Shown: positions 1-64,000 of the stretch, piece by piece
How positions within the stretch are numbered: position 1 is the stretch's first letter
Layout of the letters: each line of letters opens with the position of its first letter
Source: Haladaptatus paucihalophilus DX253
Lineage (GTDB): Archaea > Halobacteriota > Halobacteria > Halobacteriales > Haladaptataceae
DNA: 64,000 nt
Direction: 5' to 3'
Assembly (NCBI RefSeq): GCF_000376445.1
Contig: NZ_AQXI01000001.1
Span: forward strand, 2,319,734 to 2,383,733
Position numbers and translations under genes: made by a program
Notes under the pieces: generated by a model
What the model was told of the DNA's origin: nothing
Database searches by the model: none
The model's input: the letters and a program-made list of their open reading frames with translations, nothing else

Positions 1-1019
1 ATCAGAACGATTTTTTGGCGTTTGATTACGGGAACTCTCTTTTTGATACCCGAGCGGAGGAACAGGTATGGCAGTCCGATAAGACCTAGTGCTGGAATAA
101 TCCCGTTTCCGTTGGCCATCCAGTAGAGATACGACCAAAATGGCGGCTTCTGATACTCTTTTCCTGCGACTAGAACTCGATGCCCCGTATTTATGTGGTC
201 CATGTTGTGTGCGAAGGCTTCTCCAAAAGCATACACGATGTTACTCAAAAGTGGAATCTGAAATATCAACTCAACCACCAACGGGAAACTATGTCCCGCA
301 TAGTAGTCGGGATGCGGTGAGAACAGAAATGGAATGTAGATAACTACGAGACCGATGACTCCTCCCGTAAGCAGTCTTTTAACATCTTCCAATGCCTCGC
401 GCCTATCGTTCATTCGATGTTTGATAGTATAGAGAACCCCGACGGCGATTGCAAGCGCGAATATCGCCCCTTGTAGTTTCGTTGCAGCAGTCGTTACTAT
501 CAACGCACCTACGAGGAGTCCGTATTTCGTGTGTAGTGAGTTGGTAGAACTCCATCTGACGAGGGAATACATAAGGAGCACTACGAAAAACGTGAACGTT
601 ATATCGAGATAGGCGGTTGCGGTCCATCGTGTGAACACTGGGTTGCCAGCAAGCGCGACTGCTGCTACTATTCCTACTCGTCGTGAAAAGAGTTCTTCCC
701 CAAGGTGGTATGTTACATACAGTGTTCCGAGTGCGAATACGACGCTTGGTAATTTCACTCCGAATTCGGTCGGACCAAACACTGCCTGACTAATCGCCAT
801 AAAATATTTTGCTACGGGTGCATGCGAATGAGTCGGATTTCCATATATGTATCCTTCTAACATCGATTTACTTGCTCGTGCAAATATGGCTCCATCCATG
901 AAGATGGCTCCGTCCATGTTCATACCGTACCAGATTCCAGTAAATAATAGAATAAGCCAAATCTCTCCTTCGCTTTGGAGTCTATGCCGAAGAGTTTGAT
1001 GTATGTCTCTAACAACCAT
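1..1019 (-). CDS. Membrane glycosyltransferase, GT-C/PMT (ArnT-like) type, truncated by the window edge
   Basis: An open frame of 339 codons runs leftward from an ATG at 1019 with no stop before base 1, so the C-terminus lies outside the window. A cytoplasmic head is followed by a hydrophobic helix, a short loop rich in Asp and Met (NMDGAIFMDGA) and then many membrane helices, the plan of dolichyl-phosphate-sugar:protein glycosyltransferases. These enzymes move a sugar from a lipid carrier outside the membrane. In-frame GTG codons at 1064 and 1067 are alternative starts. The DNA is clearly more AT-rich than the core genes to the right, like the divergent arylsulfotransferase gene next to it, so the two probably arrived as one surface-glycan block. 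The family assignment is fairly safe; the exact substrate is unknown. Confidence 0.75.
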   Translation of the reverse strand, partial: MVVRDIHQTLRHRLQSEGEIWLILLFTGIWYGMNMDGAIFMDGAIFARASKSMLEGYIYGNPTHSHAPVAKYFMAISQAVFGPTEFGVKLPSVVFALGTLYVTYHLGEELFSRRVGIVAAVALAGNPVFTRWTATAYLDITFTFFVVLLMYSLVRWSSTNSLHTKYGLLVGALIVTTAATKLQGAIFALAIAVGVLYTIKHRMNDRREALEDVKRLLTGGVIGLVVIYIPFLFSPHPDYYAGHSFPLVVELIFQIPLLSNIVYAFGEAFAHNMDHINTGHRVLVAGKEYQKPPFWSYLYWMANGNGIIPALGLIGLPYLFLRSGIKKRVPVIKRQKIVL

Positions 1020-1258
1020 ATCCCGAATATTTGACCTACTGGAAATGAGTATTTTGCTTTTCACCACTCTACTGTTTCACATATCTAAACACACCTTGCG
1101 GTTCGCATTAGAATTCCTTCCTGTCGACGCCCTTTATTCTGTATCGAGAATCTACTTTTTACATTCCAGTATCAGATCGTTCTATTCATCTCTCGAATAG
1201 GACCGCTTTCCGCTACTAATCCAAAACAGTTACGTGATGTGTCATTCCCTTCCTAAAT

Positions 1259-2650
1259 ATGATTGATCGAATTTCAGTACTCTCAAAACGAACGAAAATT
1301 ACGCTCCGTATTTTATTTCTCGTTATTTTAGTGCTCCTCTCTGCAGCTATCGTTACCACTGGTGGTCGTTCTGTCGAGAAAACGTCCGCCGGCTCAAATA
1401 TATCTCCTTCAACGTTTAAAAATGAATCTAGATTGACTATTGTTACGGCGTTCCACGGCCCACTTTCTGTCTATAATCGGAGTGGTGGTCTTCTATATCG
1501 AAACAGGTCACACCACTCTTACTGGGATGTTGATCCCGTCAGGGGAACGAAGTCCACGTATGTATATTCCGCAACAGATGTTCTCACCCGCTCAGAATGT
1601 CATGCAGATACGAAATGTGTCCGCAATGTCGTGGAAGAAATCAATCTGACTACTGGACGTGTCAACTCTATCTTCTCTAGGATTCGTCGAGGTACGATAA
1701 ATAATGAGTGGCATGATATTGATCGAATTAATGACACTCACTACGCCATCGCAGATATCAAACGAAACGAGGCATACATCGTAAATGTTCGGACCGGAGT
1801 AACCGTCTGGCGGTGGAATGCACAAGATGCGTTTCCTTTGTCTTCGGGGGGTTCGAACGCGTTTGGGACGAATTTCCCTGGCGATTGGACACATCTGAAC
1901 GATATAGAAGTTCTCGATGATGGTCGAATCATGCTCAGTCTTCGGAACCAGGATGCGGTAATTTTCATCAATAGAACGACTGGTTTCCAAAAGAACTGGA
2001 CTTTGGGGTCTGATAACGAGTATGATATAATGTACGAACAACACAACCCGGATTATATCTCCAAAAGTAACGGTGGCCCCGCTGTCGTACTTGCTGACTC
2101 CCAAAATAATCGTATCGTGGAATATCAACGAACCGATGGAAAATGGGAACAAACGTGGGTTTGGAGCGATAGTGAAATGCTCTGGCCTCGTGACGCTGAT
2201 CGCCTTCCGAACGGAAATACACTTATCACCGACACCAACTCCGGACGTATCATCGAGGTAAATAAATCTGGGAAGAAGAAGACGGTGATTAACTACCACG
2301 GTCCGGGTCGAATATACGAATCCGAGCGAGTTGGTACCGGTGATGAAAGCGCGGGTGGTCCGAGCGCCCGTACAGCAAATCTACAGAGCCGAGGTATGAC
2401 AACTGTCGATGGAAAAGCGTCACACACCATAGAACGGTCTCGACTACAAAACCTGTGGTCTGGCGTGAAACAGGTACTCCCGACGAAAATACTTAACGCG
2501 ATAATGTTCGTAAAGCCCACCTGGCTAACGTTCTCTGATATCGGACGGATGATCGGTATCGGTATCGTAATCGCCGCTTGGGTCTGCCTCGAATTACTGT
2601 GGACAACCCTTTCTATCTCCATTCAGTCACCTGTACGCGTTCATCGGTAA
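1259..2650 (+). CDS. Arylsulfotransferase (ASST)-like membrane-anchored beta-propeller protein
   Basis: A 463-residue protein with a hydrophobic segment at about residues 17-36, a large exported middle and a second hydrophobic segment at about residues 418-440. The middle carries repeated blade motifs seen in the arylsulfotransferase/PQQ-like family: EWHDIDRIND, WTHLNDIEVLDDGRIMLS, SQNNRIVEYQ and LPNGNTLITDTNSGRIIEVN. Conserved His residues in the WHD and WTHLND motifs match the family pattern. Homologous haloarchaeal proteins often lie next to glycosyltransferases, as here, which suggests work on cell-surface glycans or exported small molecules. True sulfotransfer activity is an inference. 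Many N-x-S/T sequons (NRS, NLT, NDT, NRT, NWT) suggest that the exported part is N-glycosylated. The gene is AT-rich compared with its right-hand neighbours. Confidence 0.75.
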   Translation: MIDRISVLSKRTKITLRILFLVILVLLSAAIVTTGGRSVEKTSAGSNISPSTFKNESRLTIVTAFHGPLSVYNRSGGLLYRNRSHHSYWDVDPVRGTKSTYVYSATDVLTRSECHADTKCVRNVVEEINLTTGRVNSIFSRIRRGTINNEWHDIDRINDTHYAIADIKRNEAYIVNVRTGVTVWRWNAQDAFPLSSGGSNAFGTNFPGDWTHLNDIEVLDDGRIMLSLRNQDAVIFINRTTGFQKNWTLGSDNEYDIMYEQHNPDYISKSNGGPAVVLADSQNNRIVEYQRTDGKWEQTWVWSDSEMLWPRDADRLPNGNTLITDTNSGRIIEVNKSGKKKTVINYHGPGRIYESERVGTGDESAGGPSARTANLQSRGMTTVDGKASHTIERSRLQNLWSGVKQVLPTKILNAIMFVKPTWLTFSDIGRMIGIGIVIAAWVCLELLWTTLSISIQSPVRVHR

Positions 2651-2797
2651 CTCGAGGATACTACTGCTGCTGAAGGATGTCGCGGTTCGGGAAACGAGCG
2701 TCCACGAAGGTTGTTTCGAATCGAAACTAAAAGTTCTTTTCAGATGCGGTAAGGGAAGTGGGAGTTCGCATCGTTCCGTTTCTGTTTCCGTCTCGAC

Positions 2798-3091
2798 TCA
2801 CGTCTCCGGGGTGAGAACCACGCGCGAATCCCCCGTCACTTCCACCCGATAACCGAGATAGTCGAACGCGACGGACGACACCGCGTCGGAGGAGGTGATC
2901 CGTTCGAGGGCATCGCCATCGACGACGAAGTAGAGCGGATCGAGGTCGTCCATGTCGGCGTTTTCCGCCGCCATTACTGCCGATACCACGGCTTCACAGA
3001 CGGATTCGTCCGAACCGATACCGCGTTCGTAACTGTCCCGTGATTGAGTGTTGGCCGGTTCGACCGGCATGCTGCTCGTTGATTCCTTCAT
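2798..3091 (-). CDS. HalOD1 output-domain protein
   Basis: A 97-residue acidic protein whose C-terminal two thirds match Halobacterial output domain 1: helices around SVCEAVVSAVMAAE, the LDPLYFVVDGDALERI signature and a beta hairpin ending FDYLGYRVEVTGDSRVVL. HalOD1 proteins are thought to be output modules of haloarchaeal signalling, often without an attached sensor. The ATG at 3091 is used here; an in-frame GTG at 3100 would add three residues. It stands alone on the minus strand between the arylsulfotransferase gene and a divergent HTH gene. Partner and signal cannot be read from the sequence. Confidence 0.8.
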   Translation of the reverse strand: MKESTSSMPVEPANTQSRDSYERGIGSDESVCEAVVSAVMAAENADMDDLDPLYFVVDGDALERITSSDAVSSVAFDYLGYRVEVTGDSRVVLTPET

Positions 3092-3233
3092 GGGTCTCAC
3101 TCGTTGGCGAGTCGAACGTTAAGAGCAAACCACTCGGATTTCGACCCGCCCTGTAACGACGTATGGAGCGCCACGTGATTAAAGACAGGCGCGCTATTTC
3201 GGGGTCCGAAATCGCCCGCCTACCGGACCGACG

Positions 3234-3240
3234 TTTTTAT
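3234..3240 (+). promoter_or_regulatory. TATA-like box for the HTH gene at 3264
   Basis: TTTTTAT lies 24-30 nt before the GTG start. This is the spacing expected when archaeal transcription starts at or very near the start codon, so the transcript is probably leaderless. Confidence 0.45.
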
Positions 3241-3263
3241 CCGATGCGGCCCTACGTTCGTCT

Positions 3264-3629
3264 GTGAGCAAGGAATGGGGACCTGACGACATCTTCGACG
3301 TTCTGGCGAGCGGAACGGCGAGGGAGATACTACTCTTGAGCAGCTCCGCGGCGATGTCCGTACAGCAACTCGCGGAGGAGTGTGGCGCGTCGAAACCCAC
3401 CGTGTATCGGCGTATCAACAAACTCCACGAGTACGACCTGCTCGAACAGGAGGTCGTCATCGACGAAAGGGGGAACCATTACAACACGTACCGGACGAAC
3501 ATGGACCGCATCTGCTTCGAAATCAGTGACAGCGAATTCGTCGTCACCATTCGGTTCGACGAGGACCTCATCGACCGATTCGTATCGGCGTGGACCGGTC
3601 TCAGAGGGCCGGAAAACGGAGTTGATTGA
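3264..3629 (+). CDS. Winged helix-turn-helix transcriptional regulator
   Basis: A 121-residue protein starting at GTG. Residues 8-60 form an ArsR-like winged HTH: DIFDVLASGTAREILLL, then MSVQQLAEECGASKPTVYRR as helix-turn-recognition helix, then LHEYDLLEQE and a beta wing (DERGNHYNTYRTN). The C-terminus (SEFVVTIRFDEDLIDRF) is the dimer-type tail seen in haloarchaeal regulators of this class. It is followed after 33 nt by a small membrane protein gene. This HTH/DUF7521 pairing recurs in haloarchaea as I know them and suggests a co-transcribed regulator and membrane partner. The ligand is unknown. Confidence 0.85.
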   Translation: MSKEWGPDDIFDVLASGTAREILLLSSSAAMSVQQLAEECGASKPTVYRRINKLHEYDLLEQEVVIDERGNHYNTYRTNMDRICFEISDSEFVVTIRFDEDLIDRFVSAWTGLRGPENGVD

Positions 3630-3662
3630 CGTGTCGCTCGTCCACACCGGAGGTGAGCGCTC

Positions 3663-3974
3663 GTGGTGAACGGCGTCCTCTTCTGGACGTTCGTCCTCAC
3701 GAACCTGTTCGTCTTCGTCGTCGGCTCGGCGCTCACGTATCTGAGCTATGCGGCGTACCGACGGGTGGGACAGCGCTCCTTCCGATACGCGATTCTCGGA
3801 TTCGGCACCGTGACCGTCGGCTCGCTGACCGAACTCGTCTACGAACTCCTGATAAAGCGGAGTAACGAACTCGACATGACCGAACTGCTCGTCCTCCGTA
3901 CCGGCGAATCGGCACTCATCGGTCTGGGACTCGTCTTTCTGTTCTACTCGCTGATGACTCCCGACCGGTCGTGA
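3663..3974 (+). CDS. Small integral membrane protein, DUF7521-like
   Basis: A 103-residue protein with three hydrophobic helices, at about residues 3-27, 41-58 and 78-97. It starts GTG-GTG, so either codon could be used. It lies 33 nt after the winged-HTH gene and is probably in the same transcript. The pattern of three helices with a charged middle loop (LLIKRSNELD) matches the haloarchaeal family usually found beside such regulators. The function is unknown; a membrane sensor or partner for the regulator is plausible from context only. Confidence 0.7.
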   Translation: MVNGVLFWTFVLTNLFVFVVGSALTYLSYAAYRRVGQRSFRYAILGFGTVTVGSLTELVYELLIKRSNELDMTELLVLRTGESALIGLGLVFLFYSLMTPDRS

Positions 3975-4005
3975 GCGGGTGTGGGAATCACTGTTGCGTG
4001 TATTC

Positions 4006-4047
4006 GTGATTCTGCCGTCGTTCGCTTCGCTCGCGGATCAGAATCAC
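4006..4047. repeat. Palindromic unit with TCGCTTCGCTCG core and perfect 9-bp arms
   Basis: Arms GTGATTCTG (4006-4014) and CAGAATCAC (4039-4047) are perfect reverse complements. The centre is CCGTCGTTCGCTTCGCTCGC followed by GGAT. The same core recurs with different arms at several other sites in this window (see findings). It lies just after the DUF7521-like gene and could act as a transcript-end hairpin. Confidence 0.7.
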
Positions 4048-4052
4048 AAGAA

Positions 4053-4129
4053 TGCCGCCTCCCGGATTTGAAACTACGTCGAGACAGTCGCCTCGCTCCG
4101 CTCCCGCTGCGTCTCGTCTAATTCAAATC
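4053..4129 (-). repeat. tRNA-Phe 3'-end copy with inverted T-arm (hairpin unit 1)
   Basis: Bases 4053-4072 are an exact copy of the last 20 nt of the tRNA-Phe gene at 6011-6084, in the same orientation. The T-arm half GATTTGAA (4065-4072) is repeated in inverse as TTCAAATC (4122-4129), with nested arms CGAGAC/GTCTCG and a TCGCTCCGCTC centre. It marks the left side of the MFS gene. Confidence 0.75.
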
Positions 4130-4208
4130 GCGGTCGGGTGCATGTTAGTTCGCTCCGCTCTCGATGAGTTGGTCGAGGCGACTGACCTCGTGAGTGAGAG
4201 AATCGATG

Positions 4209-5594
4209 TCATCCGGCGCGCTTCTCACTACCTTCGCTCGTCGATGTCGGAATGGCCGTATCGACACGAGAAGCATCCGTATCCGGGCGTGGTTCGGTCG
4301 CATGACCCTCCTTCGATAGTGCTCGGAGCGATAGGACAAGAATGGCTCCGAGGAGCACCAATCCGCCCGCGACGCCGAACGCGACGCCGTAACCGAAGGT
4401 AGCGACCCACCCACCGAGTACCCCACCAATACCACCTGCGATGGCACTGAGGGCCGTGTAGACCCCGAGAACTTCGCCACGGACGTTCCGTGGTGCGAGA
4501 CGGGTGACGATTGCAGTGCCGACGACGGCGATGACCGCCCACGTCAAGCCGATCGCGGCGAGACCGACGCCAGCGGCCCCGAATCCGAGCGTCACGGCCC
4601 CCAAACCGGCCACCAGTGCAGTTCCCGGAAAGAGCACGCTACGAACCGCGAGCGCACCAGATTGAAGGAGCCGAACATCGTATCGCGATGCGAACGTCCC
4701 GACGCCCTCGTAGAGAACCGCGGAGGCGAGACTCGAAGCCAAGTAGAGGGCGAACACCTCCTCGGAGTCGAAGCCGGTCTCTGTGAGAAACAAGGGCAGT
4801 GGTGCCCAGAAGACAGCGAACCCAGTGAAAAAAAGCACGGCGGCAACTAGGTAGGTCGCCAAGGCCGGATTGATCCGGTTGAGGAGTCTGCGCGGATGGA
4901 ACTGTCGGGTGGTCCAGTACAACCGGTTCGGTGAGAACACGAAGGCGGTTCCCTTTATGCCTCGATTTGAGGTCGAGAGGAGTCGCGCAACCTTGCGGAT
5001 TTTTCGTTCGCTCGTGACGTGGGCGCTCGGGTCGGGACGCGGAAGCGACCGGACAGCCCCTATCACGCTCATCCCCGCACTGAGGGCGAACACCCAGAAG
5101 AGCGCGCGAGTGACGGTTTCCTCCCCGACGAGTTGTCCCCCGACAAACGGCCAGATGGTCCCAAGCACGAGACCACCAGCCCAGCCATAGCCCTGATATT
5201 TGTTCAGCACCCCAATACGCTCACTCCACGCGGATTCCGGCGCGTCGTCCACGACCAGCATCGTCAACACGGGTGCGATGGACGAAACGACCAGCCAGAT
5301 GACGGCGTTGGCGACGATGACCGCAGTCACGCTGCTCAACAAGGGAATCGCGGCGAGGAAGATGGCGACGGTAGCGAGTGTTATCACCACCAGTGGCCGC
5401 CGATGGTCGACACGATTGGCGAGTCGGCCGAACACTATCGCTCCCGGGGCACCGATGAGTGCGGCCGTCGCCGCCAAGATACCCAGCTCCACCGTTGAGG
5501 CACCGAGTTCGACGATGTAGAGCGGTATCAGCAGGGACGCACCGCCGAACGAAATCGAACCGAGCGCCCACGAGTAGAGCCACCGTTCTTTCAT
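4209..5594 (-). CDS. MFS transporter
   Basis: A 461-residue integral membrane protein with about 12 hydrophobic helices in two halves joined by a charged loop (about residues 190-245). The first half holds the major-facilitator loop 2-3 signature region (GAIVFGRLANRVDHRRPL). The soluble C-terminal tail (about residues 425-461) is acidic and rich in Ser and Thr. It is a drug- or metabolite-type secondary transporter by fold; the substrate cannot be assigned. The gene stands alone and is bracketed by two related copies of the tRNA-Phe 3' end (4053-4072 and 5711-5730), so it may be the cargo of an old insertion at tRNA-Phe. Base composition is close to the core genome, so any transfer was from a similar host or long ago. 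Confidence 0.85.
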   Translation of the reverse strand: MKERWLYSWALGSISFGGASLLIPLYIVELGASTVELGILAATAALIGAPGAIVFGRLANRVDHRRPLVVITLATVAIFLAAIPLLSSVTAVIVANAVIWLVVSSIAPVLTMLVVDDAPESAWSERIGVLNKYQGYGWAGGLVLGTIWPFVGGQLVGEETVTRALFWVFALSAGMSVIGAVRSLPRPDPSAHVTSERKIRKVARLLSTSNRGIKGTAFVFSPNRLYWTTRQFHPRRLLNRINPALATYLVAAVLFFTGFAVFWAPLPLFLTETGFDSEEVFALYLASSLASAVLYEGVGTFASRYDVRLLQSGALAVRSVLFPGTALVAGLGAVTLGFGAAGVGLAAIGLTWAVIAVVGTAIVTRLAPRNVRGEVLGVYTALSAIAGGIGGVLGGWVATFGYGVAFGVAGGLVLLGAILVLSLRALSKEGHATEPRPDTDASRVDTAIPTSTSEGSEKRAG

Positions 5595-5710
5595 AGTTGG
5601 GACTCTGTATGGATTCCGTATGAATTTGGAGGGTTACGGTTGGAAAGATATCCCTTCGTGGCTGTGATTGGATGATGCCGTTTCTGTTGCTCACGTTGTT
5701 CGCAGGAAAA

Positions 5711-5791
5711 TGCCGCCTCCCGGATTGTGAACTACGCCTGGACGGTCGCCTCGCTATCGCTTGGCGCTACGTCCGGTCTACTTCAAATCCG
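5711..5791 (-). repeat. Degenerate tRNA-Phe 3'-end copy with inverted T-arm (hairpin unit 2)
   Basis: Bases 5711-5726 match the tRNA-Phe 3' end and then diverge slightly (CGGATTGTGAA). The inverse arm TTCAAATCCG lies at 5782-5791, with nested GGAC/GTCC and a TCGCCTCGCTATCGC centre. The following bases also resemble unit 1 (ACTACG..GTCGCCTCGCT), so units 1 and 2 are related beyond the tRNA part. Confidence 0.7.
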
Positions 5792-5806
5792 TTCGGGACC
5801 ACTCTG

Positions 5807-5845
5807 GATTTCAACGCGACTCGCTCCGCTCGTCGGTTTGAAATC
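5807..5845. repeat. Palindromic unit with CTCGCTCCGCTCG core
   Basis: Perfect arms GATTTCAA (5807-5814) and TTGAAATC (5838-5845) enclose CGACTCGCTCCGCTCGTCGG. The arms are again the tRNA T-arm sequence and its inverse. Confidence 0.75.
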
Positions 5846-5852
5846 GCAGAAG

Positions 5853-5940
5853 TGCCGCCTCCCGGATTTGAACCGAAGCAAGACATTCCGGCTCACTCGC
5901 TACGCTCGTTCGCGGGCTGTGTCTTGCAGGGTTCAAAAAT
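5853..5940 (-). repeat. tRNA-Phe 3'-end copy with inverted T-arm (hairpin unit 3)
   Basis: Bases 5853-5874 copy the tRNA-Phe 3' end exactly. Inside are arms GCAAGACA (5878-5885) and TGTCTTGC (5920-5927) around GGCTCACTCGCTACGCTCG, then the inverted T-arm GGTTCAAA from 5930. The inner hairpin is nearly the same as the one beside tRNA-Val at 9516-9566. Confidence 0.75.
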
Positions 5941-5957
5941 CTGCTCGGGTGCAGTTT

Positions 5958-6004
5958 TACGACCGACGGCTCACTCGCTCCGCTCGTTCACATTGTCGGT
6001 CGTA
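5958..6004. repeat. Palindromic unit directly downstream of tRNA-Phe
   Basis: Perfect 10-bp arms TACGACCGAC (5958-5967) and GTCGGTCGTA (5995-6004) enclose GGCTCACTCGCTCCGCTCG. In the direction of tRNA transcription it begins 6 nt after the mature 3' end, so it would be the first structure in the tRNA trailer and may act in termination or 3' processing. Confidence 0.7.
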
Positions 6005-6010
6005 GAAACA

Positions 6011-6084
6011 TGCCGCCTCCCGGATTTGAACCGGGGACAGCTCGATCTTCAGTCGAGTGCTCTCCCAGTCTGAGCTAAGGCGGC
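6011..6084 (-). tRNA. tRNA-Phe (GAA)
   Basis: The minus strand reads as a full cloverleaf of 74 nt: acceptor GCCGCCT/AGGCGGC, D-arm with AGCTCAGACTGGGAGAGC, anticodon stem ACTCGACTGAAGATCGAGC with loop CTGAAGA and anticodon GAA, T-arm CCGGGTTCAAATCCCGG-like, and A as discriminator. No intron is present and CCA is not encoded. The last 20 nt recur at three downstream sites (4053, 5711, 5853), a typical trace of integration at tRNA 3' ends. Confidence 0.95.
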
Positions 6085-6220
6085 TCATTCTGGAAAAGGC
6101 GGATGGTACAAAAAAGGATTTCGAAATCCACCGGAGGGGAGGCGGGCGGAGGGAAAACTCCTAACGCACCCACGCACGGGTAACAGAAGCCATTTATCCG
6201 TTGTCGTGGTACGTTCTCGC

Positions 6221-6346
6221 ATGGGTGAACGTGCTTGCTATCTGGAGTTTTGCCCCGCGTGCGACGCATCGGTGACGATGGTCGATGAGCAGTGTCCCGA
6301 CTGCGGGAGATCGCTGTCTGATTCCGCGTCTCACGCACCGGATTGA
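6221..6346 (+). CDS. 41-residue double-CPxC zinc-ribbon microprotein
   Basis: A small open frame of 41 codons with motifs CPACD and CPDCG about 17 residues apart, so four Cys residues could bind one zinc ion. It belongs by pattern to the CPxCG-type zinc-finger micro-proteins of haloarchaea, several of which affect motility, biofilm or growth in Haloferax volcanii. A TATA-like TTTAT lies 24-28 nt before the ATG, so the transcript is probably leaderless. It sits between tRNA-Phe (opposite strand) and the SCP2-like gene. The specific role is unknown. Confidence 0.7.
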   Translation: MGERACYLEFCPACDASVTMVDEQCPDCGRSLSDSASHAPD

Positions 6347-6350
6347 TTAT

Positions 6351-6365
6351 GTGATTTTTTATCAC
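6351..6365. terminator. Small hairpin with T-rich loop after the zinc microprotein gene
   Basis: GTGAT (6351-6355) and ATCAC (6361-6365) enclose TTTTT. It starts 5 nt after the stop of the microprotein gene. It could end that transcript or be an operator; the stem is short. Confidence 0.3.
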
Positions 6366-6377
6366 GCTGGGTCTTGT

Positions 6378-6395
6378 CCCCCTGTCTTGGGGGGA
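6378..6395 (+). promoter_or_regulatory. Hairpin that could mask the ribosome binding site of the 6400 gene
   Basis: CCCCC (6378-6382) can pair with GGGGG inside GGGGGGAG (6389-6396), which is also the Shine-Dalgarno-like run just before the ATG at 6400. If the mRNA has this leader, pairing would hide the ribosome site. This is a sequence observation; whether the leader is transcribed is unknown. Confidence 0.35.
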
Positions 6396-6399
6396 GAGC

Positions 6400-6828
6400 A
6401 TGAACGACACAGACCTCGCCACGCACGAGTGGTGGGAACGATACAAGGAAACGGTGAATAGCGACCCCGAGATGGGCGTTCGGGGCCACGACAAGTTCAA
6501 CGACAACTTCTACGTTGAGATCGGCGACGAGCGATTCCTCGTCGAGATGCAGGGCGGGAAGGTTCGAGACATCATGCCGAATCCGACCTTGAACGACCGC
6601 TGGTCGTTCGGCGTCGAAGGCTCCCGCGAGGCGTGGGAGGAGTTCGTCCAGGAGAACCCGCCCGCGTTCAATCACGAAATCGTCGCCTCGCACTATCGCA
6701 GCGCGGTGAGAAACGAGGACGGCCACCTCCAGATGCGGGGAGACAACAAGAAGATATTCCAGAACTTGCGCGCGTTTCAGCGAACCCTCGATTTGATGCG
6801 CGTCGCACACAACAACGGGGGGAGCTAA
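6400..6828 (+). CDS. SCP2-like small protein paired with an alpha/beta hydrolase
   Basis: A 142-residue soluble acidic protein. The core (DNFYVEIGDERFLVEMQGGKV, then NDRWSFGVEGSREAWEEFVQ and a helical tail) resembles sterol-carrier-type (SCP2) lipid-binding folds: a central sheet, then a helix that closes a hydrophobic pocket. The stop codon is separated from the ATG of the alpha/beta hydrolase gene by one base, so the two are translationally coupled. A lipid- or ester-binding partner that feeds the hydrolase is a reasonable inference. The family call is moderate because key residues of SCP2 are few. Confidence 0.6.
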   Translation: MNDTDLATHEWWERYKETVNSDPEMGVRGHDKFNDNFYVEIGDERFLVEMQGGKVRDIMPNPTLNDRWSFGVEGSREAWEEFVQENPPAFNHEIVASHYRSAVRNEDGHLQMRGDNKKIFQNLRAFQRTLDLMRVAHNNGGS

Positions 6829-6829
6829 C

Positions 6830-7786
6830 ATGGCCGAGCACGGGACCGTCGAGCCGATCACGGGCAAGTACGTCCACACGGAGATCGGCGGTACGGACCA
6901 CCGGATTTACTTCGAGGAAAACGGACCGGAAGACGGGATTCCGCTCCTCTGTCAGCACACCGCGGGCAACAACTGTCAGGAGTGGCGCCACCTCCTCACC
7001 GACGAGGAGATAACCGAGGACTTCCGCGTCATCGCCCACGACCTGCCGTATCACGGGAAGTCGGTTCCCCCGACCAGCCAATCGTGGTGGGAGGAAGATT
7101 ACACGATGACGGCGAAGCAGTTCACCGAGACGCTGGTCGCGCTCGCGGACGCGCTCGACCTCGACGACCCTATCTACATGGGGTCGTCGATGGGCGGCAA
7201 CATCGCGCTCGAACTGGCCGATTGGTATCCCGACCGGTTCCGAGCGCTCATCGGACTGGAGTGTGGTGCGCACAGTCCGGGCTTTTACATCGACTGGCTC
7301 GACCATCCGCAGGTCAACACCACCGAGGTGAACGCCTACTCCTGCTGGGGATTGATGGCTCCACAGAGCCCGGAGCAGACGCGACGAGAGACGATGTACC
7401 TGTACGAACAGGGTGCGAACGGCGTGTTCAAGGGCGACCTCTATTACTACTCGGTTGACCACGACTACCGGGACAAACTCGACCAAGTGAACGCCGACGA
7501 GTGCCCGTTGTACATCGTCAACGGCGAGTACGATTACCTCACGACGCCGGACGATGGACGGGAAACGGCAAAAGGGGTCGGCGACGGAGCGACTGCCGTC
7601 GAGATGGCCCAAATCGGCCACTTCCCGATGAGCGAGCACCCGGAACTGTTCAACGCGTACCTGAAAGAGATACTCGCGGACATTACCGGGGACCGAGACG
7701 AGACGCTCCCGGACGTTCTGACGCCCGACGACGTGGGAATCGAACTCCAACCACCCGCACCCGCTCGGGAAAAACCCGCGGAATAG
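6830..7786 (+). CDS. Alpha/beta-fold hydrolase
   Basis: A 318-residue protein with the alpha/beta hydrolase order: an oxyanion-region strand (IPLLCQHTAGNN), HDLPYHGKS, the nucleophile elbow GSSMGG with Ser120, the acid region in NGEYDYLTT and the final His in QIGHFPMSEHP. It is an esterase- or C-C-bond-hydrolase-type enzyme; the substrate cannot be read. The gene follows the SCP2-like gene by one base and is certainly in its operon. The last 30 residues are a Pro/Ala-rich tail (LQPPAPAREKPAE). Confidence 0.85.
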   Translation: MAEHGTVEPITGKYVHTEIGGTDHRIYFEENGPEDGIPLLCQHTAGNNCQEWRHLLTDEEITEDFRVIAHDLPYHGKSVPPTSQSWWEEDYTMTAKQFTETLVALADALDLDDPIYMGSSMGGNIALELADWYPDRFRALIGLECGAHSPGFYIDWLDHPQVNTTEVNAYSCWGLMAPQSPEQTRRETMYLYEQGANGVFKGDLYYYSVDHDYRDKLDQVNADECPLYIVNGEYDYLTTPDDGRETAKGVGDGATAVEMAQIGHFPMSEHPELFNAYLKEILADITGDRDETLPDVLTPDDVGIELQPPAPAREKPAE

Positions 7787-7894
7787 TGTCGTCTCATTTT
7801 TCAGTCTGGTCGCCGTCAGGAACGGAGTAAGCGGTGAATACCGCGACCGGGAGAAAGCTTATTGCTACACGGTACCGCAGTTCGAGATACCCAA

Positions 7895-8032
7895 ATGGTG
7901 CAAGAGAACACCGATAGATGGGATGATTGCTTGGAACGCGAAATCGACGGCGGGGTCGAACTGTACGACCCTGAAAACGAAGACGCGTGGATTTGGTCCG
8001 ATCTCGGCGTAGAACTCTCGTGGGAAGCGTAA
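7895..8032 (+). CDS. 45-residue acidic microprotein (haloarchaeal small-protein type)
   Basis: A 45-codon open frame rich in Asp, Glu and Trp with the phrase VELYDPENEDAWIWSD. This resembles a group of haloarchaeal small proteins (DUF7331-like) that share a YDP/A-EN-x-AW-x-SD pattern; I am not certain of the family number. No membrane segment or metal site is seen. It lies alone in the 520-nt gap between the hydrolase and the GT-C gene. Confidence 0.55.
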   Translation: MVQENTDRWDDCLEREIDGGVELYDPENEDAWIWSDLGVELSWEA

Positions 8033-8305
8033 CTTCGGCGGTCTATCGAGCTGCACCCGAGTAACGAGCGATTTCCGGCTGGTGAACACGCGAGTGCTCC
8101 CCTCGCGTTGCGACCGTTCCCCCCCCCTCGACCGCTCTTGGAATGGCTAATTGGTGGCAAATCCAGATACATATTTTACTTGACCATATCGTCGGATAAC
8201 AAGAGAAAATATTTATTCTACCAATTGGTGTGAATATGCAAACAGGTTCGAACGGGAAGACGGACCCTCCACCGTCACCGTTCAGATTCCTTCCCCGCTA
8301 GTACA

Positions 8306-9430
8306 ATGCACGTCTCATCCTTCGAACGCGAAACGCTCAAATCACCCGCCTTCATCGTCCCCGGTTTCATCCTGTTGGGCATCCTCGAAACGCTGAATCG
8401 GTATTTTCGAATTCTATCCGGCAGACGGCAGGCGCACATCGACGTCCGGTGCTGTTGGCGACCCTTCGCCGAGGCCGTCCTCGCCGGGAAGCCGATGTAC
8501 GTCCGTCCGGCGGTGGACAACAAACCGCCCCTGTTCGAACTGCTGAACGTCGCCGTCGCGGCGACCGGCCAGTATCTGCTGGTCTTCTTCGTGCTCATCG
8601 GCATCGTGAACGCGTTTTCCGCCATCCTCCTCTGGCGAATCTGTGCCGAGCGCAACGCCTCCCGCGTCGGACTGATGGCCGGACTACTGTTCCTGACGAG
8701 CGTTCCGGCCACCGGGGGTACCGTAGTCAACGTTCGCTCGTTCGCCATCGCGGGTATCCTCCTCGCGCTCTGGGTCAAACATCCCCTCGCACGCGGTGCA
8801 GTCATCGCGGCGGCTGGTCTGTTCTCCCAGCACGCGGTGTTCGCCGTTCCCGTTCTCGCCTACGACGGTCTTCGCTACCTCGAACGCGATGATTGGACGG
8901 CGTGGCTCACGAAATTCGTCGCCGGTGGGCTCGTCGTCGTCGCCGTCTCCTTCGCGTTCGTGTACGCCGTATGGGGGTCGGCGTCCTTCCACGGCGCGCT
9001 CTACTGGTCGTTCGGTGCCGCGAAGAAGTACACGACCAACCCGGCCGTTCCGTCGCTCATCGGCGACACGAGCCGGTGGCTCGCCGCTCTCTACCGTGAA
9101 ACCATCAAACACCTCTTCCTCCTCGTTCCGGCCGCTGTCGTCGTCCACCAACTCGTCACCGAACGCGGTTCGAAACGCGTCCTTCGTTCGACGAACGCTC
9201 CCGTCGTCACGGCGACCCTCCTCGCGTTCGCGATGACGATTCCCCTGTTCGTCCGCGCCTATCGCGCGTACTGGCTGTACCCGCTTCCCTTCCTCGCTCT
9301 GTTAGCGAGTATCGGCTATCAGCAGTTCTTCACGATCGGCCGGGACGGGTTCTCGTCGTCGGAGGAACGTCGGCGCACTGGTCGTGAGCGACCTCCTGCT
9401 CGCGGTCAGCACGACGATTCCCCGCGATAG
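8306..9430 (+). CDS. Multi-pass membrane protein, GT-C glycosyltransferase-like
   Basis: A 374-residue protein with about eight or nine hydrophobic helices. After the first helix comes AHIDVRCCWRPFAEAVLAGK and VRPAVDNKPPLFELL, a pattern like the first luminal loop of polyprenyl-phosphate mannosyltransferase-type GT-C enzymes (acidic residue, then a D-x-K-P-P stretch). The cytoplasmic tail is Arg/Ser-rich. It probably transfers a sugar from a lipid carrier outside the membrane. It is monocistronic, its 5' region is AT-rich, and its 3' end is 41 nt before the tRNA-Val-type direct repeat at 9472. Confidence 0.65.
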   Translation: MHVSSFERETLKSPAFIVPGFILLGILETLNRYFRILSGRRQAHIDVRCCWRPFAEAVLAGKPMYVRPAVDNKPPLFELLNVAVAATGQYLLVFFVLIGIVNAFSAILLWRICAERNASRVGLMAGLLFLTSVPATGGTVVNVRSFAIAGILLALWVKHPLARGAVIAAAGLFSQHAVFAVPVLAYDGLRYLERDDWTAWLTKFVAGGLVVVAVSFAFVYAVWGSASFHGALYWSFGAAKKYTTNPAVPSLIGDTSRWLAALYRETIKHLFLLVPAAVVVHQLVTERGSKRVLRSTNAPVVTATLLAFAMTIPLFVRAYRAYWLYPLPFLALLASIGYQQFFTIGRDGFSSSEERRRTGRERPPARGQHDDSPR

Positions 9431-9471
9431 AAGCGTTCGCCGTCGAAGGTGTCGCACTGCTCTTTGGTGGA

Positions 9472-9510
9472 TTGCATCGCGCAGAATTATGGGTTCGGGC
9501 GGATTCGAAC
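9472..9510 (-). repeat. 39-nt direct repeat, outer copy of the tRNA-Val 3' end (att-like)
   Basis: These 39 bases are identical to 12358-12396, which covers the last 21 nt of tRNA-Val and 18 nt beyond its 3' end. Such repeats arise when an element integrates at a tRNA 3' end. The two copies bracket about 2.85 kb of AT-rich DNA. Confidence 0.8.
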
Positions 9511-9581
9511 TACGTGCAAGACATTCCTGCTCACTCGCGTTGCTCGCTCCGCGGGCTGTGACTTGCTTCGTTCGAACCGCC
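9498..9581. repeat. Hairpin unit built on the tRNA-Val T-arm copy
   Basis: The T-arm copy GGCGGATTCGAAC (9498-9510) is mirrored by GTTCGAACCGCC (9570-9581). Inside, GCAAG (9516-9520) pairs with CTTGC (9562-9566) around CTGCTCACTCGCGTTGCTCG. The inside closely matches unit 3 beside tRNA-Phe. Confidence 0.7.
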
Positions 9582-9591
9582 GAACGTTTCC

Positions 9592-9639
9592 TTTCGTGGC
9601 CTCGGTGGTTCGCTTCGCTCACCACGAAATGCCACGAAA
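9592..9639. repeat. Palindromic unit with TTCGCTTCGCTCA core
   Basis: Perfect outer arms TTTCGTGG (9592-9599) and CCACGAAA (9632-9639), inner arms GTGG/CCAC, and centre TTCGCTTCGCTCA. It is another member of the family listed in the findings. Confidence 0.7.
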
Positions 9640-9861
9640 ATCCAATGGGTTGGACTAATCCAGATTCCTCGGACGGCTCAGCCATCAGTTCTCCAGCGTT
9701 GCAAGCCCTCAAACGAGGGTTTGGGATTCGGGTTCTGTCGCCCTCGATAGGACTCAACTATTGGATCAGACCTCGACCCCCTTGACCCGTTGACTGCGAA
9801 AGAAATGTCTCTACTTTGTAAATAATTCTGATGATATGATGTAAAAAGATATGGGGATCAG
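9640..9861. other. Intergenic DNA without a convincing gene
   Basis: About 220 nt between the hairpin units and the first island gene. A small CCCTC/GAGGG hairpin is present near 9709-9722. No supported coding frame was seen. Confidence 0.5.
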
Positions 9862-10602
9862 TTACACTAGTGAGATCCACTCATACCACGGACCCGGATC
9901 TGCAGTCTCATAGATCCGTGTACCCGCGATATCGTATGTGTACGACAACGTTCCCGTGCTCTCGACACCGATATCTCCACTTTGATATTCGTTGCCATTT
10001 GGCGCATAATCTTTGCTTGGGTCAAGGTTGGTGGCAACGACATCGACACGAACGCCCCTTGCAGTGTCTTGGGAGTCCGACCAACCAGAGTTGGTAGTTA
10101 AATGTGAGCGATCCCACGTGATCTTACCATATGGCTCATTGTCTTGTTTTACTGTTGAAGTCGGACCAATATCTAGAACGTATCCCTGCTCTGATGTCAC
10201 TGAGAATGGACCAATCGCTGCACTTGGTTGGATGACCAAGCCATGGGAAACCCACTCGTCATTATCGGGGTGTGGGTATTCGAGATAGGCCGGTTCGCTA
10301 ATAGACTTGCCGTCCGGGGCCGTTGTCGGTAAGACATTGATCGAATGTGTAAACTCACACTGATAGATGTAGTCGCCGTATTCATATGGATTCGAAGGTT
10401 TGTCGGAAAACCAGATCTGCTGAACCCATTTATTTCTGCCTTGTGATGGGAGTTGATAATACCGTGTCTCACCGATCTCTCGGTCATATCCGCTCGTACC
10501 ATACGCAATCTCACAGGTCGTCGTATAGCTTTGCCCTCCCTGGGAGCTAGTATTGCGTAGGGGAACGGTTCCTGTCGTAATCGGATGTATATCTTTACTC
10601 AT
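9862..10602 (-). CDS. Island protein of unknown function, partner of the Tat-exported protein upstream
   Basis: A 246-residue protein without a recognisable family, signal peptide or membrane helix. It is rich in Tyr, Ser, Thr and Gly, with a beta-rich look: repeated short strands such as SYTTTCEIAYG, DYIYQCEFTHSINV, GYVLDIGPTSTV and TLSYTYDIAGT. Cys residues in CEIA and CEF could pair if the protein leaves the cell. Its start is 2 nt after the stop of the 10605-11228 gene, so the two form one operon. The DNA is AT-rich and lies inside the tRNA-Val repeats. It may travel with, or bind, the exported partner; no function should be assigned. Confidence 0.7.
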   Translation of the reverse strand: MSKDIHPITTGTVPLRNTSSQGGQSYTTTCEIAYGTSGYDREIGETRYYQLPSQGRNKWVQQIWFSDKPSNPYEYGDYIYQCEFTHSINVLPTTAPDGKSISEPAYLEYPHPDNDEWVSHGLVIQPSAAIGPFSVTSEQGYVLDIGPTSTVKQDNEPYGKITWDRSHLTTNSGWSDSQDTARGVRVDVVATNLDPSKDYAPNGNEYQSGDIGVESTGTLSYTYDIAGTRIYETADPGPWYEWISLV

Positions 10603-10604
10603 CG

Positions 10605-11228
10605 TTATTTGTTGAGTTTATTGGCAGCTGGGTGGTACTCCGTACGCTCGCCATATTCGACCTGCTGTCGCAGTTTCAGCGAGTGTTTGATTGACTTACG
10701 TGCCTTTGCTTTCGTCGTGAATTCTTCGACCGGCTCGAGCGCATAGCCAAGACCGTGCCGTTCATCTGGATACTTGAATACACCAGTGAGGTTTTGTGCA
10801 TCGTGAATCTCAATACTCAGCGGTACTATCTTGTTGCTATCAGACCCAACCGCTTTCGAGGTGGGAACTTGTTTTCCGAAGTTCTTCGACCGGTCTTCGT
10901 AAATGGTGGAGCTTGGAACAGTTGTGGAAGAGAATCGATTGACCGGGTTTAGCTTTGCAAGTGGGACCGTTACTTTTTGCTCTTTTGTATTGATGATACC
11001 TGTTCGATTATTCAGCTGAAACCGACCTGAGATTTCATCGCCAGATTTGTTGATAATTGCGGATGCTGGCTCGTATATCTCTCTAGTAACGGGATCGTAG
11101 GTGAAACCCACATACTGAGAGCCCTTCTTTGCACTGGTGATCCCGGTACCTGCTACGATACCAAACCCACTCGCACCGATTGTCTTGAGGACGGTACGCC
11201 TATTTTTATGGCTATCTTTTAACGCCAT
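10605..11228 (-). CDS. Tat-exported protein of unknown function
   Basis: A 207-residue protein with a twin-arginine signal (NRRTVLKTIGASGFG, hydrophobic core to about residue 31, then SAKKGS). The mature part begins with QYVGFTYDPVTREIYEPAS, a theme I recognise from haloarchaeal exported proteins of unknown role. The rest alternates beta-like stretches with a basic C-terminus (KAKARKSIKHSLKLRQQ), unusual for a haloarchaeal secreted protein. It is the first gene of a two-gene operon with the 9862 gene and is transcribed away from a very AT-rich divergent promoter region. It could be an effector, toxin-like or surface protein; none of these is proven. Confidence 0.75.
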   Translation of the reverse strand: MALKDSHKNRRTVLKTIGASGFGIVAGTGITSAKKGSQYVGFTYDPVTREIYEPASAIINKSGDEISGRFQLNNRTGIINTKEQKVTVPLAKLNPVNRFSSTTVPSSTIYEDRSKNFGKQVPTSKAVGSDSNKIVPLSIEIHDAQNLTGVFKYPDERHGLGYALEPVEEFTTKAKARKSIKHSLKLRQQVEYGERTEYHPAANKLNK

Positions 11229-11348
11229 GCAAACTATTCAAGAAATAATAAAAATTAAAATTTTTATAATTTTAATATATAAATATATATTTGAGAATAG
11301 ATTGCAGCTCAAATAAATTCGGTAGATTTTATATCTCGTTCACTCGTA
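11229..11348. promoter_or_regulatory. AT-rich divergent promoter region of the tRNA-Val island
   Basis: 120 nt separate the Tat-protein operon (minus) from the lipoprotein gene (plus). The stretch 11240-11295 is almost only A and T, with overlapping inverted segments such as AAAATTAAAATTTT and several TATATA runs. TTTATATC lies about 20 nt before the GTG at 11349 and fits a TATA box for the plus-strand gene. Confidence 0.5.
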
Positions 11349-11792
11349 GTGAAGTATGAAATGCGCTGTACTCGCCGGTTTTTTGGAATCACCGCACTCA
11401 CTGGAATCTCATCCCTTGCAGGATGTTCGGATTTCCCTTCATTACAGAAATCGAACCCAGTTCAAGCCGGAGGGGTTATTGTAGAAAACAATCACTCTTT
11501 TCCTCACGTGGTTGCTATTCGGGTTACGAGAGCACCGGCTAATGAACCGATTGCAGGAACCTTCTCACACACATCATTCACGATCCAATCGCACAAGCGA
11601 AAGGCCGTTCACGAATTTCTACGTTGGGAAGGTACCTACATAGTTGAATGTCGTTTGTTATCGGGTGCATCAAAAACTTCGATGAAAATAACACTTCAAA
11701 AGAGAGATGGAAAAATACGGGGGGAAAATATTTCCTTTAAAATAGGTAGTGGGGGGCAGTTGACATCGAGCAAAGTAATGGCTCTGGAATAA
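11349..11792 (+). CDS. Tat/lipobox lipoprotein of unknown function
   Basis: A 147-residue protein with signal CTRRFFGITALTGISSLAGC: twin Arg followed by a lipobox (LAGC), so the mature protein is probably anchored by a lipid on the Cys. The mature domain is a small beta-rich unit (GGVIVENNHSFPHVVAIRVT, FTIQSHKRKAVHEF). It resembles many short haloarchaeal lipoproteins that have no assigned role. GTG at 11349 or ATG at 11361 can be the start; both keep the signal. It diverges from the Tat-protein operon inside the tRNA-Val repeats. Confidence 0.7.
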   Translation: MKYEMRCTRRFFGITALTGISSLAGCSDFPSLQKSNPVQAGGVIVENNHSFPHVVAIRVTRAPANEPIAGTFSHTSFTIQSHKRKAVHEFLRWEGTYIVECRLLSGASKTSMKITLQKRDGKIRGENISFKIGSGGQLTSSKVMALE

Positions 11793-12236
11793 ATTCTCAA
11801 CTTAAGTAAATTATATCCTCGATTGTGGCGTCTGATTACTACTAACACTGTCGGTGCGTCGAACGTTTCGATTTGTCCACTTTTTGGAAACCCTGACGGA
11901 GCAAAAGCCGTTTCCCGTGATGTTGGGAGTACGACTGAAGACAAATAATACAACCCCATTTTTCTTCTATTTGACTAAACTACTACTCGTAATTCAGTTG
12001 TGTCATCAATCGTGAATTGATCAATAAAATTGACGCTGCAGGTCACGCAATCGGCGATTGATTACCTCCTATCGAACCGTCGGCTCGCAGTGAAGGCAAG
12101 ACAGGAGCGACCCGAGGAGACTGAATGGTTGAACTCAGAAGTGGTTGAAACTAGTCTCCGACCCCAAAAGCAGAAAATAACGGATAGAAGCCCTGTAGGG
12201 CACAAATCCGTTGGCTCAAAATCGTGCAGAATGTGG
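11793..12236. other. Inner end of the tRNA-Val island, no convincing gene
   Basis: About 440 nt without a recognisable gene. A plus-strand frame from 12030 runs into the repeat at 12237 and looks random. An inverted pair CGGAT/ATCCG with nested AGCCCT/GGGC at about 12181-12210 could be a transcript-end hairpin. No integrase fragment was recognised. Confidence 0.4.
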
Positions 12237-12312
12237 ATGGGTTCGGGCGGATTCGAACGACGCCCGGACATGCTCACTACGTTGCGCGTGCCCGGTCTAC
12301 TTCCAATCGCCC
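12237..12312 (-). repeat. Second tRNA-Val 3'-end copy with hairpin
   Basis: Bases 12237-12258 copy the tRNA-Val 3' end. The T-arm start GGGCG-ATT is mirrored by AATCGCCC (12305-12312), with a nested GCCCGG/CCGG pair and GCTCACTACGTTGCG in the centre. The bases just before it (GTGCAGAAT) also resemble the flank of the 39-nt repeat. Confidence 0.65.
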
Positions 12313-12326
12313 TCACGAGAATTTTC

Positions 12327-12367
12327 CGCGATGCGGTGACTCGCTTCGCTCGTCACGTTGCATCGCG
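12327..12367. repeat. Palindromic unit directly downstream of tRNA-Val
   Basis: Perfect arms CGCGATGC (12327-12334) and GCATCGCG (12360-12367), nested GTGA/TCAC, centre CTCGCTTCGCTCG. It begins 9 nt after the tRNA 3' end in the direction of tRNA transcription, just as the unit at 5958-6004 does for tRNA-Phe. Confidence 0.7.
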
Positions 12368-12375
12368 CAGAATTA

Positions 12376-12450
12376 TGGGTTCGGGCGGATTCGAACCACC
12401 GACCTCGGCCTTGTAAGGGCCGCGTCATAACCAACTAGACCACGAACCCG
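12376..12450 (-). tRNA. tRNA-Val (TAC)
   Basis: The minus strand folds as a 75-nt cloverleaf: acceptor GGGTTCG paired with CGAACCC, D-arm with GGTCTAGTTGGTTATGACG, anticodon stem CGGCC/GGCCG with loop CTTACAA and anticodon TAC, T-arm with GGTTCGAATCC, and A discriminator. No intron and no encoded CCA. Its 3' end is part of a 39-nt direct repeat found again at 9472-9510. Confidence 0.95.
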
Positions 12451-12534
12451 TACCGTGGAAAAATCGCTCCGGAGGAATAACTGTTACTTTCTCGGTTTCG
12501 TAACGACTACCACGCTCGCTAGCAATCCGCAAGT

Positions 12535-12804
12535 ATGGACGACACGCTCTCCGAACTCGGCGAACAGGATGGCTGGAAGGTGGACGGGTTCGCCGCCCGC
12601 GTCCACTACCGCGGCGCTGACGACTACTACAGCATCGAGTACTATCACCCCAGCCAATGCGTGCTTTACTGGAAAGTGAAGGGGGACGGCGACGTGGCGG
12701 TTCCGGTCGGCCGCGGGACGGTGCCCGGCCCGCTCCGGGAACGCGTGCGTATGGATTTGACTGAAGCCGGTATCGACCCCGACGTCGAAAGTCGTAGCCT
12801 GTAA
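12535..12804 (+). CDS. Small conserved haloarchaeal protein (possibly DUF7538)
   Basis: An 89-residue acidic protein, probably a compact alpha/beta fold: ARVHYRGADDYYSIEYYHPS, then VLYWKVKGDGDVAVPVGR and a helical end (LRERVRMDLTEAGIDPDVES). I recognise the sequence type as a conserved single-domain haloarchaeal protein, but not a function. No metal, signal or membrane motif is present. It is monocistronic beside tRNA-Val, outside the direct repeats, and its base composition is core-like. Confidence 0.7.
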   Translation: MDDTLSELGEQDGWKVDGFAARVHYRGADDYYSIEYYHPSQCVLYWKVKGDGDVAVPVGRGTVPGPLRERVRMDLTEAGIDPDVESRSL

Positions 12805-13080
12805 CCGCCGCTACGTCTCCGTTTTCGAGTGACCACGTATCTCGTTTCTAGAAACAATGTATCTTTCCCGCAGTTGTTCCTTCTCTCCCTGTGATCGGAC
12901 GGAGAACGAACCCTGGTGTATCCGTCCCTCCGCGATAGCGACCATCGCTTCGGATATCCTCCCTGCCCGAACGCTTATGCGTGACTTGGCCGTTCCTGCG
13001 TTGGTGCAACATCGACTGAAGTGACGGTGTTTCGGTTCGTAGGAAACTCTTATCAATACGGTGTCCCTTGAGAGAGAATA

Positions 13081-15036
13081 ATGAGCATACACACGGACGA
13101 AGACGACCCGTTCGAGGAACAGCGGGAGAACGCCGACAATCCGATGCGGCGTCTGTTCGTCGAATACGGGGGCGAAAATCGCTTCGCCTTCGTCGTCGGG
13201 GTCGTCTCCAGTCTCTTTGCCCGTATTCTCAACCTCTTACCGCCGATAATTCTCGGCGTCGCCCTCGATTCTCTCATCAACACGAACAAGAAAATACCCT
13301 ACTCGGAGGCGCTCTCCGGGCAGGTTCCGTTCCTGTCCGCGAGCATGGCCCAGGGAATTACACCGGGCACCGAAATCGGTCAGTTCTGGTTCTCGGTCGT
13401 CGTCATCGCGCTCGCGTTCGGCGTGGGGGCGATGTTCCACTGGGGGCGTAACTGGGGCTGGAACTCGTTCGCCCAGAACATCCAGCACTCGATTCGCACC
13501 GACACGTACGACAAGATGCAGCGACTGGACATGGAGTTCTTCTCGGACAAGCAGACCGGTGAGATGATGTCCATCCTCTCGAACGACGTGAACCGCTTGG
13601 AGCGGTTCCTCAACGACGGGATGAACTCCGCCTTCCGACTCGGCGTGATGGTCGTCGCCATCGCGGCCATCCTCTTCACCATCAACTGGCAACTCGCGCT
13701 TGTGGCGATGGTGCCGGTGCCGCTCATCGCGGCGTTCACCTACAAGTTCATCCAGATAATTCAACCCAAGTACTCCGACGTCCGCTCGTCGGTCGGCAAG
13801 GTCAACTCCCGACTGGAGAACAACCTCGGCGGCATTCAGGTCATCAAGACGAGCAACACGGAGTCCTTCGAGTCCGACCGCGTGGACGACGTGTCGAACG
13901 ACTACTTCGGCGCGAACTGGGACGCCATCGTCACCCGGATAAAGTTCTTCCCGTCGCTCCAGATTCTCTCCGGGCTGGGCTTCGCACTGACGTTCATCGT
14001 CGGCGGCCTCTGGGTGTTCAACGGCGAAGGACCGTGGTTCTTTTCGGGGAACTTGGAAGCCGGTGAGTTCGTCACGTTCATGCTCCTCACCCAGCGGTTC
14101 ATCTGGCCCATGGCGCAGTTCGGGTCCATCATCAACATGTACCAGCGCGCGTACGCCTCCAGTGCCCGCATCTTCGGGCTGATGGACGAACCGAGTCGGA
14201 TTCAGGAGGACCCCGACGCGAAGGACCTCGACGTCACCGAGGGAGAGGTCGTCTACGACCACGTGACCTTCGGCTACGACGAGAGCGAAACCATCGTGGA
14301 GGACATCACCTTCGAAGTCGAGGGCGGCGACACGCTGGCGCTCGTCGGCCCGACCGGGGCCGGAAAATCCACCGTCCTCAAACTCCTGCTCCGCATGTAC
14401 GACGTAAACGAAGGTGCCATCCGCATCGACGGCACCGACATCCGCGACGTGAGTTTGCCGAGCATCCGCCGGAACATCGGGTACGTCAGCCAGAACACCT
14501 TCCTCTTCTACGGGACGGTCAAGGAGAACATCGAGTACGGAACGTTCGACGCGACCGACGCGGAGATAGAGGCGGCCGCCAAGGCCGCCGAAGCGCACGA
14601 GTTCATCACCAATCTGCCCGACGGCTACGACACCAAAGTCGGCGAGCGCGGCGTGAAGCTTTCGGGCGGTCAGCGCCAGCGGATTTCCATCGCCCGCGCC
14701 ATTCTGAAGGACCCGGAAATCCTCATCCTCGACGAGGCGACCAGCGACGTGGACACGGAGACGGAGATGCTCATCCAGCGCAGCCTCGACAAACTCACCG
14801 AGAACCGGACGACGTTCGCCATCGCCCACCGCCTCTCGACCATCAAGGACGCGGACAAAATCGTCGTCCTCGAAGGCGGCAAAATCGTGGAACGCGGTCG
14901 CCACGACCAACTCATCGGCAACGACGGCCTGTATGCGCATCTCTGGGGCGTTCAGGCCGGAGAAATCGACGAGCTTCCACAGGAGTTCATCGACCGCGCC
15001 GCCCGGAGAACGGCGCGAACGGACGCCAACGACTGA
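13081..15036 (+). CDS. ABC-type exporter, fused membrane and ATPase domains
   Basis: A 651-residue half-transporter. Residues about 35-355 form the six-helix ABC exporter domain; about 385-625 form the ATPase with Walker A GPTGAGKST, the Q-loop region YVSQNTFLF, signature LSGGQRQR, Walker B ILILDEATS and the switch His in AIAHRLS. It would work as a homodimer that exports lipids, peptides or drugs using ATP. No partner gene is adjacent, so the substrate cannot be inferred. The Cys-free, acidic sequence is typical for haloarchaea. Confidence 0.93.
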   Translation: MSIHTDEDDPFEEQRENADNPMRRLFVEYGGENRFAFVVGVVSSLFARILNLLPPIILGVALDSLINTNKKIPYSEALSGQVPFLSASMAQGITPGTEIGQFWFSVVVIALAFGVGAMFHWGRNWGWNSFAQNIQHSIRTDTYDKMQRLDMEFFSDKQTGEMMSILSNDVNRLERFLNDGMNSAFRLGVMVVAIAAILFTINWQLALVAMVPVPLIAAFTYKFIQIIQPKYSDVRSSVGKVNSRLENNLGGIQVIKTSNTESFESDRVDDVSNDYFGANWDAIVTRIKFFPSLQILSGLGFALTFIVGGLWVFNGEGPWFFSGNLEAGEFVTFMLLTQRFIWPMAQFGSIINMYQRAYASSARIFGLMDEPSRIQEDPDAKDLDVTEGEVVYDHVTFGYDESETIVEDITFEVEGGDTLALVGPTGAGKSTVLKLLLRMYDVNEGAIRIDGTDIRDVSLPSIRRNIGYVSQNTFLFYGTVKENIEYGTFDATDAEIEAAAKAAEAHEFITNLPDGYDTKVGERGVKLSGGQRQRISIARAILKDPEILILDEATSDVDTETEMLIQRSLDKLTENRTTFAIAHRLSTIKDADKIVVLEGGKIVERGRHDQLIGNDGLYAHLWGVQAGEIDELPQEFIDRAARRTARTDAND

Positions 15037-15099
15037 CCGCGGTTACGCACCGCTGACGGTCACTGACGGCGGCGATTTGGTCCGACTCGAAGGCGGTTA

Positions 15100-15690
15100 T
15101 CACCGCCCGCGGTGGTACCGTCGTCCGCCTTTTTCGACCTGCAAATCCCGTTGTCGGGAAAGCGCCGCGTTCGCCTGTCGTTCGTATCGTCGAACCACCT
15201 CCTCGCGCTGTCGCTGTCGGCTTTTCGCCCGCTGTCGTTGCTGCTTCCAATTCGGGTCGCGGCGACCGCCGTACTTCGGTATCTCGCCTGTCTCCGATTT
15301 ACGGACCGGTTCCTCCGACGATTCAGTGGCGACTTCCTCCTCGCTCTCTCGCGGCGCGCGTCCTTCCCGTTCGCGCTGTTCGCGTGCATTCTGTTCGTTT
15401 TCCTCCGCCCCGCGTTTCGGAACCCTGCTTCCGTACCGTCCGCCGTACGAGGATGATTTCGCCGGTCGTTCGTACTCGCCCTCCGGTTGTCGTTTTCCCT
15501 CGTACCGCGCCGGACCCGCCGGTGGATGCGGTCGCTCTTCCTCCCGCCGTCGTTTCACTTCTCGTCGTCCTTCTACCTCTCGTCGTCCTTCCTCGCCGCG
15601 CTCCTCGTCGTAGTCCGATATCTCCTCCGTCGTCTCGTCCGTGATTCGCTCCTCTTCCGTTTCCCGTCCGGTGTTCTCGTCTGATACCAT
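15100..15690 (-). CDS. Arg/Glu-rich intrinsically disordered protein
   Basis: A 196-residue protein starting at the ATG at 15690 (an upstream in-frame codon at 15717 is less likely). It consists almost wholly of mixed charge tracts: acidic N-terminus (MVSDENTGRETEEERITDE), then REV/EGRRE repeats, then basic QRQRAKSRQRQREEVVRRYE. No hydrophobic core, signal or known domain is present. A scaffold or nucleic-acid-binding role is possible. The gene converges with the ABC exporter gene and its composition is normal. The opposite strand is also open over long stretches, because the R/E-rich codons leave few stops there; the minus-strand protein is preferred for its start site and haloarchaeal-like charge. 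Confidence 0.55.
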   Translation of the reverse strand: MVSDENTGRETEEERITDETTEEISDYDEERGEEGRREVEGRREVKRRREEERPHPPAGPARYEGKRQPEGEYERPAKSSSYGGRYGSRVPKRGAEENEQNAREQREREGRAPRESEEEVATESSEEPVRKSETGEIPKYGGRRDPNWKQQRQRAKSRQRQREEVVRRYERQANAALSRQRDLQVEKGGRRYHRGR

Positions 15691-15799
15691 TGTCTCTCTG
15701 GCCCGAAATACTCGCAAATAGCGAATAAACCGGCGTGACTGTTCAGACGGTTTGTCGGAGTTCCGTCGGCTGTTTCGAAACGGGTAACGGAGGGTTTCC

Positions 15800-16645
15800 T
15801 TAGCTCTGTGGCGATGTCCTGTTCATCGCGGGTTCGGATTGCAGAAACTTGACTCCGTACTCGGCCAACCACGAGAGCGTTTTTTGCACCGCGGCGGGGT
15901 CGGCGACGCGATAGCTCGCCATCGTCGGCGGTTCGTGTCCCACTTTGACCCCGAGTCCCATGTCGGGAAGGACGTGAAACGCGTCCTCGTCGGTTCGGTC
16001 GTCGCCGACGTACAGCGGAAGCCACGTTTCGTCGTCCGGGACGCGCCGCTCGTAGAGCCACCGAATCGCCCGTCCCTTGTGCCAATCGACGTCCGGGCGC
16101 AGTTCGATGACCTGCTTTCCGGTCGTGACGCGCACGTCCTCTACGTCCGCGACGACATCGCGGACCGCCTCCCGAACCTCCGGAACGCGGTCGTCGTCGG
16201 TGAGTCGGTAGTGAATCGACGCGGTGACGCCCTTGTCCTCGACGAAGGCTCCGTCTATCGCGGCGAGTTTCGAATCGAGAGTTGCGGAGAGGCGTCCGAT
16301 TTCGTCCGTCGCGTCTTCCGCGACCGGGTGGGTATGTCGTTCGTCGCTCGTTCCGATTTCCAACCCGTGGTTTCCGGCGTAGGCGATGCCGTCCACATCG
16401 ACTCGTTCTTGGAGGTCGTCCAATCCCCGTCCGCTGACGATGCCAACCTGGACGTCCGGCGAATCGCGGAGGTCTTCGATGACGGTCCGGGTCGCCGGTG
16501 GCAGCCGAACGTCGTCGGGGTGGTCTTCTATCGGTGCGAGCGACCCGTCGAAATCGAACATCGACAACATCCCGTCCGTGTCCCGCAATCGCCGTACCAA
16601 CGCGTAGAGGTGGTGGTGGAGCGGGTCGGGTACGTCTTCACTCAT
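15800..16645 (-). CDS. otsB: Trehalose-6-phosphate phosphatase
   Basis: A 281-residue HAD-superfamily protein. The catalytic motif is FDFDGSLAPI near residue 30 (Asp nucleophile and Asp acid/base), the substrate motif AGNHGLEI lies in the cap region, and VGDDRTDEDAF holds the Mg-binding acids. It removes phosphate from trehalose-6-phosphate in the cytoplasm, the second step of trehalose synthesis. Its start overlaps the end of otsA by 4 nt (ATGA), so the two are co-translated. Trehalose made by this route is a known compatible solute in some haloarchaea such as Haladaptatus. Confidence 0.93.
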   Translation of the reverse strand: MSEDVPDPLHHHLYALVRRLRDTDGMLSMFDFDGSLAPIEDHPDDVRLPPATRTVIEDLRDSPDVQVGIVSGRGLDDLQERVDVDGIAYAGNHGLEIGTSDERHTHPVAEDATDEIGRLSATLDSKLAAIDGAFVEDKGVTASIHYRLTDDDRVPEVREAVRDVVADVEDVRVTTGKQVIELRPDVDWHKGRAIRWLYERRVPDDETWLPLYVGDDRTDEDAFHVLPDMGLGVKVGHEPPTMASYRVADPAAVQKTLSWLAEYGVKFLQSEPAMNRTSPQS

Positions 16646-18144
16646 CGTCTCTGTGGTGATTTCGCGGCCACTTCACGGCCTCGTCGAATCGCTTCGATGG
16701 TTCGGAACTGGGCGTTCATCCATGCGTACACATCGTTCGAATGCACTTGTTTTCTGAGGTCGTGCATCCGTCGTTTTCGCTCCGACTTGGGGAGCGAGAG
16801 CGCGCGTTCGATGGCTTCCACGAACTCGTTCGTGTGATGGGGGTGTACGGTCACCGCCTCGTCGCCGAGTTCCTCGTTCGCGCCCGTCAGCTCGCTCAAA
16901 AGAAGCACGCCCGGTTCGTCCACTTGCGAGGCGACGAACTCCTTCGCCACGAGATTCATCCCGTCGCGCCGTGGACTGACGATACCGAGGTCCGCCTCGC
17001 GGTACAGCGCCGCCAACCCTTCCTTCGGGAGATGCTCGTTCAGATAGACGACCGGCACCCAGTCGTCGGTCCCGAACCGGTCGTTGATTCGCTCGATTTC
17101 CGATTCGACCTCCGCTTGTAACTCCCCGTACGCGTCTATCTGGCTCCTGCTCTCGCTCGCCTTTTGGACGTACGTGAACTCGCCGCGCCACTCCGGGTGT
17201 CGCTCCCAGAACCGCTCCAGCGCGGTGAGTCGCTCGGGAATTCCCTTGGTGTAATCGAGTCGTTCGACCCCCACCGCGACCGTCTCGCCGAGGTCGTGCT
17301 CCCGTCGGAACGACTCCCAGAACGCCGTCGTCTCCGTCGAGTCGGCGAGTTCCTGTCGATTGTCGGCGTCGATGCCGAGCGGGAACGGTCGAACGAACGT
17401 CCGCCCGCCCTCGTAGACCACGCTTCGCGTCGCTCTATCGACTCGCGTCCCCGAGAGCATCGCGGCACAGTCGAGGAAGTTCTGGCAGTATCGCTCCGTG
17501 TGGAATCCGACGAGATCGTTCGCCAGCAATCCGTCGAGCAGTTGCTCGTAGTGCGGGCACGCCTGAAACGCGTCCCACGACGGCCACGTGATGTGCCAGA
17601 ATTGCATGCAGAACGCGTCCGGTCGTTCCTCGCGCACCATCCGGGGAGCCAGCCCGAGATGGTAATCCTGAAACCAGACCACCGACTCCTCGGTCGTCTC
17701 GTCGGCGATGGCGTCCGCGAAGGCGCGGTTCGCCCGCTGATAATGCTCCCAAAACGCGGTGTCGGCGTTCATCTTCGCCGGGTCGATGTGGCAGATCGGC
17801 CAGAGCACCTGATTGCTGTAGCCGTAGTAGTATCCCTCAACTTGCTCGTCCGTGAGTTCGACGCGCCGAATGTCGTAGGCTGGCGACTCGGGTGGTACGC
17901 CAACGCGCCCGTCCTCGTCGGCCACGTCGAAATCGGCGTCGCCGCTCCCCCACGCCACCCACGTCCCACCGGCGGACTGCATCACGGGGTCGAGCGCCGA
18001 CGTGAGCCCCCCCGCCGGACGGCTGACGGAAATCTCGCCGTTCTCACGTTCGTGGCTGTACGGTTGGCGATTCGATGCGACTATCAGTTCCCGGTCCCCG
18101 AGGAGCGAGGAGACGGTTTCGGCCGTCGGTCCATCCCCTGTCAT
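16642..18144 (-). CDS. otsA: Trehalose-6-phosphate synthase (GT20)
   Basis: A 500-residue GT-B enzyme of family GT20. Clear motifs: SNRQPY and PAGGLTSAL at the N-terminus (glucose-6-phosphate site), WFQDYHL, HITWPSWDAF, RLDYTKGIPER and DGMNLVAKEF (nucleotide-sugar site). It joins a nucleotide-activated glucose to glucose-6-phosphate. It heads the otsA-otsB operon with a 4-nt overlap. The length matches haloarchaeal and bacterial OtsA. The operon is monocistronic otherwise, with a 190-nt gap to the next minus-strand gene. Confidence 0.95.
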   Translation of the reverse strand: MTGDGPTAETVSSLLGDRELIVASNRQPYSHERENGEISVSRPAGGLTSALDPVMQSAGGTWVAWGSGDADFDVADEDGRVGVPPESPAYDIRRVELTDEQVEGYYYGYSNQVLWPICHIDPAKMNADTAFWEHYQRANRAFADAIADETTEESVVWFQDYHLGLAPRMVREERPDAFCMQFWHITWPSWDAFQACPHYEQLLDGLLANDLVGFHTERYCQNFLDCAAMLSGTRVDRATRSVVYEGGRTFVRPFPLGIDADNRQELADSTETTAFWESFRREHDLGETVAVGVERLDYTKGIPERLTALERFWERHPEWRGEFTYVQKASESRSQIDAYGELQAEVESEIERINDRFGTDDWVPVVYLNEHLPKEGLAALYREADLGIVSPRRDGMNLVAKEFVASQVDEPGVLLLSELTGANEELGDEAVTVHPHHTNEFVEAIERALSLPKSERKRRMHDLRKQVHSNDVYAWMNAQFRTIEAIRRGREVAAKSPQRR

Positions 18145-18333
18145 GATTTCGCTTCTGACCCCCGGTCGAGACTTGCACGTCTGTATTCGTTCATCAGTTA
18201 TCGGTGGGTCGTGACTGCGACGAATAAGGCAGTCGTCCGTTCAACTGGTTTCGCCGTGAAAAACGATGGTAACGACCACTTACAGCGCTCGTAGGCTACA
18301 ACTAGTCGCGGTAATCCTCTCGTTACGATTCCG

Positions 18334-18648
18334 TCAGAACGACTCCGTATCCGGGTCTTCGTCGGCCGCGGACTGTTCGACGCCGCCGCGGTCGGAGTAG
18401 CGTTGGCGACCGACCGCATCACTGTCAACCATTGTCATGATTGATTGTCGAACTTCCTCCGCCGAATCGAAGGTATCGTTCATCGGTCCGAGCACTTCTT
18501 CGAACGTTTCCGATCCCTTCGGATAGTCGATTTCGTACTCGCCGTACTCCGAGACGAGTTCGTCCACGTCCGCGGGATAGTCGTGTTCCTCCAGTTTGCC
18601 GCTCAGTTCCCCCAATTCCACACCTTGCTCTCGCTCGCGGTCGGACAT
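18334..18648 (-). CDS. DUF5789 family protein
   Basis: A 104-residue very acidic protein with the family phrases LGELSGKLEEHDYPADVDEL, EYEIDYPKGSETFEEVLGP and AEEVRQSIMTMVDSDAVGR. The family is known from haloarchaea and has no assigned function; the helix-rich pattern suggests a small soluble regulator or binding protein. The short Ser/Asp-rich tail is probably disordered. It diverges from the creatininase-type gene 82 nt away. Confidence 0.8.
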   Translation of the reverse strand: MSDREREQGVELGELSGKLEEHDYPADVDELVSEYGEYEIDYPKGSETFEEVLGPMNDTFDSAEEVRQSIMTMVDSDAVGRQRYSDRGGVEQSAADEDPDTESF

Positions 18649-18729
18649 GGACGGAACGACAGCACTGAGTTAGTAAGTCCTTCCGGCCGACCCCGCGATT
18701 ACAAGGGGATTGCCGAACACGAAACCCGT

Positions 18730-19467
18730 ATGCACCTCTCCGATGCGACGTGGACCGACGCCGACGACGTGGACACGGACCTCGCGCTCCTCCCCGTCGG
18801 AAGCACCGAACAGCACGGCCCGCACGCACCGCTCGGCACCGACTGGTTGAACGCCGAAGCCGTCGCGGACGCGGGCGCGGCGGCGTACGACGGCGAGGTC
18901 GTCGTCGCCCCGCCGATTTCCGTCGGCGTGAGCGAGGAGCACCGCCAGTTCACCGGCACGCTGTGGGTCTCGGAGGACACCTTCCGCCGGTACGTCCGCG
19001 AGACGGTCGCCAGTCTCGCCCATCACGGCTGGAATCGCGTCGTCATCGTCAACGGTCACGGCGGCAACGTGGCCGCGCTCCGGGAGGTCGCGGGGACGAT
19101 AACCCGCCACGACGAGGCCTACGCCGTTCCGTTCACGTGGTTCGAAGCGGTCGGCGACCACCGGAGCGACATGGGCCACGCCGGGCCGCTCGAAACCGCC
19201 TTCCTCCGTCACACTCGCCCCGACCTCGTGCGCGAGGACGAAATCGAAGCGGCCCGCGAGGGCGCGAGCGACGGCTGGGGGGAGTGGGTGTCCTACACCA
19301 ACCTCGCCTACGACAGCGCGGAGTTCACGGAAAACGGCGTCGTCGGCGACCCGACCGACGGTGACGAGGAGCGCGGCGAAGAACTGCTCGAACTGGCGAC
19401 GCAATCGCTGGTGAAACTGCTCTCGGCGGTCGAATCGCGGGACGTGTCCCGTCCCGACCGCGAGTAG
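18730..19467 (+). CDS. Creatininase-family amidohydrolase
   Basis: A 245-residue metal-dependent amidohydrolase. The N-terminus has LLPVGSTEQHGPHAPLGTD (Glu, His and Asp metal ligands) and the centre IVNGHGGNVAALRE (His ligand). The family includes creatininase, the F420-related formamide hydrolase ArfB and peptide hydrolase MftE. In archaea a role in riboflavin/F420 precursor synthesis has been shown for ArfB, so that is one option here, but no neighbour decides it. The start is the ATG at 18730; the longer upstream frame has no haloarchaeal-like sequence. Confidence 0.85.
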   Translation: MHLSDATWTDADDVDTDLALLPVGSTEQHGPHAPLGTDWLNAEAVADAGAAAYDGEVVVAPPISVGVSEEHRQFTGTLWVSEDTFRRYVRETVASLAHHGWNRVVIVNGHGGNVAALREVAGTITRHDEAYAVPFTWFEAVGDHRSDMGHAGPLETAFLRHTRPDLVREDEIEAAREGASDGWGEWVSYTNLAYDSAEFTENGVVGDPTDGDEERGEELLELATQSLVKLLSAVESRDVSRPDRE

Positions 19468-19482
19468 GTCGATTCGTCCCCC

Positions 19483-19965
19483 TTACTCTTCCTCTTCTTC
19501 CTCCGCTTCCGCCTCTTCCGCTTCCACCTCGTCGTCAGCCGCCGATTCCTCGGCTTCATCGTCGTCGCTTTCGTCGTCGGCTTCCAACTCCTCCAGCGAC
19601 CCCTTCAGGCTCGGAATCGTGCTCGCCAGTTCGCCGACCTGCTCGCGGGCGTCCTCGACGTCCGAGATGGCGGCGTCGATGGTCTCGATTTCGTCCTTCA
19701 GGTCGTCGGCGTCCTCGAACGCGTCGGCCCGCTGGCCCATCGCGTACCACTTCTTGGCGTCGTGGAGGTGGTCCTCCGCGTCGCCGACGTCGAGCGCCGA
19801 GCGGAGCGCGTTGAGCGCTCCAAGCGTGTTCTCGGCGTCGGTCTCCCAGACGGCTTCCACGGGTGGCAGTTCCTCGCGGGCGGCCGCGAGGTGTTCTTCG
19901 ACGTCTTCCCGCATTTCGTTCGCCGCTTCACCGAACAGTTCGTCATCGAACGAAGATTGACTCAT
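19483..19965 (-). CDS. DUF5790 family acidic coiled-coil protein
   Basis: A 160-residue protein starting at MSQSSFDDELFGEAANEM. Helical stretches (NALRSALDVGDAEDHLHDAK, WYAMGQRADAFEDADDLKDE, VEDAREQVGELAST) predict a helical bundle or coiled coil, followed by a tail of about 35 almost purely Glu/Asp/Ala residues. The family is known from haloarchaea; its role is unknown. The gene converges with the creatininase-type gene with 15 nt between stops. Confidence 0.8.
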   Translation of the reverse strand: MSQSSFDDELFGEAANEMREDVEEHLAAAREELPPVEAVWETDAENTLGALNALRSALDVGDAEDHLHDAKKWYAMGQRADAFEDADDLKDEIETIDAAISDVEDAREQVGELASTIPSLKGSLEELEADDESDDDEAEESAADDEVEAEEAEAEEEEEE

Positions 19966-20044
19966 GTCGCGTGATTGGACGGGATTACATTTAAAAGATA
20001 ACCCGAAACCGGAAGTGAAAGACCAGACCTCCACCTTTTGCTGC

Positions 20045-20074
20045 GCGGAAATCGCGGCGATGCCGCGATTCCGC
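20045..20074. repeat. Imperfect 30-nt palindrome
   Basis: GCGGAAATCGCGGC and GCCGCGATTCCGC are reverse complements apart from one extra A. It lies in the 290-nt gap between the DUF5790 gene and mptD. The rest of the gap contains CTCACTCGCGTTCGCC near 20121, related to the palindrome core, but no gene. Confidence 0.5.
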
Positions 20075-20257
20075 TGGCAAAATCTGGACCAAAACCTCGG
20101 TGCTCCCTCGACTCACGGCTCACTCGCGTTCGCCGTTCGTTTCCGTCCGCGCCGAGTCCGCTCGCTCCTCCGTCGCTCGCGGTGGGGGTTCTAGTTCCCG
20201 GCGCAAAGTCGGACGGCCTATCGCTCACGTCCGTTCGCTGGTCGAACTCGATGTTCC

Positions 20258-20599
20258 TCACTCCTTCCGAACCGACTCGATTTTCATCAGCGGGTAGCCG
20301 TCTTCCATTTCCATTTTGGTGACGACTTCGGTTCCCTCGTGGTCGATGACGATTTCGACTTCCATGTATCGCCCCGTCAACTCGGTATACCCGTGCTCTA
20401 TCTCGTCTTCGAGTTTGTCGGTCAGGATGTCCACTTCGACCGATTCACAGGAGGGCTGGTTTTCGATGCTCTCCTCGATTGCGCGTTCGAGGCTGTCTGC
20501 GCTCTCGGGGGAGACGGGAGTGCCCGCGAACTGGTGATACAGCGCGCCGAACTTGATTCCGGCTTCGAAACAGGCGGCGTCTCGCGTCGTCGGTTCCAT
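20258..20599 (-). CDS. mptD: Archaeal dihydroneopterin aldolase (MptD family)
   Basis: A 113-residue protein matching the archaeal aldolase family (PF04038): AACFEAGIKFGALYHQFAGT, PVSPESADSLERAIEES and the C-terminal GYPLMKIESV. In methanogens MptD splits 7,8-dihydroneopterin to 6-hydroxymethyl-dihydropterin on the way to tetrahydromethanopterin; in haloarchaea the product serves folate-type cofactor synthesis. The ATG at 20599 is chosen because the family starts a few residues before AACFEAG. It diverges from the aIF2-beta gene with 85 nt between starts. Confidence 0.85.
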   Translation of the reverse strand: MEPTTRDAACFEAGIKFGALYHQFAGTPVSPESADSLERAIEESIENQPSCESVEVDILTDKLEDEIEHGYTELTGRYMEVEIVIDHEGTEVVTKMEMEDGYPLMKIESVRKE

Positions 20600-20684
20600 G
20601 CCGGAAACGAAGCGTCGGGGGGTTAAAGTTCGTGATGACATGGAACACGGAGAACCTTTACGTGTTCACCTCTCAACGAACGGT

Positions 20685-21293
20685 ATGGATTACAATTCAG
20701 CCCTCGACAGAGGCATGGACGCCGTTCCAGACCTCGAAACGAGCGACGAGCGGTTCAGCTATCCCGACCCGGCCGTCCAGAAGGACGGGTCGTTCACACG
20801 ACTGACCAACTTGGACGACATCGCCGACGCCCTGTCACGAGACGGCGAACACGTTCACAGCGCGCTCCAGCGCGAACTCGGTACCAGCGGGAAGTACGAG
20901 GAAGGACAGGCACGATACAGCGGATCGTTCACCGAGTCCGACTTCAACACCGCACTGGACGAGTACGTAGAGGAGTTCGTCATCTGTTCGGAGTGTGGTC
21001 TGCCGGACACGCGACTCGTGCGCGAGAACCGCAACCTCATGCTCCGCTGTGACGCCTGTGGTGCGTTCCGACCGGTCACGAAGCGAAGCACGACGAGCCG
21101 AACCCAACAGCGCGATGCCGTCGAAGAGGGGCGGACCTACGAGGTCAAAATCACCGGCACCGGACGAAAGGGCGACGGCGTTGCGGAACGCGGCAAGTAC
21201 ACGATTTTCGTCCCCGGCGCACAGAAGGGCGACGAAGTGCAGGTGTACATCGAGAGCGTCCGCGGCAACCTCGCGTTCGCGCGGCTCGCCTGA
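20685..21293 (+). CDS. Translation initiation factor 2 subunit beta with C-terminal TRAM domain
   Basis: A 202-residue protein. Residues 1-130 are aIF2-beta: the N-terminal segment, the alpha/beta core (FTRLTNLDDIADALSRDGEH) and the zinc ribbon CSECGLPDTRL to CDACGAFRPV. Residues about 145-202 form a TRAM domain (GRTYEVKITGTGRKGDGVAE to GNLAFARLA), an RNA-binding beta barrel. aIF2 brings initiator tRNA to the small ribosomal subunit. The TRAM fusion is a haloarchaeal feature and may add RNA contact. CTTTACG about 30 nt upstream fits a TATA element. Confidence 0.93.
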   Translation: MDYNSALDRGMDAVPDLETSDERFSYPDPAVQKDGSFTRLTNLDDIADALSRDGEHVHSALQRELGTSGKYEEGQARYSGSFTESDFNTALDEYVEEFVICSECGLPDTRLVRENRNLMLRCDACGAFRPVTKRSTTSRTQQRDAVEEGRTYEVKITGTGRKGDGVAERGKYTIFVPGAQKGDEVQVYIESVRGNLAFARLA

Positions 21294-21342
21294 GCGGGGT
21301 TCCTGCGAAAGCTTCTTTTGCCTCTCGTTCCGATGAACGGGC

Positions 21343-21561
21343 ATGTTCGAATCGCTCCTCGAACTCGGCATGTTCGCACTGTACATCGCCGGGTCGGGGT
21401 TGTTGACGGTTCTCGGAGCAGTGACCGAATATCAAGGTATCCAGAACGCGCTCTCCGGCGATAACACGATGGCGCTGTGGTTCGTTTGGATGGGTACTGT
21501 GGCCCTCATCGCGGGCCTCATGCTCGCCCGCGATAAGGTTCTGCACCGCGTAACGGCGTAA
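21343..21561 (+). CDS. Small two-helix membrane protein of unknown function
   Basis: A 72-residue protein with hydrophobic helices at about residues 5-26 and 45-62 joined by a short polar loop (VTEYQGIQNALSGDNT). No family was recognised with certainty. It lies 50 nt after the aIF2-beta gene on the same strand, but its own promoter is possible. The codon use is normal. Confidence 0.6.
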   Translation: MFESLLELGMFALYIAGSGLLTVLGAVTEYQGIQNALSGDNTMALWFVWMGTVALIAGLMLARDKVLHRVTA

Positions 21562-21623
21562 CTGTCGTCGTCTCGCCGGAAAATCGCATGGTTCTTATCG
21601 GGGTTGTACCTCTAGCCGATTGA

Positions 21624-22370
21624 ATGGACGATCCCGTTCTGCTCACGGGTTCCGAGGGCCGCGTCGGGTCGGCGATTCTCGGCGACCTCGAATCGAAATA
21701 CGAGTGGCGATTGCTCGACAGAGAACCACCAGCGGCGGATCCGTCCCACGAATTCTTCGTCGCGGACATCACCGACTACGACGCCGTGTACGAAGCCGTG
21801 GACGGTGTCGGTGCGGTCATCCACCTCGCGGGCGACCCCCGGCCGGAAGCGCCGTGGAACAGCGTACTGGGTAACAACATCGACGGCACCCACACCGTCA
21901 TGCAGGCCGCGGTCGATGCGGGCGTCGAGAAGTTCGTCTTCGCTTCGTCGAACCACGCGGTCGGTGCCTACGAGACGGAAGAGCGGAAACCTGACCTCTA
22001 CCGGACGCACGACGAGTTCCGACTGGACGGCACCGAACTCCCCCGTCCGGGTAACCTGTACGGCGTCAGCAAGGCGGCGGGCGAGACGCTCGGCCGATAC
22101 TACCACGACGAGTTCGACCTCAGCGTCGCCTGCGTCCGCATCGGCAACCTGACCGAGGGTCACCCGCCGATAGATTACGAACGCGGACAGGCGATGTGGC
22201 TGTCCTACCGCGATTGTGCCCACCTGTTCGACTGCTGTCTGACCGCCGACTACGGCTACGAAATCGTCTACGGAATCTCGGACAACGACCGAAAGTACTA
22301 CTCCATCGAACGGGCACGCGAGGTTCTCGGGTACGACCCGCAGGACAACTCGGCCCACCACGACGACTGA
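21624..22370 (+). CDS. azf: NAD-dependent glucose-6-phosphate dehydrogenase (archaeal zwischenferment)
   Basis: A 248-residue short-chain (extended SDR) enzyme. The NAD site is TGSEGRVG at 8-15, and the catalytic pair is Tyr146 and Lys150 in YGVSK. Long stretches match the Haloferax volcanii Azf type as I know it, for example HLAGDPRPEAPW, FRLDGTELPRP, ERGQAMWLSYRD and EIVYGISDNDRKYYS. Azf oxidises glucose-6-phosphate with NAD in the haloarchaeal oxidative pentose phosphate pathway. It is followed by two NUDIX genes after 49 nt. Confusion with uronate dehydrogenase is possible, but the haloarchaeal match is close. Confidence 0.9.
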   Translation: MDDPVLLTGSEGRVGSAILGDLESKYEWRLLDREPPAADPSHEFFVADITDYDAVYEAVDGVGAVIHLAGDPRPEAPWNSVLGNNIDGTHTVMQAAVDAGVEKFVFASSNHAVGAYETEERKPDLYRTHDEFRLDGTELPRPGNLYGVSKAAGETLGRYYHDEFDLSVACVRIGNLTEGHPPIDYERGQAMWLSYRDCAHLFDCCLTADYGYEIVYGISDNDRKYYSIERAREVLGYDPQDNSAHHDD

Positions 22371-22419
22371 TTTTGCGGTATCACGTCGATTTTAACCACA
22401 CGCCACCTCAGTCACGACC

Positions 22420-22968
22420 ATGACCGACGACTGGCGCGACCACGACTGGCCGGTGCTCGAATCGGAGTCCGAGTACGAAACCGGCTGGTACACCGGCGGC
22501 TACGACCTCGTGGAACAACCCGACGGGACGACGAAGAAGTACTACTGGGCGGACCTCCCGCCCGCCGTGGTCGTCCTCGCCGTCGAGGACGGACGGGTCG
22601 TCTTCGTGGAGCAGTACCGCCCGGCCATTCGGAAGACCTGCTTGGAGTGTCCCGCCGGAATCGTCGAGGACGGCGAATCGTACACGACCGCCGCCGGGCG
22701 CGAACTCCGCGAGGAGACGGGCTTCGAGGCGGACGGCCTCTCGCTACTCGAAACGTTCTGGGTCGCCACGGGCGTCCTCCGACACGAGCGCGGTATCGTC
22801 TTCGCGGAGGGACTGACGCCGGTCGAGCGGAACCTCGACGACAACGAGTTCCTCTCGGTGCGGACGGTTCCCGTCGAGGACGCCCTCGACGCCGCGCGCG
22901 AGGACCCGGCCAACGACGCGACCATCGAGGCGCTCCTCCTCGCAAACGCGGAGGGCCTGCTCGACTGA
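22420..22968 (+). CDS. NUDIX hydrolase 1 (ADP-ribose-pyrophosphatase-like)
   Basis: A 182-residue protein with a perfect NUDIX box at residues 80-102 (GIVEDGESYTTAAGRELREE, then TGF). The preceding VFVEQYRPAIRKTCLECPAG is the pattern of ADP-ribose/nucleotide-sugar pyrophosphatases. Its stop overlaps the start of the second NUDIX gene by one base (TGATG), so they are coupled. Lying after azf, it may clean up NAD-derived or sugar-nucleotide products; that is inference. The two NUDIX proteins are clearly related to each other. Confidence 0.88.
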   Translation: MTDDWRDHDWPVLESESEYETGWYTGGYDLVEQPDGTTKKYYWADLPPAVVVLAVEDGRVVFVEQYRPAIRKTCLECPAGIVEDGESYTTAAGRELREETGFEADGLSLLETFWVATGVLRHERGIVFAEGLTPVERNLDDNEFLSVRTVPVEDALDAAREDPANDATIEALLLANAEGLLD

Positions 22969-23486
22969 TGGAGTGGAAACTCCACGCGAGACGCGGCCTG
23001 TCGCTGCTCGGCCACGCGGTCGGCTACGACACCCTCGAACGGCCTGACGGAAACCGAGTCCGAAGGGGCTGGTTCGACCCGCCGGACGCCGTGGCGGTCG
23101 TGGCCCGAACCGGTGACGAACTCGTCCTCATCGAGGAGTACCGCCCGCGACTCGGCGAACGAGTGCTCTCCTGTCCGGCGGGTCGAATGGACCCCGGCGA
23201 GTCCTACGAGAGCGCCGCGAAACGCGAACTGTACGAGGAGACGGGTTATCGCGCGAAACACGTCGAACTCCTCGAAACGTACTATCCGGCGGCGGGCATG
23301 CGAAAACAGCGGGCGGTCGTCTTCGCGTCCGACCTCTCGCCCGGCGACCAGCACCTCGAAGCCGACGAGTTCATCGACGTTCGGACGGTTCCCGTCGGGG
23401 AGGCGATCGACGCGGTTCGCGCCGGGCCGACCTGCGGGTGGGGATTGCCCCCGCTCCTGCTCGCGCGCGAGGAAGGGTTGATTTAG
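22968..23486 (+). CDS. NUDIX hydrolase 2
   Basis: A 172-residue protein with the NUDIX box at residues 72-94 (GRMDPGESYESAAKRELYEE, then TGY). LVLIEEYRPRLGERVLSCPAG and YYPAAGMRKQRAVVFASDL parallel the first NUDIX protein, so the genes probably arose by tandem duplication. The ATG overlaps the upstream TGA by one base. The N-terminus lacks the longer head of NUDIX 1. Substrates of the two are likely related but not identical, since the regions after the box differ. Confidence 0.87.
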   Translation: MEWKLHARRGLSLLGHAVGYDTLERPDGNRVRRGWFDPPDAVAVVARTGDELVLIEEYRPRLGERVLSCPAGRMDPGESYESAAKRELYEETGYRAKHVELLETYYPAAGMRKQRAVVFASDLSPGDQHLEADEFIDVRTVPVGEAIDAVRAGPTCGWGLPPLLLAREEGLI

Positions 23487-23558
23487 CGTTCGTGGGACGC
23501 CCGATTCCGTGTTCCCCGACCGGGTGGCTTATTCCGGCGGCCCCCATAACCCCGGTCG

Positions 23559-23906
23559 ATGGACGCGGAAATCTCCACCGACGACGTTCACGAACTGGTC
23601 GAGTCCGACGCGGACGTTCGAATCGTCGACATCCGACCGGAGCCACAGTTCGACAGCGGTCACATCCCCGGAAGCGAGAACATCCCGTTTCACACGCTCC
23701 CCTCTCGGATCGGCGAACTGGACGGTGCCGAACACGTCGTCACGGTCTGTCCGCTCGGCAAATCGAGCGTCCAAGCCGCCCGACTCATCGGGTCGTACGA
23801 GGGCGTCCCGGAGGACACTCGGGTCGAGAGCATGGCGGGTGGCCTCAGCGAGTGGGAGTACGAACTCGAATCGTCGGCCGACGCCGAACGCGACGCTCCG
23901 TTCTGA
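23559..23906 (+). CDS. Single-domain rhodanese-like protein
   Basis: A 115-residue protein with the rhodanese pattern: VDIRPEPQFDSGHIPGSENI and the active loop CPLGKSSVQAARLI with Cys64, ending in MAGGLSEWEYE. It would move sulfur or sense oxidants through a persulfide on Cys64. The tail (ESSADAERDAPF) is disordered. It follows the second NUDIX gene after 72 nt and could have its own promoter. Confidence 0.88.
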   Translation: MDAEISTDDVHELVESDADVRIVDIRPEPQFDSGHIPGSENIPFHTLPSRIGELDGAEHVVTVCPLGKSSVQAARLIGSYEGVPEDTRVESMAGGLSEWEYELESSADAERDAPF

Positions 23907-24005
23907 GGTTCAGTTTCGCCCGTTCGACCGAGACGGGACTCCTCTCGGCAGTTCGAGACCGGTGAAAAATGATTGTGTAGCTGTCTCCGACCGACGGATG
24001 GTTTG

Positions 24006-24323
<318 letters not shown>

Positions 24324-24364
24324 CTATTAAACATTGTCGGGTGTGTTGCCATATCGAACGGTCG

Positions 24365-26605
24365 TCACCCGCTCGTCCCGCCGCCGTCCGACCCGCGAAC
24401 GATGTCGTTTACGAGCGACACCGCCTCGTCCGCGTTGTCGCGGGTCACTTCGCCCGCGTATCGCGCCTTTTCGTACAACGAACCGACACGTTCGGCTCGC
24501 TCGTCCACGCCGACGTGCGAGAGCGACGCGATGTACTCGCGCGGCGTCTCGCCGGGACGGCGCTCGCGGTGTTTCCGCGACAGGTAGTACTCCAGTCTGT
24601 CGAAGGCGCGTTCGACGTCGGCGTCCGGTTCGTCGCGCGGTTGCCAGCGCATCCACATGGTTCGGTACGCCCGATTTACCAGACCGGTCCGCCTCGCCGT
24701 GAGCAACAGTCCGAGCACCAGCAGGCCCCCGTAGAGCACTTGCGACGTCGACGGCAGTTCGATGGGAATTCCGCCACCGGCCGTCGCGTTCGTCGTGGTA
24801 GTCGTCGTTCGCGCCGGGCTGTTCGTACCGACGATTCCGTCACCGGGCCTCTGACGGTCGGGCAACTCCCCGCCCGTCGAACCGTTCGACGTGTTGTTCG
24901 TCCCGTCGCCGGTGGTCGTGGTGGTGGTCGTGGTGGTGGTCGTGGTGGTCGTCGTCGGCTCCGGGGTCCACGTTCCGTTCTCGCTCCCCGACGCGTCGAT
25001 GCCCGGTTTCTCGTTTTCGCGGGCGTTTTCCACTATCGACTGTTCCGCGTCCACGCGTTCGTCGGTCGGCGTCGGGTCGAACCGGACCCATCCCGTGTCG
25101 GGGAAGTACACTTCGACCCACGCGTGCGAGTCGAGGCCGCGGACGACCCACGTATCCTCGTCGGTCCGCTGTCCCGGCGTGTATCCCGTCACGAACCGCG
25201 CCGGAATCCCTTGCGTGCGGAGCATGACGACCATTGACGTCGCGTAGTAGACGCAGTATCCCTCGTTCATCTCGAAGACGAAGGAGTCGGCGATGTTCCC
25301 GTCCGGTCGGTCGACGTCGAGCGAGTACTCCTTGTTCGTCTCCAACCACTGCTCGATGGCGACCGCCTCGTCGTAGGGCGTCTTCGCGTCCGCGGTGATT
25401 TCGCCCGCCCGCTCTTTCAACCGCTGTGACGTGCTCCCCGGAACGTGCGTGTACCGTTGTCGAACGTCGCTCGGGTAGTCGGTTCCGGCCGTTCGCAACT
25501 CGCTCGGGTTCTTCGTCGGCACGCGACTGACGACGCTGTAGGACTGGTTCTTCGTCAGCGGTCGTTTCGGCGAGAGGCTTCCCGCGCTACTGATTCGCGT
25601 GTCCGACCGCTGATTGCCGAGGACTCGAATCGGCTTCCACGCCGCGGGCATCGCGTCCGCCCGCGTCGCTTTGACGGTGAACGTCTGTCGAATCTCGTAG
25701 GAGTCTCCGGGCGGCGACGACTGCTGTTCGTAGGCGCGACTGCCGCCGGTTCGTATCCAGTCGTTCCCCGTATAGCGGTCGTACGACGCGACCTTCCAAT
25801 ACCCCTCGTGGCTCGCCGTGACGGTGTACTGCACCTTCGGCGACAGTTCGATGCTGCCTTGCACCGAGAGGCGCGGGTTGTTGCTGATGAGTCCGCCGTT
25901 ACCGCCCGACCCGCCGCCGCTGTTCGATAGTATCGGACTCGCACGGCCGCCGGGGACGACGCTCGCCGTCGCGGAGAGGAGGACCATCGCGACCAGCGCG
26001 ACGACCAACACGTCTATCTGGCCGACGGTGGCACCGTACCGAACCATCGTCCCGAAGGCGATAATTCCGAGCGCGCCGAGCATCCCCGCGAGCGTCACGA
26101 ACGACCCGGCGTCGCCCGTGAGGACGAAAAAGCCGAGCGCCGCTCCGCCGCTCGCCGCCGCGAGCATGTACCGACGGCGGCAGACGAGATACCACGGCAC
26201 GAAGACGGTCGCCGGTGCGACGCCCAACGCCCACGTGCCGACTTTCCGCATCTCCAGAATCGATAACCCGGTCAACAGCGCGATGTTGTCCGCGGCAATC
26301 TGACCCGTCTGTGAAAACACGTTCACGCCGCCGGGTATCGTCGCGTAGTAGGCGAACATCCCGCCGACGAACAACACCGCTCCGACCGCGAACGCGACCC
26401 AGACCGGCAGTTTCCGCGCCAACAGGGTCGCACCGACGAACGCACCCGCGACCAACAGGAGCAGGTCCCCCTTGTCGCCCGCGATGTTCGCGATATCGTA
26501 GAGGATGCTCAGGTACGACCCGATGAGCACCGCCGTCGAGACCATCGCCAGCCCTCGGTACGGAATCGTCACTCGGCCGAACTGGAACCCCCGCGCCGTG
26601 CTCAT
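24365..26605 (-). CDS. Membrane transglutaminase-like protein (TgpA type)
   Basis: A 746-residue protein with about six or seven N-terminal membrane helices (residues about 15-225, DUF3488-like), an exported transglutaminase core, a Thr-rich linker (about 15 Thr in two runs), one more helix near residue 635 and a cytoplasmic DUF4129-like tail. Catalytic Cys is in NEGYCVYYATSMVVMLRTQG, His in DSHAWVEVYFPDTG and Asp in RFDPTP. It is the last gene of a MoxR-DUF58-TgpA operon. The ATG overlaps the DUF58 gene end by 4 nt. Such operons handle surface proteins or cell-envelope assembly; a precise substrate is not known. Confidence 0.88.
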   Translation of the reverse strand: MSTARGFQFGRVTIPYRGLAMVSTAVLIGSYLSILYDIANIAGDKGDLLLLVAGAFVGATLLARKLPVWVAFAVGAVLFVGGMFAYYATIPGGVNVFSQTGQIAADNIALLTGLSILEMRKVGTWALGVAPATVFVPWYLVCRRRYMLAAASGGAALGFFVLTGDAGSFVTLAGMLGALGIIAFGTMVRYGATVGQIDVLVVALVAMVLLSATASVVPGGRASPILSNSGGGSGGNGGLISNNPRLSVQGSIELSPKVQYTVTASHEGYWKVASYDRYTGNDWIRTGGSRAYEQQSSPPGDSYEIRQTFTVKATRADAMPAAWKPIRVLGNQRSDTRISSAGSLSPKRPLTKNQSYSVVSRVPTKNPSELRTAGTDYPSDVRQRYTHVPGSTSQRLKERAGEITADAKTPYDEAVAIEQWLETNKEYSLDVDRPDGNIADSFVFEMNEGYCVYYATSMVVMLRTQGIPARFVTGYTPGQRTDEDTWVVRGLDSHAWVEVYFPDTGWVRFDPTPTDERVDAEQSIVENARENEKPGIDASGSENGTWTPEPTTTTTTTTTTTTTTTGDGTNNTSNGSTGGELPDRQRPGDGIVGTNSPARTTTTTTNATAGGGIPIELPSTSQVLYGGLLVLGLLLTARRTGLVNRAYRTMWMRWQPRDEPDADVERAFDRLEYYLSRKHRERRPGETPREYIASLSHVGVDERAERVGSLYEKARYAGEVTRDNADEAVSLVNDIVRGSDGGGTSG

Positions 26606-27627
26606 CGCGTCTCACCCCCGTCCGCGCGGGCCGTGTGTGGCGCGGTCGTCCGCGCGCCGCCCGACGCGAACTCGTCGAACGACATCGTGTCGCCGCCCCA
26701 TTGAATTTCCGCGTGCTCCCGGTCGGTCGGTCCGCGAACGAGGACGTCCGCTCGCGCGCGCTCGCGTTCGTGAACCCGTCCGCTCTCCATGTGCGCGAGC
26801 AGAGTGAGAATCTTCGTCCGCTGTTCGGTCGCGCCGTCGGGCGCGACGCGGCCTTCGGGCGTCGTCACCCCGACCGCGACGCCGCCGTCGAGTAGGGCGG
26901 ACGCGATACTGGCGGTCGCGTCAGCCACGGTATCGACGCGCCCCGCGTTCGCCTCGGCCACGATTTCTATCCGTTCGCTCTCCGCCTGCGCCTCGAACTG
27001 GCGGACGAGCATCTCGCCCACCGGTCGTTTCGCGCTCGATTTCCAGTGGACGTCACGGAGCGGGTCGCCGGTCTGATACTCCCGGAGCTGTTCGAACTCG
27101 CGCCGGGCCGCGTTCACGTGGGCGTCTTGGAGTGCGCGAACGGTGGCGTCCCCATCGACCGGTCGTATCCGCGGGAAGACGAGGATGGTCTCCCGAACCT
27201 GATGGGTGAACGTCCGCTTGAACAGTCCGAAGACGTCCTTCCCGACGATGCGAACCGGTCCGATCGACTGTTCGCCGCGCTTTGCGAGTCGAACGTCGAA
27301 CTCGACGGTCGTCTCGCCGATGCTGCTCTTCACGGGGCCGCCGTCGTATTCGAGTCCGTCATCGAGTTCCAATTCGACCGTCCCGGCGAAGGGGTCGGGC
27401 GCGGAGAAATCGAGCGTTATCGTCACTTCGTCCTCCCGTGAGCCGACGCTCGGTACCGAGACGTCGAGTTGGGGGTGGCTCGTCCGTTTCAGTTGGATGT
27501 AGCCGACGAGTAGCGCCACCAAAATCGGTCCGACGACGGCGTTCAGCGACCGCGCGCCGAACGACCACGCCAACGCGAACCCGGCGATTCCGACCGCGAC
27601 GAACGCACCGCCACGTCGCGTCAGCAT
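26602..27627 (-). CDS. DUF58 domain protein of the MoxR operon
   Basis: A 341-residue protein with two N-terminal hydrophobic helices (residues 8-48) and a conserved core: EFEQLREYQTGDPLRDVHWK followed by SSAKRPVGEMLVRQFEA, the DUF58 signature, then a von Willebrand-like region. It lies one base from the MoxR gene and overlaps the transglutaminase gene by 4 nt. DUF58 proteins are thought to be the target of MoxR ATPases in assembling membrane-linked complexes. The C-terminal tail is Thr/Ala-rich. Confidence 0.88.
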   Translation of the reverse strand: MLTRRGGAFVAVGIAGFALAWSFGARSLNAVVGPILVALLVGYIQLKRTSHPQLDVSVPSVGSREDEVTITLDFSAPDPFAGTVELELDDGLEYDGGPVKSSIGETTVEFDVRLAKRGEQSIGPVRIVGKDVFGLFKRTFTHQVRETILVFPRIRPVDGDATVRALQDAHVNAARREFEQLREYQTGDPLRDVHWKSSAKRPVGEMLVRQFEAQAESERIEIVAEANAGRVDTVADATASIASALLDGGVAVGVTTPEGRVAPDGATEQRTKILTLLAHMESGRVHERERARADVLVRGPTDREHAEIQWGGDTMSFDEFASGGARTTAPHTARADGGETR

Positions 27628-27628
27628 C

Positions 27629-28627
<999 letters not shown>

Positions 28628-28966
28628 GCTATGAATGCGCGATTGAGTCGAAACGGGTCCTGATGGGCAATGGGGTACTGTGAACGGCGTCTCCCTCGTT
28701 ACACGTACTATGGGAGCGGGCCTTTGTAACTTTTGTCGCTACTCAAAGAGGTGTTCCAGTTATCCTTGAATACTTTGTGGATTTGTCTGTCGATAAAAAA
28801 GACAACTTGTACGGGGTTTCGCGCCAAACATGATTTCGACGAGACACTCCCGGACGAAGAGATAGGTCGCCGTTCAACCGCCGACGTCAAGCGGTTTCTC
28901 CGGTTAGTCGGCACGTTTCCGGATGACCTTCTAAGCGTGGTTTCATTTCCCATCCGCGTTTCCACC
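28628..28966. other. Intergenic region upstream of the MoxR operon
   Basis: About 340 nt. No convincing coding frame; the stretch is less GC-rich than the flanks around 28735-28810 and probably carries the MoxR promoter. Nothing else is supported. Confidence 0.45.
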
Positions 28967-29260
28967 TCACCACTCCTTGCAGTCGGCACAGACCATTCCG
29001 CCGTCGTCCCGCCAGCGCTTCTCGACCGCCGCCCCACAGCGCGTACAAGCCGCGCCGTCGGGCGTCCAATCGTACGTCGCTCTGGCGGGTTCGACGGCGG
29101 GTTCGTCCGGCTTCTCGGCGGATTCGTGGTCCGTCGCCGACCCGTCCGCGTCGGTCGTCTCGGCCGTTTCGACCGTTTCGTCCTGTCCGTCCGCCCCGTC
29201 CTGTCTGTCCGACTCGCCCGTCTTCCCGACGAATTCCGAGAGCGACGTATCCTCTGACAC
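28967..29260 (-). CDS. Small acidic zinc-ribbon protein, DUF7573-like
   Basis: A 97-residue protein starting at GTG 29260 (MSEDTSLSEF when read as Met). A long acidic, low-complexity middle (DETVETAETTDADGSATDHE) is followed by a zinc ribbon: CTRCGAAVEKRWRDDGGMVC, then ADC. Four Cys in two pairs fit one zinc ion. The C-terminal KEW ends the protein right after the ribbon. I recognise it as a haloarchaeal conserved type; its target is unknown. It diverges from the gene at 29333. Confidence 0.7.
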   Translation of the reverse strand: MSEDTSLSEFVGKTGESDRQDGADGQDETVETAETTDADGSATDHESAEKPDEPAVEPARATYDWTPDGAACTRCGAAVEKRWRDDGGMVCADCKEW

Positions 29261-29332
29261 GTCCGCGCCTACGGAGCGCCCGGTCGTAAGCGTGACGGAG
29301 CATCCAAGTACCCCCGGTACGGAGTATCGGGC

Positions 29333-29545
29333 ATGGCAGGAATCCTCTCGAACTTCACCGAAATGGCTCGACTGTTCACCGACGTGGCGACGGCGACGTC
29401 GAACCCAATCCCGGCGCTGATGTTGCTCTTCGGGGCCATCTTCGTCGGCTTCTCCGTGTTGTTTTTCGCCTACTTGACCGTCGGCGGACTGGGCGCTACG
29501 CTCGTCTCCGACGTGCCCGGTCGAGTGCCGCCGCAACAAGACTGA
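29333..29545 (+). CDS. Small single-pass membrane protein
   Basis: A 70-residue protein with one strong hydrophobic helix (about residues 25-52, IPALMLLFGAIFVGFSVLFF) and short polar ends. Its last 50 nt overlap the end of the F420-type reductase gene on the other strand. No family was recognised with certainty; the codon pattern supports translation. Confidence 0.55.
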   Translation: MAGILSNFTEMARLFTDVATATSNPIPALMLLFGAIFVGFSVLFFAYLTVGGLGATLVSDVPGRVPPQQD

Positions 29546-30482
29546 CCGCGTTTTCGCGGTCCGGTCCGAGCGGCGACCCGGCGACGAAACTGTCCGCGTA
29601 GTCGAGTACGGCGGCGATTCTGTCAGCCACCGTCTCCGGTGTCCCAGCGATACAGAAGGCGTCTATCATCGCGGGCGTCACCGCCTCGAACGCCGCGGCG
29701 AACTCGCCGGCCTCGATGCTCTTTCCGATTTCCCCCGCCGCTTCCTCGTCGATTCCGTGTCTGTCGAGCACCGGCTCCGCCGTTCCGCCCGCGATGAACG
29801 CCACCGGCGGACGGGCCGCTTCGCGGGCCGCATCGCCGTCTTCGGCCACGCTCACGCAGGCGTAGGCCGCGAAGTCGAACTCGCCGCGTTCGTCGGGGCG
29901 CTCGGCCAGTCCCTCCTCGATGCGGTCGCTCGCCCAGTCGAAATCCCGCGGATGGGAGGCGTTGACCAGCGCGCCGTCGGCGTGTTTCGCGCTCATGCGG
30001 AGCATGTGCGGCCCCTGTGCGCCGACGTACACCGGAATCTCGCCGACGTCGTAGTTCAGTCCCGCGTCCCGCGCGGTGAAGGTTCCGTCGTGGGTGACGC
30101 GTTCGCCCGCCCACAGGTCCTTCGAGACCTTCATCGTCTCCAACACGCGCCGGAGCGGTCGGTCGCGGTCGATGCCGAGGTTTCGGAGCGTCGAGCGGTC
30201 GCCCGCGCCGACGCCGAACACCGCCCGTCCGTCGCTGGCTTCGTCGAGCGTTGCGACCCGGGAGGCGAGCGTCACCGGGTGGCTCTCGTAGGGGTTGACG
30301 ACGCCCGGCCCGAGGCGGATGTCCTCGGTGGCGTCTGCGACCCGCGAGAGGACGGTGAACGGGTCGCGATTGTTGTAGTGGCTGCTGGCGAACAGCGTGT
30401 CGAAGCCCTCGTCCTCGGCCGTCTTCCCGTGTTCGACCAACTCGGCAATCGGCTCCTCGGGCGTGAGTTCAATCCCGCGCAA
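29496..30482 (-). CDS. F420-dependent LLM-class oxidoreductase (Mer-like)
   Basis: A 328-residue TIM-barrel flavin/F420 enzyme of the luciferase-like class. Motifs: DTLFASSHYNNRDPFTVLSR, IRLGPGVVNPYESHPVTLAS, GRAVFGVGAGDRSTLRNLGI and PVYVGAQGPHMLRMSAKHAD. It resembles methylenetetrahydromethanopterin reductase (mer), which haloarchaea use in C1 folate metabolism. Its start lies inside the cofE gene (14-nt overlap), so F420 synthesis and use are coupled here. The natural substrate could be methylene-H4folate-like or another compound. Confidence 0.85.
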   Translation of the reverse strand: MRGIELTPEEPIAELVEHGKTAEDEGFDTLFASSHYNNRDPFTVLSRVADATEDIRLGPGVVNPYESHPVTLASRVATLDEASDGRAVFGVGAGDRSTLRNLGIDRDRPLRRVLETMKVSKDLWAGERVTHDGTFTARDAGLNYDVGEIPVYVGAQGPHMLRMSAKHADGALVNASHPRDFDWASDRIEEGLAERPDERGEFDFAAYACVSVAEDGDAAREAARPPVAFIAGGTAEPVLDRHGIDEEAAGEIGKSIEAGEFAAAFEAVTPAMIDAFCIAGTPETVADRIAAVLDYADSFVAGSPLGPDRENAVSLVAAALDRARRRRA

Positions 30483-31230
30483 ACTCCCACCCCCGGAGCG
30501 CCTGCCGGACGAAATCCCCCTCGACCGACCGAAACAGGTTGTCGCTTCCCCCGTGGTCGCCGAACTCCCAATCGCGGACGACGACGACGGGCAGACCGTC
30601 GTCGCCCTCGCCGCTCACGAGGTTCGCCGCGGAGGCGAGTTCGTCCACGACGGATTCGACGGTCACTTCGAGTTCGTGGCCGTCCCTGTCGCGCTCGCCC
30701 CGCCAGTCGCGGCTCGCGGGGGGTCCGTCCCAGCCGATGGCGACCCCGCGCTGTCCGTGGCGAAACGGGCGGCCACAGGTGTCGGTGACGACGACGGGCA
30801 CGTCCAGCGAGAGTCCCGCCCGAATTCTGGCGGCGCTCTCGCTCGGTCGCTTCGGGAGCAAGAGTAGGTCCGCGTCCCCCGTGTTCGACCGGTCGATACC
30901 CGCGTTGACCCCGATGTGGCCGAACCGCGTCGCGGTCAGCAGGAAGGGCGCTTCCATGACGAGTTCCGTGCTCTCTTCGAGGACGGCCTGTGCGAACCGC
31001 GGGTCTTTCTCCTCACCCGAGATTTCCGACAGGCGTCCCGCGATTTCCTCCGCTCGCGGACTCGTCGGGAATTCGTCGAGCGTTGCGGTCCGTCCCTCGG
31101 CTTTCGAGACGATGGTACTCGCGACCAACAGCACGTCGCCGGGTTCGAGGTCAACTCGTTCCTCGACGAGCGCCGCGATGTCGTCGCCGGGTTCGACCTC
31201 GGGAATCCCGGATACCGCGAAGACGTTCAT
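30469..31230 (-). CDS. cofE: Coenzyme F420-0:L-glutamate ligase
   Basis: A 253-residue ligase of the CofE family: SGIPEVEPGDDIAALVEE at the start, VLLVASTIVSKAEGR, FGHIGVNAGIDRSNT and VVVTDTCGRPFRHGQRGVAI with metal and GTP-binding residues. It adds glutamates to F420-0 using GTP. It is the first gene of the operon with the F420-dependent reductase and overlaps it by 14 nt. Confidence 0.92.
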   Translation of the reverse strand: MNVFAVSGIPEVEPGDDIAALVEERVDLEPGDVLLVASTIVSKAEGRTATLDEFPTSPRAEEIAGRLSEISGEEKDPRFAQAVLEESTELVMEAPFLLTATRFGHIGVNAGIDRSNTGDADLLLLPKRPSESAARIRAGLSLDVPVVVTDTCGRPFRHGQRGVAIGWDGPPASRDWRGERDRDGHELEVTVESVVDELASAANLVSGEGDDGLPVVVVRDWEFGDHGGSDNLFRSVEGDFVRQALRGWEFARD

Positions 31231-31283
31231 GGCTGGGCGTTGGTGCGCGCCGATAAAAACCCGCCCGGAAGGTGCAAAACGGG

Positions 31284-31811
31284 TCAGCTTTCGTGTTTCT
31301 GGACGTCCATCTCGCCGTCCTCGACGGTTACGACGAACATCGTCGCCATCTCCGCCGGGGCCGCGCCCGTCGCGCTCCCCGGATTCAACAGGCGGACGCC
31401 ATCGACCGTCTCGTCCATCGGTCGGTGCGTGTGCCCCCCGACGCCGACGACGGACGCGTCCGTCGCTCGCTTCGCCGAGGTTTCTTCCTCGACCGTCTCG
31501 CGGACGATTCGAGCGACCCGTTCCCTGTATCCGCGTTTCGGTCCCGTTCCGTGCGTGACGACGAAGGTGACGCCGCCGACTTCGAGGGTCGCCACGTCGG
31601 GCAAGCGAAGCGACTTCGGGTCGGTGTTTCCGCCGACGGCGGTGTAGTTGCCGTCCGTCAGTTCGTGAACCGACGCCAGCGCGTCCGCCGAATCGAAATC
31701 CCCGGCGTGAATCGTGTGGTCCGCACGCATGATTCGGGTTCGAACCCAGTCGGGAATTCGGTTCGCGCGCGACGGGATGTGCGTGTCGCTGATGACGGCG
31801 ACCCGGAGCAT
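31284..31811 (-). CDS. Metallophosphoesterase (YfcE/MJ0936 type)
   Basis: A 175-residue phosphodiesterase-type protein with the metal motifs SDTHIPSRA, AGDFDSADAL, VGGNTDPKSL, VTHGTGPKRG and GGHTHRPMDE. Two metal ions in the active site split phosphoester bonds. The substrate is open. It is a single gene 53 nt before cofE on the same strand and could be transcribed with it. Confidence 0.9.
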   Translation of the reverse strand: MLRVAVISDTHIPSRANRIPDWVRTRIMRADHTIHAGDFDSADALASVHELTDGNYTAVGGNTDPKSLRLPDVATLEVGGVTFVVTHGTGPKRGYRERVARIVRETVEEETSAKRATDASVVGVGGHTHRPMDETVDGVRLLNPGSATGAAPAEMATMFVVTVEDGEMDVQKHES

Positions 31812-31895
31812 GGTCGCCGTTTCGTCGCCCGGGTAGAAAAACGTTTGAGCGCGATGCGTCGGAACGTTTTAGTCTTCGCTGATGGTTTTCAGACT

Positions 31896-33026
31896 ATGGT
31901 CGGTCGTTCGTCTCGACGCGGCTTTCTGCGTATTTCCGGCCTCGGCCTGTCGATACTCGGCAGCGGCTGTAGCGCCCTCCAAGCGCAGTCGCCCCGTCAA
32001 GACCCGCGCTGGTCGGTCGAATTCGACGGGACCCCGGCACGAGCGACGACTCTCTCCGACGGTGGCCTCGTCATCGCAACGACGTTCACGCCCGACGGCG
32101 AACTCGGTCACCTTCGATTCTCCGGCGAGTACCAACGACTCGCCGAACTGATACAGGTCAAGACGCCCCCGGTCGTTTACGACCACCGCGCGCTCGTCGA
32201 ATCCGAGGGCATCGTCCGCACCGTCGCGCTCGACGGCAGTTCCCAAACGCGACTTCGAACCGGGTACTTGGCGCTCGGCCACTACGCTCCGGTCGTTTTG
32301 GGGTCGTCCATGTTCGGCGTCGGCTACAGCGACGAGTTCGGCAAATACGTCGTCTTCGCGCTCGATTTGACCGCCGAACGGATTCGCTGGATCCGCCCGT
32401 TCGGCACCGCTCGGGCGTCCATCGCCGCCGACGGCGAGCGCGTCTTCGCCGCGTCCCCGTCCGGTGTCGTCCGCGCCTACCGCGCGGACGACGGGGGGAC
32501 GCTCTGGCGGTGCGAGATCGGGAAGGGGGCGCGGTTGGCACACCGCGGGGATTCAGTTCTCGTCGCTACTCGGGGCGGGATGACCGCCCTCGACGCCGCG
32601 GATGGTTCGATACGCTGGCAGACCGAGAGCAGTTGGATCGCGTCCGTGGACACCGTGCCCGCGGTGGCCGACTCGACCGTCTACGCCGTGTTGTCGCTCT
32701 ACTCGAATCATCACCGAACCGTATTCGAGACTGAGACGTACCTCATCGCCTTCCACCTCGATACCGGCGCGGAACGCTGGCGAACGCGCGTCAGCTACGG
32801 GACGCCGCTCACCGTGACCGAGGACGGTATCGTCGCCGAGACCATGGAGAAAGTCGAGACGGACCGCGGGAACCGCGAGTTTCGAAAGAACCTCTCCGTC
32901 TTCGCCACCGGTGGCAAACGGTTGACGAAGTACGACCTGCCCGACAGGGCGACGATGCGTCCCGTCCTCCTCGACGACGCGGTTATCGCCGGATACGGGA
33001 AGACCGTCGCCGCGTACGACCGCTGA
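31896..33026 (+). CDS. Exported PQQ-like beta-propeller lipoprotein
   Basis: A 376-residue protein with a twin-Arg signal (SSRRGFLRISGLGLSILGSG, then C of a lipobox), so it is probably exported by Tat and anchored by lipid. The mature part has repeated propeller blades: DGSSQTRL, VFALDLTAERIRWIRPFG, GVVRAYRADDGGTLWRCEIG, ALDAADGSIRWQTE and FHLDTGAERWRTRV. These are PQQ-type blades (WRW pattern), used as scaffolds for binding or assembly outside the cell. It diverges from the phosphoesterase gene by 84 nt. No enzyme residue for PQQ is clear. Confidence 0.83.
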   Translation: MVGRSSRRGFLRISGLGLSILGSGCSALQAQSPRQDPRWSVEFDGTPARATTLSDGGLVIATTFTPDGELGHLRFSGEYQRLAELIQVKTPPVVYDHRALVESEGIVRTVALDGSSQTRLRTGYLALGHYAPVVLGSSMFGVGYSDEFGKYVVFALDLTAERIRWIRPFGTARASIAADGERVFAASPSGVVRAYRADDGGTLWRCEIGKGARLAHRGDSVLVATRGGMTALDAADGSIRWQTESSWIASVDTVPAVADSTVYAVLSLYSNHHRTVFETETYLIAFHLDTGAERWRTRVSYGTPLTVTEDGIVAETMEKVETDRGNREFRKNLSVFATGGKRLTKYDLPDRATMRPVLLDDAVIAGYGKTVAAYDR

Positions 33027-33095
33027 ATCGGCGGCGTATTCGACGTCGCTCCTCTCGCCCGAGGGTTCAACTGCCACTGGCCCGTCTCCCTTCCC

Positions 33096-34337
33096 ATGGA
33101 CGAAACCCACGTCGTCACCTGCTTTCTGCGCAACCGCGGTGCGGTGTTGCTCCTCCGGAGAAGCGAGGACGTCGGGTCCTATTCGGGGCAGTGGGGCGGG
33201 GTCGCCGGACACGCGGAGGGCGACCCGGACGCGCTCGCACGCGAGGAAATCGAGGAGGAAACCGGACTGCTCTCTTCCTGCACGTTCGTCCGCGCCGGGG
33301 ACACCTTCGACGTGGCCGACGACTCGCTCGACAAGCGCTGGGTCGTTCACCCGTACCTGTTCGACTGTGCGAGTCGGGACGCGACCACCGATTGGGAGAC
33401 GACCGAGACGGCGTGGGTTCCCCCGACCGAAATCCTTCGGCGCGAGACGGTGCCGGACCTGTGGACCTCCTACGACCGCGTCGCGCCCACGGTCGAATCC
33501 GTCGCCGAGGACGCCGAACACGGGTCCGCGTATATCTCCGTTCGGGCGCTCGAAGTTCTCCGCGACCGGGCCGGACTGTGCGCGGTCCGCGGCGGCGACT
33601 GGGACGAACTGACCCGACTCGCGGCGGACCTTATCGACGCTCGACCGAGCATGGCCGCGCTGGCGAACCGCGTGAACCGCGTCATGTCCGATGCGACCGA
33701 CGACCGAACCCCCGAAGCGGTCGAACGCGCCGCAATCGACGGCATCGAACGCGCCTATCGCGTGGACGAGGCGGCGACGCGCAACGCCCGCGAGCAGGTC
33801 GCCGATGAAACGGTGCTGACGCTCTCGCGCTCCGGGACGGTGCTGGACGCGCTTCGCGCCGCGGACCGCGTGTTCGTCGCCGAATCCCGCCCCGCCCTCG
33901 AAGGCGTCGGCGTCGCGGAGTCGCTGGCCGACGCGACGAACGTGACGCTTCACACCGACGCCGCGATAGCGCACGTGCTGGCGACGGAGGACGTGGACCG
34001 CGTCGTCGTCGGAGCCGATTCCGTCCTCCCGAACGGCGACGTGGTGAACAAGACCGGAACCCGAGTGGCGGCGTTGGCAGCGAGAAACGAGGACGTTCCG
34101 GTGTTCGTCGTCACCGCGACGGACAAGGTCCGAACCGGGGACGACCTCGTGCTGGAAGAAGGAAACCCGGATGCGGTGTACGACGGCGACGCGGACCTGT
34201 CGGTCCTGAATCCGACGTTCGACGTGACGCCAGCCGAGTTCGTTTCGGGCTACGTCACCGAACGCGGCCTTTTGGAGCGGGAAGGCATCGAGGCGGTAGC
34301 CGACGAACTGCGGGAATTAGCCGAGTGGAACGACTGA
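33096..34337 (+). CDS. NUDIX and eIF2B-like fusion protein
   Basis: A 413-residue fusion. Residues 1-140 form a NUDIX domain (GVAGHAEGDPDALAREEIEEETGLL, split here as GVAGHAEGDPDALAREE and IEEETGLL), and residues about 170-405 form an eIF2B-alpha/ribose-1,5-bisphosphate-isomerase-like domain (TLSRSGTVLDALRAADRVFV, VVGADSVLPNGDVVNKTGTR, AEFVSGYVTERGLL). The second half usually binds sugar phosphates or nucleotides; the first half splits nucleotide diphosphates. The fusion suggests a nucleotide-salvage enzyme that makes and uses a phosphorylated sugar, an inference. It is a single gene with a 69-nt gap from the propeller gene. Confidence 0.85.
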   Translation: MDETHVVTCFLRNRGAVLLLRRSEDVGSYSGQWGGVAGHAEGDPDALAREEIEEETGLLSSCTFVRAGDTFDVADDSLDKRWVVHPYLFDCASRDATTDWETTETAWVPPTEILRRETVPDLWTSYDRVAPTVESVAEDAEHGSAYISVRALEVLRDRAGLCAVRGGDWDELTRLAADLIDARPSMAALANRVNRVMSDATDDRTPEAVERAAIDGIERAYRVDEAATRNAREQVADETVLTLSRSGTVLDALRAADRVFVAESRPALEGVGVAESLADATNVTLHTDAAIAHVLATEDVDRVVVGADSVLPNGDVVNKTGTRVAALAARNEDVPVFVVTATDKVRTGDDLVLEEGNPDAVYDGDADLSVLNPTFDVTPAEFVSGYVTERGLLEREGIEAVADELRELAEWND

Positions 34338-34373
34338 CCGAACGCGCAAGAGTCAAACGTCTCGATTCTCGAA

Positions 34374-35061
34374 CTACTCATCCGCGAAGACCTCCTTTCG
34401 AATCGACTGAAGCTGTTCGGTTCCGTACATAGTAATACCCTCCTCGAAGATATCTCGCAATTTCCTGCCCGCCCGTCGCGTGCTCTCGGTCGATTCGACG
34501 TACGTTTCGAAGTCGAACCGGTCGCCGTCGAACCGGCGTTCGCTCAACTCACCGACCACGTCTGTTGTGCACCGTCTGGCACTCGTTCTGTTGCCATCGA
34601 CGACGATGAAGAGGCGATGTCACTCTGCCTGTCCGCCTCACCGCGAGCAACGCTACCGAACAGGACGATACCGACGACAGTCTCGATATCGCCCGTTTCA
34701 CCGAGTGCAAACTGGACCTCCTCGATGAACGCTCGAACTGGGTCGTGAAACTCCGGCCGCCCGATGGCAAGTATCGGGTCGTCTTTCTGGAGGCGGCTAG
34801 GGTCGATGGAAACGTAGTTCCGCTATGGCGTCTCGCGGATTCGGACGACGCCGAGATCGTCTAGCAGTTGTACGGCCCGCCAGACTATCGAACGAGTTAC
34901 CGCTGTCACATCGACGAGTTCGGGAATCGTAAATTCCGTATCGTTTGCGTCGGTCAACAGACGGAGGATATCGTCTGCGACACCGATTCGAAACACGTCT
35001 ATCTCGTATCCGTGGTGACGTTGATGCAGACTTTTATCTGCTGTTTCGCATCTCCAGACAC
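34374..35061 (-). pseudogene. HTH-nucleotidyltransferase gene with three disabling lesions
   Basis: Reading leftward from a GTG at 35061, pieces of one protein appear in different frames. First KVCINVTTDT, then after a one-base loss near 35006 VFRIGVADDILRLLTDAN and a winged helix, then an in-frame TAG at 34825-34823 after VVRIRETP, then the polymerase-beta-like signature LFGSVARGEADRQSDI. A second one-base loss near 34614 moves the frame into LFIVVDGNRT and the intact C-terminus (residues of 34374-34559, VGELSERRFDGDRFDFETYV). Comparable intact haloarchaeal proteins join an HTH to a MNT-type nucleotidyltransferase. The gene is dead unless lesions are sequencing errors; three separate ones make that unlikely. 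Confidence 0.8.
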
Positions 35062-35261
35062 TGTCTGATATCGTGCAACAACGTATGAATGGGCTGTGGA
35101 TAGAAGACAGTCACGCACTTGGAGAAAAATAGAGTAGTCTTGACTGACGTAGCTCCATGGACCCGAATCGGCAGCCGATTAGTCGGCCTGATTCCCTGTG
35201 CTTCAACCCACCAAGGGTACTTCTGAAACTATATACGTCCCAGCTCACAATAAATACGAAA

Positions 35262-35687
35262 ATGGTTTCGCCGTCTCACGTTCGCATTCTCTCCCCAGCA
35301 TGGCGATACGCGCTCATCGGCGCACTGGTCTCGCTCCCGGTCTCAGCCATTATCAACTGGCTTCCGAATTCAGAGGCGACTATCGGCGGTGGAATTATGA
35401 TTGTTGGGGCGCTCGTCGCGGGAGGCATCGCTGCAATCCGCTCAACAGAACCAAGTGCTGCCGGACTCCGCGCTGGGTTCCTTGGTGGTCTCGTCGCTGT
35501 GCTCATTTTCCTCGTAACGGTCGATATCACGGCGGTATGGCCGCTGTCCAGAGTCATCTTCTGGGTGTTTGCTGGGGGGATAAGTCTGTGCGTCGCCCCT
35601 CTATTCGGTCGAGGATGCGGTCGTATCGGTGGATGGGTGACGATCACCATTGTCACCCGATGGAAGACTAGCGCGAACGTGTCGTAA
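35262..35687 (+). CDS. DUF5518 family membrane protein
   Basis: A 141-residue protein with four hydrophobic helices rich in Gly and Ala (GALVSLPVSAIINWLPNSE, GGGIMIVGALVAGGIAAI, GLRAGFLGGLVAVLIFLV, and VIFWVFAGGISLCVAPLFG). The pattern fits DUF5518, a haloarchaeal membrane family without known role; a second member is at 52642. The ATG at 35262 is used; the upstream in-frame extension is not family-like. Composition is less GC-rich than the core, and it borders decayed DNA on both sides. Confidence 0.75.
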   Translation: MVSPSHVRILSPAWRYALIGALVSLPVSAIINWLPNSEATIGGGIMIVGALVAGGIAAIRSTEPSAAGLRAGFLGGLVAVLIFLVTVDITAVWPLSRVIFWVFAGGISLCVAPLFGRGCGRIGGWVTITIVTRWKTSANVS

Positions 35688-36475
35688 TTGGCCTACGATC
35701 TAGTAGTAGGTCTCATTCCGGTATTGAATGTTCAGAGTGCTTTGTCGATGTTATGAGTGAGACAGCTGACAAGCTTCAGTGGGTTACTGACAAGGTAAAC
35801 GATCGGCACAGAGTCCCCGACTTCACCCGCGTCCGCAACGATAGCTCGGAGGGCACTGTCTAGATAAGGACGAGCAGGTCGAAGAGCTAGTGATTCATGC
35901 TACTCTCAAACCTGCTCAAAAAGAGTTTAGAGACGGCTAGGATTGACTGTTGGGAGCATGAGCGGACGGCGAATGCCCTGACGGTCGTTCGCCACCCGGC
36001 TCCACGCGACCGGGCGTTCGCTCAGGGAAACAAAAGCGATTCTTGCGCCTCTCGGCGTAAAACGTTCGCATCGAGCGATTTTCAATGGATCCATCGGATA
36101 TCTGATAGCGTCTCCAACCCGCCGTCGGCAGCGCCGACGCAGGTCGCGGTGATCGCTCAACAACCGAACACCTGTCGAAGAGGAGCTAAACTAGACAGTG
36201 CCGTTCTCTAACATACCCTGAATCTGAGCCAACTATTGAAAATAAGCGAATTCAACTACGTGACGCTTTTTACCCCGCCGATTCTATCCTCTGATGGTGG
36301 TGATGACGAAATGTTACCCCCACTGAGCCCCTTGTGATGAAGGGATTAACACCGAACCACCGCTAATTCACGAAAGAACGAATCAATCAGTTGAAACTGT
36401 TCACCCCTCCGAGCCCCTTGTGACGAGGATTTTCCCCGAGCCGCCCTTTCGATACGCCCCGAGAGGAATCTCTTC
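35688..36475. other. Decayed intergenic DNA without a convincing gene
   Basis: Nearly 800 nt. A 36-codon frame at 35754 and a 104-codon frame at 35897 show no haloarchaeal protein character. A 13-nt direct repeat GAGCCCCTTGTGA occurs at 36325-36337 and 36411-36423, each within a similar CC-rich context. This could be what is left of a lost mobile element, but no transposase was recognised on either strand. Confidence 0.45.
36325..36423. repeat. 13-nt direct repeat pair, 86 nt apart
   Basis: GAGCCCCTTGTGA at 36325-36337 and 36411-36423. The bases around are also similar (ACCCCCACT before the first, ACCCCTCC before the second; GATGAAGG and CGAGGA after). It is a tandem-like remnant of unknown origin. 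Confidence 0.55.
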
Positions 36476-37048
36476 CTACACGCTTTCGAGCACCGCGACG
36501 GCTACCGCGCCAGCGGTGAGCGTCGTCCGCGGAATCGCTCCGGGGCGTTCGATACGCACGTCGTAGGCGGTCCGCGGCGAGAGCCGTCCAGAAATCGTCC
36601 CGACGTGTTCGCCGTTCGGTGCCGTGACGGTGAACGTGCGCGGGAACGGCGAGAACACGTCCACGACGGTGTTCAGTGCGCCAGCGATGCCTCGGCGGGA
36701 GGATAACTCGGCGATGCGTTCCCCGTCCGGTCGGTCGATGGTCCAGTGGTGGCGGCGAAAGTCCAACTCCCGCGAGAGGACGAGTTCGGGTTCGTCCGTC
36801 TCCGATTTCACGAGCGTGTACTCCCCCTCGATGTCGAAGGTCTGGCCAGAATCGACGCGGAAGACGGCGTCCCCCTCGGAGTCCCGAAACGGAAACGTGG
36901 CCCGCCCTTCCGCGACCTTGCGTTCGGTGGTGAGCAGCGTGTTCCCGTCCGGGTCGGTCACCCGAAACTCTTCGCGGAGGAGGTGTTTCCTGACAGTACA
37001 TTCGCGTCCCTCGAACGACCACCCGCCGACGTCGCCGCGTCCCGTCAT
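36476..37048 (-). CDS. LURP-one-related (tubby-like) protein
   Basis: A 190-residue all-beta protein. The repeated strand pattern CTVRKHLLREEFRVTDPDGN, FDIEGEYTLVKS, RRHHWTIDRPDGERIAELSS and FTVTAPNGEHVGTIS matches the LURP-one/tubby C-terminal fold, which in other organisms binds membrane lipids. Function in haloarchaea is unknown. The C-terminus ends with a short hydrophobic stretch (TTLTAGAVAVAVLESV) that could touch the membrane. It diverges from the D-2-hydroxyacid dehydrogenase gene. Confidence 0.75.
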   Translation of the reverse strand: MTGRGDVGGWSFEGRECTVRKHLLREEFRVTDPDGNTLLTTERKVAEGRATFPFRDSEGDAVFRVDSGQTFDIEGEYTLVKSETDEPELVLSRELDFRRHHWTIDRPDGERIAELSSRRGIAGALNTVVDVFSPFPRTFTVTAPNGEHVGTISGRLSPRTAYDVRIERPGAIPRTTLTAGAVAVAVLESV

Positions 37049-37161
37049 TGCGGCCGTCTTCGAAACGAACCGACAGTAAACTACCGATGCCGCGTGGCGG
37101 TTGGGCGGTATTGCCTTCCCCCTTCCGAAGATTCATTCCGACGCCGTTGGTACCTTTCCGC

Positions 37162-38100
37162 ATGCAGATTTCGCACCTCGGAATTCACGAGTCGGTCGAA
37201 GCCGTCTTCCCGCCCGAACAGTTGCGCGAGGAACTCTCCGCGCTCGACCCGACGGTCGCGGTGGTCGGCGACGGCGACCGAGACGCGCTCGCGGACTGCG
37301 ATGCGCTCGTCACGTTCGCCTATCGGGAGTCCTTCCTCGACGCCGACCTCGAATGGATACACTCGATTCAGGCGGGGTACGACCGCTTTCCGCTCTCCGA
37401 GCTCGAAGAAGCGGGTATCATCCTGACGAACAGCACGGGGATTCACGGCACGAGCGTCGGCGAAACCGTGTTGGGAACCATGCTCGAAATCGCCCGCCGC
37501 CTCCACAGATTCTCCCGTCAGCAGGTCGCGCACGAGTGGACCCGTCCCGACTGGGACGAACCGTTCACGCTCCAGCACGAACCGATATGCGTGGTCGGCC
37601 TCGGCACCCTCGGGCAGGGAATCGCCAAGCGCGCAGACGCCATCGGCATGCACGTTACGGGCGTTCGCCGGTCCGCCGAGTCGGTACCGCACGTTCGGAC
37701 GGTGTACGCGAACGACGACCTCCACGAAGCCATCTCTGACGCTCGGTTCGTCGCGCTGGCGACCCCCCTCACTGACGAGACGGAGGGGCTGATGGGCGAA
37801 GCGGAGTTCGACGCCATGCGGGACGACGCCTACTTCGTCAACGTGGCACGCGGGGATTGTGCCGACCAAGACGCCTTGGTCGCGGCGTTGCAGGGCGGCG
37901 ACATCGCGGGTGCCGCCCTCGACGTGTTCGAGGAGGAACCGCTCCCCGAGGACTCGCCGCTGTGGGACATGGACGACGTTATCGTCACGCCCCACGCCGC
38001 CGCGGCGGAGGTCGATTACTACCGCCACATCGCGGAACTCGTCCGGGAGAACGCACAGCACATCGACGCCGACGAGGAACTCACCAACCGAGTCGTATAG
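37162..38100 (+). CDS. D-2-hydroxyacid dehydrogenase
   Basis: A 312-residue NAD(P)-dependent enzyme. The dinucleotide site is VVGLGTLGQGIAKRAD, and the catalytic triad residues lie in NVARGD (Arg), DVFEEEPLPEDSPLW (Glu) and TPHAAA (His). It reduces 2-ketoacids to D-2-hydroxyacids. Homologues of this type are known from Haloferax. Start ATG 37162 is preferred over the longer frame because the N-terminus MQISHLGIHESVE fits the family. It is monocistronic. Confidence 0.9.
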   Translation: MQISHLGIHESVEAVFPPEQLREELSALDPTVAVVGDGDRDALADCDALVTFAYRESFLDADLEWIHSIQAGYDRFPLSELEEAGIILTNSTGIHGTSVGETVLGTMLEIARRLHRFSRQQVAHEWTRPDWDEPFTLQHEPICVVGLGTLGQGIAKRADAIGMHVTGVRRSAESVPHVRTVYANDDLHEAISDARFVALATPLTDETEGLMGEAEFDAMRDDAYFVNVARGDCADQDALVAALQGGDIAGAALDVFEEEPLPEDSPLWDMDDVIVTPHAAAAEVDYYRHIAELVRENAQHIDADEELTNRVV

Positions 38101-38323
38101 GCGGGCCGTCTCCGGTGCGGGGTGTTCGGCGATTCGCCGACCGAGCCATACGACGTTTATCGAAGTTCGTTCGAATGCGATGTGGATTCCGTGGATATCG
38201 CCGCCATCGTTTGACAGTTGATAACATCTAACGTTGTGGGTGGAGTAGGAGAACTAGCGCTCGCTGTGATGGTGATTCGGACACGAACGGCGTCTGAATG
38301 GGCGCGACAGAGGGGGGAACACA
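38101..38323. other. Intergenic region before the FAD oxidoreductase gene
   Basis: 223 nt. It holds a small palindromic stretch (GGCGATTCGCC near 38129) and the probable promoter of the next gene. GGGGGGAAC just before the ATG at 38324 may serve as ribosome site. No gene was seen. Confidence 0.4.
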
Positions 38324-39715
38324 ATGGCAACGACAGCGAAAGACGCTGACGAAACGACCATCGAACGATTTCGGGAGGGCCTTCGAGGAACGGTGATTCG
38401 GCCGGACGACCCGGAGTTCGACGACGCGCGCACGATTTACAACGCGATGATAGACAAACGTCCCGGACTCATCGTTCGGTGTGCCAACGTCGGGGACGTA
38501 ATCGCGGCCGTGAAGTTCGCTCGCGAACAGGACTTCGAAGCCGCCATCCGAAGCGGGGGGCACAGCGGTCCAGGTCTGGGACTGGTGGACGACGGACTGG
38601 TCATCGACCTGTCGGGCATGACGGGCATCCACGTGGACCCGGACGCGAAAACCGTGCGAGTCGAACCCGGGTGCACGTGGGGTGACGTGGATTCCGCGAC
38701 CCACGCGTTCGGCCTCGCAACTGTGAGCGGAGTCATCTCGACGACCGGGGTTAGCGGCCTGACCCTCGGCGGTGGACACGGCTATCTGACCCGGAAATAC
38801 GGCCTGACCATCGACAACCTGCTGAGCGCGGATGTGGTACTCGCGGATGGACGCTTGGTTCGCGCGAGCGAGGACGAGCACGAAGACCTGTTCTGGGCGC
38901 TTCGGGGCGGCGGCGGCAACTTCGGCGTGGTCGTCTCGTTCGAATACGAGTTGCACCCGGTAGACACGGTGGTCGGGGGGCCGCTGTTCTGGCCGATATC
39001 GGAACTCGAAACGACGATGCGCTGGTACCGCGAGTGGCTCCCGCAGGCCCCGGAGGACGTGTACGCGTTTTACCTGATTGCCGAGGTGCCGGGCGAACCA
39101 TTCCCGGAAGAACTCCACGGTAAGAACGTGTGCGGACTGATGTGGTGCTGTCTGGGGTCGGAAGCCGAAACCGATGCGGCGCTCCAGTCGGCCCGCGACG
39201 CCGCCGAACCGTTATTCGAGCACGTCGAGTCGATGCCCTATCCGGCGATCCAAGGCATGTTCGACGGCCTCTACCCGCCGGGCGACCAGTGGTACTGGAA
39301 GGGGGATTACGTGCGCGAGTTGACCGACGACGCCATCGCCGTCCACGAGCGTTTTAGCGAGGTGCCGACCCCGAAATCGACGATGCACCTCTATCCCATC
39401 GACGGGGCGGTCCACGACGTCGCACCAGACGAGACCGCGTGGAGCGTTCGCGACGCGACGTGGTCGATGGTTATCGTGGGCGTCGATGCCGACCCGGCGA
39501 ACGACAAGAAAATCACCAAGTGGGCCCGCGACTACTGGCATGCGCTCCACCCGCACACGGTCGGTGGCTCGTACATCAACTTCATGATGGAGGAAGGGGA
39601 GGACCGGGTTCAGGCCAGTTACGGCGACAACTACGAGCGGTTGCGCGCGGTCAAGGCGACGTACGACCCCGACAACTTCTTCCACGTGAACCAGAACATC
39701 GAACCGGCGAACTGA
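38324..39715 (+). CDS. FAD-binding oxidoreductase, berberine-bridge (BBE) type
   Basis: A 463-residue flavoprotein. The FAD domain (residues about 35-200) has RSGGHSGPGLGLVDDGLVID, where the His in GGHS is the usual covalent-flavin site, and LTLGGGHGYLTRKYGLTIDN. The C-terminal BBE piece is YINFMMEEGEDRVQASYGDN then DPDNFFHVNQNI. Such enzymes oxidise sugars, alcohols or alkaloids with oxygen. Substrate unknown. It is monocistronic and its composition is core-like. Confidence 0.88.
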   Translation: MATTAKDADETTIERFREGLRGTVIRPDDPEFDDARTIYNAMIDKRPGLIVRCANVGDVIAAVKFAREQDFEAAIRSGGHSGPGLGLVDDGLVIDLSGMTGIHVDPDAKTVRVEPGCTWGDVDSATHAFGLATVSGVISTTGVSGLTLGGGHGYLTRKYGLTIDNLLSADVVLADGRLVRASEDEHEDLFWALRGGGGNFGVVVSFEYELHPVDTVVGGPLFWPISELETTMRWYREWLPQAPEDVYAFYLIAEVPGEPFPEELHGKNVCGLMWCCLGSEAETDAALQSARDAAEPLFEHVESMPYPAIQGMFDGLYPPGDQWYWKGDYVRELTDDAIAVHERFSEVPTPKSTMHLYPIDGAVHDVAPDETAWSVRDATWSMVIVGVDADPANDKKITKWARDYWHALHPHTVGGSYINFMMEEGEDRVQASYGDNYERLRAVKATYDPDNFFHVNQNIEPAN

Positions 39716-39748
39716 GAGTAGGGAAACCGTTTCCCTCGCGGTACGTTT

Positions 39749-40981
39749 CTACTCCGACCCGACGAAGCGCATCGCGCCCTCGGCGACGATTCGCGCCGTC
39801 TCGACAACTTCGTCGGTGTAGACGAACTCGCCCGCACCGTGGATGTTCTCGCCGTCCGGCCCGACGATGACGGTCGGGAGGTCCGCGCGGTCGCCGAGGT
39901 AGTTGAAGTCGCCGACGCTGGCGAAGTAGCCGAACTCCGGTTCGACGCCCGCGACGGATTCCGTCGCGCCGACGAGCGACGTCACGAGGTCGTGGTCCTC
40001 CGGCGTGACGTAGGGTCCGTACTTGATGCCGGGGTCCGGCGACTCGCGGAAGCCGATTTCCACCTCGCTCTCGATGTCGAGGGCCGCGACGGCCTCCTCT
40101 GCCTGTTCGCGCACGATTTCCTCCGTTTCGCCGAGGACGACGTGGCGGTCCACCATGAGCTGGGCGCGTTCGGGAACCGAGAGCGTTTGGCTGCCGCCCT
40201 CCAGTAGAAGGGGACAGACCGACCCGTCGCCGAGTTTCGGATGGCTTCCCACGTCGAGATTGGAGAGCGCGTCGGCGACCTTCCCGGCGTCCACGACGGC
40301 GTTGGTTCCTTTGTGCGGTTGCGACCCGTGGGCCGCGTGGCCTTTCACTTCGATGTCGTAGAGGAAGCGCCCGCGAGCGCCGAGGAGGAGCGCGGGATTG
40401 TCGATGTCCTCCTCCTGTGCGAGAATCGGGCCGGGTTCCGTCACGATGGCGGCGTCGTAGTCGTCGGTGTAGCCGTCGCGGATGAGGCGGTCGGTGCCGA
40501 GTCCGTACGGCCCCTCCTCGTCCACCACGGCGGAGAGAACGATGTCGCCCGCGAGGTCAACGTCCGACTCCGCCAGCGCTTCGAAGGCGACCATGACCGC
40601 GGCGAGGCCGCCCTTCATGTCGCAGGCCCCCTGTCCGTACAGTTTGCCGTCTTCGATGCGCCCCGAGCAGGGGTCTTCCTCCCAATCCTCGACCAACAGC
40701 ACGGTGTCCATGTGCGCGTTGAGCAGGAGCGTGGGGGCATCCGGGTCGCTTCCTTCCAGTCGGGCGAGCACGTTATCGCCCTCGTACTCCGTGATTTTCG
40801 GCTCGCTGACGTGGTGGTACTCGGGGTCGAGGTCGCGCGAATCCAGCCAGTCGTACACGAACTCGCTCAGTTCGTGCTCTTCGAAGTACGGCGAGGGAAT
40901 CTGCACCATCTCCTGCAGGAGGGAGATGGTCTCGTCCGGGTCGATCCGCGCGAGTTCAGCGGATTCAGCGGGTTCAGTCAT
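39749..40981 (-). CDS. M20-family metallopeptidase (ArgE/DapE type)
   Basis: A 410-residue amidohydrolase/peptidase. Metal and catalytic motifs: LLLNAHMDTVLL, GACDMKGGLAAV, VDEEGPYGLGTD (general base Glu) and ending GEFVYTDE. The central dimerisation domain starts near FLYDIEVKGHAAHGSQPH. It may split N-acyl amino acids or dipeptides. Its start overlaps the end of the APC permease gene by 8 nt, so uptake and breakdown of the same amino-acid derivative is likely, an inference. Confidence 0.88.
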   Translation of the reverse strand: MTEPAESAELARIDPDETISLLQEMVQIPSPYFEEHELSEFVYDWLDSRDLDPEYHHVSEPKITEYEGDNVLARLEGSDPDAPTLLLNAHMDTVLLVEDWEEDPCSGRIEDGKLYGQGACDMKGGLAAVMVAFEALAESDVDLAGDIVLSAVVDEEGPYGLGTDRLIRDGYTDDYDAAIVTEPGPILAQEEDIDNPALLLGARGRFLYDIEVKGHAAHGSQPHKGTNAVVDAGKVADALSNLDVGSHPKLGDGSVCPLLLEGGSQTLSVPERAQLMVDRHVVLGETEEIVREQAEEAVAALDIESEVEIGFRESPDPGIKYGPYVTPEDHDLVTSLVGATESVAGVEPEFGYFASVGDFNYLGDRADLPTVIVGPDGENIHGAGEFVYTDEVVETARIVAEGAMRFVGSE

Positions 40982-42533
40982 CCGAGGTCACATCCCCGAT
41001 GGTCGGGTCGTGGTCGTCGCTCGCCACGCCCGGGAGCGTGTCGAGAATCGCGCCGACGTCGGTCCCGCGCTGATTTCCGAGTCGCCAGTAGACGGCGAAG
41101 ATGCCGAGTCCCACGACCATCCACGGGAGGTAGATGCGGAGCGTGGGCGCGGCCTCGAACGCGGTCCAGTACGCGTTCACCACCGTCGCGCGGAACGCGC
41201 TCACGAGCGGAACGGTTCCGGCCAACGGCGCGGCGAAGAAGTCGCCGAACGCACCTGGAAGCCCGGTGATGAAGTCGCCGAGCGCGGCGGGGAGTCCGCC
41301 GAAGTTCGCGGCCTTGGTCAGCAACCCGACCGCACCGAGGGTCGCCACGACGCCCGTGACGGGGGTGAGCCAGCCGTAGTCGAAGCCCGCTTGCTCCACG
41401 AGGTCGGGACGCGACGCCCGGACGTACAGCAGGGTCAGCGAGACCGTGGCGTACGCGATGAGGTAGCTGAACGTGGCGATGACGATGGCCTCGTTGAGGC
41501 CGTCGCTCCAGAACGTCAGCGCGGCGGCAACGACGTACAGCGTGGCGAGCGAGTAGTGCGGCGTGCCGAACCGCTGGCTCACCGCGGAGAACTGCTTCGG
41601 GAACACCTCGTCCCACGACCACGAGTAGGGCATCTTGATGCCCGCCGCCATCACCGCGTGGACGCTGGAGGCGGTTGCCAGCAGGCCGCCGAACGCGACG
41701 ACCGCGGTGGCGCTCCCGCCGAGGAACGACTCCGCGGCGGTTGCGAGCGGCCGCTCGGAGTTCGCCAGCACGGTGTAGTCCCCGACGACGCCGTAGATGA
41801 CGGCGGCCGTCCAGACGTACAGGACGACGAGGACCAGCGTCCCACCGACCATCGCCAGCGGGAGGTTCTTGGACGGGTTCTTCACTTCGGCGCCCATCTG
41901 CCCCGCGACGGCGATGCCGATGTAGGCGTAGAACAGCGGGACGGCGGCTTGGATGAACCCGCTCCGGCCCCCGGTGAAGAACGGCTGGTAGTTCTCGGGG
42001 TTCACGTGGAACGACCCCGGAATGACGAGGACGAGGATGGCCAGCATCAACACCGCCATGATGGCGTTCTGCGAGAGGCTGTACTCCTTCGTGCCGACGA
42101 GATTGACGAGGAAGAGGACGGTGAGGAGCGCGAAGCCAGCGATTGTCGGGTCGATACTGGGGTAGAACACTTGGAGATAGCTGCCGAAGCCCAGCGCGAG
42201 CACGGCATCGGCGGCCATGTACCCTAACCACTTCGACCACGTGACGATGAAGCCCGGAAGCCGACTGTCGAACGTCCGGGAGATGTAGGCGTACGACCCG
42301 GCGGCGGCCGGGAAGATGGTCGCCATCCAACTGTAGTTCACCGCGATGGCCATCGCCAGCAGTCCGGAGAGGACCACGACGAGGATGACGCTCGGCCCGG
42401 TCGTGGAACTCGCCGTGCCGAGCGTGACGAACAACCCGGCACCGAGCGTCCCCGCGACGACGGTGCTCATCGCCCCGAACAGGCCCATGTCCCGCGAGAG
42501 GCTATTGCTGTCTTTGCCGTGTGATGATGACAT
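40974..42533 (-). CDS. APC-family amino acid permease
   Basis: A 519-residue protein with 12 or more hydrophobic helices. The first helix carries VVAGTLGAGLFVTLGTASST, the APC-type unwound helix (G-x-G-I/L-F). Further conserved points are GSYAYISRTFDSRLPGFIV and QMGAEVKNPSKNLPLAMVG. It takes up amino acids or amines with H+ or Na+. Its 3' end overlaps the M20 peptidase gene by 8 nt. The C-terminal tail is acidic and soluble. Confidence 0.9.
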   Translation of the reverse strand: MSSSHGKDSNSLSRDMGLFGAMSTVVAGTLGAGLFVTLGTASSTTGPSVILVVVLSGLLAMAIAVNYSWMATIFPAAAGSYAYISRTFDSRLPGFIVTWSKWLGYMAADAVLALGFGSYLQVFYPSIDPTIAGFALLTVLFLVNLVGTKEYSLSQNAIMAVLMLAILVLVIPGSFHVNPENYQPFFTGGRSGFIQAAVPLFYAYIGIAVAGQMGAEVKNPSKNLPLAMVGGTLVLVVLYVWTAAVIYGVVGDYTVLANSERPLATAAESFLGGSATAVVAFGGLLATASSVHAVMAAGIKMPYSWSWDEVFPKQFSAVSQRFGTPHYSLATLYVVAAALTFWSDGLNEAIVIATFSYLIAYATVSLTLLYVRASRPDLVEQAGFDYGWLTPVTGVVATLGAVGLLTKAANFGGLPAALGDFITGLPGAFGDFFAAPLAGTVPLVSAFRATVVNAYWTAFEAAPTLRIYLPWMVVGLGIFAVYWRLGNQRGTDVGAILDTLPGVASDDHDPTIGDVTSDD

Positions 42534-42747
42534 ATGATGACATACACCTATGTCCCCGCTTAGTCCCCGTCCCTAGCATGTGCGGTGTGACGACTAGGAA
42601 GTGGGTGAGAATAGTGATTTTCTGTGGGTTGATCCGAGGTTCGCACTTCCAGAACGATTGCAGTCGCTAGGGAACACGAAGCCCTCGTTCGCTTGCAAGG
42701 AGGTGGTGTTGGTTTGTCTATGACTGCAATTACAGACGTCACTAAAA
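42534..42747. other. Intergenic DNA upstream of the permease gene
   Basis: Promoter-side region of the APC permease operon, about 210 nt, with moderate AT content. No gene or clear motif. Confidence 0.4.
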
Positions 42748-42873
42748 CCGCAACCGCACCGCGACGGTCACTCCCTCCCCAACCGATTCCTTCGCATTCG
42801 CTCAGTCATCCCTCGCGTGATAACCAAGCAGGCCCTCGGCCGCGATGGCCGAGGGCCTGCTGGCGCACGCGCC
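42748..42873 (-). repeat. 126-nt inverted repeat, left copy (A)
   Basis: Read on the minus strand, this copy differs from 47719-47844 at only three of 126 positions by my reading. It contains a strong hairpin (AGCAGGCCCTCGGCC / GGCCGAGGGCCTGCT with 5 nt between) near 42832-42862, followed by GGTTATCACGCGAGGGATGA. It bounds the ychF-dgcA-dgcN-HTH block. Confidence 0.85.
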
Positions 42874-42979
42874 ACGGCGGTTAGTCAGTAGCGCTCATCC
42901 CGGTTTTCCGAATGGCGCGCGCTGGCGAGGGGACGAGGACGGTACGTCTGAGTCCCCTCGCTGAAGCCGTGCGAAGGAC

Positions 42980-43031
42980 GACTGAGCGAATGCGAAGGAG
43001 TCGGTTGGGGAGGGAGTGGCCGTTGCGGTGC
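42980..43031 (+). repeat. Partial third copy (B) of the inverted repeat
   Basis: From GACTGAGCGAATGCGAAGGA to GTTGCGGTG, this copies the right half of the 126-nt unit in plus orientation with a few changes. The hairpin half is absent. Confidence 0.7.
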
Positions 43032-43073
43032 TGTGCTGGGTGGGACTGAAAGGGGCCGTCCGCTCGCGCGCTT

Positions 43074-43148
43074 GCGTGGTTGCTGTGCGGGCCACTATTC
43101 TGGCCGACCGTGGCGGAGAGGCCAGAATATCCTGCACAGCAACCGCGA
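43074..43148. repeat. Long imperfect hairpin with repeated GCGAGCGTGG flanks
   Basis: GGTTGCTGTGC (about 43078-43088) pairs with GCACAGCAACC (about 43135-43145), and TATTCTGGCC pairs with GGCCAGAATA inside. The flanking GCGAGCGTGGCGGGGGCTTT occurs at about 43147 and again at about 43220; related pieces lie near 47843 and 47913, next to copy C. Confidence 0.6.
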
Positions 43149-43358
43149 GCGTGGCGGGGGCTTTTGGAGACTACTTGTCAGTGTTTTTGGGGGCGTTAGC
43201 CACGGATTTTTCTCGAAGCGAGCGTGGCGGGGGCTTTCGAGGGCTGTTTCTCAATCGCTGAAATCACGCTGAACGCATAATCACGGCTAAGCAAGCGTAC
43301 CGAACCACGAAATGGGGGAAGAATACAGGAGAGAAAAATCAACTAGCAGAGTCCGTCG

Positions 43359-44552
43359 TTACTGACTCGTGGAGACGATTTCCACGACGGAACGGTGGTC
43401 CAACTCGGAACTCGAACCGATTTGGCGCTTGCTCCGGCAGTCGATGCCGTGGAGGAACCCATCTCCGATATCGGAGTGCAGGTGGTACGCGAAGTCCTCG
43501 GCCGTCGAACCGCCGGGGAGGAGGAAGCAGTCGCGGAAGACGCCCTTCTCGCTGGCGCTGCCGTTGGCCGACCCGGGGAAGACGGCGATGAGGTCGAGTT
43601 CGTCGAACAGCGCGGCTTCGAGGGCGCGCTGGACGCCCGTCCCGTCGAACTCGTTGGTGAACTCCCGAATCTGGGCGAGGCCCCCTTCCTGTTCCTCGCT
43701 CACGTCGCCCGTGATTTCGAAGTCCGAATCTCCGGCGTCGTAGTCGATGACGCCCTGTTCGGCGGCGTTCTTGAGCGCCTTCTCGGCGTGGGCGCTGGCG
43801 GGGATGACGGTCAGGTGTTCGTACTCGGGGTCCGAGGTGATTTCCTCGTAGTTCGCCCGCGCCGCGGGGGTGTCCATCTTGTTCGCCGCGATGACCATCG
43901 GCTTGGTGCGCTTGCGAATCTCGCGGGCGAGTTCCTGGCGGTCCTCGTCCTCCCACGTCTCGGGGTCGAGGTCGAGACCGAGCGAGAGGATGACCTGCTT
44001 TATCTCGTCCTTGTTCGTCTTGAACGCCGACATCTGTTCCGCGAGGTCCTCCTCGATGTGTTTCTCCTCCCCGGCGTAGCCCGAGCGGAAGCGCTCGATG
44101 CCCTTCTCCAGGATTTCGAGGTACCACATGTCGAGTTCGTTTTCGAGGAAGTCGATGTCGTCGCGGGGGTCGTGGCCCTCGGTGGGTTCGCCCTCGATGT
44201 CGGTCTTGCCGGAGAAGTCCACGACGTGGACCAACACGTCGGCCTCGTTCAGGTCCGTGAGGAACTGGTTGCCGAGGCCCTTGCCCTCGTGTGCGCCCGG
44301 GATGAGTCCGGCCACGTCAACGAGTTTCGTCGGGACGTAGCGCGTGCCCTCCTCGCAGAAACCGACGCTGGGCGTGCAGGACTCGTCGAATTCGGGGGCG
44401 GCGCACTCGACGCGGGCGTAGGCCTCGCCGATGGACGGGTCGATTGTCGTGAAGGGGTAGGACCCCTCCGGCACGTCGTTCATCGTCGCGGCGTTGAAGA
44501 AGGTCGATTTCCCCACGGAGGGTTTTCCGACCAAGCCGATTTTGTAACTCAT
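43359..44552 (-). CDS. ychF: Obg-like GTPase/ATPase YchF
   Basis: A 397-residue P-loop protein. G1 is GLVGKPSVGKSTFFNA, the G2/G3 region has YPFTTIDPSIGEAY and VDVAGLIPGAHEGKGLGNQF, G4 is NKMDTP, and the C-terminal TGS domain ends RQIGSSSELDHRSVVEIVST. YchF proteins bind ribosomes and often prefer ATP over GTP. It is a lone gene, with the repeat-rich region downstream. Its length is typical for archaeal members. Confidence 0.93.
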   Translation of the reverse strand: MSYKIGLVGKPSVGKSTFFNAATMNDVPEGSYPFTTIDPSIGEAYARVECAAPEFDESCTPSVGFCEEGTRYVPTKLVDVAGLIPGAHEGKGLGNQFLTDLNEADVLVHVVDFSGKTDIEGEPTEGHDPRDDIDFLENELDMWYLEILEKGIERFRSGYAGEEKHIEEDLAEQMSAFKTNKDEIKQVILSLGLDLDPETWEDEDRQELAREIRKRTKPMVIAANKMDTPAARANYEEITSDPEYEHLTVIPASAHAEKALKNAAEQGVIDYDAGDSDFEITGDVSEEQEGGLAQIREFTNEFDGTGVQRALEAALFDELDLIAVFPGSANGSASEKGVFRDCFLLPGGSTAEDFAYHLHSDIGDGFLHGIDCRSKRQIGSSSELDHRSVVEIVSTSQ

Positions 44553-44662
44553 TAGGCCGGAGTGGGTGATTGGTGGCTAAAGGGGTTTTCAAACGGTGAC
44601 ACGTCTGTCGAATGATACCGCGTCACTCGGGGTCACTCGGGGTCACGCGGTTGACCGCCGAG

Positions 44663-45718
44663 TTACTCGATTCCGTTCGGCACGACTCCGTGCCCCGCCC
44701 CCGAAATGTCGATTGTCGGTCCTCCGTCCGACGGAATCACGTCCTCCGCGATGAGGAGGTTGCCGTCCAAATCGACGTGCGAGAACGACCCGATTCCGGA
44801 GACGAGGTGGGCGCTGGCGTGGATTCCGATGGCGCTTTCGAGCATGCATCCGACCATCAGTTCGACGTTCGCGGCTTCGGCTATCGAGGCGATGTCCCGC
44901 GCGGCGAGGAGTCCCGACTTGCCGAGTTTCACGTTTATCACGTCCGCCGCGTCCTCGCGGACGATTCGAATCGCATCCTCCGGCGTGAACACCGCCTCGT
45001 CCGCCGCAATCGGGACCGATACGGCGTCCCGCGCTCGCGCGAGTCCAGTTACGTCCGCCGCGGGGGTCGGCTGTTCGACCAGTGCGAGGTCGATGCCCCG
45101 CGATTCGAGTTGGTCCACGAACGCGACGGTTTCCTTCGGCGTCCACCCCTGATTCGCGTCCACCGTTAGTTCCGCGTCGGGTGCGCCCTCGTGCACCGCG
45201 GCGACGCGGGCGACGTCCTCCGCGACGGTCGTCCCCGTCTTCACCTTCAACTGGTCGAACCCGCGGTCCGCCGCCCGCGCTGCGCCGTCCCGCGCGTCTT
45301 CCGGTGGCATGATGCCGATGGTAAAGTCGGTCGTCACGGAGGTAGGCGCGCCGCCGAACAGTTCCGAGAGGGCCATCCCCCGTTCGCGGCAGTAGGCGTC
45401 GAGAATCGCGGTTTCGACCGCGAACAGCGCCGACACCATGCCGGGAAACGTCTCTCGGACTTCGGTAACGAGGCTTCGATAGTCGGCGAGGGACTTTCCG
45501 TCGAGCAACGTCGTCGCGGCGCGAGCGGTTGCGAGCGCCGCCTCCTGTGTTTCACCCGTCACCGGCGTCAGGGGTGAGCCTTCGCCGTAGCCGGTCACGT
45601 CCTCGGTTTCGACCGTCACCAGCACGTTGCTCGCCCGATGTTGCGTGCCGAGCGAGATTTCGAACGGCTCCCGGAGCGGCAGGTCGAGCGGTTCGACCGA
45701 CACCCGTTCGATTCGCAT
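44663..45718 (-). CDS. dgcA: Enolase-superfamily epimerase, probable N-acetyl-D-glutamate racemase
   Basis: A 351-residue mandelate racemase/enolase-type protein. Catalytic Lys158/Lys160 (KVKTG), metal ligands Asp187 (VDANQGW), Glu215 (VEQP) and Asp240 (AADE), and Lys264/Lys267 (KLGKSG) are all in place, as in dipeptide epimerases. Its ATG overlaps the stop of the upstream DUF1611 gene by one base. This pairing corresponds to the DgcN-DgcA route for D-glutamate breakdown described in marine proteobacteria and haloarchaea, in which DgcN N-acetylates D-Glu and DgcA converts the product to the L-form. A role as L-Ala-D/L-Glu epimerase is the main alternative. Confidence 0.78.
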   Translation of the reverse strand: MRIERVSVEPLDLPLREPFEISLGTQHRASNVLVTVETEDVTGYGEGSPLTPVTGETQEAALATARAATTLLDGKSLADYRSLVTEVRETFPGMVSALFAVETAILDAYCRERGMALSELFGGAPTSVTTDFTIGIMPPEDARDGAARAADRGFDQLKVKTGTTVAEDVARVAAVHEGAPDAELTVDANQGWTPKETVAFVDQLESRGIDLALVEQPTPAADVTGLARARDAVSVPIAADEAVFTPEDAIRIVREDAADVINVKLGKSGLLAARDIASIAEAANVELMVGCMLESAIGIHASAHLVSGIGSFSHVDLDGNLLIAEDVIPSDGGPTIDISGAGHGVVPNGIE

Positions 45719-46755
45719 TACAGCGCCTCGCGGACCGACGCGAGGAGGTCGTCCGCGCCGCCTTCGTCGTAGACGTTCGCCGCAGGGACGGAGTAGTCGA
45801 TTTCGGCGGGGTCGGCCCACGTCGAAACGGCGGCGACCGTCGCGTCCGAGAGTTGTTCCACGAGGTGCCGCTCCGCTTCAACGCCCGCGACCGGCCACTG
45901 GTCGAAGTGGGTTCGCCGGTCGCGGTCGGGGTCATCGACCAGCACGACCGCATCGGGCCACGCGCCGTGCAGGAGTCCGAGCGTGACGCTCGAATAGGCG
46001 CGGTGGGTGAGCGAGGCTTGGCCCTCCACGAAGACGATATCGTGCTCCTCGGTGACGGCCGACACGAGGTCTTCGACCACGCCAGCGGTGAAATCCGCCG
46101 GAACGCGGTCGATGACGACGCCGCGGTGCGCGCCGACCATGATTCCCGTCTGGCCGGTCGCGACCCATCCGGCGTTCAGTCCGGCGCGCTTGGCGGCCCG
46201 ATAGAGTTCGAACGTCGTCGTCCGCTTGCCGACCGCACAGTCCGTCCCGGCGGTCAACACGATTTGTGCGTCTGCTTCGTCCACGGTCCCGTCGCCGACG
46301 CGGAGGTCGTCCTCGCCCGGCGGCTTTCGCACGTCGAAGAGGGTGGCGCCGTGTTCGTCCGCGAGCGTTTGCCATCGCTCCTGCTCGGAGAGGAAGACGT
46401 GCAGTCCGGAGACGATATCCAGCCCCGCGCGGATGGCCTCCTCGATGTCGCTCACCCACTCGTCCGGTAGCGCACCGCCAGCGGGAGCGACCCCGATGAC
46501 GAGCGCCTCGGCATCGGACGCGCGTTCGAGCGCGCCCTCGGTCGAGGAGACTATCGGTACGTCGCGGACGTCCGCGCGTCCGAGAACGTCGCTGGCGGCT
46601 TCGTCGGCGTGTGTCGAGTCGATGACGGCCCGTGCGTCGAACAGTTCGCTGTGCATGACGACGCCGTTGGCCGTCTTTCCGTCCATCGTTCCGAACGCTC
46701 CCTCGGCGAGAACGATTGCTGGAGCGGGGGCGTCGAACGCGTCCCGGAGGTTCAT
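45718..46755 (-). CDS. dgcN: DUF1611 P-loop protein, probable D-glutamate N-acetyltransferase
   Basis: A 345-residue DUF1611 protein. The N-terminal Rossmann-like half has VLAEGAFGTMDGKTANGV and VIGVAPAGGALP; the C-terminal half has the P-loop TAGTDCAVGKRTTT followed by GWVATGQTGIMVGAHRGVVI and VEGQASLTHRAYSSV. It is the first gene of a two-gene operon with the epimerase (1-nt overlap). Family members of this type are named DgcN, an N-acetyltransferase for D-glutamate. Start ATG 46755 fits the family. A hairpin-like inverted repeat lies about 35 nt upstream, and a divergent regulator gene follows. Confidence 0.8.
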   Translation of the reverse strand: MNLRDAFDAPAPAIVLAEGAFGTMDGKTANGVVMHSELFDARAVIDSTHADEAASDVLGRADVRDVPIVSSTEGALERASDAEALVIGVAPAGGALPDEWVSDIEEAIRAGLDIVSGLHVFLSEQERWQTLADEHGATLFDVRKPPGEDDLRVGDGTVDEADAQIVLTAGTDCAVGKRTTTFELYRAAKRAGLNAGWVATGQTGIMVGAHRGVVIDRVPADFTAGVVEDLVSAVTEEHDIVFVEGQASLTHRAYSSVTLGLLHGAWPDAVVLVDDPDRDRRTHFDQWPVAGVEAERHLVEQLSDATVAAVSTWADPAEIDYSVPAANVYDEGGADDLLASVREAL

Positions 46756-46789
46756 GTGCTACACAGGCGCATAGCGGGGCAAAACATTA

Positions 46790-46809
46790 CCCCCTTTCAT
46801 AGAAGGGGG
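46790..46809. promoter_or_regulatory. Inverted repeat upstream of dgcN
   Basis: CCCCCTT (46790-46796) and AAGGGGG (46803-46809) around TCATAG, 35-54 nt before the dgcN start. It overlaps the expected promoter and may be an operator. Confidence 0.45.
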
Positions 46810-46848
46810 GCCGACGCCCGGTCCCGATTTCAGAGCCGTGCCCATGTC

Positions 46849-46877
46849 AACGTATGTCATTCCCCTTGCCATACGTT
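46849..46877. promoter_or_regulatory. Perfect 8-bp inverted repeat before the HTH gene
   Basis: AACGTATG (46849-46856) and CATACGTT (46870-46877) with a 13-nt spacer, 31-59 nt before the ATG of the regulator at 46908. The right arm runs into TTTT, which may be part of the TATA region. It fits a site for a dimeric regulator, perhaps autoregulation. Confidence 0.55.
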
Positions 46878-46907
46878 TTTGCTCGTCTCATCCGTGTATC
46901 ACATCAG

Positions 46908-47597
46908 ATGACCACAGCGGAGCACGCCGGACTTCGGGTGACCCTCGACATCTGGCATCCCGACTGCTGGACGCTCGAAGTCACCGAGGGCCGGGCGGCG
47001 GGACTCCTCGGCCACGGCGTCCACACCATCGACGGACTGGCGACCGGGCGGTTCACGGTCTACGGCAACACGCGCGAGGAGGTGGACGAACTCGTGGCGG
47101 CGATTCGGGATTCCGACCTGACCGATTCCGTGTGGGAAACCGACCATCCGCACGCCACCGAGGACTCCATCGCGTTCGGCAGCGCGAGCCGGGGTATCGT
47201 CGTCCACTACGACCTCGGCAACAGCATCAACGACGCGCTGGTCTCGCGCGGGTTCATCCCCGACGAACCGGTGCGGATGTACGGCGGGCGTGAGTATTGG
47301 ACCGTCATCGTCGAGGTCGAGAAGGACGAACTGCACGACCGAATCGAGGCGGTCTGCGAGGAGATGGACGCCGAAATCCGCGTCCGTCACGTCGCAACCG
47401 CCGAAGCAGGCGCTGGCGTCCTCCGCACCGACGACCTCTCGGAACGCCAGCGCGAGGTGTTCGAACTCGCCCGCCAGCGCGGCTACTACGACTGGCCGCG
47501 GCACGTGACGGCATCCGAACTCGCCGAGGAGATGGACGTGTCCAAAACCACGCTCCTCGAACATCTGCGGAAAGCCGAGGCGAAACTGCTCGGGTGA
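46908..47597 (+). CDS. Bat-type (HTH-10) transcriptional regulator, divergent to dgcNA
   Basis: A 229-residue protein. The N-terminal part (residues 1-165) is an alpha/beta sensor-like domain (LRVTLDIWHPDCWTLEVTEG, YGGREYWTVIVEVEKDEL), and the C-terminus is the bacterio-opsin-activator HTH: LSERQREVFELARQRGYYDW, then VTASELAEEMDVSKTTLLEH and LRKAEAKLL. It lies divergent to dgcN with 152 nt between starts, which suggests control of that operon. The ATG at 46908 is used rather than the upstream in-frame ATG at 46854, which would include the inverted repeat. Confidence 0.85.
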   Translation: MTTAEHAGLRVTLDIWHPDCWTLEVTEGRAAGLLGHGVHTIDGLATGRFTVYGNTREEVDELVAAIRDSDLTDSVWETDHPHATEDSIAFGSASRGIVVHYDLGNSINDALVSRGFIPDEPVRMYGGREYWTVIVEVEKDELHDRIEAVCEEMDAEIRVRHVATAEAGAGVLRTDDLSERQREVFELARQRGYYDWPRHVTASELAEEMDVSKTTLLEHLRKAEAKLLG

Positions 47598-47718
47598 TAT
47601 TTTGTATCATTCAGTATATTTCAGTGCTCTTTAGTGTGTTCTAGTATCTCTACAGCGTTGGCGAATCGATACGCGAAAATCCGAACGTGAAACGAGGGGA
47701 ATCCGCATAAAATACCTC
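47598..47718. other. T-rich region after the HTH gene
   Basis: TATTTTGTATC, CAGTATATTTCAGTG and TCTTTAGTGTGTTC follow the stop codon. Such T-rich DNA is usual at archaeal transcript ends. No gene. Confidence 0.4.
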
Positions 47719-47844
47719 GGCGCGTGCGCCAGCAGGCCCTCGACCATCGCGGCCGAGGGCCTGCTTGGTTATCACGCGAGGGATGACTGAGCGAATGCGA
47801 AGGAATCGGTTGGGGGGGGAGTGGCCGTCGCGGTGCGGTTGCGG
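47719..47844 (+). repeat. 126-nt inverted repeat, right copy (C)
   Basis: Inverted relative to 42748-42873 with about 98% identity. It is followed by GCGGGCGGGGGCTTTCAGGG and, near 47910, by GCGAGCGTGGCGG, both similar to the repeats beside copy B. Nothing in it looks coding. Confidence 0.85.
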
Positions 47845-48047
47845 GCGGGGGCTTTCAGGGTCGTCTCCGTAGCTGAAATCGAACGAGAACCAAAATCAGA
47901 AGCCACTCGTAGCGAGCGTGGCGGTGTTTTTCGAGAACGTCCCCCGTCAACGCACCCCGATTCTCCTCCAAATCTTTATATATGATACCGGGACCAAACC
48001 GGTCAGTGCCCGACGAATCGCTACGCAACCGGTCGCCGAAAACCCGC
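47845..48047. other. Repeat-flanking DNA downstream of engB
   Basis: Contains the short GCGAGCGTGGCGG-type repeats and a TATATA stretch (about 47975). No gene recognised. Confidence 0.4.
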
Positions 48048-48668
48048 CTAGGAGAAGAACTTGAACAGGTCGTCGCGCTTCTGTTCGTGCAGGTGGGTCT
48101 TCACGGCCTCGTTCAGCGCGTCGATGTTTCCGCGCTTGGCGCTGATGGGTGCGATGGTGTCCTGCCACTGCTTCCACGGCGGGTGAAGGCCGAGGCGGTC
48201 ACAGAGGTCGTTCAGTCGCTCGTCCTCGTCGTCCACCTTGTCCATCTTGTTCACGGCGACGACGACGGGGATTCCAACCTCGCGGAGGAAGTAGAACATC
48301 TCCACGTCGTGCGGGATTTCGTCCTCTCCGGAGTGGCGGTCGATGATGTCGATGACGCTCTTGCCGTCCACGACGAGGACGCCGACCAACACCCTCTCGG
48401 CGTTCTCCTCGATGTACTCCACGATGTCGGTCTTTATCCGCTCGCGCCGGTCCTCCTCGACGCCGGACATGAACCCGAATCCGGGCAGGTCGGTGAGCAT
48501 GAAATCCTCGCTGGCCCAGTCGAAGTGATTGGGTTGGCGCGTGACGCCGGGCTTGCCGCCAGTCTCGAAACTGTGGCCCGTCAACTCGCGCATCAGCGTG
48601 GACTTGCCGACGTTCGAGCGCCCGACGAACACGACTTCGGCGTCCCTGCCGGGTCGATTTTCGAACAT
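48048..48668 (-). CDS. engB: GTP-binding protein EngB
   Basis: A 206-residue TRAFAC-class GTPase: G1 [15 protein letters not shown]2/G3 [20 protein letters not shown] followed by LPGFGF, G4 NKMDK, G5 ISAKRG. EngB-type proteins are linked to ribosome assembly. The C-terminus [10 protein letters not shown] is short. It is a single gene that diverges from the first DUF389 gene; the 109-nt gap holds a 23-nt tandem repeat. Confidence 0.92.
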
Positions 48669-48704
48669 AGTCGTCCGTTCGCCTCTCGACGCTTAACGGC
48701 CGTG

Positions 48705-48773
48705 GTTTCCCGCGGCGAGACTCCGCTGTTTCCCGCGGCGGAATTCCGCCGTCTCACGCGGCGGGACTTATTG
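48705..48773. repeat. Three imperfect 23-nt tandem repeats
   Basis: Units at 48705-48727, 48728-48750 and 48751-48773 share the pattern GTTTCCCGCGGCG..CCGC. They end 4 nt before the GTG of the first DUF389 gene, so they overlap its promoter area. Each has internal CCGCGG symmetry. Confidence 0.65.
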
Positions 48774-48777
48774 TTCC

Positions 48778-50157
48778 GTGTGTCGTGTTCGGGATGTGCG
48801 TCTCGTGGAAATCGCCATCCCGCTGGGGGAACGGGAGCTGGTCATCGAAACGCTGGAAGCGAGGGATATCGACTACTACATCACCGAGGAGACGAGCGGA
48901 CGTGGGGGAAGAGAGGACTACGCCGCGATTATCACGTTTCCGCTGCCGCAAAACGCGGTGCAACCCGTCATCGACGAACTCCGCGATGTCGGACTCAGCG
49001 AGGAAGCCCACGTCATCATCATCGACGCCGAGGTGGACGTCTCGACGCGTTTCGAGCGACTCGTCGAGCGCTACACCGCGAAACGCGGTCGTCGGATTCG
49101 CATCGCCCGCGAGGAGATTCGCATCCACGCCCGCGAACTCTCGCCGAGCCTCCGAACGTTCGTCACGATGACGATCGTGAGCGCGGTCGTCGCCACGGCG
49201 GGGTTGTTGCTCGACTCTCCGGCGGTCGTCGTGGGGTCGATGGTCATCGCGCCGCTGGTCGGCCCGGCGCTGTCCGCCAGTATCGGAACGGTCCTCGACG
49301 ACCGAGACCTGTTTCGACGTGGCGTGCGGTTACAGGTCCTCGGCGTCGTTCTCGCGGTAGCGAGCGCCGCCGCCTTCGCCACGCTCGTTCGGTTTATCCC
49401 GCTGTTTCCGCCGGGGACGGACGTGACGCGAATTCCGGAGGTCGCCATTCGAATCTCCCCCGATTTCCTGTCGCTCATCATCGCGCTCGGCGCGGGAATC
49501 GCCGGTATCGTGAGTCTGTCGGCCGGTGCCTCGACCGCTCTCGTCGGCGTCATGATCGCCGTTGCGCTCATCCCGCCCGCCGCCACGGTCGGCATCGGCA
49601 TCGCGTGGGGCGAACCGGTCGTGACCGTCAGCGCGGGCATCCTCGTGTTGGTCAACCTGTTGGCCATCAACCTCTCCGCCCTCCTCACGCTCCGTTACAT
49701 GGGCTATCGGCCGAAAGAGTGGCTGAAACTCCAACGTTCCAACTGGGAGACGGCCAAACGGGTATCTCTCCTCATCCTCGTTATCGTCCTCCTGTCGGCC
49801 TTCCTCGGCGGGGTGACGTACTCGTCGATTCAGGACGCGCAGTTCGAACGGAGCGTTCGGACAACGACCGACGCCTTGCTCGAACTGCCGCAATACTCCG
49901 GGGGAGAACGGCTCGAAGTTGATGTCCGGTACGGGCCGTCCGTTCCGCTTCCTCGGAAGTACCGCGACCCCGCCGTCCCGTTTCATCGGCCACGGGAGGT
50001 CATCGTTACCGTCGGTAAACCGACGAACGAACGGTATCCCGGACTGGCGGAACGGCTTCGCGCCCGTCTCTACCGACGGACGGGCCGAGACGTCTCCGTT
50101 CAAATCCGTTACGTCAGCATCGACGAAGCGCCTCGCCGCGGTATCGAGAGAAATTGA
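48778..50157 (+). CDS. DUF389/TIGR00341 membrane protein, copy 1
   Basis: A 459-residue protein. Residues 1-115 form a cytoplasmic alpha/beta domain (LVEIAIPLGERELVIETLEA, FPLPQNAVQPVIDEL), then about six membrane helices (TAGLLLDSPAVVVGSMVIAP, LIIALGAGIAGIVSLSAGAS, LVGVMIAVALIPPAATVGIG), then a C-terminal soluble domain. The function of DUF389 is not known. GTG 48778 is the outer start; GTG 48796 (MRLVEIA) aligns better with copy 2. The tandem copy follows after 65 nt. Confidence 0.88.
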   Translation: MCRVRDVRLVEIAIPLGERELVIETLEARDIDYYITEETSGRGGREDYAAIITFPLPQNAVQPVIDELRDVGLSEEAHVIIIDAEVDVSTRFERLVERYTAKRGRRIRIAREEIRIHARELSPSLRTFVTMTIVSAVVATAGLLLDSPAVVVGSMVIAPLVGPALSASIGTVLDDRDLFRRGVRLQVLGVVLAVASAAAFATLVRFIPLFPPGTDVTRIPEVAIRISPDFLSLIIALGAGIAGIVSLSAGASTALVGVMIAVALIPPAATVGIGIAWGEPVVTVSAGILVLVNLLAINLSALLTLRYMGYRPKEWLKLQRSNWETAKRVSLLILVIVLLSAFLGGVTYSSIQDAQFERSVRTTTDALLELPQYSGGERLEVDVRYGPSVPLPRKYRDPAVPFHRPREVIVTVGKPTNERYPGLAERLRARLYRRTGRDVSVQIRYVSIDEAPRRGIERN

Positions 50158-50222
50158 CTGACATGTTGATATGAACTAACCGACTATCGGCCCGCGATTA
50201 TATCAATCTGCAAACCCCATCG

Positions 50223-51557
50223 GTGACTGTGCGACTCGTACAGGTATCCATCCCGACGGGCGAGCGAGAAACGGTCGTCGAGACGCTCGACTCCGAGGGA
50301 ATTGATTTCTTTCTGACCGACGAAACGGGTGGTCGCCGTTATACCGCGATTGCGACGTTTCCGCTCCCGCAGAACGCCGTGCAGCCGGTTATCGACAAGC
50401 TTCACGATGCGGGACTGAGCGACGAGGCTCACACGGTCATCATCGACGCCGAGACGGATACGTCCCGACAGTTCGAACAACTGGCGAAACGCTACGAGGC
50501 GGAAAACGGCGCGGACCGCATCGCGCGCGACGAAATCCTAACCGCGGCGCGGGAACTGTCCCCGCGGTTGCGGACGTTCGTCTTCATGACCGTCGTGAGT
50601 GCGGTCGTCGCCACGGCGGGGTTGTTGCTCGACTCTCCGGCGGTCGTCGTGGGGTCGATGGTCATCGCGCCGCTGGTCGGTCCGGCGTTATCGGCAGGCG
50701 TTGGCACCGTTTTGGACGAAAGCGCCCTGTTCACCCGCGGCGTCAAACTGCAACTGCTCGGCGTCACCGTGGCCATCGCCAGCGCGACGTTGTTCGCATT
50801 CTTCGTCAGAGTTCTCTACCTCTTTCCACCGAACACGGATATCACGGCAATATCACAGATAAGCGGGCGGCTGACTCCGGATTTCCTCTCGCTCATCGTC
50901 GCGCTCGGTGCGGGTTCGGCGGGCGTTATCAGTCTGGCCGCGGGCGTATCGGTCGCCCTCGTCGGGGTCATGATCGCCGCGGCCCTCATCCCGCCCGCCG
51001 CCGCCGTCGGTATCGGCATCGCGTGGGGGAGTCCGGTGGTCGCGTTAAGTGCTGGGGTTCTCGTCCTCGTCAACGTCCTCTCCATCAACCTCTCGGCCAT
51101 AGTGACGCTCCAGTACATGGGGTATCGGCCGAAGAACTGGTTCAAACTGGAGCGCTCCCGAGAGGAGGCCATCAAACGAATCGGGGCCCTCGTCGTCGCC
51201 CTCGCCGTTCTTTCGGTCTTTCTCGGCGGCGTTACCTACTTCTCGTATCAAGGCGCGCAGTTCGAGCAGGGAGCAGACAGGGCGGTGACGAACGTCTTCG
51301 AGCAGCCGCGGTATCAGCAGGCGGAACGGCTTCAGATGCAGGTCCAGTACCGACAGACGTTCCCGCTCGGCAAGACTACCTACACGCGAAACCTCCCGTT
51401 CCGCGAACCACATCGCGTCGTGGTCACCGTCGGTCGTCCGCGGGGCGAGCAGTACCCGGATCTCGCCGAGCGAATCTACGACCGAATCGCCACTCGGACG
51501 GGTCGCACGGTCGGGGTTCAGATTCGGTACGTCGAAACGGACGACGTGTCGGCCTGA
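50223..51557 (+). CDS. DUF389/TIGR00341 membrane protein, copy 2
   Basis: A 444-residue paralogue of copy 1 with the same plan: VRLVQVSIPTGERETVVETL, then the helices with TAGLLLDSPAVVVGSMVIAP, and a soluble C-terminus (IGVTYFS-like, then TVGVQIRYVETDD). It starts at GTG. An 80-nt stretch (50601-50680) is identical to 49183-49262 in copy 1, although flanking codons differ. This suggests recent gene conversion or a nucleotide-level constraint. It is likely transcribed with copy 1 or from its own promoter in the 65-nt gap. Confidence 0.88.
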   Translation: MTVRLVQVSIPTGERETVVETLDSEGIDFFLTDETGGRRYTAIATFPLPQNAVQPVIDKLHDAGLSDEAHTVIIDAETDTSRQFEQLAKRYEAENGADRIARDEILTAARELSPRLRTFVFMTVVSAVVATAGLLLDSPAVVVGSMVIAPLVGPALSAGVGTVLDESALFTRGVKLQLLGVTVAIASATLFAFFVRVLYLFPPNTDITAISQISGRLTPDFLSLIVALGAGSAGVISLAAGVSVALVGVMIAAALIPPAAAVGIGIAWGSPVVALSAGVLVLVNVLSINLSAIVTLQYMGYRPKNWFKLERSREEAIKRIGALVVALAVLSVFLGGVTYFSYQGAQFEQGADRAVTNVFEQPRYQQAERLQMQVQYRQTFPLGKTTYTRNLPFREPHRVVVTVGRPRGEQYPDLAERIYDRIATRTGRTVGVQIRYVETDDVSA

Positions 51558-51580
51558 ACGTCCGAACTCGCCGACCGGTC

Positions 51581-52540
51581 TTATCCGTCGAACGGAAGTT
51601 CGGGTTCGTAGCCGATGGCTTCGACGGCCGCGTCGAGCGTTCCCGTCACGTTCTCGTCCTCCTCGATGCTCATGTACAGGTCGGCCTCCACGTCGGTCGA
51701 GAGGTCGGACTTGTTGCAGACGGTGAGGACGGGCACGTCGCCGAACTGCTCTTCGACCGAATCGCGGAGTTCGAGTTGGGCGTCGAGCGGGTAGCCACAG
51801 TAGGCGCTCGGGTCCACGAAGAACAGGATGCAGTCGGCGAGGTGCGTGAGCGCCGATACCGCCTGCGATTCGATGCCGTTTCGCTCGTCCGCGGGTCGGT
51901 CGAGCAGTCCCGGCGTGTCCACGATTTGGTAGCGAATGTGGTCGCGCTCGAAGTGACCGACGTGAATCCCCTTCGTGGTGAAGGGATACTCCGCGATTTC
52001 GTTGCGCGCGTTGGTTATCGTGTTGACGAACGACGACTTTCCGACGTTGGGATACCCGGCGACGACCACGGTCGGGTCGGCCGGGTCGATGTCCGGGAGG
52101 TCCCGAAGGTCGTTTCGCGCCGCGTTGATACGGTCGAGGTCGTCCTCGACTTCCTCCACGATGGACGCGAGGCGAGCGAACCCCTGCTTTCGCACCTTGC
52201 GGGCGTAGTTGATGTCGCCGCGGAGTTTTCCTTGGTACTCGCGGCCGATGTCCTTCGTCTTGCGGGAGGCCCATTGGATTTCCGACAGACTCTTTCGAAT
52301 CTCGTCAACGTTCACGACGGCGTCGGCCAGTTCGTAGTAGAACGGGTCCACTTCCTCGAAGTCCGGCCACGCGGTGACGATATTCTGCAGATTGTCCGAT
52401 AGGATGTTCGAGGCGGTTTGGAGCATGGACTGTTGGGCCTGAATGCCGCTCTTGGCCCGGCCTGCTCGTGTCGCCCGCGAGAACGCCTTGTCGATGAGTT
52501 CCTCCGACGTGGGCGTCGTCGGTAGGGTCTCGAAAATCAT
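51581..52540 (-). CDS. NOG1-family GTP-binding protein
   Basis: A 319-residue GTPase. A helical N-terminal domain (residues 1-150) leads to G1 VVAGYPNVGKSSFVNTI, G2/G3 YPFTTKGIHVGHF and IVDTPGLLDRP, and G4 VCNKSDLS. This order is that of NOG1 GTPases of ribosome assembly. The start ATG at 52540 begins MIFETLPTTPTSEELIDKAF, which fits NOG1; the longer frame does not. It faces copy 2 tail to tail. Confidence 0.92.
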   Translation of the reverse strand: MIFETLPTTPTSEELIDKAFSRATRAGRAKSGIQAQQSMLQTASNILSDNLQNIVTAWPDFEEVDPFYYELADAVVNVDEIRKSLSEIQWASRKTKDIGREYQGKLRGDINYARKVRKQGFARLASIVEEVEDDLDRINAARNDLRDLPDIDPADPTVVVAGYPNVGKSSFVNTITNARNEIAEYPFTTKGIHVGHFERDHIRYQIVDTPGLLDRPADERNGIESQAVSALTHLADCILFFVDPSAYCGYPLDAQLELRDSVEEQFGDVPVLTVCNKSDLSTDVEADLYMSIEEDENVTGTLDAAVEAIGYEPELPFDG

Positions 52541-52641
52541 GGGCATTCGTATGCTCTCGCCCCTTAAAAGGGCGTTCATACCGTCGTGCGAGCCGATTTT
52601 GGCGAGAGACTTTTGTTTTCCGCCTTCCAACGTATGTACCC

Positions 52642-53007
52642 ATGACCAACTGGTACGCGGTCTTCGTCGGCTTCGTCGTCTCCGTCCTCGCGGGCATCGT
52701 CGCGTTCGCCCTCCCCGGAATCGGACACGTCGCGGCGGGACTCGCCGGTGGCTTCGCCGCTGGCTACGTCGCCGGCGGCGGACTGGGAAGCGGCTTCTGG
52801 CACGGCCTGCTCGCCGGTTCCATCGGCGGCGTCATCGTCGCCCTGTTCCTCGGACTGGGTGGAACCATCGTCGGCGGCCTCGCGGGCGGCCCGGTCGGGT
52901 CGCTGTTCGGCGGTATCGGCCTCTTCTTCGCGGCCGTCTTCGTCGCGTTCCTGCTGGCGCTCGACAGCGCCATCGGCGGTGCCATCGGCGGCGTGCTGAA
53001 AGAGTGA
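52642..53007 (+). CDS. DUF5518 family membrane protein, second locus
   Basis: A 121-residue protein of four Gly/Ala-rich helices: FVVSVLAGIVAFALPGIG, AGGFAAGYVAGGGLGSGF, GGVIVALFLGLGGTIVGG and IGLFFAAVFVAFLLALDSAI. The glycine-zipper-like repetition is typical of DUF5518 and related small membrane proteins. The role is unknown. It diverges from the NOG1 gene by about 100 nt. Compared with the member at 35262 it has far higher GC and no decay around it. Confidence 0.78.
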   Translation: MTNWYAVFVGFVVSVLAGIVAFALPGIGHVAAGLAGGFAAGYVAGGGLGSGFWHGLLAGSIGGVIVALFLGLGGTIVGGLAGGPVGSLFGGIGLFFAAVFVAFLLALDSAIGGAIGGVLKE

Positions 53008-53161
53008 TTGGATTGGGTTCGACGGCGACGCGAACGTGGCCGGTACGAGGGTGAGGAAACCGTTCTCGATTCATCGTCGATGACGAACCCGCTCGAAACA
53101 TTCGGAGCCTGACCGGTTCCCGGGATGTTTATGGCTGTGTCAGTTGAGAATACAGTCCGCG

Positions 53162-53971
53162 ATGCCATACTTTGAGATCCACGATGGCGTGCCGATCTAC
53201 TACGAAGATAAGGGGCAAGGGGAGACGATTCTACTCGTCCACGGATGGATGATGAACGCAGAGTACTGGTGGCAGAAGAACTTCGATGTGTTGGCAGAAT
53301 CCCATCGAGTCGTAGCGTTGGACCTTCGGGGACATGGACTCTCTGGAAAGACTGATGCAGGCCACACCCTCGCACAGTACGCACGGGACGTTCGGGAATT
53401 GATCGAGACGCTCGAACTCACCGACGTTACCCTCGTGGGCTGGTCGATGGGGACAGCAGTCCTTCTCGAATATCTCGACCAGTTTGGAAGCCATCGACTC
53501 TCGAGGGCCGTATTCGTGGATCAGAGTCCAAAATTACAGTACGATGACGACTGGCCACACGGATCTCCCGGTAAGTTCTCGGGTATCGATGGTATCGATA
53601 TCGCGACGAACCTCACGTACAATCGTCCATCGATTGCAAAGTCGTTCCTCGAGTCAATGTTCAGCGAACCACCGACGGCTGACACGATAGACGAGATGTA
53701 CGCCGAGACCACCAAGACACCGACGAGCGTCGCCATCGATATCTTCCTGGATGTCGTCTATGCCGACTTCCGACCGGTGTTATCCACTATCGATGTCCCG
53801 GTCCTGCTGCTCTACGGCGAACGGAACGATATCTTCCCAACCGATGTCGGGGGGTGGCTCGAGGATCACCTCTCCGAGGCGACCCTCGTACGGTTCGACC
53901 AGAGCGGACACTGCCCCTTCTGGGAAGAAGCCGAAAAGTTCAATCAGACGGTCGCCTCATTCGCGGAGTGA
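53162..53971 (+). CDS. Alpha/beta hydrolase with less GC-rich codon use
   Basis: A 269-residue hydrolase: oxyanion motif LVHGWMMNAEYW, LDLRGHGLSGK, nucleophile Ser95 in VGWSMGTA, acid in LLYGERNDIF and His in QSGHCPFWEE. It is like esterases, haloperoxidases or lactonases. It uses more A/T-ending codons and CTCGAG-type words than its neighbours, so it was probably acquired by transfer. ATG 53162 is chosen because MPYFEIHDG is the usual family start. No operon partner. Confidence 0.87.
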   Translation: MPYFEIHDGVPIYYEDKGQGETILLVHGWMMNAEYWWQKNFDVLAESHRVVALDLRGHGLSGKTDAGHTLAQYARDVRELIETLELTDVTLVGWSMGTAVLLEYLDQFGSHRLSRAVFVDQSPKLQYDDDWPHGSPGKFSGIDGIDIATNLTYNRPSIAKSFLESMFSEPPTADTIDEMYAETTKTPTSVAIDIFLDVVYADFRPVLSTIDVPVLLLYGERNDIFPTDVGGWLEDHLSEATLVRFDQSGHCPFWEEAEKFNQTVASFAE

Positions 53972-54226
53972 ATCCGTTGTCCCGAGTCCCCGACTCGTGA
54001 GCAGTTGCTTTGATCCGCTGACACTGCCGAATTGAATCTGTCACCAAATGCTCTCCGCACGCTCGTCAGACGAAATTCGATGACGATCTCGGCCACGACC
54101 GCGCTCGATTCGGTTGCAGGGGAACGGGACCGGTTCGGTGTGCCAATCCATCGGTATGCGGAACGAACCTTCGAATCAGAGCGGTCCTCCGGGAGTGACT
54201 TTTGCGAGGAGCACAAAGAACCGAAC

Positions 54227-54541
54227 ATGGCGAAAATAGACGCCGACACGATACTTCCGTCCGAACACATCCAACAAGCGGTCACGGCGGGTCGAATCTC
54301 GCAACTCCACCGTGGCAACCCGTACGCCGAGGAAGGCGACACCTTCGACATCGACGGCGAGACGTTCGAGGTCGTCGAAGTGAGCGAGCGGAAACTCGGA
54401 GATTTAACCGACGAGGACGCACAAGCCGAAGGCTCGGAGGACCTGGACGCCTACCGCGAGCGCCTGAATCACGCCCACGACGACTTCGAATGGGACGACA
54501 GCGCGACGGTGTACCGACATCGCTTCGAAGTTGTCGAGTGA
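54227..54541 (+). CDS. ASCH-domain-like small protein
   Basis: A 104-residue acidic protein with the order ADTILPSEHIQQAVTAGRIS, LHRGNPYAEEGDTFDIDGET, VVEVSERKLGDLTDEDAQAE and a final TVYRHRFEVVE. The arrangement (helix, strands holding a binding face, and a D/E-rich loop) fits ASCH-type RNA-binding proteins. It is probably a nucleic-acid or nucleotide binder; the target is open. Its start ATG is preceded by GAAC rather than a ribosome site, so it is probably leaderless. Confidence 0.7.
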   Translation: MAKIDADTILPSEHIQQAVTAGRISQLHRGNPYAEEGDTFDIDGETFEVVEVSERKLGDLTDEDAQAEGSEDLDAYRERLNHAHDDFEWDDSATVYRHRFEVVE

Positions 54542-54544
54542 GGA

Positions 54545-54625
54545 CGGCGGAGCGGGACGAGATGGACGGGCGAACGGAGTAGACGTATGGGATGGACGGG
54601 ACGGACAGGACAGACACACGAACGA
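54545..54625. repeat. GACGG/GGACGGGA low-complexity tract
   Basis: Repeated short words (GACGGCGG, GATGGACGGG, GGACGGGACGGACAGGACAG) after the stop of the ASCH-like gene and before the RimK-type gene. No coding character. Confidence 0.5.
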
Positions 54626-54666
54626 GACGGGCGAACTTTTTATCGGCCGACGCCAACCCATAGCCA

Positions 54667-55533
54667 ATGCTGAATTTGGCGGTCGCCTATCGAAAGGAGA
54701 CGTTCGAGCGACTCCGCGACCCGCTCGCAGAGCGCGAAATCAGGGTCCGCCACGTTCCGAGCGAGTCGCGGACGTTCGACCTCGCCGACCCGCCGTGGGG
54801 TCCCGACGAGTTCGACGCGGGCTTCGTCTACCCGTCACGAATGATGGAGGGCGGCGTGGTCGATGGGCTGTTGGCCGTCCCGTGGGTGAACGACCGTGAG
54901 GCCGTCCTCACATCGCGGAACAAGGGCGGCGTCATCGCCCGACTCGACCGAGCGGGGATTCCGGTCCCGAAGACCGTCGTCGTCTCGAACCCCGTCGAGG
55001 AGGCGAACCTCGTGGACGCGTTCGAGGCGTTCGACCCGCCGGTCGTGGTGAAACCTAACTCCACGACGCGGGGGACCGGAATCGCAAAAGTGGACGACGT
55101 TGATTCCTTCCTCGGCGTGGTGGACTACCTGAACCTCGTCCACGACTACCGCGCGACGGGGGACAAATCGTTCCTCGTGCAGGAGTACCTCCCGGCGGCC
55201 GTCGATTACCGCGCGATGGTCGTCGACGGCGAGTACGTCGGCGCGGTCGAACGGCGGCTGCCCGAGGACGCGCTGACGGCCGGACGCTGGAAGCACAACG
55301 TCCACCGCGGTGCCGAGGCGCGCGGCGTCCGCTTATCCGAGGAGTTCCGGGATATCGCGGAACGGACGGCGGAGACGCTCGGGATTCCGTTCTGCGGCGT
55401 CGACCTGCTCGTCGTCGGCGACCGGGTGGTCGTCAACGAGACGAACGCGCGGCCGACGATAGACGCGGAAACGAAGTACGAAAATGGATTCTACGACCGC
55501 CTCGCCGAACTCGTTCGGACTACTCGACGCTGA
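54667..55533 (+). CDS. RimK-type ATP-grasp ligase
   Basis: A 288-residue ATP-grasp enzyme. The N-terminal pre-grasp part (residues 1-90) is followed by VVVKPNSTTRGTGIAKVDDV (ATP-binding hairpin and loop), LVQEYLPAAVDYRAMVVDGE, and VVVNETNARPTIDAE with the metal acids. Such ligases add amino acids (often Glu) to proteins or cofactors, for example on F420 or lysine carrier. Substrate not decided. Its end overlaps the hsp20 gene on the other strand by 14 nt. Confidence 0.85.
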   Translation: MLNLAVAYRKETFERLRDPLAEREIRVRHVPSESRTFDLADPPWGPDEFDAGFVYPSRMMEGGVVDGLLAVPWVNDREAVLTSRNKGGVIARLDRAGIPVPKTVVVSNPVEEANLVDAFEAFDPPVVVKPNSTTRGTGIAKVDDVDSFLGVVDYLNLVHDYRATGDKSFLVQEYLPAAVDYRAMVVDGEYVGAVERRLPEDALTAGRWKHNVHRGAEARGVRLSEEFRDIAERTAETLGIPFCGVDLLVVGDRVVVNETNARPTIDAETKYENGFYDRLAELVRTTRR

Positions 55534-55909
55534 TGTTCGCTGATTCGTCCGTCTTCTCGAACGTGACTTCGAGGACGCCGTTGTTGTAGGTCGCTTTCGC
55601 GGAACTCTCGTCCACGCGCGCCGGGAGCGCGATGCGCTCGTCGTACTCGCGGTGGTCGCTGGCGGCGCTGATGGTCATCGATTCGCCGTCGCATTTGAGG
55701 TCGATGTCGTTCTTCTCGACGCCGGGGAGGTCGGCGATGACGCGGATCAGTTCGTCGTCTTCGTGGATGTCGACGTGCGTGTCGGCACCGAATCCGGTCG
55801 TGCCGGTATCGACCTGCATATCGACGTTGCCGCCCATCATATCGTTCATCATGCGCTCTATCTCTCGAAAGAGATCGTCGAAGGGGTCGTCGCGGTCGTC
55901 TCGTCGCAT
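55520..55909 (-). CDS. Small heat-shock protein Hsp20
   Basis: A 129-residue alpha-crystallin-type chaperone. A short N-terminal region (MRRDDRDDPFDDLFREIERM) is followed by the alpha-crystallin domain VDIHEDDELIRVIADLPGVE, LKCDGESMTISAASDHREY and IALPARVDESSAKATYNNGV, then LEVTFEK. It holds unfolding proteins under stress. Start at ATG 55909 is preferred over an upstream in-frame ATG at 55957 because the short form matches the family. Confidence 0.9.
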   Translation of the reverse strand: MRRDDRDDPFDDLFREIERMMNDMMGGNVDMQVDTGTTGFGADTHVDIHEDDELIRVIADLPGVEKNDIDLKCDGESMTISAASDHREYDERIALPARVDESSAKATYNNGVLEVTFEKTDESANISVE

Positions 55910-56058
55910 ACCTGAGGCTAAGCCCTTCCCGGGCAAAAGGTTTTGGACAGGCGTCAACCGTTCCGATTCCGTTGCGACGAATCGGACTTACGTCCGACCT
56001 TTCGGAACGCTGACTCGCCTCCCGTCTGAAAAAATGCCGCTATCCGCGAACGTGTCGA

Positions 56059-56394
56059 TTAGTCGTCCTGGTTCTGCCAGTTGAAGTTCTGGGCGTTGGA
56101 CCAGGCGACCTGCGCGTTCTCGTTGCTCTGGTAGCTCGCTTGGATGGCCGTTGCGTCGTCGGATTCCGCATCGCCACCGATGCTGCCCGCGGCCGAAACC
56201 GCGTAGTTGTCCTCTTGCGAGTTGGCGTTACCCTGTGCGACATACTGGGTCTGGCTGACGTCAGAACTCGCGTACTGGCCGCTTACTTGTACTTGGTTGT
56301 CGTCGGCGAGTGCCGCCGCGTTACCCGCGAATCCGACTGCGAACAAACTTCCCACGACGGTCATCGTGAGCAGGATCTTGAGTGCTTTTCTCAT
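56059..56394 (-). CDS. Exported Gln/Asn/Ser-rich small protein
   Basis: A 111-residue protein with a Sec-type signal (MRKALKILLTMTVVGSLFAV, then GFAGNAAA as cleavage region). The mature 85 residues are rich in Q, N, S and A with a recurring Q-x-A-x-x-N/S rhythm: NQVQVSGQYASSDVSQTQYV, QGNANSQEDNYAVSA, AIQASYQSNENAQVAWSNAQ and NFNWQNQDD. This is reminiscent of curli-minor or prion-like beta-solenoid repeats, though too short for certainty. No Cys. It could be a fibre-forming or matrix protein. It stands alone. Confidence 0.65.
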   Translation of the reverse strand: MRKALKILLTMTVVGSLFAVGFAGNAAALADDNQVQVSGQYASSDVSQTQYVAQGNANSQEDNYAVSAAGSIGGDAESDDATAIQASYQSNENAQVAWSNAQNFNWQNQDD

Positions 56395-56827
56395 TGTTTT
56401 TCTCTCCGGGCGGGAGAGTCCGTTACTGGACACCACCTGTCAGCGGTGCTGTCCGCCCCACCCATCATGCCTCATCGGGGGTGTCGTAAATGAACGGGTA
56501 GCATCGTTGAGTCCGTTTGCGCCGTTTGTGAACGACGGAACTCGCACCTAAACGTCGGTAACGTGGAAAATCGGGGGCGTAGGACGTCTGCCGCGGTCGC
56601 GGATACGTGTCGGTAAACGTTTCGTCCCGTGTTTCGAATGGCGGAATCCGGCGCTGATTGATGATAATTCACAATTCAAAAGTCCCATGTTAACATCTAT
56701 CACAATTCCCTGCAGTGAATAACAGGACCGCTCCACGAGTTGTCGGCGTTACTCGGGCGTATGAACGAATACCGTCCCGTCGCCCCACGAAAAACGAACC
56801 GTCGAATCGACGGTCAGAAGCGGTTGG
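56395..56827. other. Intergenic region before the gap gene end
   Basis: About 430 nt. CGGGCGGGAGAG near the start of the secreted-protein gene is its ribosome-site area. The stretch 56660-56715 is AT-rich (TGATAATTCACAATTCAAAAG) and may be a promoter, but no gene starts nearby on the plus strand that I can support. Confidence 0.4.
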
Positions 56828-57841
56828 TTAGAAGCCGATTCCGAGCGCGTCGTTCGTCGTTTCGATGCTCTCCTCGGCGTCGGCAGCGTTCGTTACCGCA
56901 CGGATGGCGTCCACGTTCTCGGGAACCACGTCGCTCTCTTGGTGGATGGCTTGGAACAGATAGAGGTCGTTCCCTTCCATCGAGACGGATTCGCCCCAGA
57001 CGCAGTTCTCCCAGAAGTCGCCGCGGGGCCGACCCCTGTCCATGGCGAACTCCTTGAGCTTGCCCGCGCCGTCGATGTCCATGTGCTCGGGAATCACGAA
57101 GATGCGAGACTGGCGTTCGAGCAGTTCGCGCACCTCCTCGGCATCCGGTTCGGCTTCGAGCGAGACGTTGATGCTGTGCATGTGCATCAGCGTCGCCGGA
57201 ACCTTCAGTCCGAGCGTGTCGATGGCGAGGTCCGGGAAGATGGTCTTCACGTCCGGGCCGTGATGCGACGGCAGCGACACCGGGTTCGGAACGATGTCGT
57301 TGATGGGACCGCGCCCGGTCTGGGCCGGGTCGCCGCCACGGCGGACGAGCGTCGCGCGAACCTTCTCGACCCCGTACTCCTCGCGGAGGGGGGCGACGAG
57401 CCGCGAGAGCCCGGTCGTGTTACACGACACGACGCGGACGTGCTGTGCGCCGACCGCCTCGTCGTAGTTGGCGCGCGCGTTGAAACTCGTGTCCGCGACG
57501 CTCGCGTCCTCACCGCCCTGATAGAGCGCGGGCGTGTCGTACTCGTCGTACAGCGATTTGTTGTCCGCGCCGATGCCGGACGGACAGGCGTCGACGATGA
57601 CGTCGGCCGCCTCGACCAGTTCCTCGACCATTCCCGCCAGTTCGATTCCCGCGTCGTCGAACCGGCCCGCCCGTTCCTCGATAGCGGCGTAGAGTGGGTA
57701 GCCGTTCTCGACGGCTCCCTCGGCCTCGAAATTGGGCCGGGTTTTTGCGACACCGACGACTTCCATGTCCGGTTGCGCCCGAACGGCGTCAGCGACTCGC
57801 TTCCCGATAGTCCCGTACCCGTTAATGCCGACCTGTAGCAT
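56828..57841 (-). CDS. gap: Type II glyceraldehyde-3-phosphate dehydrogenase
   Basis: A 337-residue archaeal type II GAPDH: nucleotide site [17 protein letters not shown], active Cys140 in [12 protein letters not shown] and [20 protein letters not shown], the phosphate region. It oxidises or reduces glyceraldehyde-3-phosphate in gluconeogenesis or glycolysis; in haloarchaea the type II enzyme serves mainly gluconeogenesis. MLQVGING starts at 57841, better than the longer frame. Monocistronic. Confidence 0.93.
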
Positions 57842-58023
57842 GTACATCTGCCGCTCCAACCCCCGCGACTAAAACGGTTTCGAGCGACGATGCAGGAAAA
57901 CAACTCGATAGCGAGTAATTCGCGGGTTTTCGGGCGAATTCACCTCTCGGGGAACCGAGAGATAGCGCATCCGACCGTACTAAAAGGGAACACCTAACCG
58001 CCCCGGAGCGCAACCGCCCTGGT

Positions 58024-58968
58024 ATGAGTCTGGACGACGCCGCGAGAACCGCCGTCGAGCAGTGTATGGCACTCGAAGCGGACGAATCGTGTGCGATAAT
58101 CACCGACGACAAGCGCTGGGACATCGGCAAGGCGCTGTACGATACCGCGAGCGAGATTACCGACGACGTGACGATTACGCGCTATCCCGTCGGAACTCAG
58201 CACGGTGAGGAGCCGCCCGCCTCCGTCGCCGCCGCGATGGCCGCCGCCGACGTCGTTCTCGCGCCGACCACGAAAAGCCTCAGCCACACGCGCGCCCGAG
58301 GAGACGCGAACGAGGAAGGCGCGCGAATTGCCACCCTCCCCGGCATCACGAAGGAAGTGATGATCACCGGACTCGCGGCCGACTACGAGACCATCGACCA
58401 GCACTGCACGGACGTGCTCGCGCAAGTCGAAGGTGCCGAGGAAATCCGCGTCACGACCGAGGCCGGAACCGACATCACCTTCGAACCCGGCGACCGCGAG
58501 TGGTACGACGACACCGGCCTCTGTCACGACCCCGGCGACTTCACCAACCTCCCCGCGGGCGAGGTGTTCGTCAGCCCCGAGAACGTCAACGGCCGCTACG
58601 TCGTGGACGGAACCATGCGCCCGCACGGCCTCCTCGAAGAGGGACAAACCCTCGAATTCGAAGTCGAGGACGGCTACGTCACGAGTATCAGCGACGACGA
58701 GATTCGCGCTCAGGTCGAAACTGCATCAGAGGAAGTCGGCCAAGACGCCTACAACCTCGCCGAACTCGGCATCGGAACCAACGTCGCGGTGTCCGAACTC
58801 GTCGGCTCCGTCCTACTGGACGAGAAGGCTGGCGGAACGGTCCACATCGCCATCGGCGACGACGCGGGAATCGGCGGCGACACGGACGCCCCGCTTCACT
58901 TGGACGGCATCATTCGGGAACCGACGGTGTACGCTGATGGCGAAGAGGTCGAACTGCCACAGCCCTAA
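58024..58968 (+). CDS. NicX/M29-like aminopeptidase-family protein
   Basis: A 314-residue protein that resembles the leucyl aminopeptidase M29/NicX-type group: LAPTTKSLSHTRARGDANEE, RIATLPGITKEVMITGLAAD, NLPAGEVFVSPENVNGRYVV (metal Glu) and a tail VHIAIGDDAGIGGDTDAPLH, then LDGII. His and Asp in DAPLHLDG are also typical metal ligands. It probably splits peptides or acts as a ring-cleaving dioxygenase-like enzyme. Neighbouring genes do not decide. The CHY zinc-finger gene follows after 12 nt, so they may share a transcript. Confidence 0.75.
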   Translation: MSLDDAARTAVEQCMALEADESCAIITDDKRWDIGKALYDTASEITDDVTITRYPVGTQHGEEPPASVAAAMAAADVVLAPTTKSLSHTRARGDANEEGARIATLPGITKEVMITGLAADYETIDQHCTDVLAQVEGAEEIRVTTEAGTDITFEPGDREWYDDTGLCHDPGDFTNLPAGEVFVSPENVNGRYVVDGTMRPHGLLEEGQTLEFEVEDGYVTSISDDEIRAQVETASEEVGQDAYNLAELGIGTNVAVSELVGSVLLDEKAGGTVHIAIGDDAGIGGDTDAPLHLDGIIREPTVYADGEEVELPQP

Positions 58969-58980
58969 AACGGTCGAGCG

Positions 58981-59313
58981 ATGCGAATCATCCACGGAAC
59001 CGCGATCCACGGCGTCGATGTGGACGCCGAGACCCGTTGTGCGCACTACGACACCGAGCGGGACGTAATCGCCATTCGGTTCGCGTGTTGTGAGGAATAC
59101 TATCCCTGCTTTCGGTGTCACGACGCGGTTGCCGACCATCCGCGGGAACCGTGGCCCGAAGACGAACAAGACACGGAGGCGGTGCTGTGCGGCGTTTGCG
59201 GCGCGGAAATGACGATTACCGCGTACCTCGACTGCGGTTCGCGCTGTCCGGACTGCGGTGCGGCGTTCAATCCGGGGTGTGCGAACCACTACGAGTTGTA
59301 TTTCGACGGGTGA
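58981..59313 (+). CDS. CHY zinc-finger protein
   Basis: A 110-residue protein with CAHYDTERDVIAIRFACCEE, FRCHDAVADH, CGVCGAEMTI and CGSRCPDCGAAFNPGCANHY. The C/H pairs match the CHY zinc finger, which binds several zinc ions. Its target is not known. It lies 12 nt after the NicX/M29-like gene. Confidence 0.85.
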   Translation: MRIIHGTAIHGVDVDAETRCAHYDTERDVIAIRFACCEEYYPCFRCHDAVADHPREPWPEDEQDTEAVLCGVCGAEMTITAYLDCGSRCPDCGAAFNPGCANHYELYFDG

Positions 59314-59405
59314 GTTCGACCGAGTTCGGTACGCGGATGTTCCAACCGGACGGCGCTCGTCTCACTCACCACAAAATTGTTACTTCATGGGGGGTAGTGG
59401 ATGGT

Positions 59406-59939
59406 ATGAACCGTCGCACGCTCCTCGCTGGAATCTCCCTTCCGCTCGTCGGCGGTGGCGTCGTCGTCGCACAGCAACTCGATTATCGCCGCGACAAGGA
59501 CTTTTCCATCCGAACTGATCCCCCGATAACTGAACACGAATTCGAACTGGTAGACGTGACGAAGGGATTCGACGACGAAAACTACGACCCTGGAAAGCAG
59601 TTCGGTAATTACGCCACGGTCGAATTCGATTCGACCGAAAACCGAGTTCGCGTGCTTGGACAGGTTAAAAGCGGTGGACGGTCGTGCAAGGAGACGGAGC
59701 TCAAATCACTCCGGTACGACGAACGATCGGATACGCTCACGGTGGCCGTCTTCGACGATTATATCTCCCACGGAGTCTGCACGCTCGAATTGGGGATTGT
59801 CCCGTACACGGTCAGCGTGAACTTCGAATCGGACCTCCCGTCACGGGTCGTCGTTGCGCACGTCAAGGACGCCGCGGGAATCATCGACGGTGAAAATGTC
59901 GTCTACGAGAAAGCGTTCTCCAGCGAGAACCGAAATTGA
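59406..59939 (+). CDS. Exported protein of unknown function
   Basis: A 177-residue protein with signal NRRTLLAGISLPLVGGGVVV (twin Arg), then a beta-rich domain (YATVEFDSTENRVRVLGQVK, LTVAVFDDYISHGVCTLELG, TVSVNFESDLPSRVVVAHVK). Two Cys in GGRSCKETELK and SHGVCTLE could pair outside the cell. Family not recognised. The start ATG 59406 begins MNRR. Base composition is a little lower in GC than the neighbours. Confidence 0.7.
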   Translation: MNRRTLLAGISLPLVGGGVVVAQQLDYRRDKDFSIRTDPPITEHEFELVDVTKGFDDENYDPGKQFGNYATVEFDSTENRVRVLGQVKSGGRSCKETELKSLRYDERSDTLTVAVFDDYISHGVCTLELGIVPYTVSVNFESDLPSRVVVAHVKDAAGIIDGENVVYEKAFSSENRN

Positions 59940-60009
59940 CGACGGCAATCGAACACCCCCCTTCGCCCAACTCCACGCACTTTTACGCGCCGAGTCCCTA
60001 CACCGCTCC

Positions 60010-60660
60010 ATGAGCGATACAGCGGAACGTGTGGCAGTCGTCTGCCCATCCTGTTCCCCCGATTTGGAGACGGTTCACGAGGTCCTCAAACCGGGTGGAC
60101 AGGCGACGGTACGATGCACAGAGTGCGACCACGTTCACAAGACGAAAATCGAGGAGGAGACAACCGAGGAAATAGATGTCGTCGTCTCGCAGGAAGGCGA
60201 GTCGTTCACCGCGAAGGCCGACGTTCCGGTCGAGGAGAACCTCGCCGTCGGCGAGGAGTTCGTCCTCGAAACCGACGAGGCCATCTTCGTCGTCAGGATT
60301 ACCAGCCTCGAACAGGACCAAAATCGCCGCGTCGAGGAATCGCTCGCACCCGACGTCGAAACCATCTGGACGCGCGCCGTGGACAACGTGAGCGTCAACG
60401 TCACGATTCACCCCAACGACGGCCGTCGGGACAATTCCCGAAGCGTCAAGGTGAGCATTCCCGGCGACTACGAGTTCGTCGTCGGCGAAACCGAGGAACT
60501 GGCGGACGAGGAGTTCACCATCGACGGCATCCTCGTCACGGACGACGCCTCCGGCTACGACCACGACCGTCTCGACTTCGACGGCGACGCCGTGCTCGCC
60601 AAGGACGTGAAACGGATTTACGCCGAGGACGAGGGTTCGACCGCGTGGTCCGCGTGGTAA
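60010..60660 (+). CDS. HVO_0476-type zinc-finger protein
   Basis: A 216-residue protein. The N-terminal zinc finger is VCPSCSPDLETVH and VRCTECDHVHKT; the long remainder is a beta-rich domain with repeated acidic strands (IDVVVSQEGESFTAKADVPV, LETDEAIFVVRITSLE, VKVSIPGDYEFVVGETEELA). I recognise it as the haloarchaeal HVO_0476 family; function unknown, perhaps RNA- or nucleic acid-binding. The ATG at 60010 is used; the longer upstream frame runs into the exported-protein gene. Confidence 0.82.
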   Translation: MSDTAERVAVVCPSCSPDLETVHEVLKPGGQATVRCTECDHVHKTKIEEETTEEIDVVVSQEGESFTAKADVPVEENLAVGEEFVLETDEAIFVVRITSLEQDQNRRVEESLAPDVETIWTRAVDNVSVNVTIHPNDGRRDNSRSVKVSIPGDYEFVVGETEELADEEFTIDGILVTDDASGYDHDRLDFDGDAVLAKDVKRIYAEDEGSTAWSAW

Positions 60661-60710
60661 TCGACCGCGCCAGCACCTAGCTTTTTTCGCCTCGCAATCG
60701 TCGTTCAGGC

Positions 60711-61622
60711 ATGGACTACCGAGAACTCTGTTTACTGTGGGCTGCCCGCGAGACCGGCATCATCGATGCCGTCATGTTCCGCGCCGGAACGCCCGCAGAA
60801 GTCGCCGCCGAAACAGACGTTACCGAGCGCGCCGCCCGAATCACGCTCTCCGCGATGACCGAATTGGGTTTTCTCGAACGCGTCGACGGCGAATACGAGG
60901 CGACCAACCGGGCGCTCGGGTTGTTCGCCAAAACGGACGTGCGTTCCATCGGGACGGTGCCACACCAGATGGACTGTCTCGACCGCTGGTTCGCGCTTCC
61001 CGAGACGATGCGAACCGGACGTCCGCCCGAGCCATCCGACGAGTGGACGGCGAACTTCATGGGCGCGATGGCGACAATCGATGACGCGACGGTTCGGACG
61101 TGTGTCACGGAAGCGGTTCACGAGAACCCCGACGCGGAGCGCGTCCTCGATATCGGCGGCGGCCCCGGTAGTTTCTCGAAGGAATTCGCCCATCGCGGCT
61201 ACGACGTGACGTTGTTCGACCAGTCCGACGTCATCGATGTCGACCGGACGTTCCTCGAACACGAACCCATCGAACTCGTTCCCGGCGACGCGACCGACGA
61301 CCTTCCGACCGGGTTCGACCTCGCGTTCTGCTCGCGGGTCGCACACGCGCTCGGTCCGGCCGAAAACCGCGCGCTCTCGAAGAACGTCTACGACGCCCTC
61401 GAACCCGGCGGCGTCGCCGTCTTCATCGACAAGGTTCGAGGGTGGGCCGACGACGCGGCGCTGTTCGGCGCACACATGCTCGCACAGACGGAGAACGGCG
61501 ATACGTACACCGAAGACCAGTTCGAAGGCTGGTTCGATGACGCCGGGTTCGATGACTTCGAGATTCGGGACGTTCCGGGAACGAACCAGCAAGCCATCGT
61601 CGGCTACAGGCCGCGCCATTGA
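60711..61622 (+). CDS. SAM-dependent O-methyltransferase-like protein
   Basis: A 303-residue methyltransferase. Residues 1-75 form a winged-helix dimer domain (MDYRELCLLWAARETGIIDA, AARITLSAMTELGFLERVDG), and the SAM domain starts at VLDIGGGPGSFSKEFAHRGY with LFDQSDVIDVDRTF and the catalytic-side CSRVAHALGPAENRALSKNV. This order is that of small-molecule O-methyltransferases. Its end is 26 nt before the ATG of pcm on the same strand. Confidence 0.85.
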   Translation: MDYRELCLLWAARETGIIDAVMFRAGTPAEVAAETDVTERAARITLSAMTELGFLERVDGEYEATNRALGLFAKTDVRSIGTVPHQMDCLDRWFALPETMRTGRPPEPSDEWTANFMGAMATIDDATVRTCVTEAVHENPDAERVLDIGGGPGSFSKEFAHRGYDVTLFDQSDVIDVDRTFLEHEPIELVPGDATDDLPTGFDLAFCSRVAHALGPAENRALSKNVYDALEPGGVAVFIDKVRGWADDAALFGAHMLAQTENGDTYTEDQFEGWFDDAGFDDFEIRDVPGTNQQAIVGYRPRH

Positions 61623-61648
61623 AGAACGTCGGACCCCAAACCGGATTC

Positions 61649-62410
61649 ATGGAACCGACGGTGCTGCGCGACGATATGGTCGCCAGCCTCGAACACGAGA
61701 TGAAGGGGCTCGTCCGGAGCGAGCACGTCGGTCTCGCGCTCCGAACGGTCCCTCGTCACGAATTCGTCCCCCTCGAAGCCAGCGACGGCGCGTACTCCGA
61801 CCGGTCGTTCGACCACCGGGGGACGCGAATACTGTCCCCGAGCACCGTCGCCCGACTGATGGAAGCTCTCGACGTTCGTGAGGACGATTCCGTCCTCGTC
61901 GTGGGTGCGGGCGTCGGCTACACGTCCGCGGTGCTGGCCGAAATCGTGGGCGAGCAGAACGTCCACGCGGTCGATATCACGCGAACCATGGTCTACGAGG
62001 CGCGGCAGAACCTCGGTTCGTCGGGCTACGGCGGCGTCTTCGTCGACTGCCGCGACGGTGCCGATGGCCTGCCCGAGTACGCACCGTTCGACCGCATCCT
62101 CGTCGAGGCGGCGGCCATCGAACCGCCGCGCACCCTCGTCGAACAGCTGACAGCGGACGGCCGGTTGGTGATTCCGCTGGGCGGAGGGATACAGCGGTTG
62201 ACCGCCGTCGAACGCGCTTCGGACGGAACTCCCGACATCGGACGTGAGTTCGGCACCGTCGCGTTCGCCCCGCTCCTCGTCGATGGCGAGCAGTCGGACA
62301 CCATCGAGCGCAACCGCACTACTCGGGAGGACCGCGAGTTCGCGGACCGCAACGCCCAAGCCCGCCACGGTTGGGAACACGAGTGGATCGACTGGGACGG
62401 ATACAGCTAA
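61649..62410 (+). CDS. pcm: Protein-L-isoaspartate O-methyltransferase-like protein
   Basis: A 253-residue protein. SAM motif I is VLVVGAGVGYTSAVLAEIVG, preceded by the family region VPRHEFVPLEASDGAYSDRS; motif II DRILVEAAAIEPPRTLVEQL. Pcm marks damaged aspartates for repair. ATG 61649 is used rather than an in-frame TTG at 61619 that overlaps the upstream stop. It lies 26 nt after the O-methyltransferase-like gene. Confidence 0.83.
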   Translation: MEPTVLRDDMVASLEHEMKGLVRSEHVGLALRTVPRHEFVPLEASDGAYSDRSFDHRGTRILSPSTVARLMEALDVREDDSVLVVGAGVGYTSAVLAEIVGEQNVHAVDITRTMVYEARQNLGSSGYGGVFVDCRDGADGLPEYAPFDRILVEAAAIEPPRTLVEQLTADGRLVIPLGGGIQRLTAVERASDGTPDIGREFGTVAFAPLLVDGEQSDTIERNRTTREDREFADRNAQARHGWEHEWIDWDGYS

Positions 62411-62413
62411 TTC

Positions 62414-62899
62414 TTAGTCGGCAACGACCAGTATTTGCGTGTTCGCTCGCTTGTCCGCAAACTCGCTCCCAGCGGGTGGTTTGATGTCTATTTCGAGCGT
62501 TCCGTCCTCCTGATTCGGCCCCAGTTCGGGGTCGAGTGAGAGCGTCGCACCTCCGTTCTTTCCGGTCGTCGCCGTCTGGATGTGTTCCAACGTGGCGGAG
62601 TCCCCTTTCACGACGACGGTCGCCCCCGACACCGGTTTGCCGTCCGAATCGATGACGGAGATATCGACCGACTGGTGGCCCGGTTGAACTACTTCCGGGG
62701 TCGGTTTCGCGTCGAGTTCGCTCACCGCCAATCCGTTGAGTCCCGACAGCATGTTCATCATGACACTTAAACTGGCGACCCCCACGACGAGCGCGATGAC
62801 CAGCCGAATCGGCAGTCCTTCGATGGCTCGGTCGTCCGACCGGAACAGTTGCAGTTTGCGGTTGGTTCGCCTCGTCCGAAGCCGTTGACGCACAGACAT
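62414..62899 (-). CDS. Single-anchor exported domain protein, DUF7382-like
   Basis: A 161-residue protein: a short basic head (MSVRQRLRTRRTNRKLQLFR), one helix (GLPIRLVIALVVGVASLSVM), then a carboxypeptidase-regulatory-like beta domain (VDISVIDSDGKPVSGATVVV, ATLSLDPELGPNQEDGTLEI). The head and helix resemble a haloarchaeal pilin-like anchor; such domains often bind surface partners. It diverges from the HerA-like ATPase gene by about 76 nt, which may mean joint control. Confidence 0.75.
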   Translation of the reverse strand: MSVRQRLRTRRTNRKLQLFRSDDRAIEGLPIRLVIALVVGVASLSVMMNMLSGLNGLAVSELDAKPTPEVVQPGHQSVDISVIDSDGKPVSGATVVVKGDSATLEHIQTATTGKNGGATLSLDPELGPNQEDGTLEIDIKPPAGSEFADKRANTQILVVAD

Positions 62900-62975
62900 G
62901 GCCCGGAGTGGTTCTGGTTTCGAATATAAACCTTCGTCCGAGGGTTTATATCGGAAGTCGGGACCAGCACCCCAC

Positions 62976-64000
62976 ATGACGGACGTTCTGGGTCGGACGG
63001 GCGACGGCGGCGTTTCGGGTGCACTCGGAACCTACCGGGCACGCGACGGCAGCGCGGGTGCACCTGTTCGAATCGATTTGGACGGCCCGCACGCCGCGTT
63101 GGTGGTTGGCAAACGCGGCTACGGGAAATCCTACACTCTCGGCGTGCTGGTCGAAGAACTCGCACGCGCGGACGGCGTTTCTCCCGTCGTCGCCGACCCG
63201 ATGGGCGCGTTTCGGATGTTCGCGGACGTTCCGGGATTCTCGGTTATCGAGGAGCCGCGCGTCTCCGCGAACGCGCTTTCGCCGCGAGCGTGGTGCGAAC
63301 TCCTCGGTCTCGACCACGAGAGTGCCGTCGGGTCGCTGGTGTGGCAGGCGGCCGCGAAGACGGAAACGCTCGCGGCGATGGACGAGTACGTCTGGAACGC
63401 CGACGTGGCGCGGGCGACCCGCCGGGCGGCCCGAAATCACCTCGTACTCGCGGATTCGTGGGACGTGTTTTCCCCCGACGGACTCACCGCCGCGGACAGG
63501 CAGTCCGCGGCGACGATACTGGACTGTTCGGGCTACGACGCCGCACCGATGAACGCCGTCGTTCGGGCGGTTGCGGAAGACCTGTATCGCGCTCGGGTCA
63601 CGGAATCCGTGGCGACGCTTCCGTGGCTCGTCGTGGACGAAGCGCACGCCTTCTTCGACGGAATCGCCGGACCGGCGCTTCGAACCATCGTGACGCGCGG
63701 ACGGCGGCCGGGCGTCAGTTTCGTCGCCGCAACACAGCGCCCGGCCGCTCTCCCCGACGTGGCGGTTTCACAGTCCGACCTACTCGTTTCCCACCGTCTG
63801 ACCTCGCGGGCCGACCGTGAAGCCCTCGCCCGCGCTCGCCCGACGTACATGCACGGGTCGTTCGCCGACCGAATGCCCGAGACGCCCGGTTCGGCGCTGG
63901 TCGTTGACGACGCGACCGAAAGCGTCCACGCGGTGCAGGTTCGAACGCGGCGCGTCGAACACGGCGGCGGCAGTCCGAGCGCGAGCGAACTGGCAGACGG
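62976..64000 (+). CDS. HerA/FtsK-like ATPase, truncated by the window edge
   Basis: An open frame of 341 codons from the ATG at 62976 with no stop before the right end. Walker A is VVGKRGYGKSYTLGVLVEEL, Walker B is LPWLVVDEAHAFFDG, and the sensor region is SFVAATQRPAALPD. This is the HerA/DUF87 plan of hexameric DNA or membrane-complex motors. The C-terminus lies outside the window. It may be a pilus, conjugation or DNA-processing ATPase; the divergent pilin-like gene next door supports a surface link only weakly. Confidence 0.82.
   Translation, partial: MTDVLGRTGDGGVSGALGTYRARDGSAGAPVRIDLDGPHAALVVGKRGYGKSYTLGVLVEELARADGVSPVVADPMGAFRMFADVPGFSVIEEPRVSANALSPRAWCELLGLDHESAVGSLVWQAAAKTETLAAMDEYVWNADVARATRRAARNHLVLADSWDVFSPDGLTAADRQSAATILDCSGYDAAPMNAVVRAVAEDLYRARVTESVATLPWLVVDEAHAFFDGIAGPALRTIVTRGRRPGVSFVAATQRPAALPDVAVSQSDLLVSHRLTSRADREALARARPTYMHGSFADRMPETPGSALVVDDATESVHAVQVRTRRVEHGGGSPSASELAD

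Follow-up and report, generated by a model that had tools for sequence, protein, structure and literature searches.

Two near-identical inverted repeats frame a block of genes in the archaeon Haladaptatus paucihalophilus DX253, which raises the questions of whether recombination between them flips the block as a switch and of what kind of element the repeats are. Within the 64,000-nucleotide stretch of DNA that was analysed (the window), a repeat search located copy A (42748-42873) and copy C (47719-47844), which are inverted, 126 nt long and separated by 4,845 nt. The copies are identical at 123 of 126 positions (97.6%, or about 98%) and differ at positions 25, 98 and 106, in agreement with the length, the approximately three differences and the 4.8-kb block of the original prediction. 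A 15-bp hairpin had also been predicted; copy A contains it as a perfect stem, AGCAGGCCCTCGGCC/GGCCGAGGGCCTGCT, and copy C displays the same stem with one mismatch. A third, partial copy (42971-43034, plus strand, 91%) belongs to the same full unit as copy A, and a 19-nt motif (ACTGAGCGAATGCGAAGGA) occurs three times in the window versus 0.03 expected. The features of the locus are as follows.

42732-42747, minus strand: tail module of type A at the outer end of copy A, containing GACGTCTGT
42748-42873, minus strand: copy A, a K-type half-unit with the box GGCGCGTGC, hairpin, CGAGGGATGA, GGTTGGGGAGG and GCGGTGCGG
42806-42873, minus strand: structured core of copy A, the top covariance-model match of the genome (83.9 bits)
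42874-42913, no strand: 40-nt spacer separating the two half-units, with a near-identical spacer at the orthologous site of genome G004
42914-43034, plus strand: K'-type half-unit, divergent partner of copy A (model match at 42914-42981, 65.9 bits)
43044-43166, plus strand: tail module of type B, a 123-nt long stem-loop, GACTGAAAGGGGCC...GGCGGGGGCTTTTG
43359-44552, minus strand: YchF/Obg-like GTPase, in the block (Pfam)
44663-45718, minus strand: MR/MLE enolase-superfamily enzyme, DgcA-like, in the block (Pfam; the start in the open reading frame list lies further upstream, at 45820)
45718-46755, minus strand: DUF1611 protein, DgcN-like, in the block (Pfam)
46854-47597, plus strand: HTH_10 regulator, in the block and divergent from dgcN (Pfam)
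47719-47844, plus strand: copy C, a solitary K-type half-unit
47844-47857, plus strand: terminal box at the outer end of copy C, GGCGGGGGCTTTCG-like

The names dgcA and dgcN came with the original prediction and not from Pfam. The DUF1611 protein shares 92% identity with its counterpart in Haladaptatus sp. DYF46 and 80-84% with those of three further named species.

Two kinds of half-unit, K and K', make up the repeat, and a full unit comprises one of each placed back to back in inverted orientation. In this scheme, copy A supplies the K half of a full doublet (42732-43166), whereas copy C is a K half without a partner. Reading outward, a half-unit displays the box GGCGCGYGC, a hairpin, CGAGGGATGA, a variable linker in which small inserted hairpins are present or absent, ATCGGTTGGGGAGG, GCGGTGCGG, a tail of type A or B and a GGCGGGGGCTTTCG box; letters upstream in CGAGGGATGA pair with the GGCGCGYGC box of the same half-unit. 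The unpaired end of the palindrome is AGGGATGA, as judged by eye from the alignment of half-units. K was paired with K' in all 17 usable doublet rows, with a spacer of 39-44 nt; 18 rows were listed, one of which (L034) was dropped for a negative spacer, an artefact, and the remaining 17 represent approximately 12 distinct sites. Tail B is a stem-loop of 117-124 nt; in an alignment of 21 copies, invariant letters occur close to each end. The other six of the 27 tail-B modules did not enter that alignment. Inner stems are misaligned in it, so the claims made here concern only the ends and single folds.

The fold of the half-unit was assessed on copies selected by two sequence boxes, with the fold itself playing no part in the selection. 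This procedure gave 93 sequence-anchored half-units, 14 of which lacked a box within 125 nt; a strong fold is present in all 79 that also bear the K box, and the 52 with a length of 67-71 nt were aligned. Over 20 pairs, 91.6% of the cells in this alignment are paired compared with 74.3% after shuffling, and none of 500 shuffles scored as high. Cells in which both sides have changed number 188 versus 66.5 in the shuffles, figures that are inflated by related sequences. A two-pair step in the stem is a tandem G.A/A.G in 27 of the 52 half-units and is standard-paired as a unit in 24, with one exception. Retained mismatches over 18 pairs are predominantly G-T (67, with 10 A-C; binomial p 1.7e-11, a value that ignores relatedness), and the inner helix alone has 34 G-T and 7 A-C. 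As judged from the aligned sequences, the fold is real and is maintained through compensatory change. Since the bias toward G-T over A-C is found in K (23:5) and K' (44:5) alike, the outward-reading strand is the folding strand in both halves. That strand also folds better in 33 of 35 K' half-units, 33 of 44 K half-units and 26 of 27 tail-B modules. Simple "palindrome repair" would favor neither G-T mismatches nor retention of the G.A step; both would be expected of RNA and of single-stranded DNA alike. At ten half-units orthologous between the DX253 genome (G000) and G004, 44 stem pairs have changed: 17 changes are compensatory, 14 are one-sided and 13 break the pair, the last two classes indicating that turnover is not perfectly structure-preserving. 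Conversion by other copies could be a source of the compensatory changes.

The repeat is widespread beyond this locus. BLAST with copy C retrieved 33 matches in the DX253 genome, 32 of them on the main chromosome contig (C1) and one off the chromosome, while a covariance model constructed from the 52 half-units retrieved 31 half-units (E<=5.8e-6) at 25 sites. All 25 lie on C1, which constitutes 68% of the assembly (P ~7e-5 if sites were placed at random by length); six are paired and 19 have one half only. In the BLAST search of relatives, 25 of 40 genomes contained matches to copy C, and a class-wide model search retrieved 83 of 292 genomes in 32 of 77 genera, counts that are low given stricter filters and the few candidates scored per genome. 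In a phylum-wide draw, 8 of 294 genomes matched, all within the same order; each of these three figures includes the DX253 genome. The survey of other genomes that had been suggested therefore establishes that A and C are not a private pair. Plasmids from Halorussus, Halobaculum, Haloarcula and Haladaptatus also carry pieces of the repeat, in places where no gene is listed. The plasmid search additionally returned four Rhizobium matches, which are short and weak. A phage origin was rejected on the absence of any match in the phage collection, and a known RNA family was likewise rejected, as no Rfam family matches the repeat.

The repeats had been described as non-coding, and indeed none of 69 sites lies inside a predicted gene. 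The sites adjoin core genes: 20 of 44 neighboring proteins were scanned, of which 19 belong to ordinary gene families and one had no match, with no transposase among them. The numbers bearing on a possible role as terminators are small: 22 sites in the DX253 genome lie between convergent (9), co-directional (8) or divergent (5) genes, the corresponding numbers for window gaps of at least 250 nt being 2, 8 and 3. A search for Y1 transposases across nine genomes gave no match in G000 or in G003 and 11 matches in the others, none with the repeat motif nearby; the motif was also absent near the three TnpB matches in the one genome searched for that protein. On these grounds, an IS605/Y1 origin was rejected.

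Many sites in the DX253 genome have flanks that match element sites of G004, and at these orthologous sites the hairpins, halves and inserts differ between the two genomes. Many sites are thus passed on in place from species to species, while hairpin sequences, tails and small inserts change. At one site (L003/L160) a half lies in opposite orientation in the two, and at another (L026/L169) one genome has approximately 115 nt of inserted hairpins that the other lacks. At the L008 site, genome G008 has no element, in a spacer too diverged for the junction to be read. Neither a clean empty site nor a target duplication was found for the repeat.

Whether the A-C block flips can be read from gene order in the eight other Haladaptatus genomes compared (G001-G008). 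The window and G004 share the order w38324, peptidase, permease, A, ychF, dgcA, dgcN, regulator, C, engB. The stretch from regulator to peptidase, six genes in all, is reversed relative to engB in G001, where an element still separates ychF from the permease. In G003, G005, G006 and G008, dgcN-dgcA-ychF is oriented as in G001, and the regulator, permease and peptidase are missing at this position; in G002 and G007 engB lies outside the compared stretch. Relative to engB, dgcN-dgcA-ychF thus points one way in the window and G004 and the opposite way in G001, G003, G005, G006 and G008. Junction A (ychF-element-permease-peptidase) is the same in the window, G004 and G001, so the inversion carried the permease and peptidase along and A was not a breakpoint. 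A larger block, with A inside it, therefore inverted in the line leading to the window and G004. The other junctions of this inversion (w38324/pepD in the window, pepD/engB in G001) contain no repeat copy. The G001 stretch left of the regulator has no window counterpart, which implies further steps in the history of the locus.

The proposal that the dgcNA operon and its regulator would come to point the other way found no support, as flipping of the A-C block alone was seen in none of the eight other genomes. Recombination between A and C as a switch that inverts the 4.8-kb block and changes expression is what the long, 98% identical arms, the variable orientation of the block relative to engB and the recurrence of inverted copies around the operon in G005 and, weakly, in G003 would suggest. 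Conservation of junction A and the copy-free junctions of the larger inversion speak against such a switch, as does the lack of a recombinase among the six proteins of the block and its neighbors in a Pfam scan. Judging from gene order, moreover, each repeat sits past the 3' end of the outermost gene on its side, and a flip would carry the dgcN/regulator promoter region along, so expression would not obviously change. The flip-switch reading is weak, and we regard it as very unlikely.

Why, then, are A and C so alike? Next to the regulator, the half is of type K' in G001 and G004, whereas in the window it is a K half near-identical to A; by comparison, the region of A itself is only approximately 75% identical to its own G004 orthologue. 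Given the 97.6% match to A where G001 and G004 carry K', the simplest account, drawn from two lineages, is that copy C was overwritten from copy A by gene conversion. A comparable arrangement exists in Haladaptatus litoreus (G005), where inverted arms of 209 nt (92%) frame dgcN-dgcA-ychF. The two G005 arms resemble each other (84.5% over 297 nt) more closely than the ychF-side region of G005 resembles its G003 orthologue (68.9% over 720 nt). A conversion-like event seems to have occurred in G005 too, although similarity between G003 and G005 on the dgcN side reaches 88% over 321 nt, most of which falls outside the arms. In G003, a 49-nt pair (86%) lies around the same block. Inverted arms around the operon thus recur and probably exchange sequence. 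The A-C arms themselves seem to recombine on an evolutionary time scale, and crossing over between them would flip the block; of the idea that the arms permit flipping, recombination between them is supported, while the one inversion observed did not break at A.

REP and BIME families are tied to a Y1 transposase (RAYT), and enterobacterial ERIC and Neisserial NEMIS-type repeats are intergenic imperfect palindromes able to act as RNA structures. The latter resemble the haloarchaeal repeat as intergenic palindromes and come from unrelated hosts. REP doublets (BIME/REPIN) share several features with the haloarchaeal repeat: extragenic palindromes arranged as inverted doublets with a spacer, a preference for unlike partners, G-T pairs in the stem and mosaic arrangements (PMC2817692, PMC3116915, PMC3733652). 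The K/K' rows (17 of 17) and the wholly extragenic sites conform to the first of these features. REPs are bacterial and 20-40 bp long, whereas the haloarchaeal half-units have a 68-nt core and 120-nt tail stem-loops. REP/BIME families are also usually far more abundant, with >100 copies (PMC2817692), compared with 31 half-units at 25 sites here; no Y1 transposase was found in G000 or G003, and by eye no GTAG or CGTC tag marks the ends. Because abundance, transposase and tag all differ, the repeat is not filed as a REP family. The original designation as a REP-type element is supported in that the unit works like REP doublets, with inverted unlike partners, set spacing, G-T pairs and mosaic tails.

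Within haloarchaea, the closest parallels are the PATEs and SMRs of Haloquadratum walsbyi, which are likewise transposase-free and palindrome-bearing, and small repeats residing inside larger ones there recall the inserts between K/K' modules (PMC3119063). SMR-A elements are described there as ~110 bp long, commonly >95% alike and targeting PATEs. PATEs differ from the haloarchaeal doublets in lacking inverted organization and in having ends in common with IS605-type elements (ibid.), a relationship for which the 11 Y1 and three TnpB loci provided no sign. No account of this haloarchaeal repeat was recognized in the literature, most publications being judged from listings, and the main text of a REP survey of bacteria and archaea (PMC12306157) contains no occurrence of "halo".

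On balance, we lean toward regarding A and C as half-units of an old, non-coding, chromosomal repeat of Halobacteriales that resembles REP doublets and whose arms convert one another without acting as a switch. The units would have spread in ancient times as non-autonomous elements via a single-stranded hairpin and may be essentially immobile here today, with inter-copy gene conversion maintaining their similarity and copy C being one putative product of it, derived from copy A. The arms of the dgc block would pair and recombine over evolutionary time, inversion being a rare by-product with no role in regulation. What sits less well with this reading is a copy number far below that usual for REP/BIME families, together with the lack of a Y1 transposase in G000 and G003 and of a clean empty site or target duplication; a structure persisting without mobility would also be easier to understand given a putative host function. 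Between a relic of single-strand transposition and an RNA or DNA part of the host, the relic appears to have the edge because doublets and mosaic tails typify such elements.

A host role is the substance of a doubtful though serious alternative, a structured RNA family in which outward transcription would yield a small RNA or an untranslated-region element from each half-unit and its tail. Compensatory change, the G-T excess, the unit-wise swap of G.A for standard pairs, the better fold of the outward strand in K, K' and tail-B modules alike, the invariant ends of the tail-B stem-loop and the confinement of the 25 sites found by the model to the main chromosome, next to core genes, are consistent with it. 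Such transcription would need divergent starts inside the 39-44-nt spacer, in which no promoter is recognizable by eye; the G-T bias is equally expected from folding of single-stranded DNA, and halves are lost or exchanged at orthologous sites. More broadly, and still tentatively, the repeat may represent a family, as yet unnamed and spread across the order, of structured RNAs or single-stranded DNA sites, retained through selection next to core genes on the main chromosome and homogenized by conversion. So conceived, each member would comprise two divergent hairpin half-units set approximately four helical turns apart, their stems having either a tandem G.A step or a standard-paired one. Decaying MITEs once moved in trans by a DDE transposase would account for the inverted organization, the intergenic dispersal and the lack of coding capacity, and passages of PMC3119063 describe MITEs and palindromic elements as common in Haloquadratum; the two unlike halves, the lack of defined termini or target duplications, the transposase-free neighbors (20 of 44 scanned) and the near-absence from other replicons (one of 33 BLAST matches) make this improbable. 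We give almost no weight to a chromosome-organizing site, in which paired sites about four helical turns apart would be bound by a putative architectural protein: fixed spacing within doublets and the chromosome-only distribution would fit, while 19 of 25 sites have a single half in the model search and the distances from one site to the next look irregular.

Much work has gone into bacterial repeats of this kind, whereas those of archaea are poorly known. A fold kept across an order without the bacterial type of transposase provides a clean case in which to ask whether such elements are components of the host or old parasites, and the same locus in two species provides a natural system for the exchange of sequence between inverted copies in haloarchaea.

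The dgcN-dgcA-ychF block of H. litoreus is flanked by 209-nt inverted repeats (L155:6900-7108 and 11044-11252, L155 denoting the sequence of this locus) that are 92% alike. Several copies of the haloarchaeal paired-hairpin repeat are adjoined by a family of 62-residue ORFs, members of which were located in the following sequence stretches fetched around repeat sites:

L006:874-1059, family member
L013:1861-2046, family member
L018:1875-2060, family member
L021:1069-1278, family member
L162 and L171, further members

Most pairs within this family are 85–95% identical, with the L021 copy at about 55–65%, and a search of Pfam returned no family for the ORF. Similar palindromes lie 5′ of the start in both copies examined (n = 2).

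Within the window, terminal boxes resembling GGCGGGGGCTTTCG (≤2 mismatches) occur at 3207, 30510, and 37485 with no half-unit (one hairpin half of the repeat) nearby; these lone boxes may be chance matches or remnants. Two adjacent paralogous membrane protein genes, which we take to be putatively DUF389-like, occupy 48778-51557 and share 73–78% DNA identity in blocks. The sole Rfam match to CRISPR-DR24 falls at 35200-35229 (minus strand), within a gene-poor stretch. A repeat search combined with an Rfam scan also identified copies of tRNA 3′ ends in two regions of the window, 9472-12449 and 4051-6084:

9472, 12220, and 12358, 42-nt repeats copying a tRNA 3′ end, adjoining the tRNA at 12376-12449
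4051, 5709, 5851, and 6009, 47-nt repeats copying a tRNA 3′ end, adjoining the tRNA at 6011-6084

These copies look like attachment-site duplications from elements integrated in tRNA genes.
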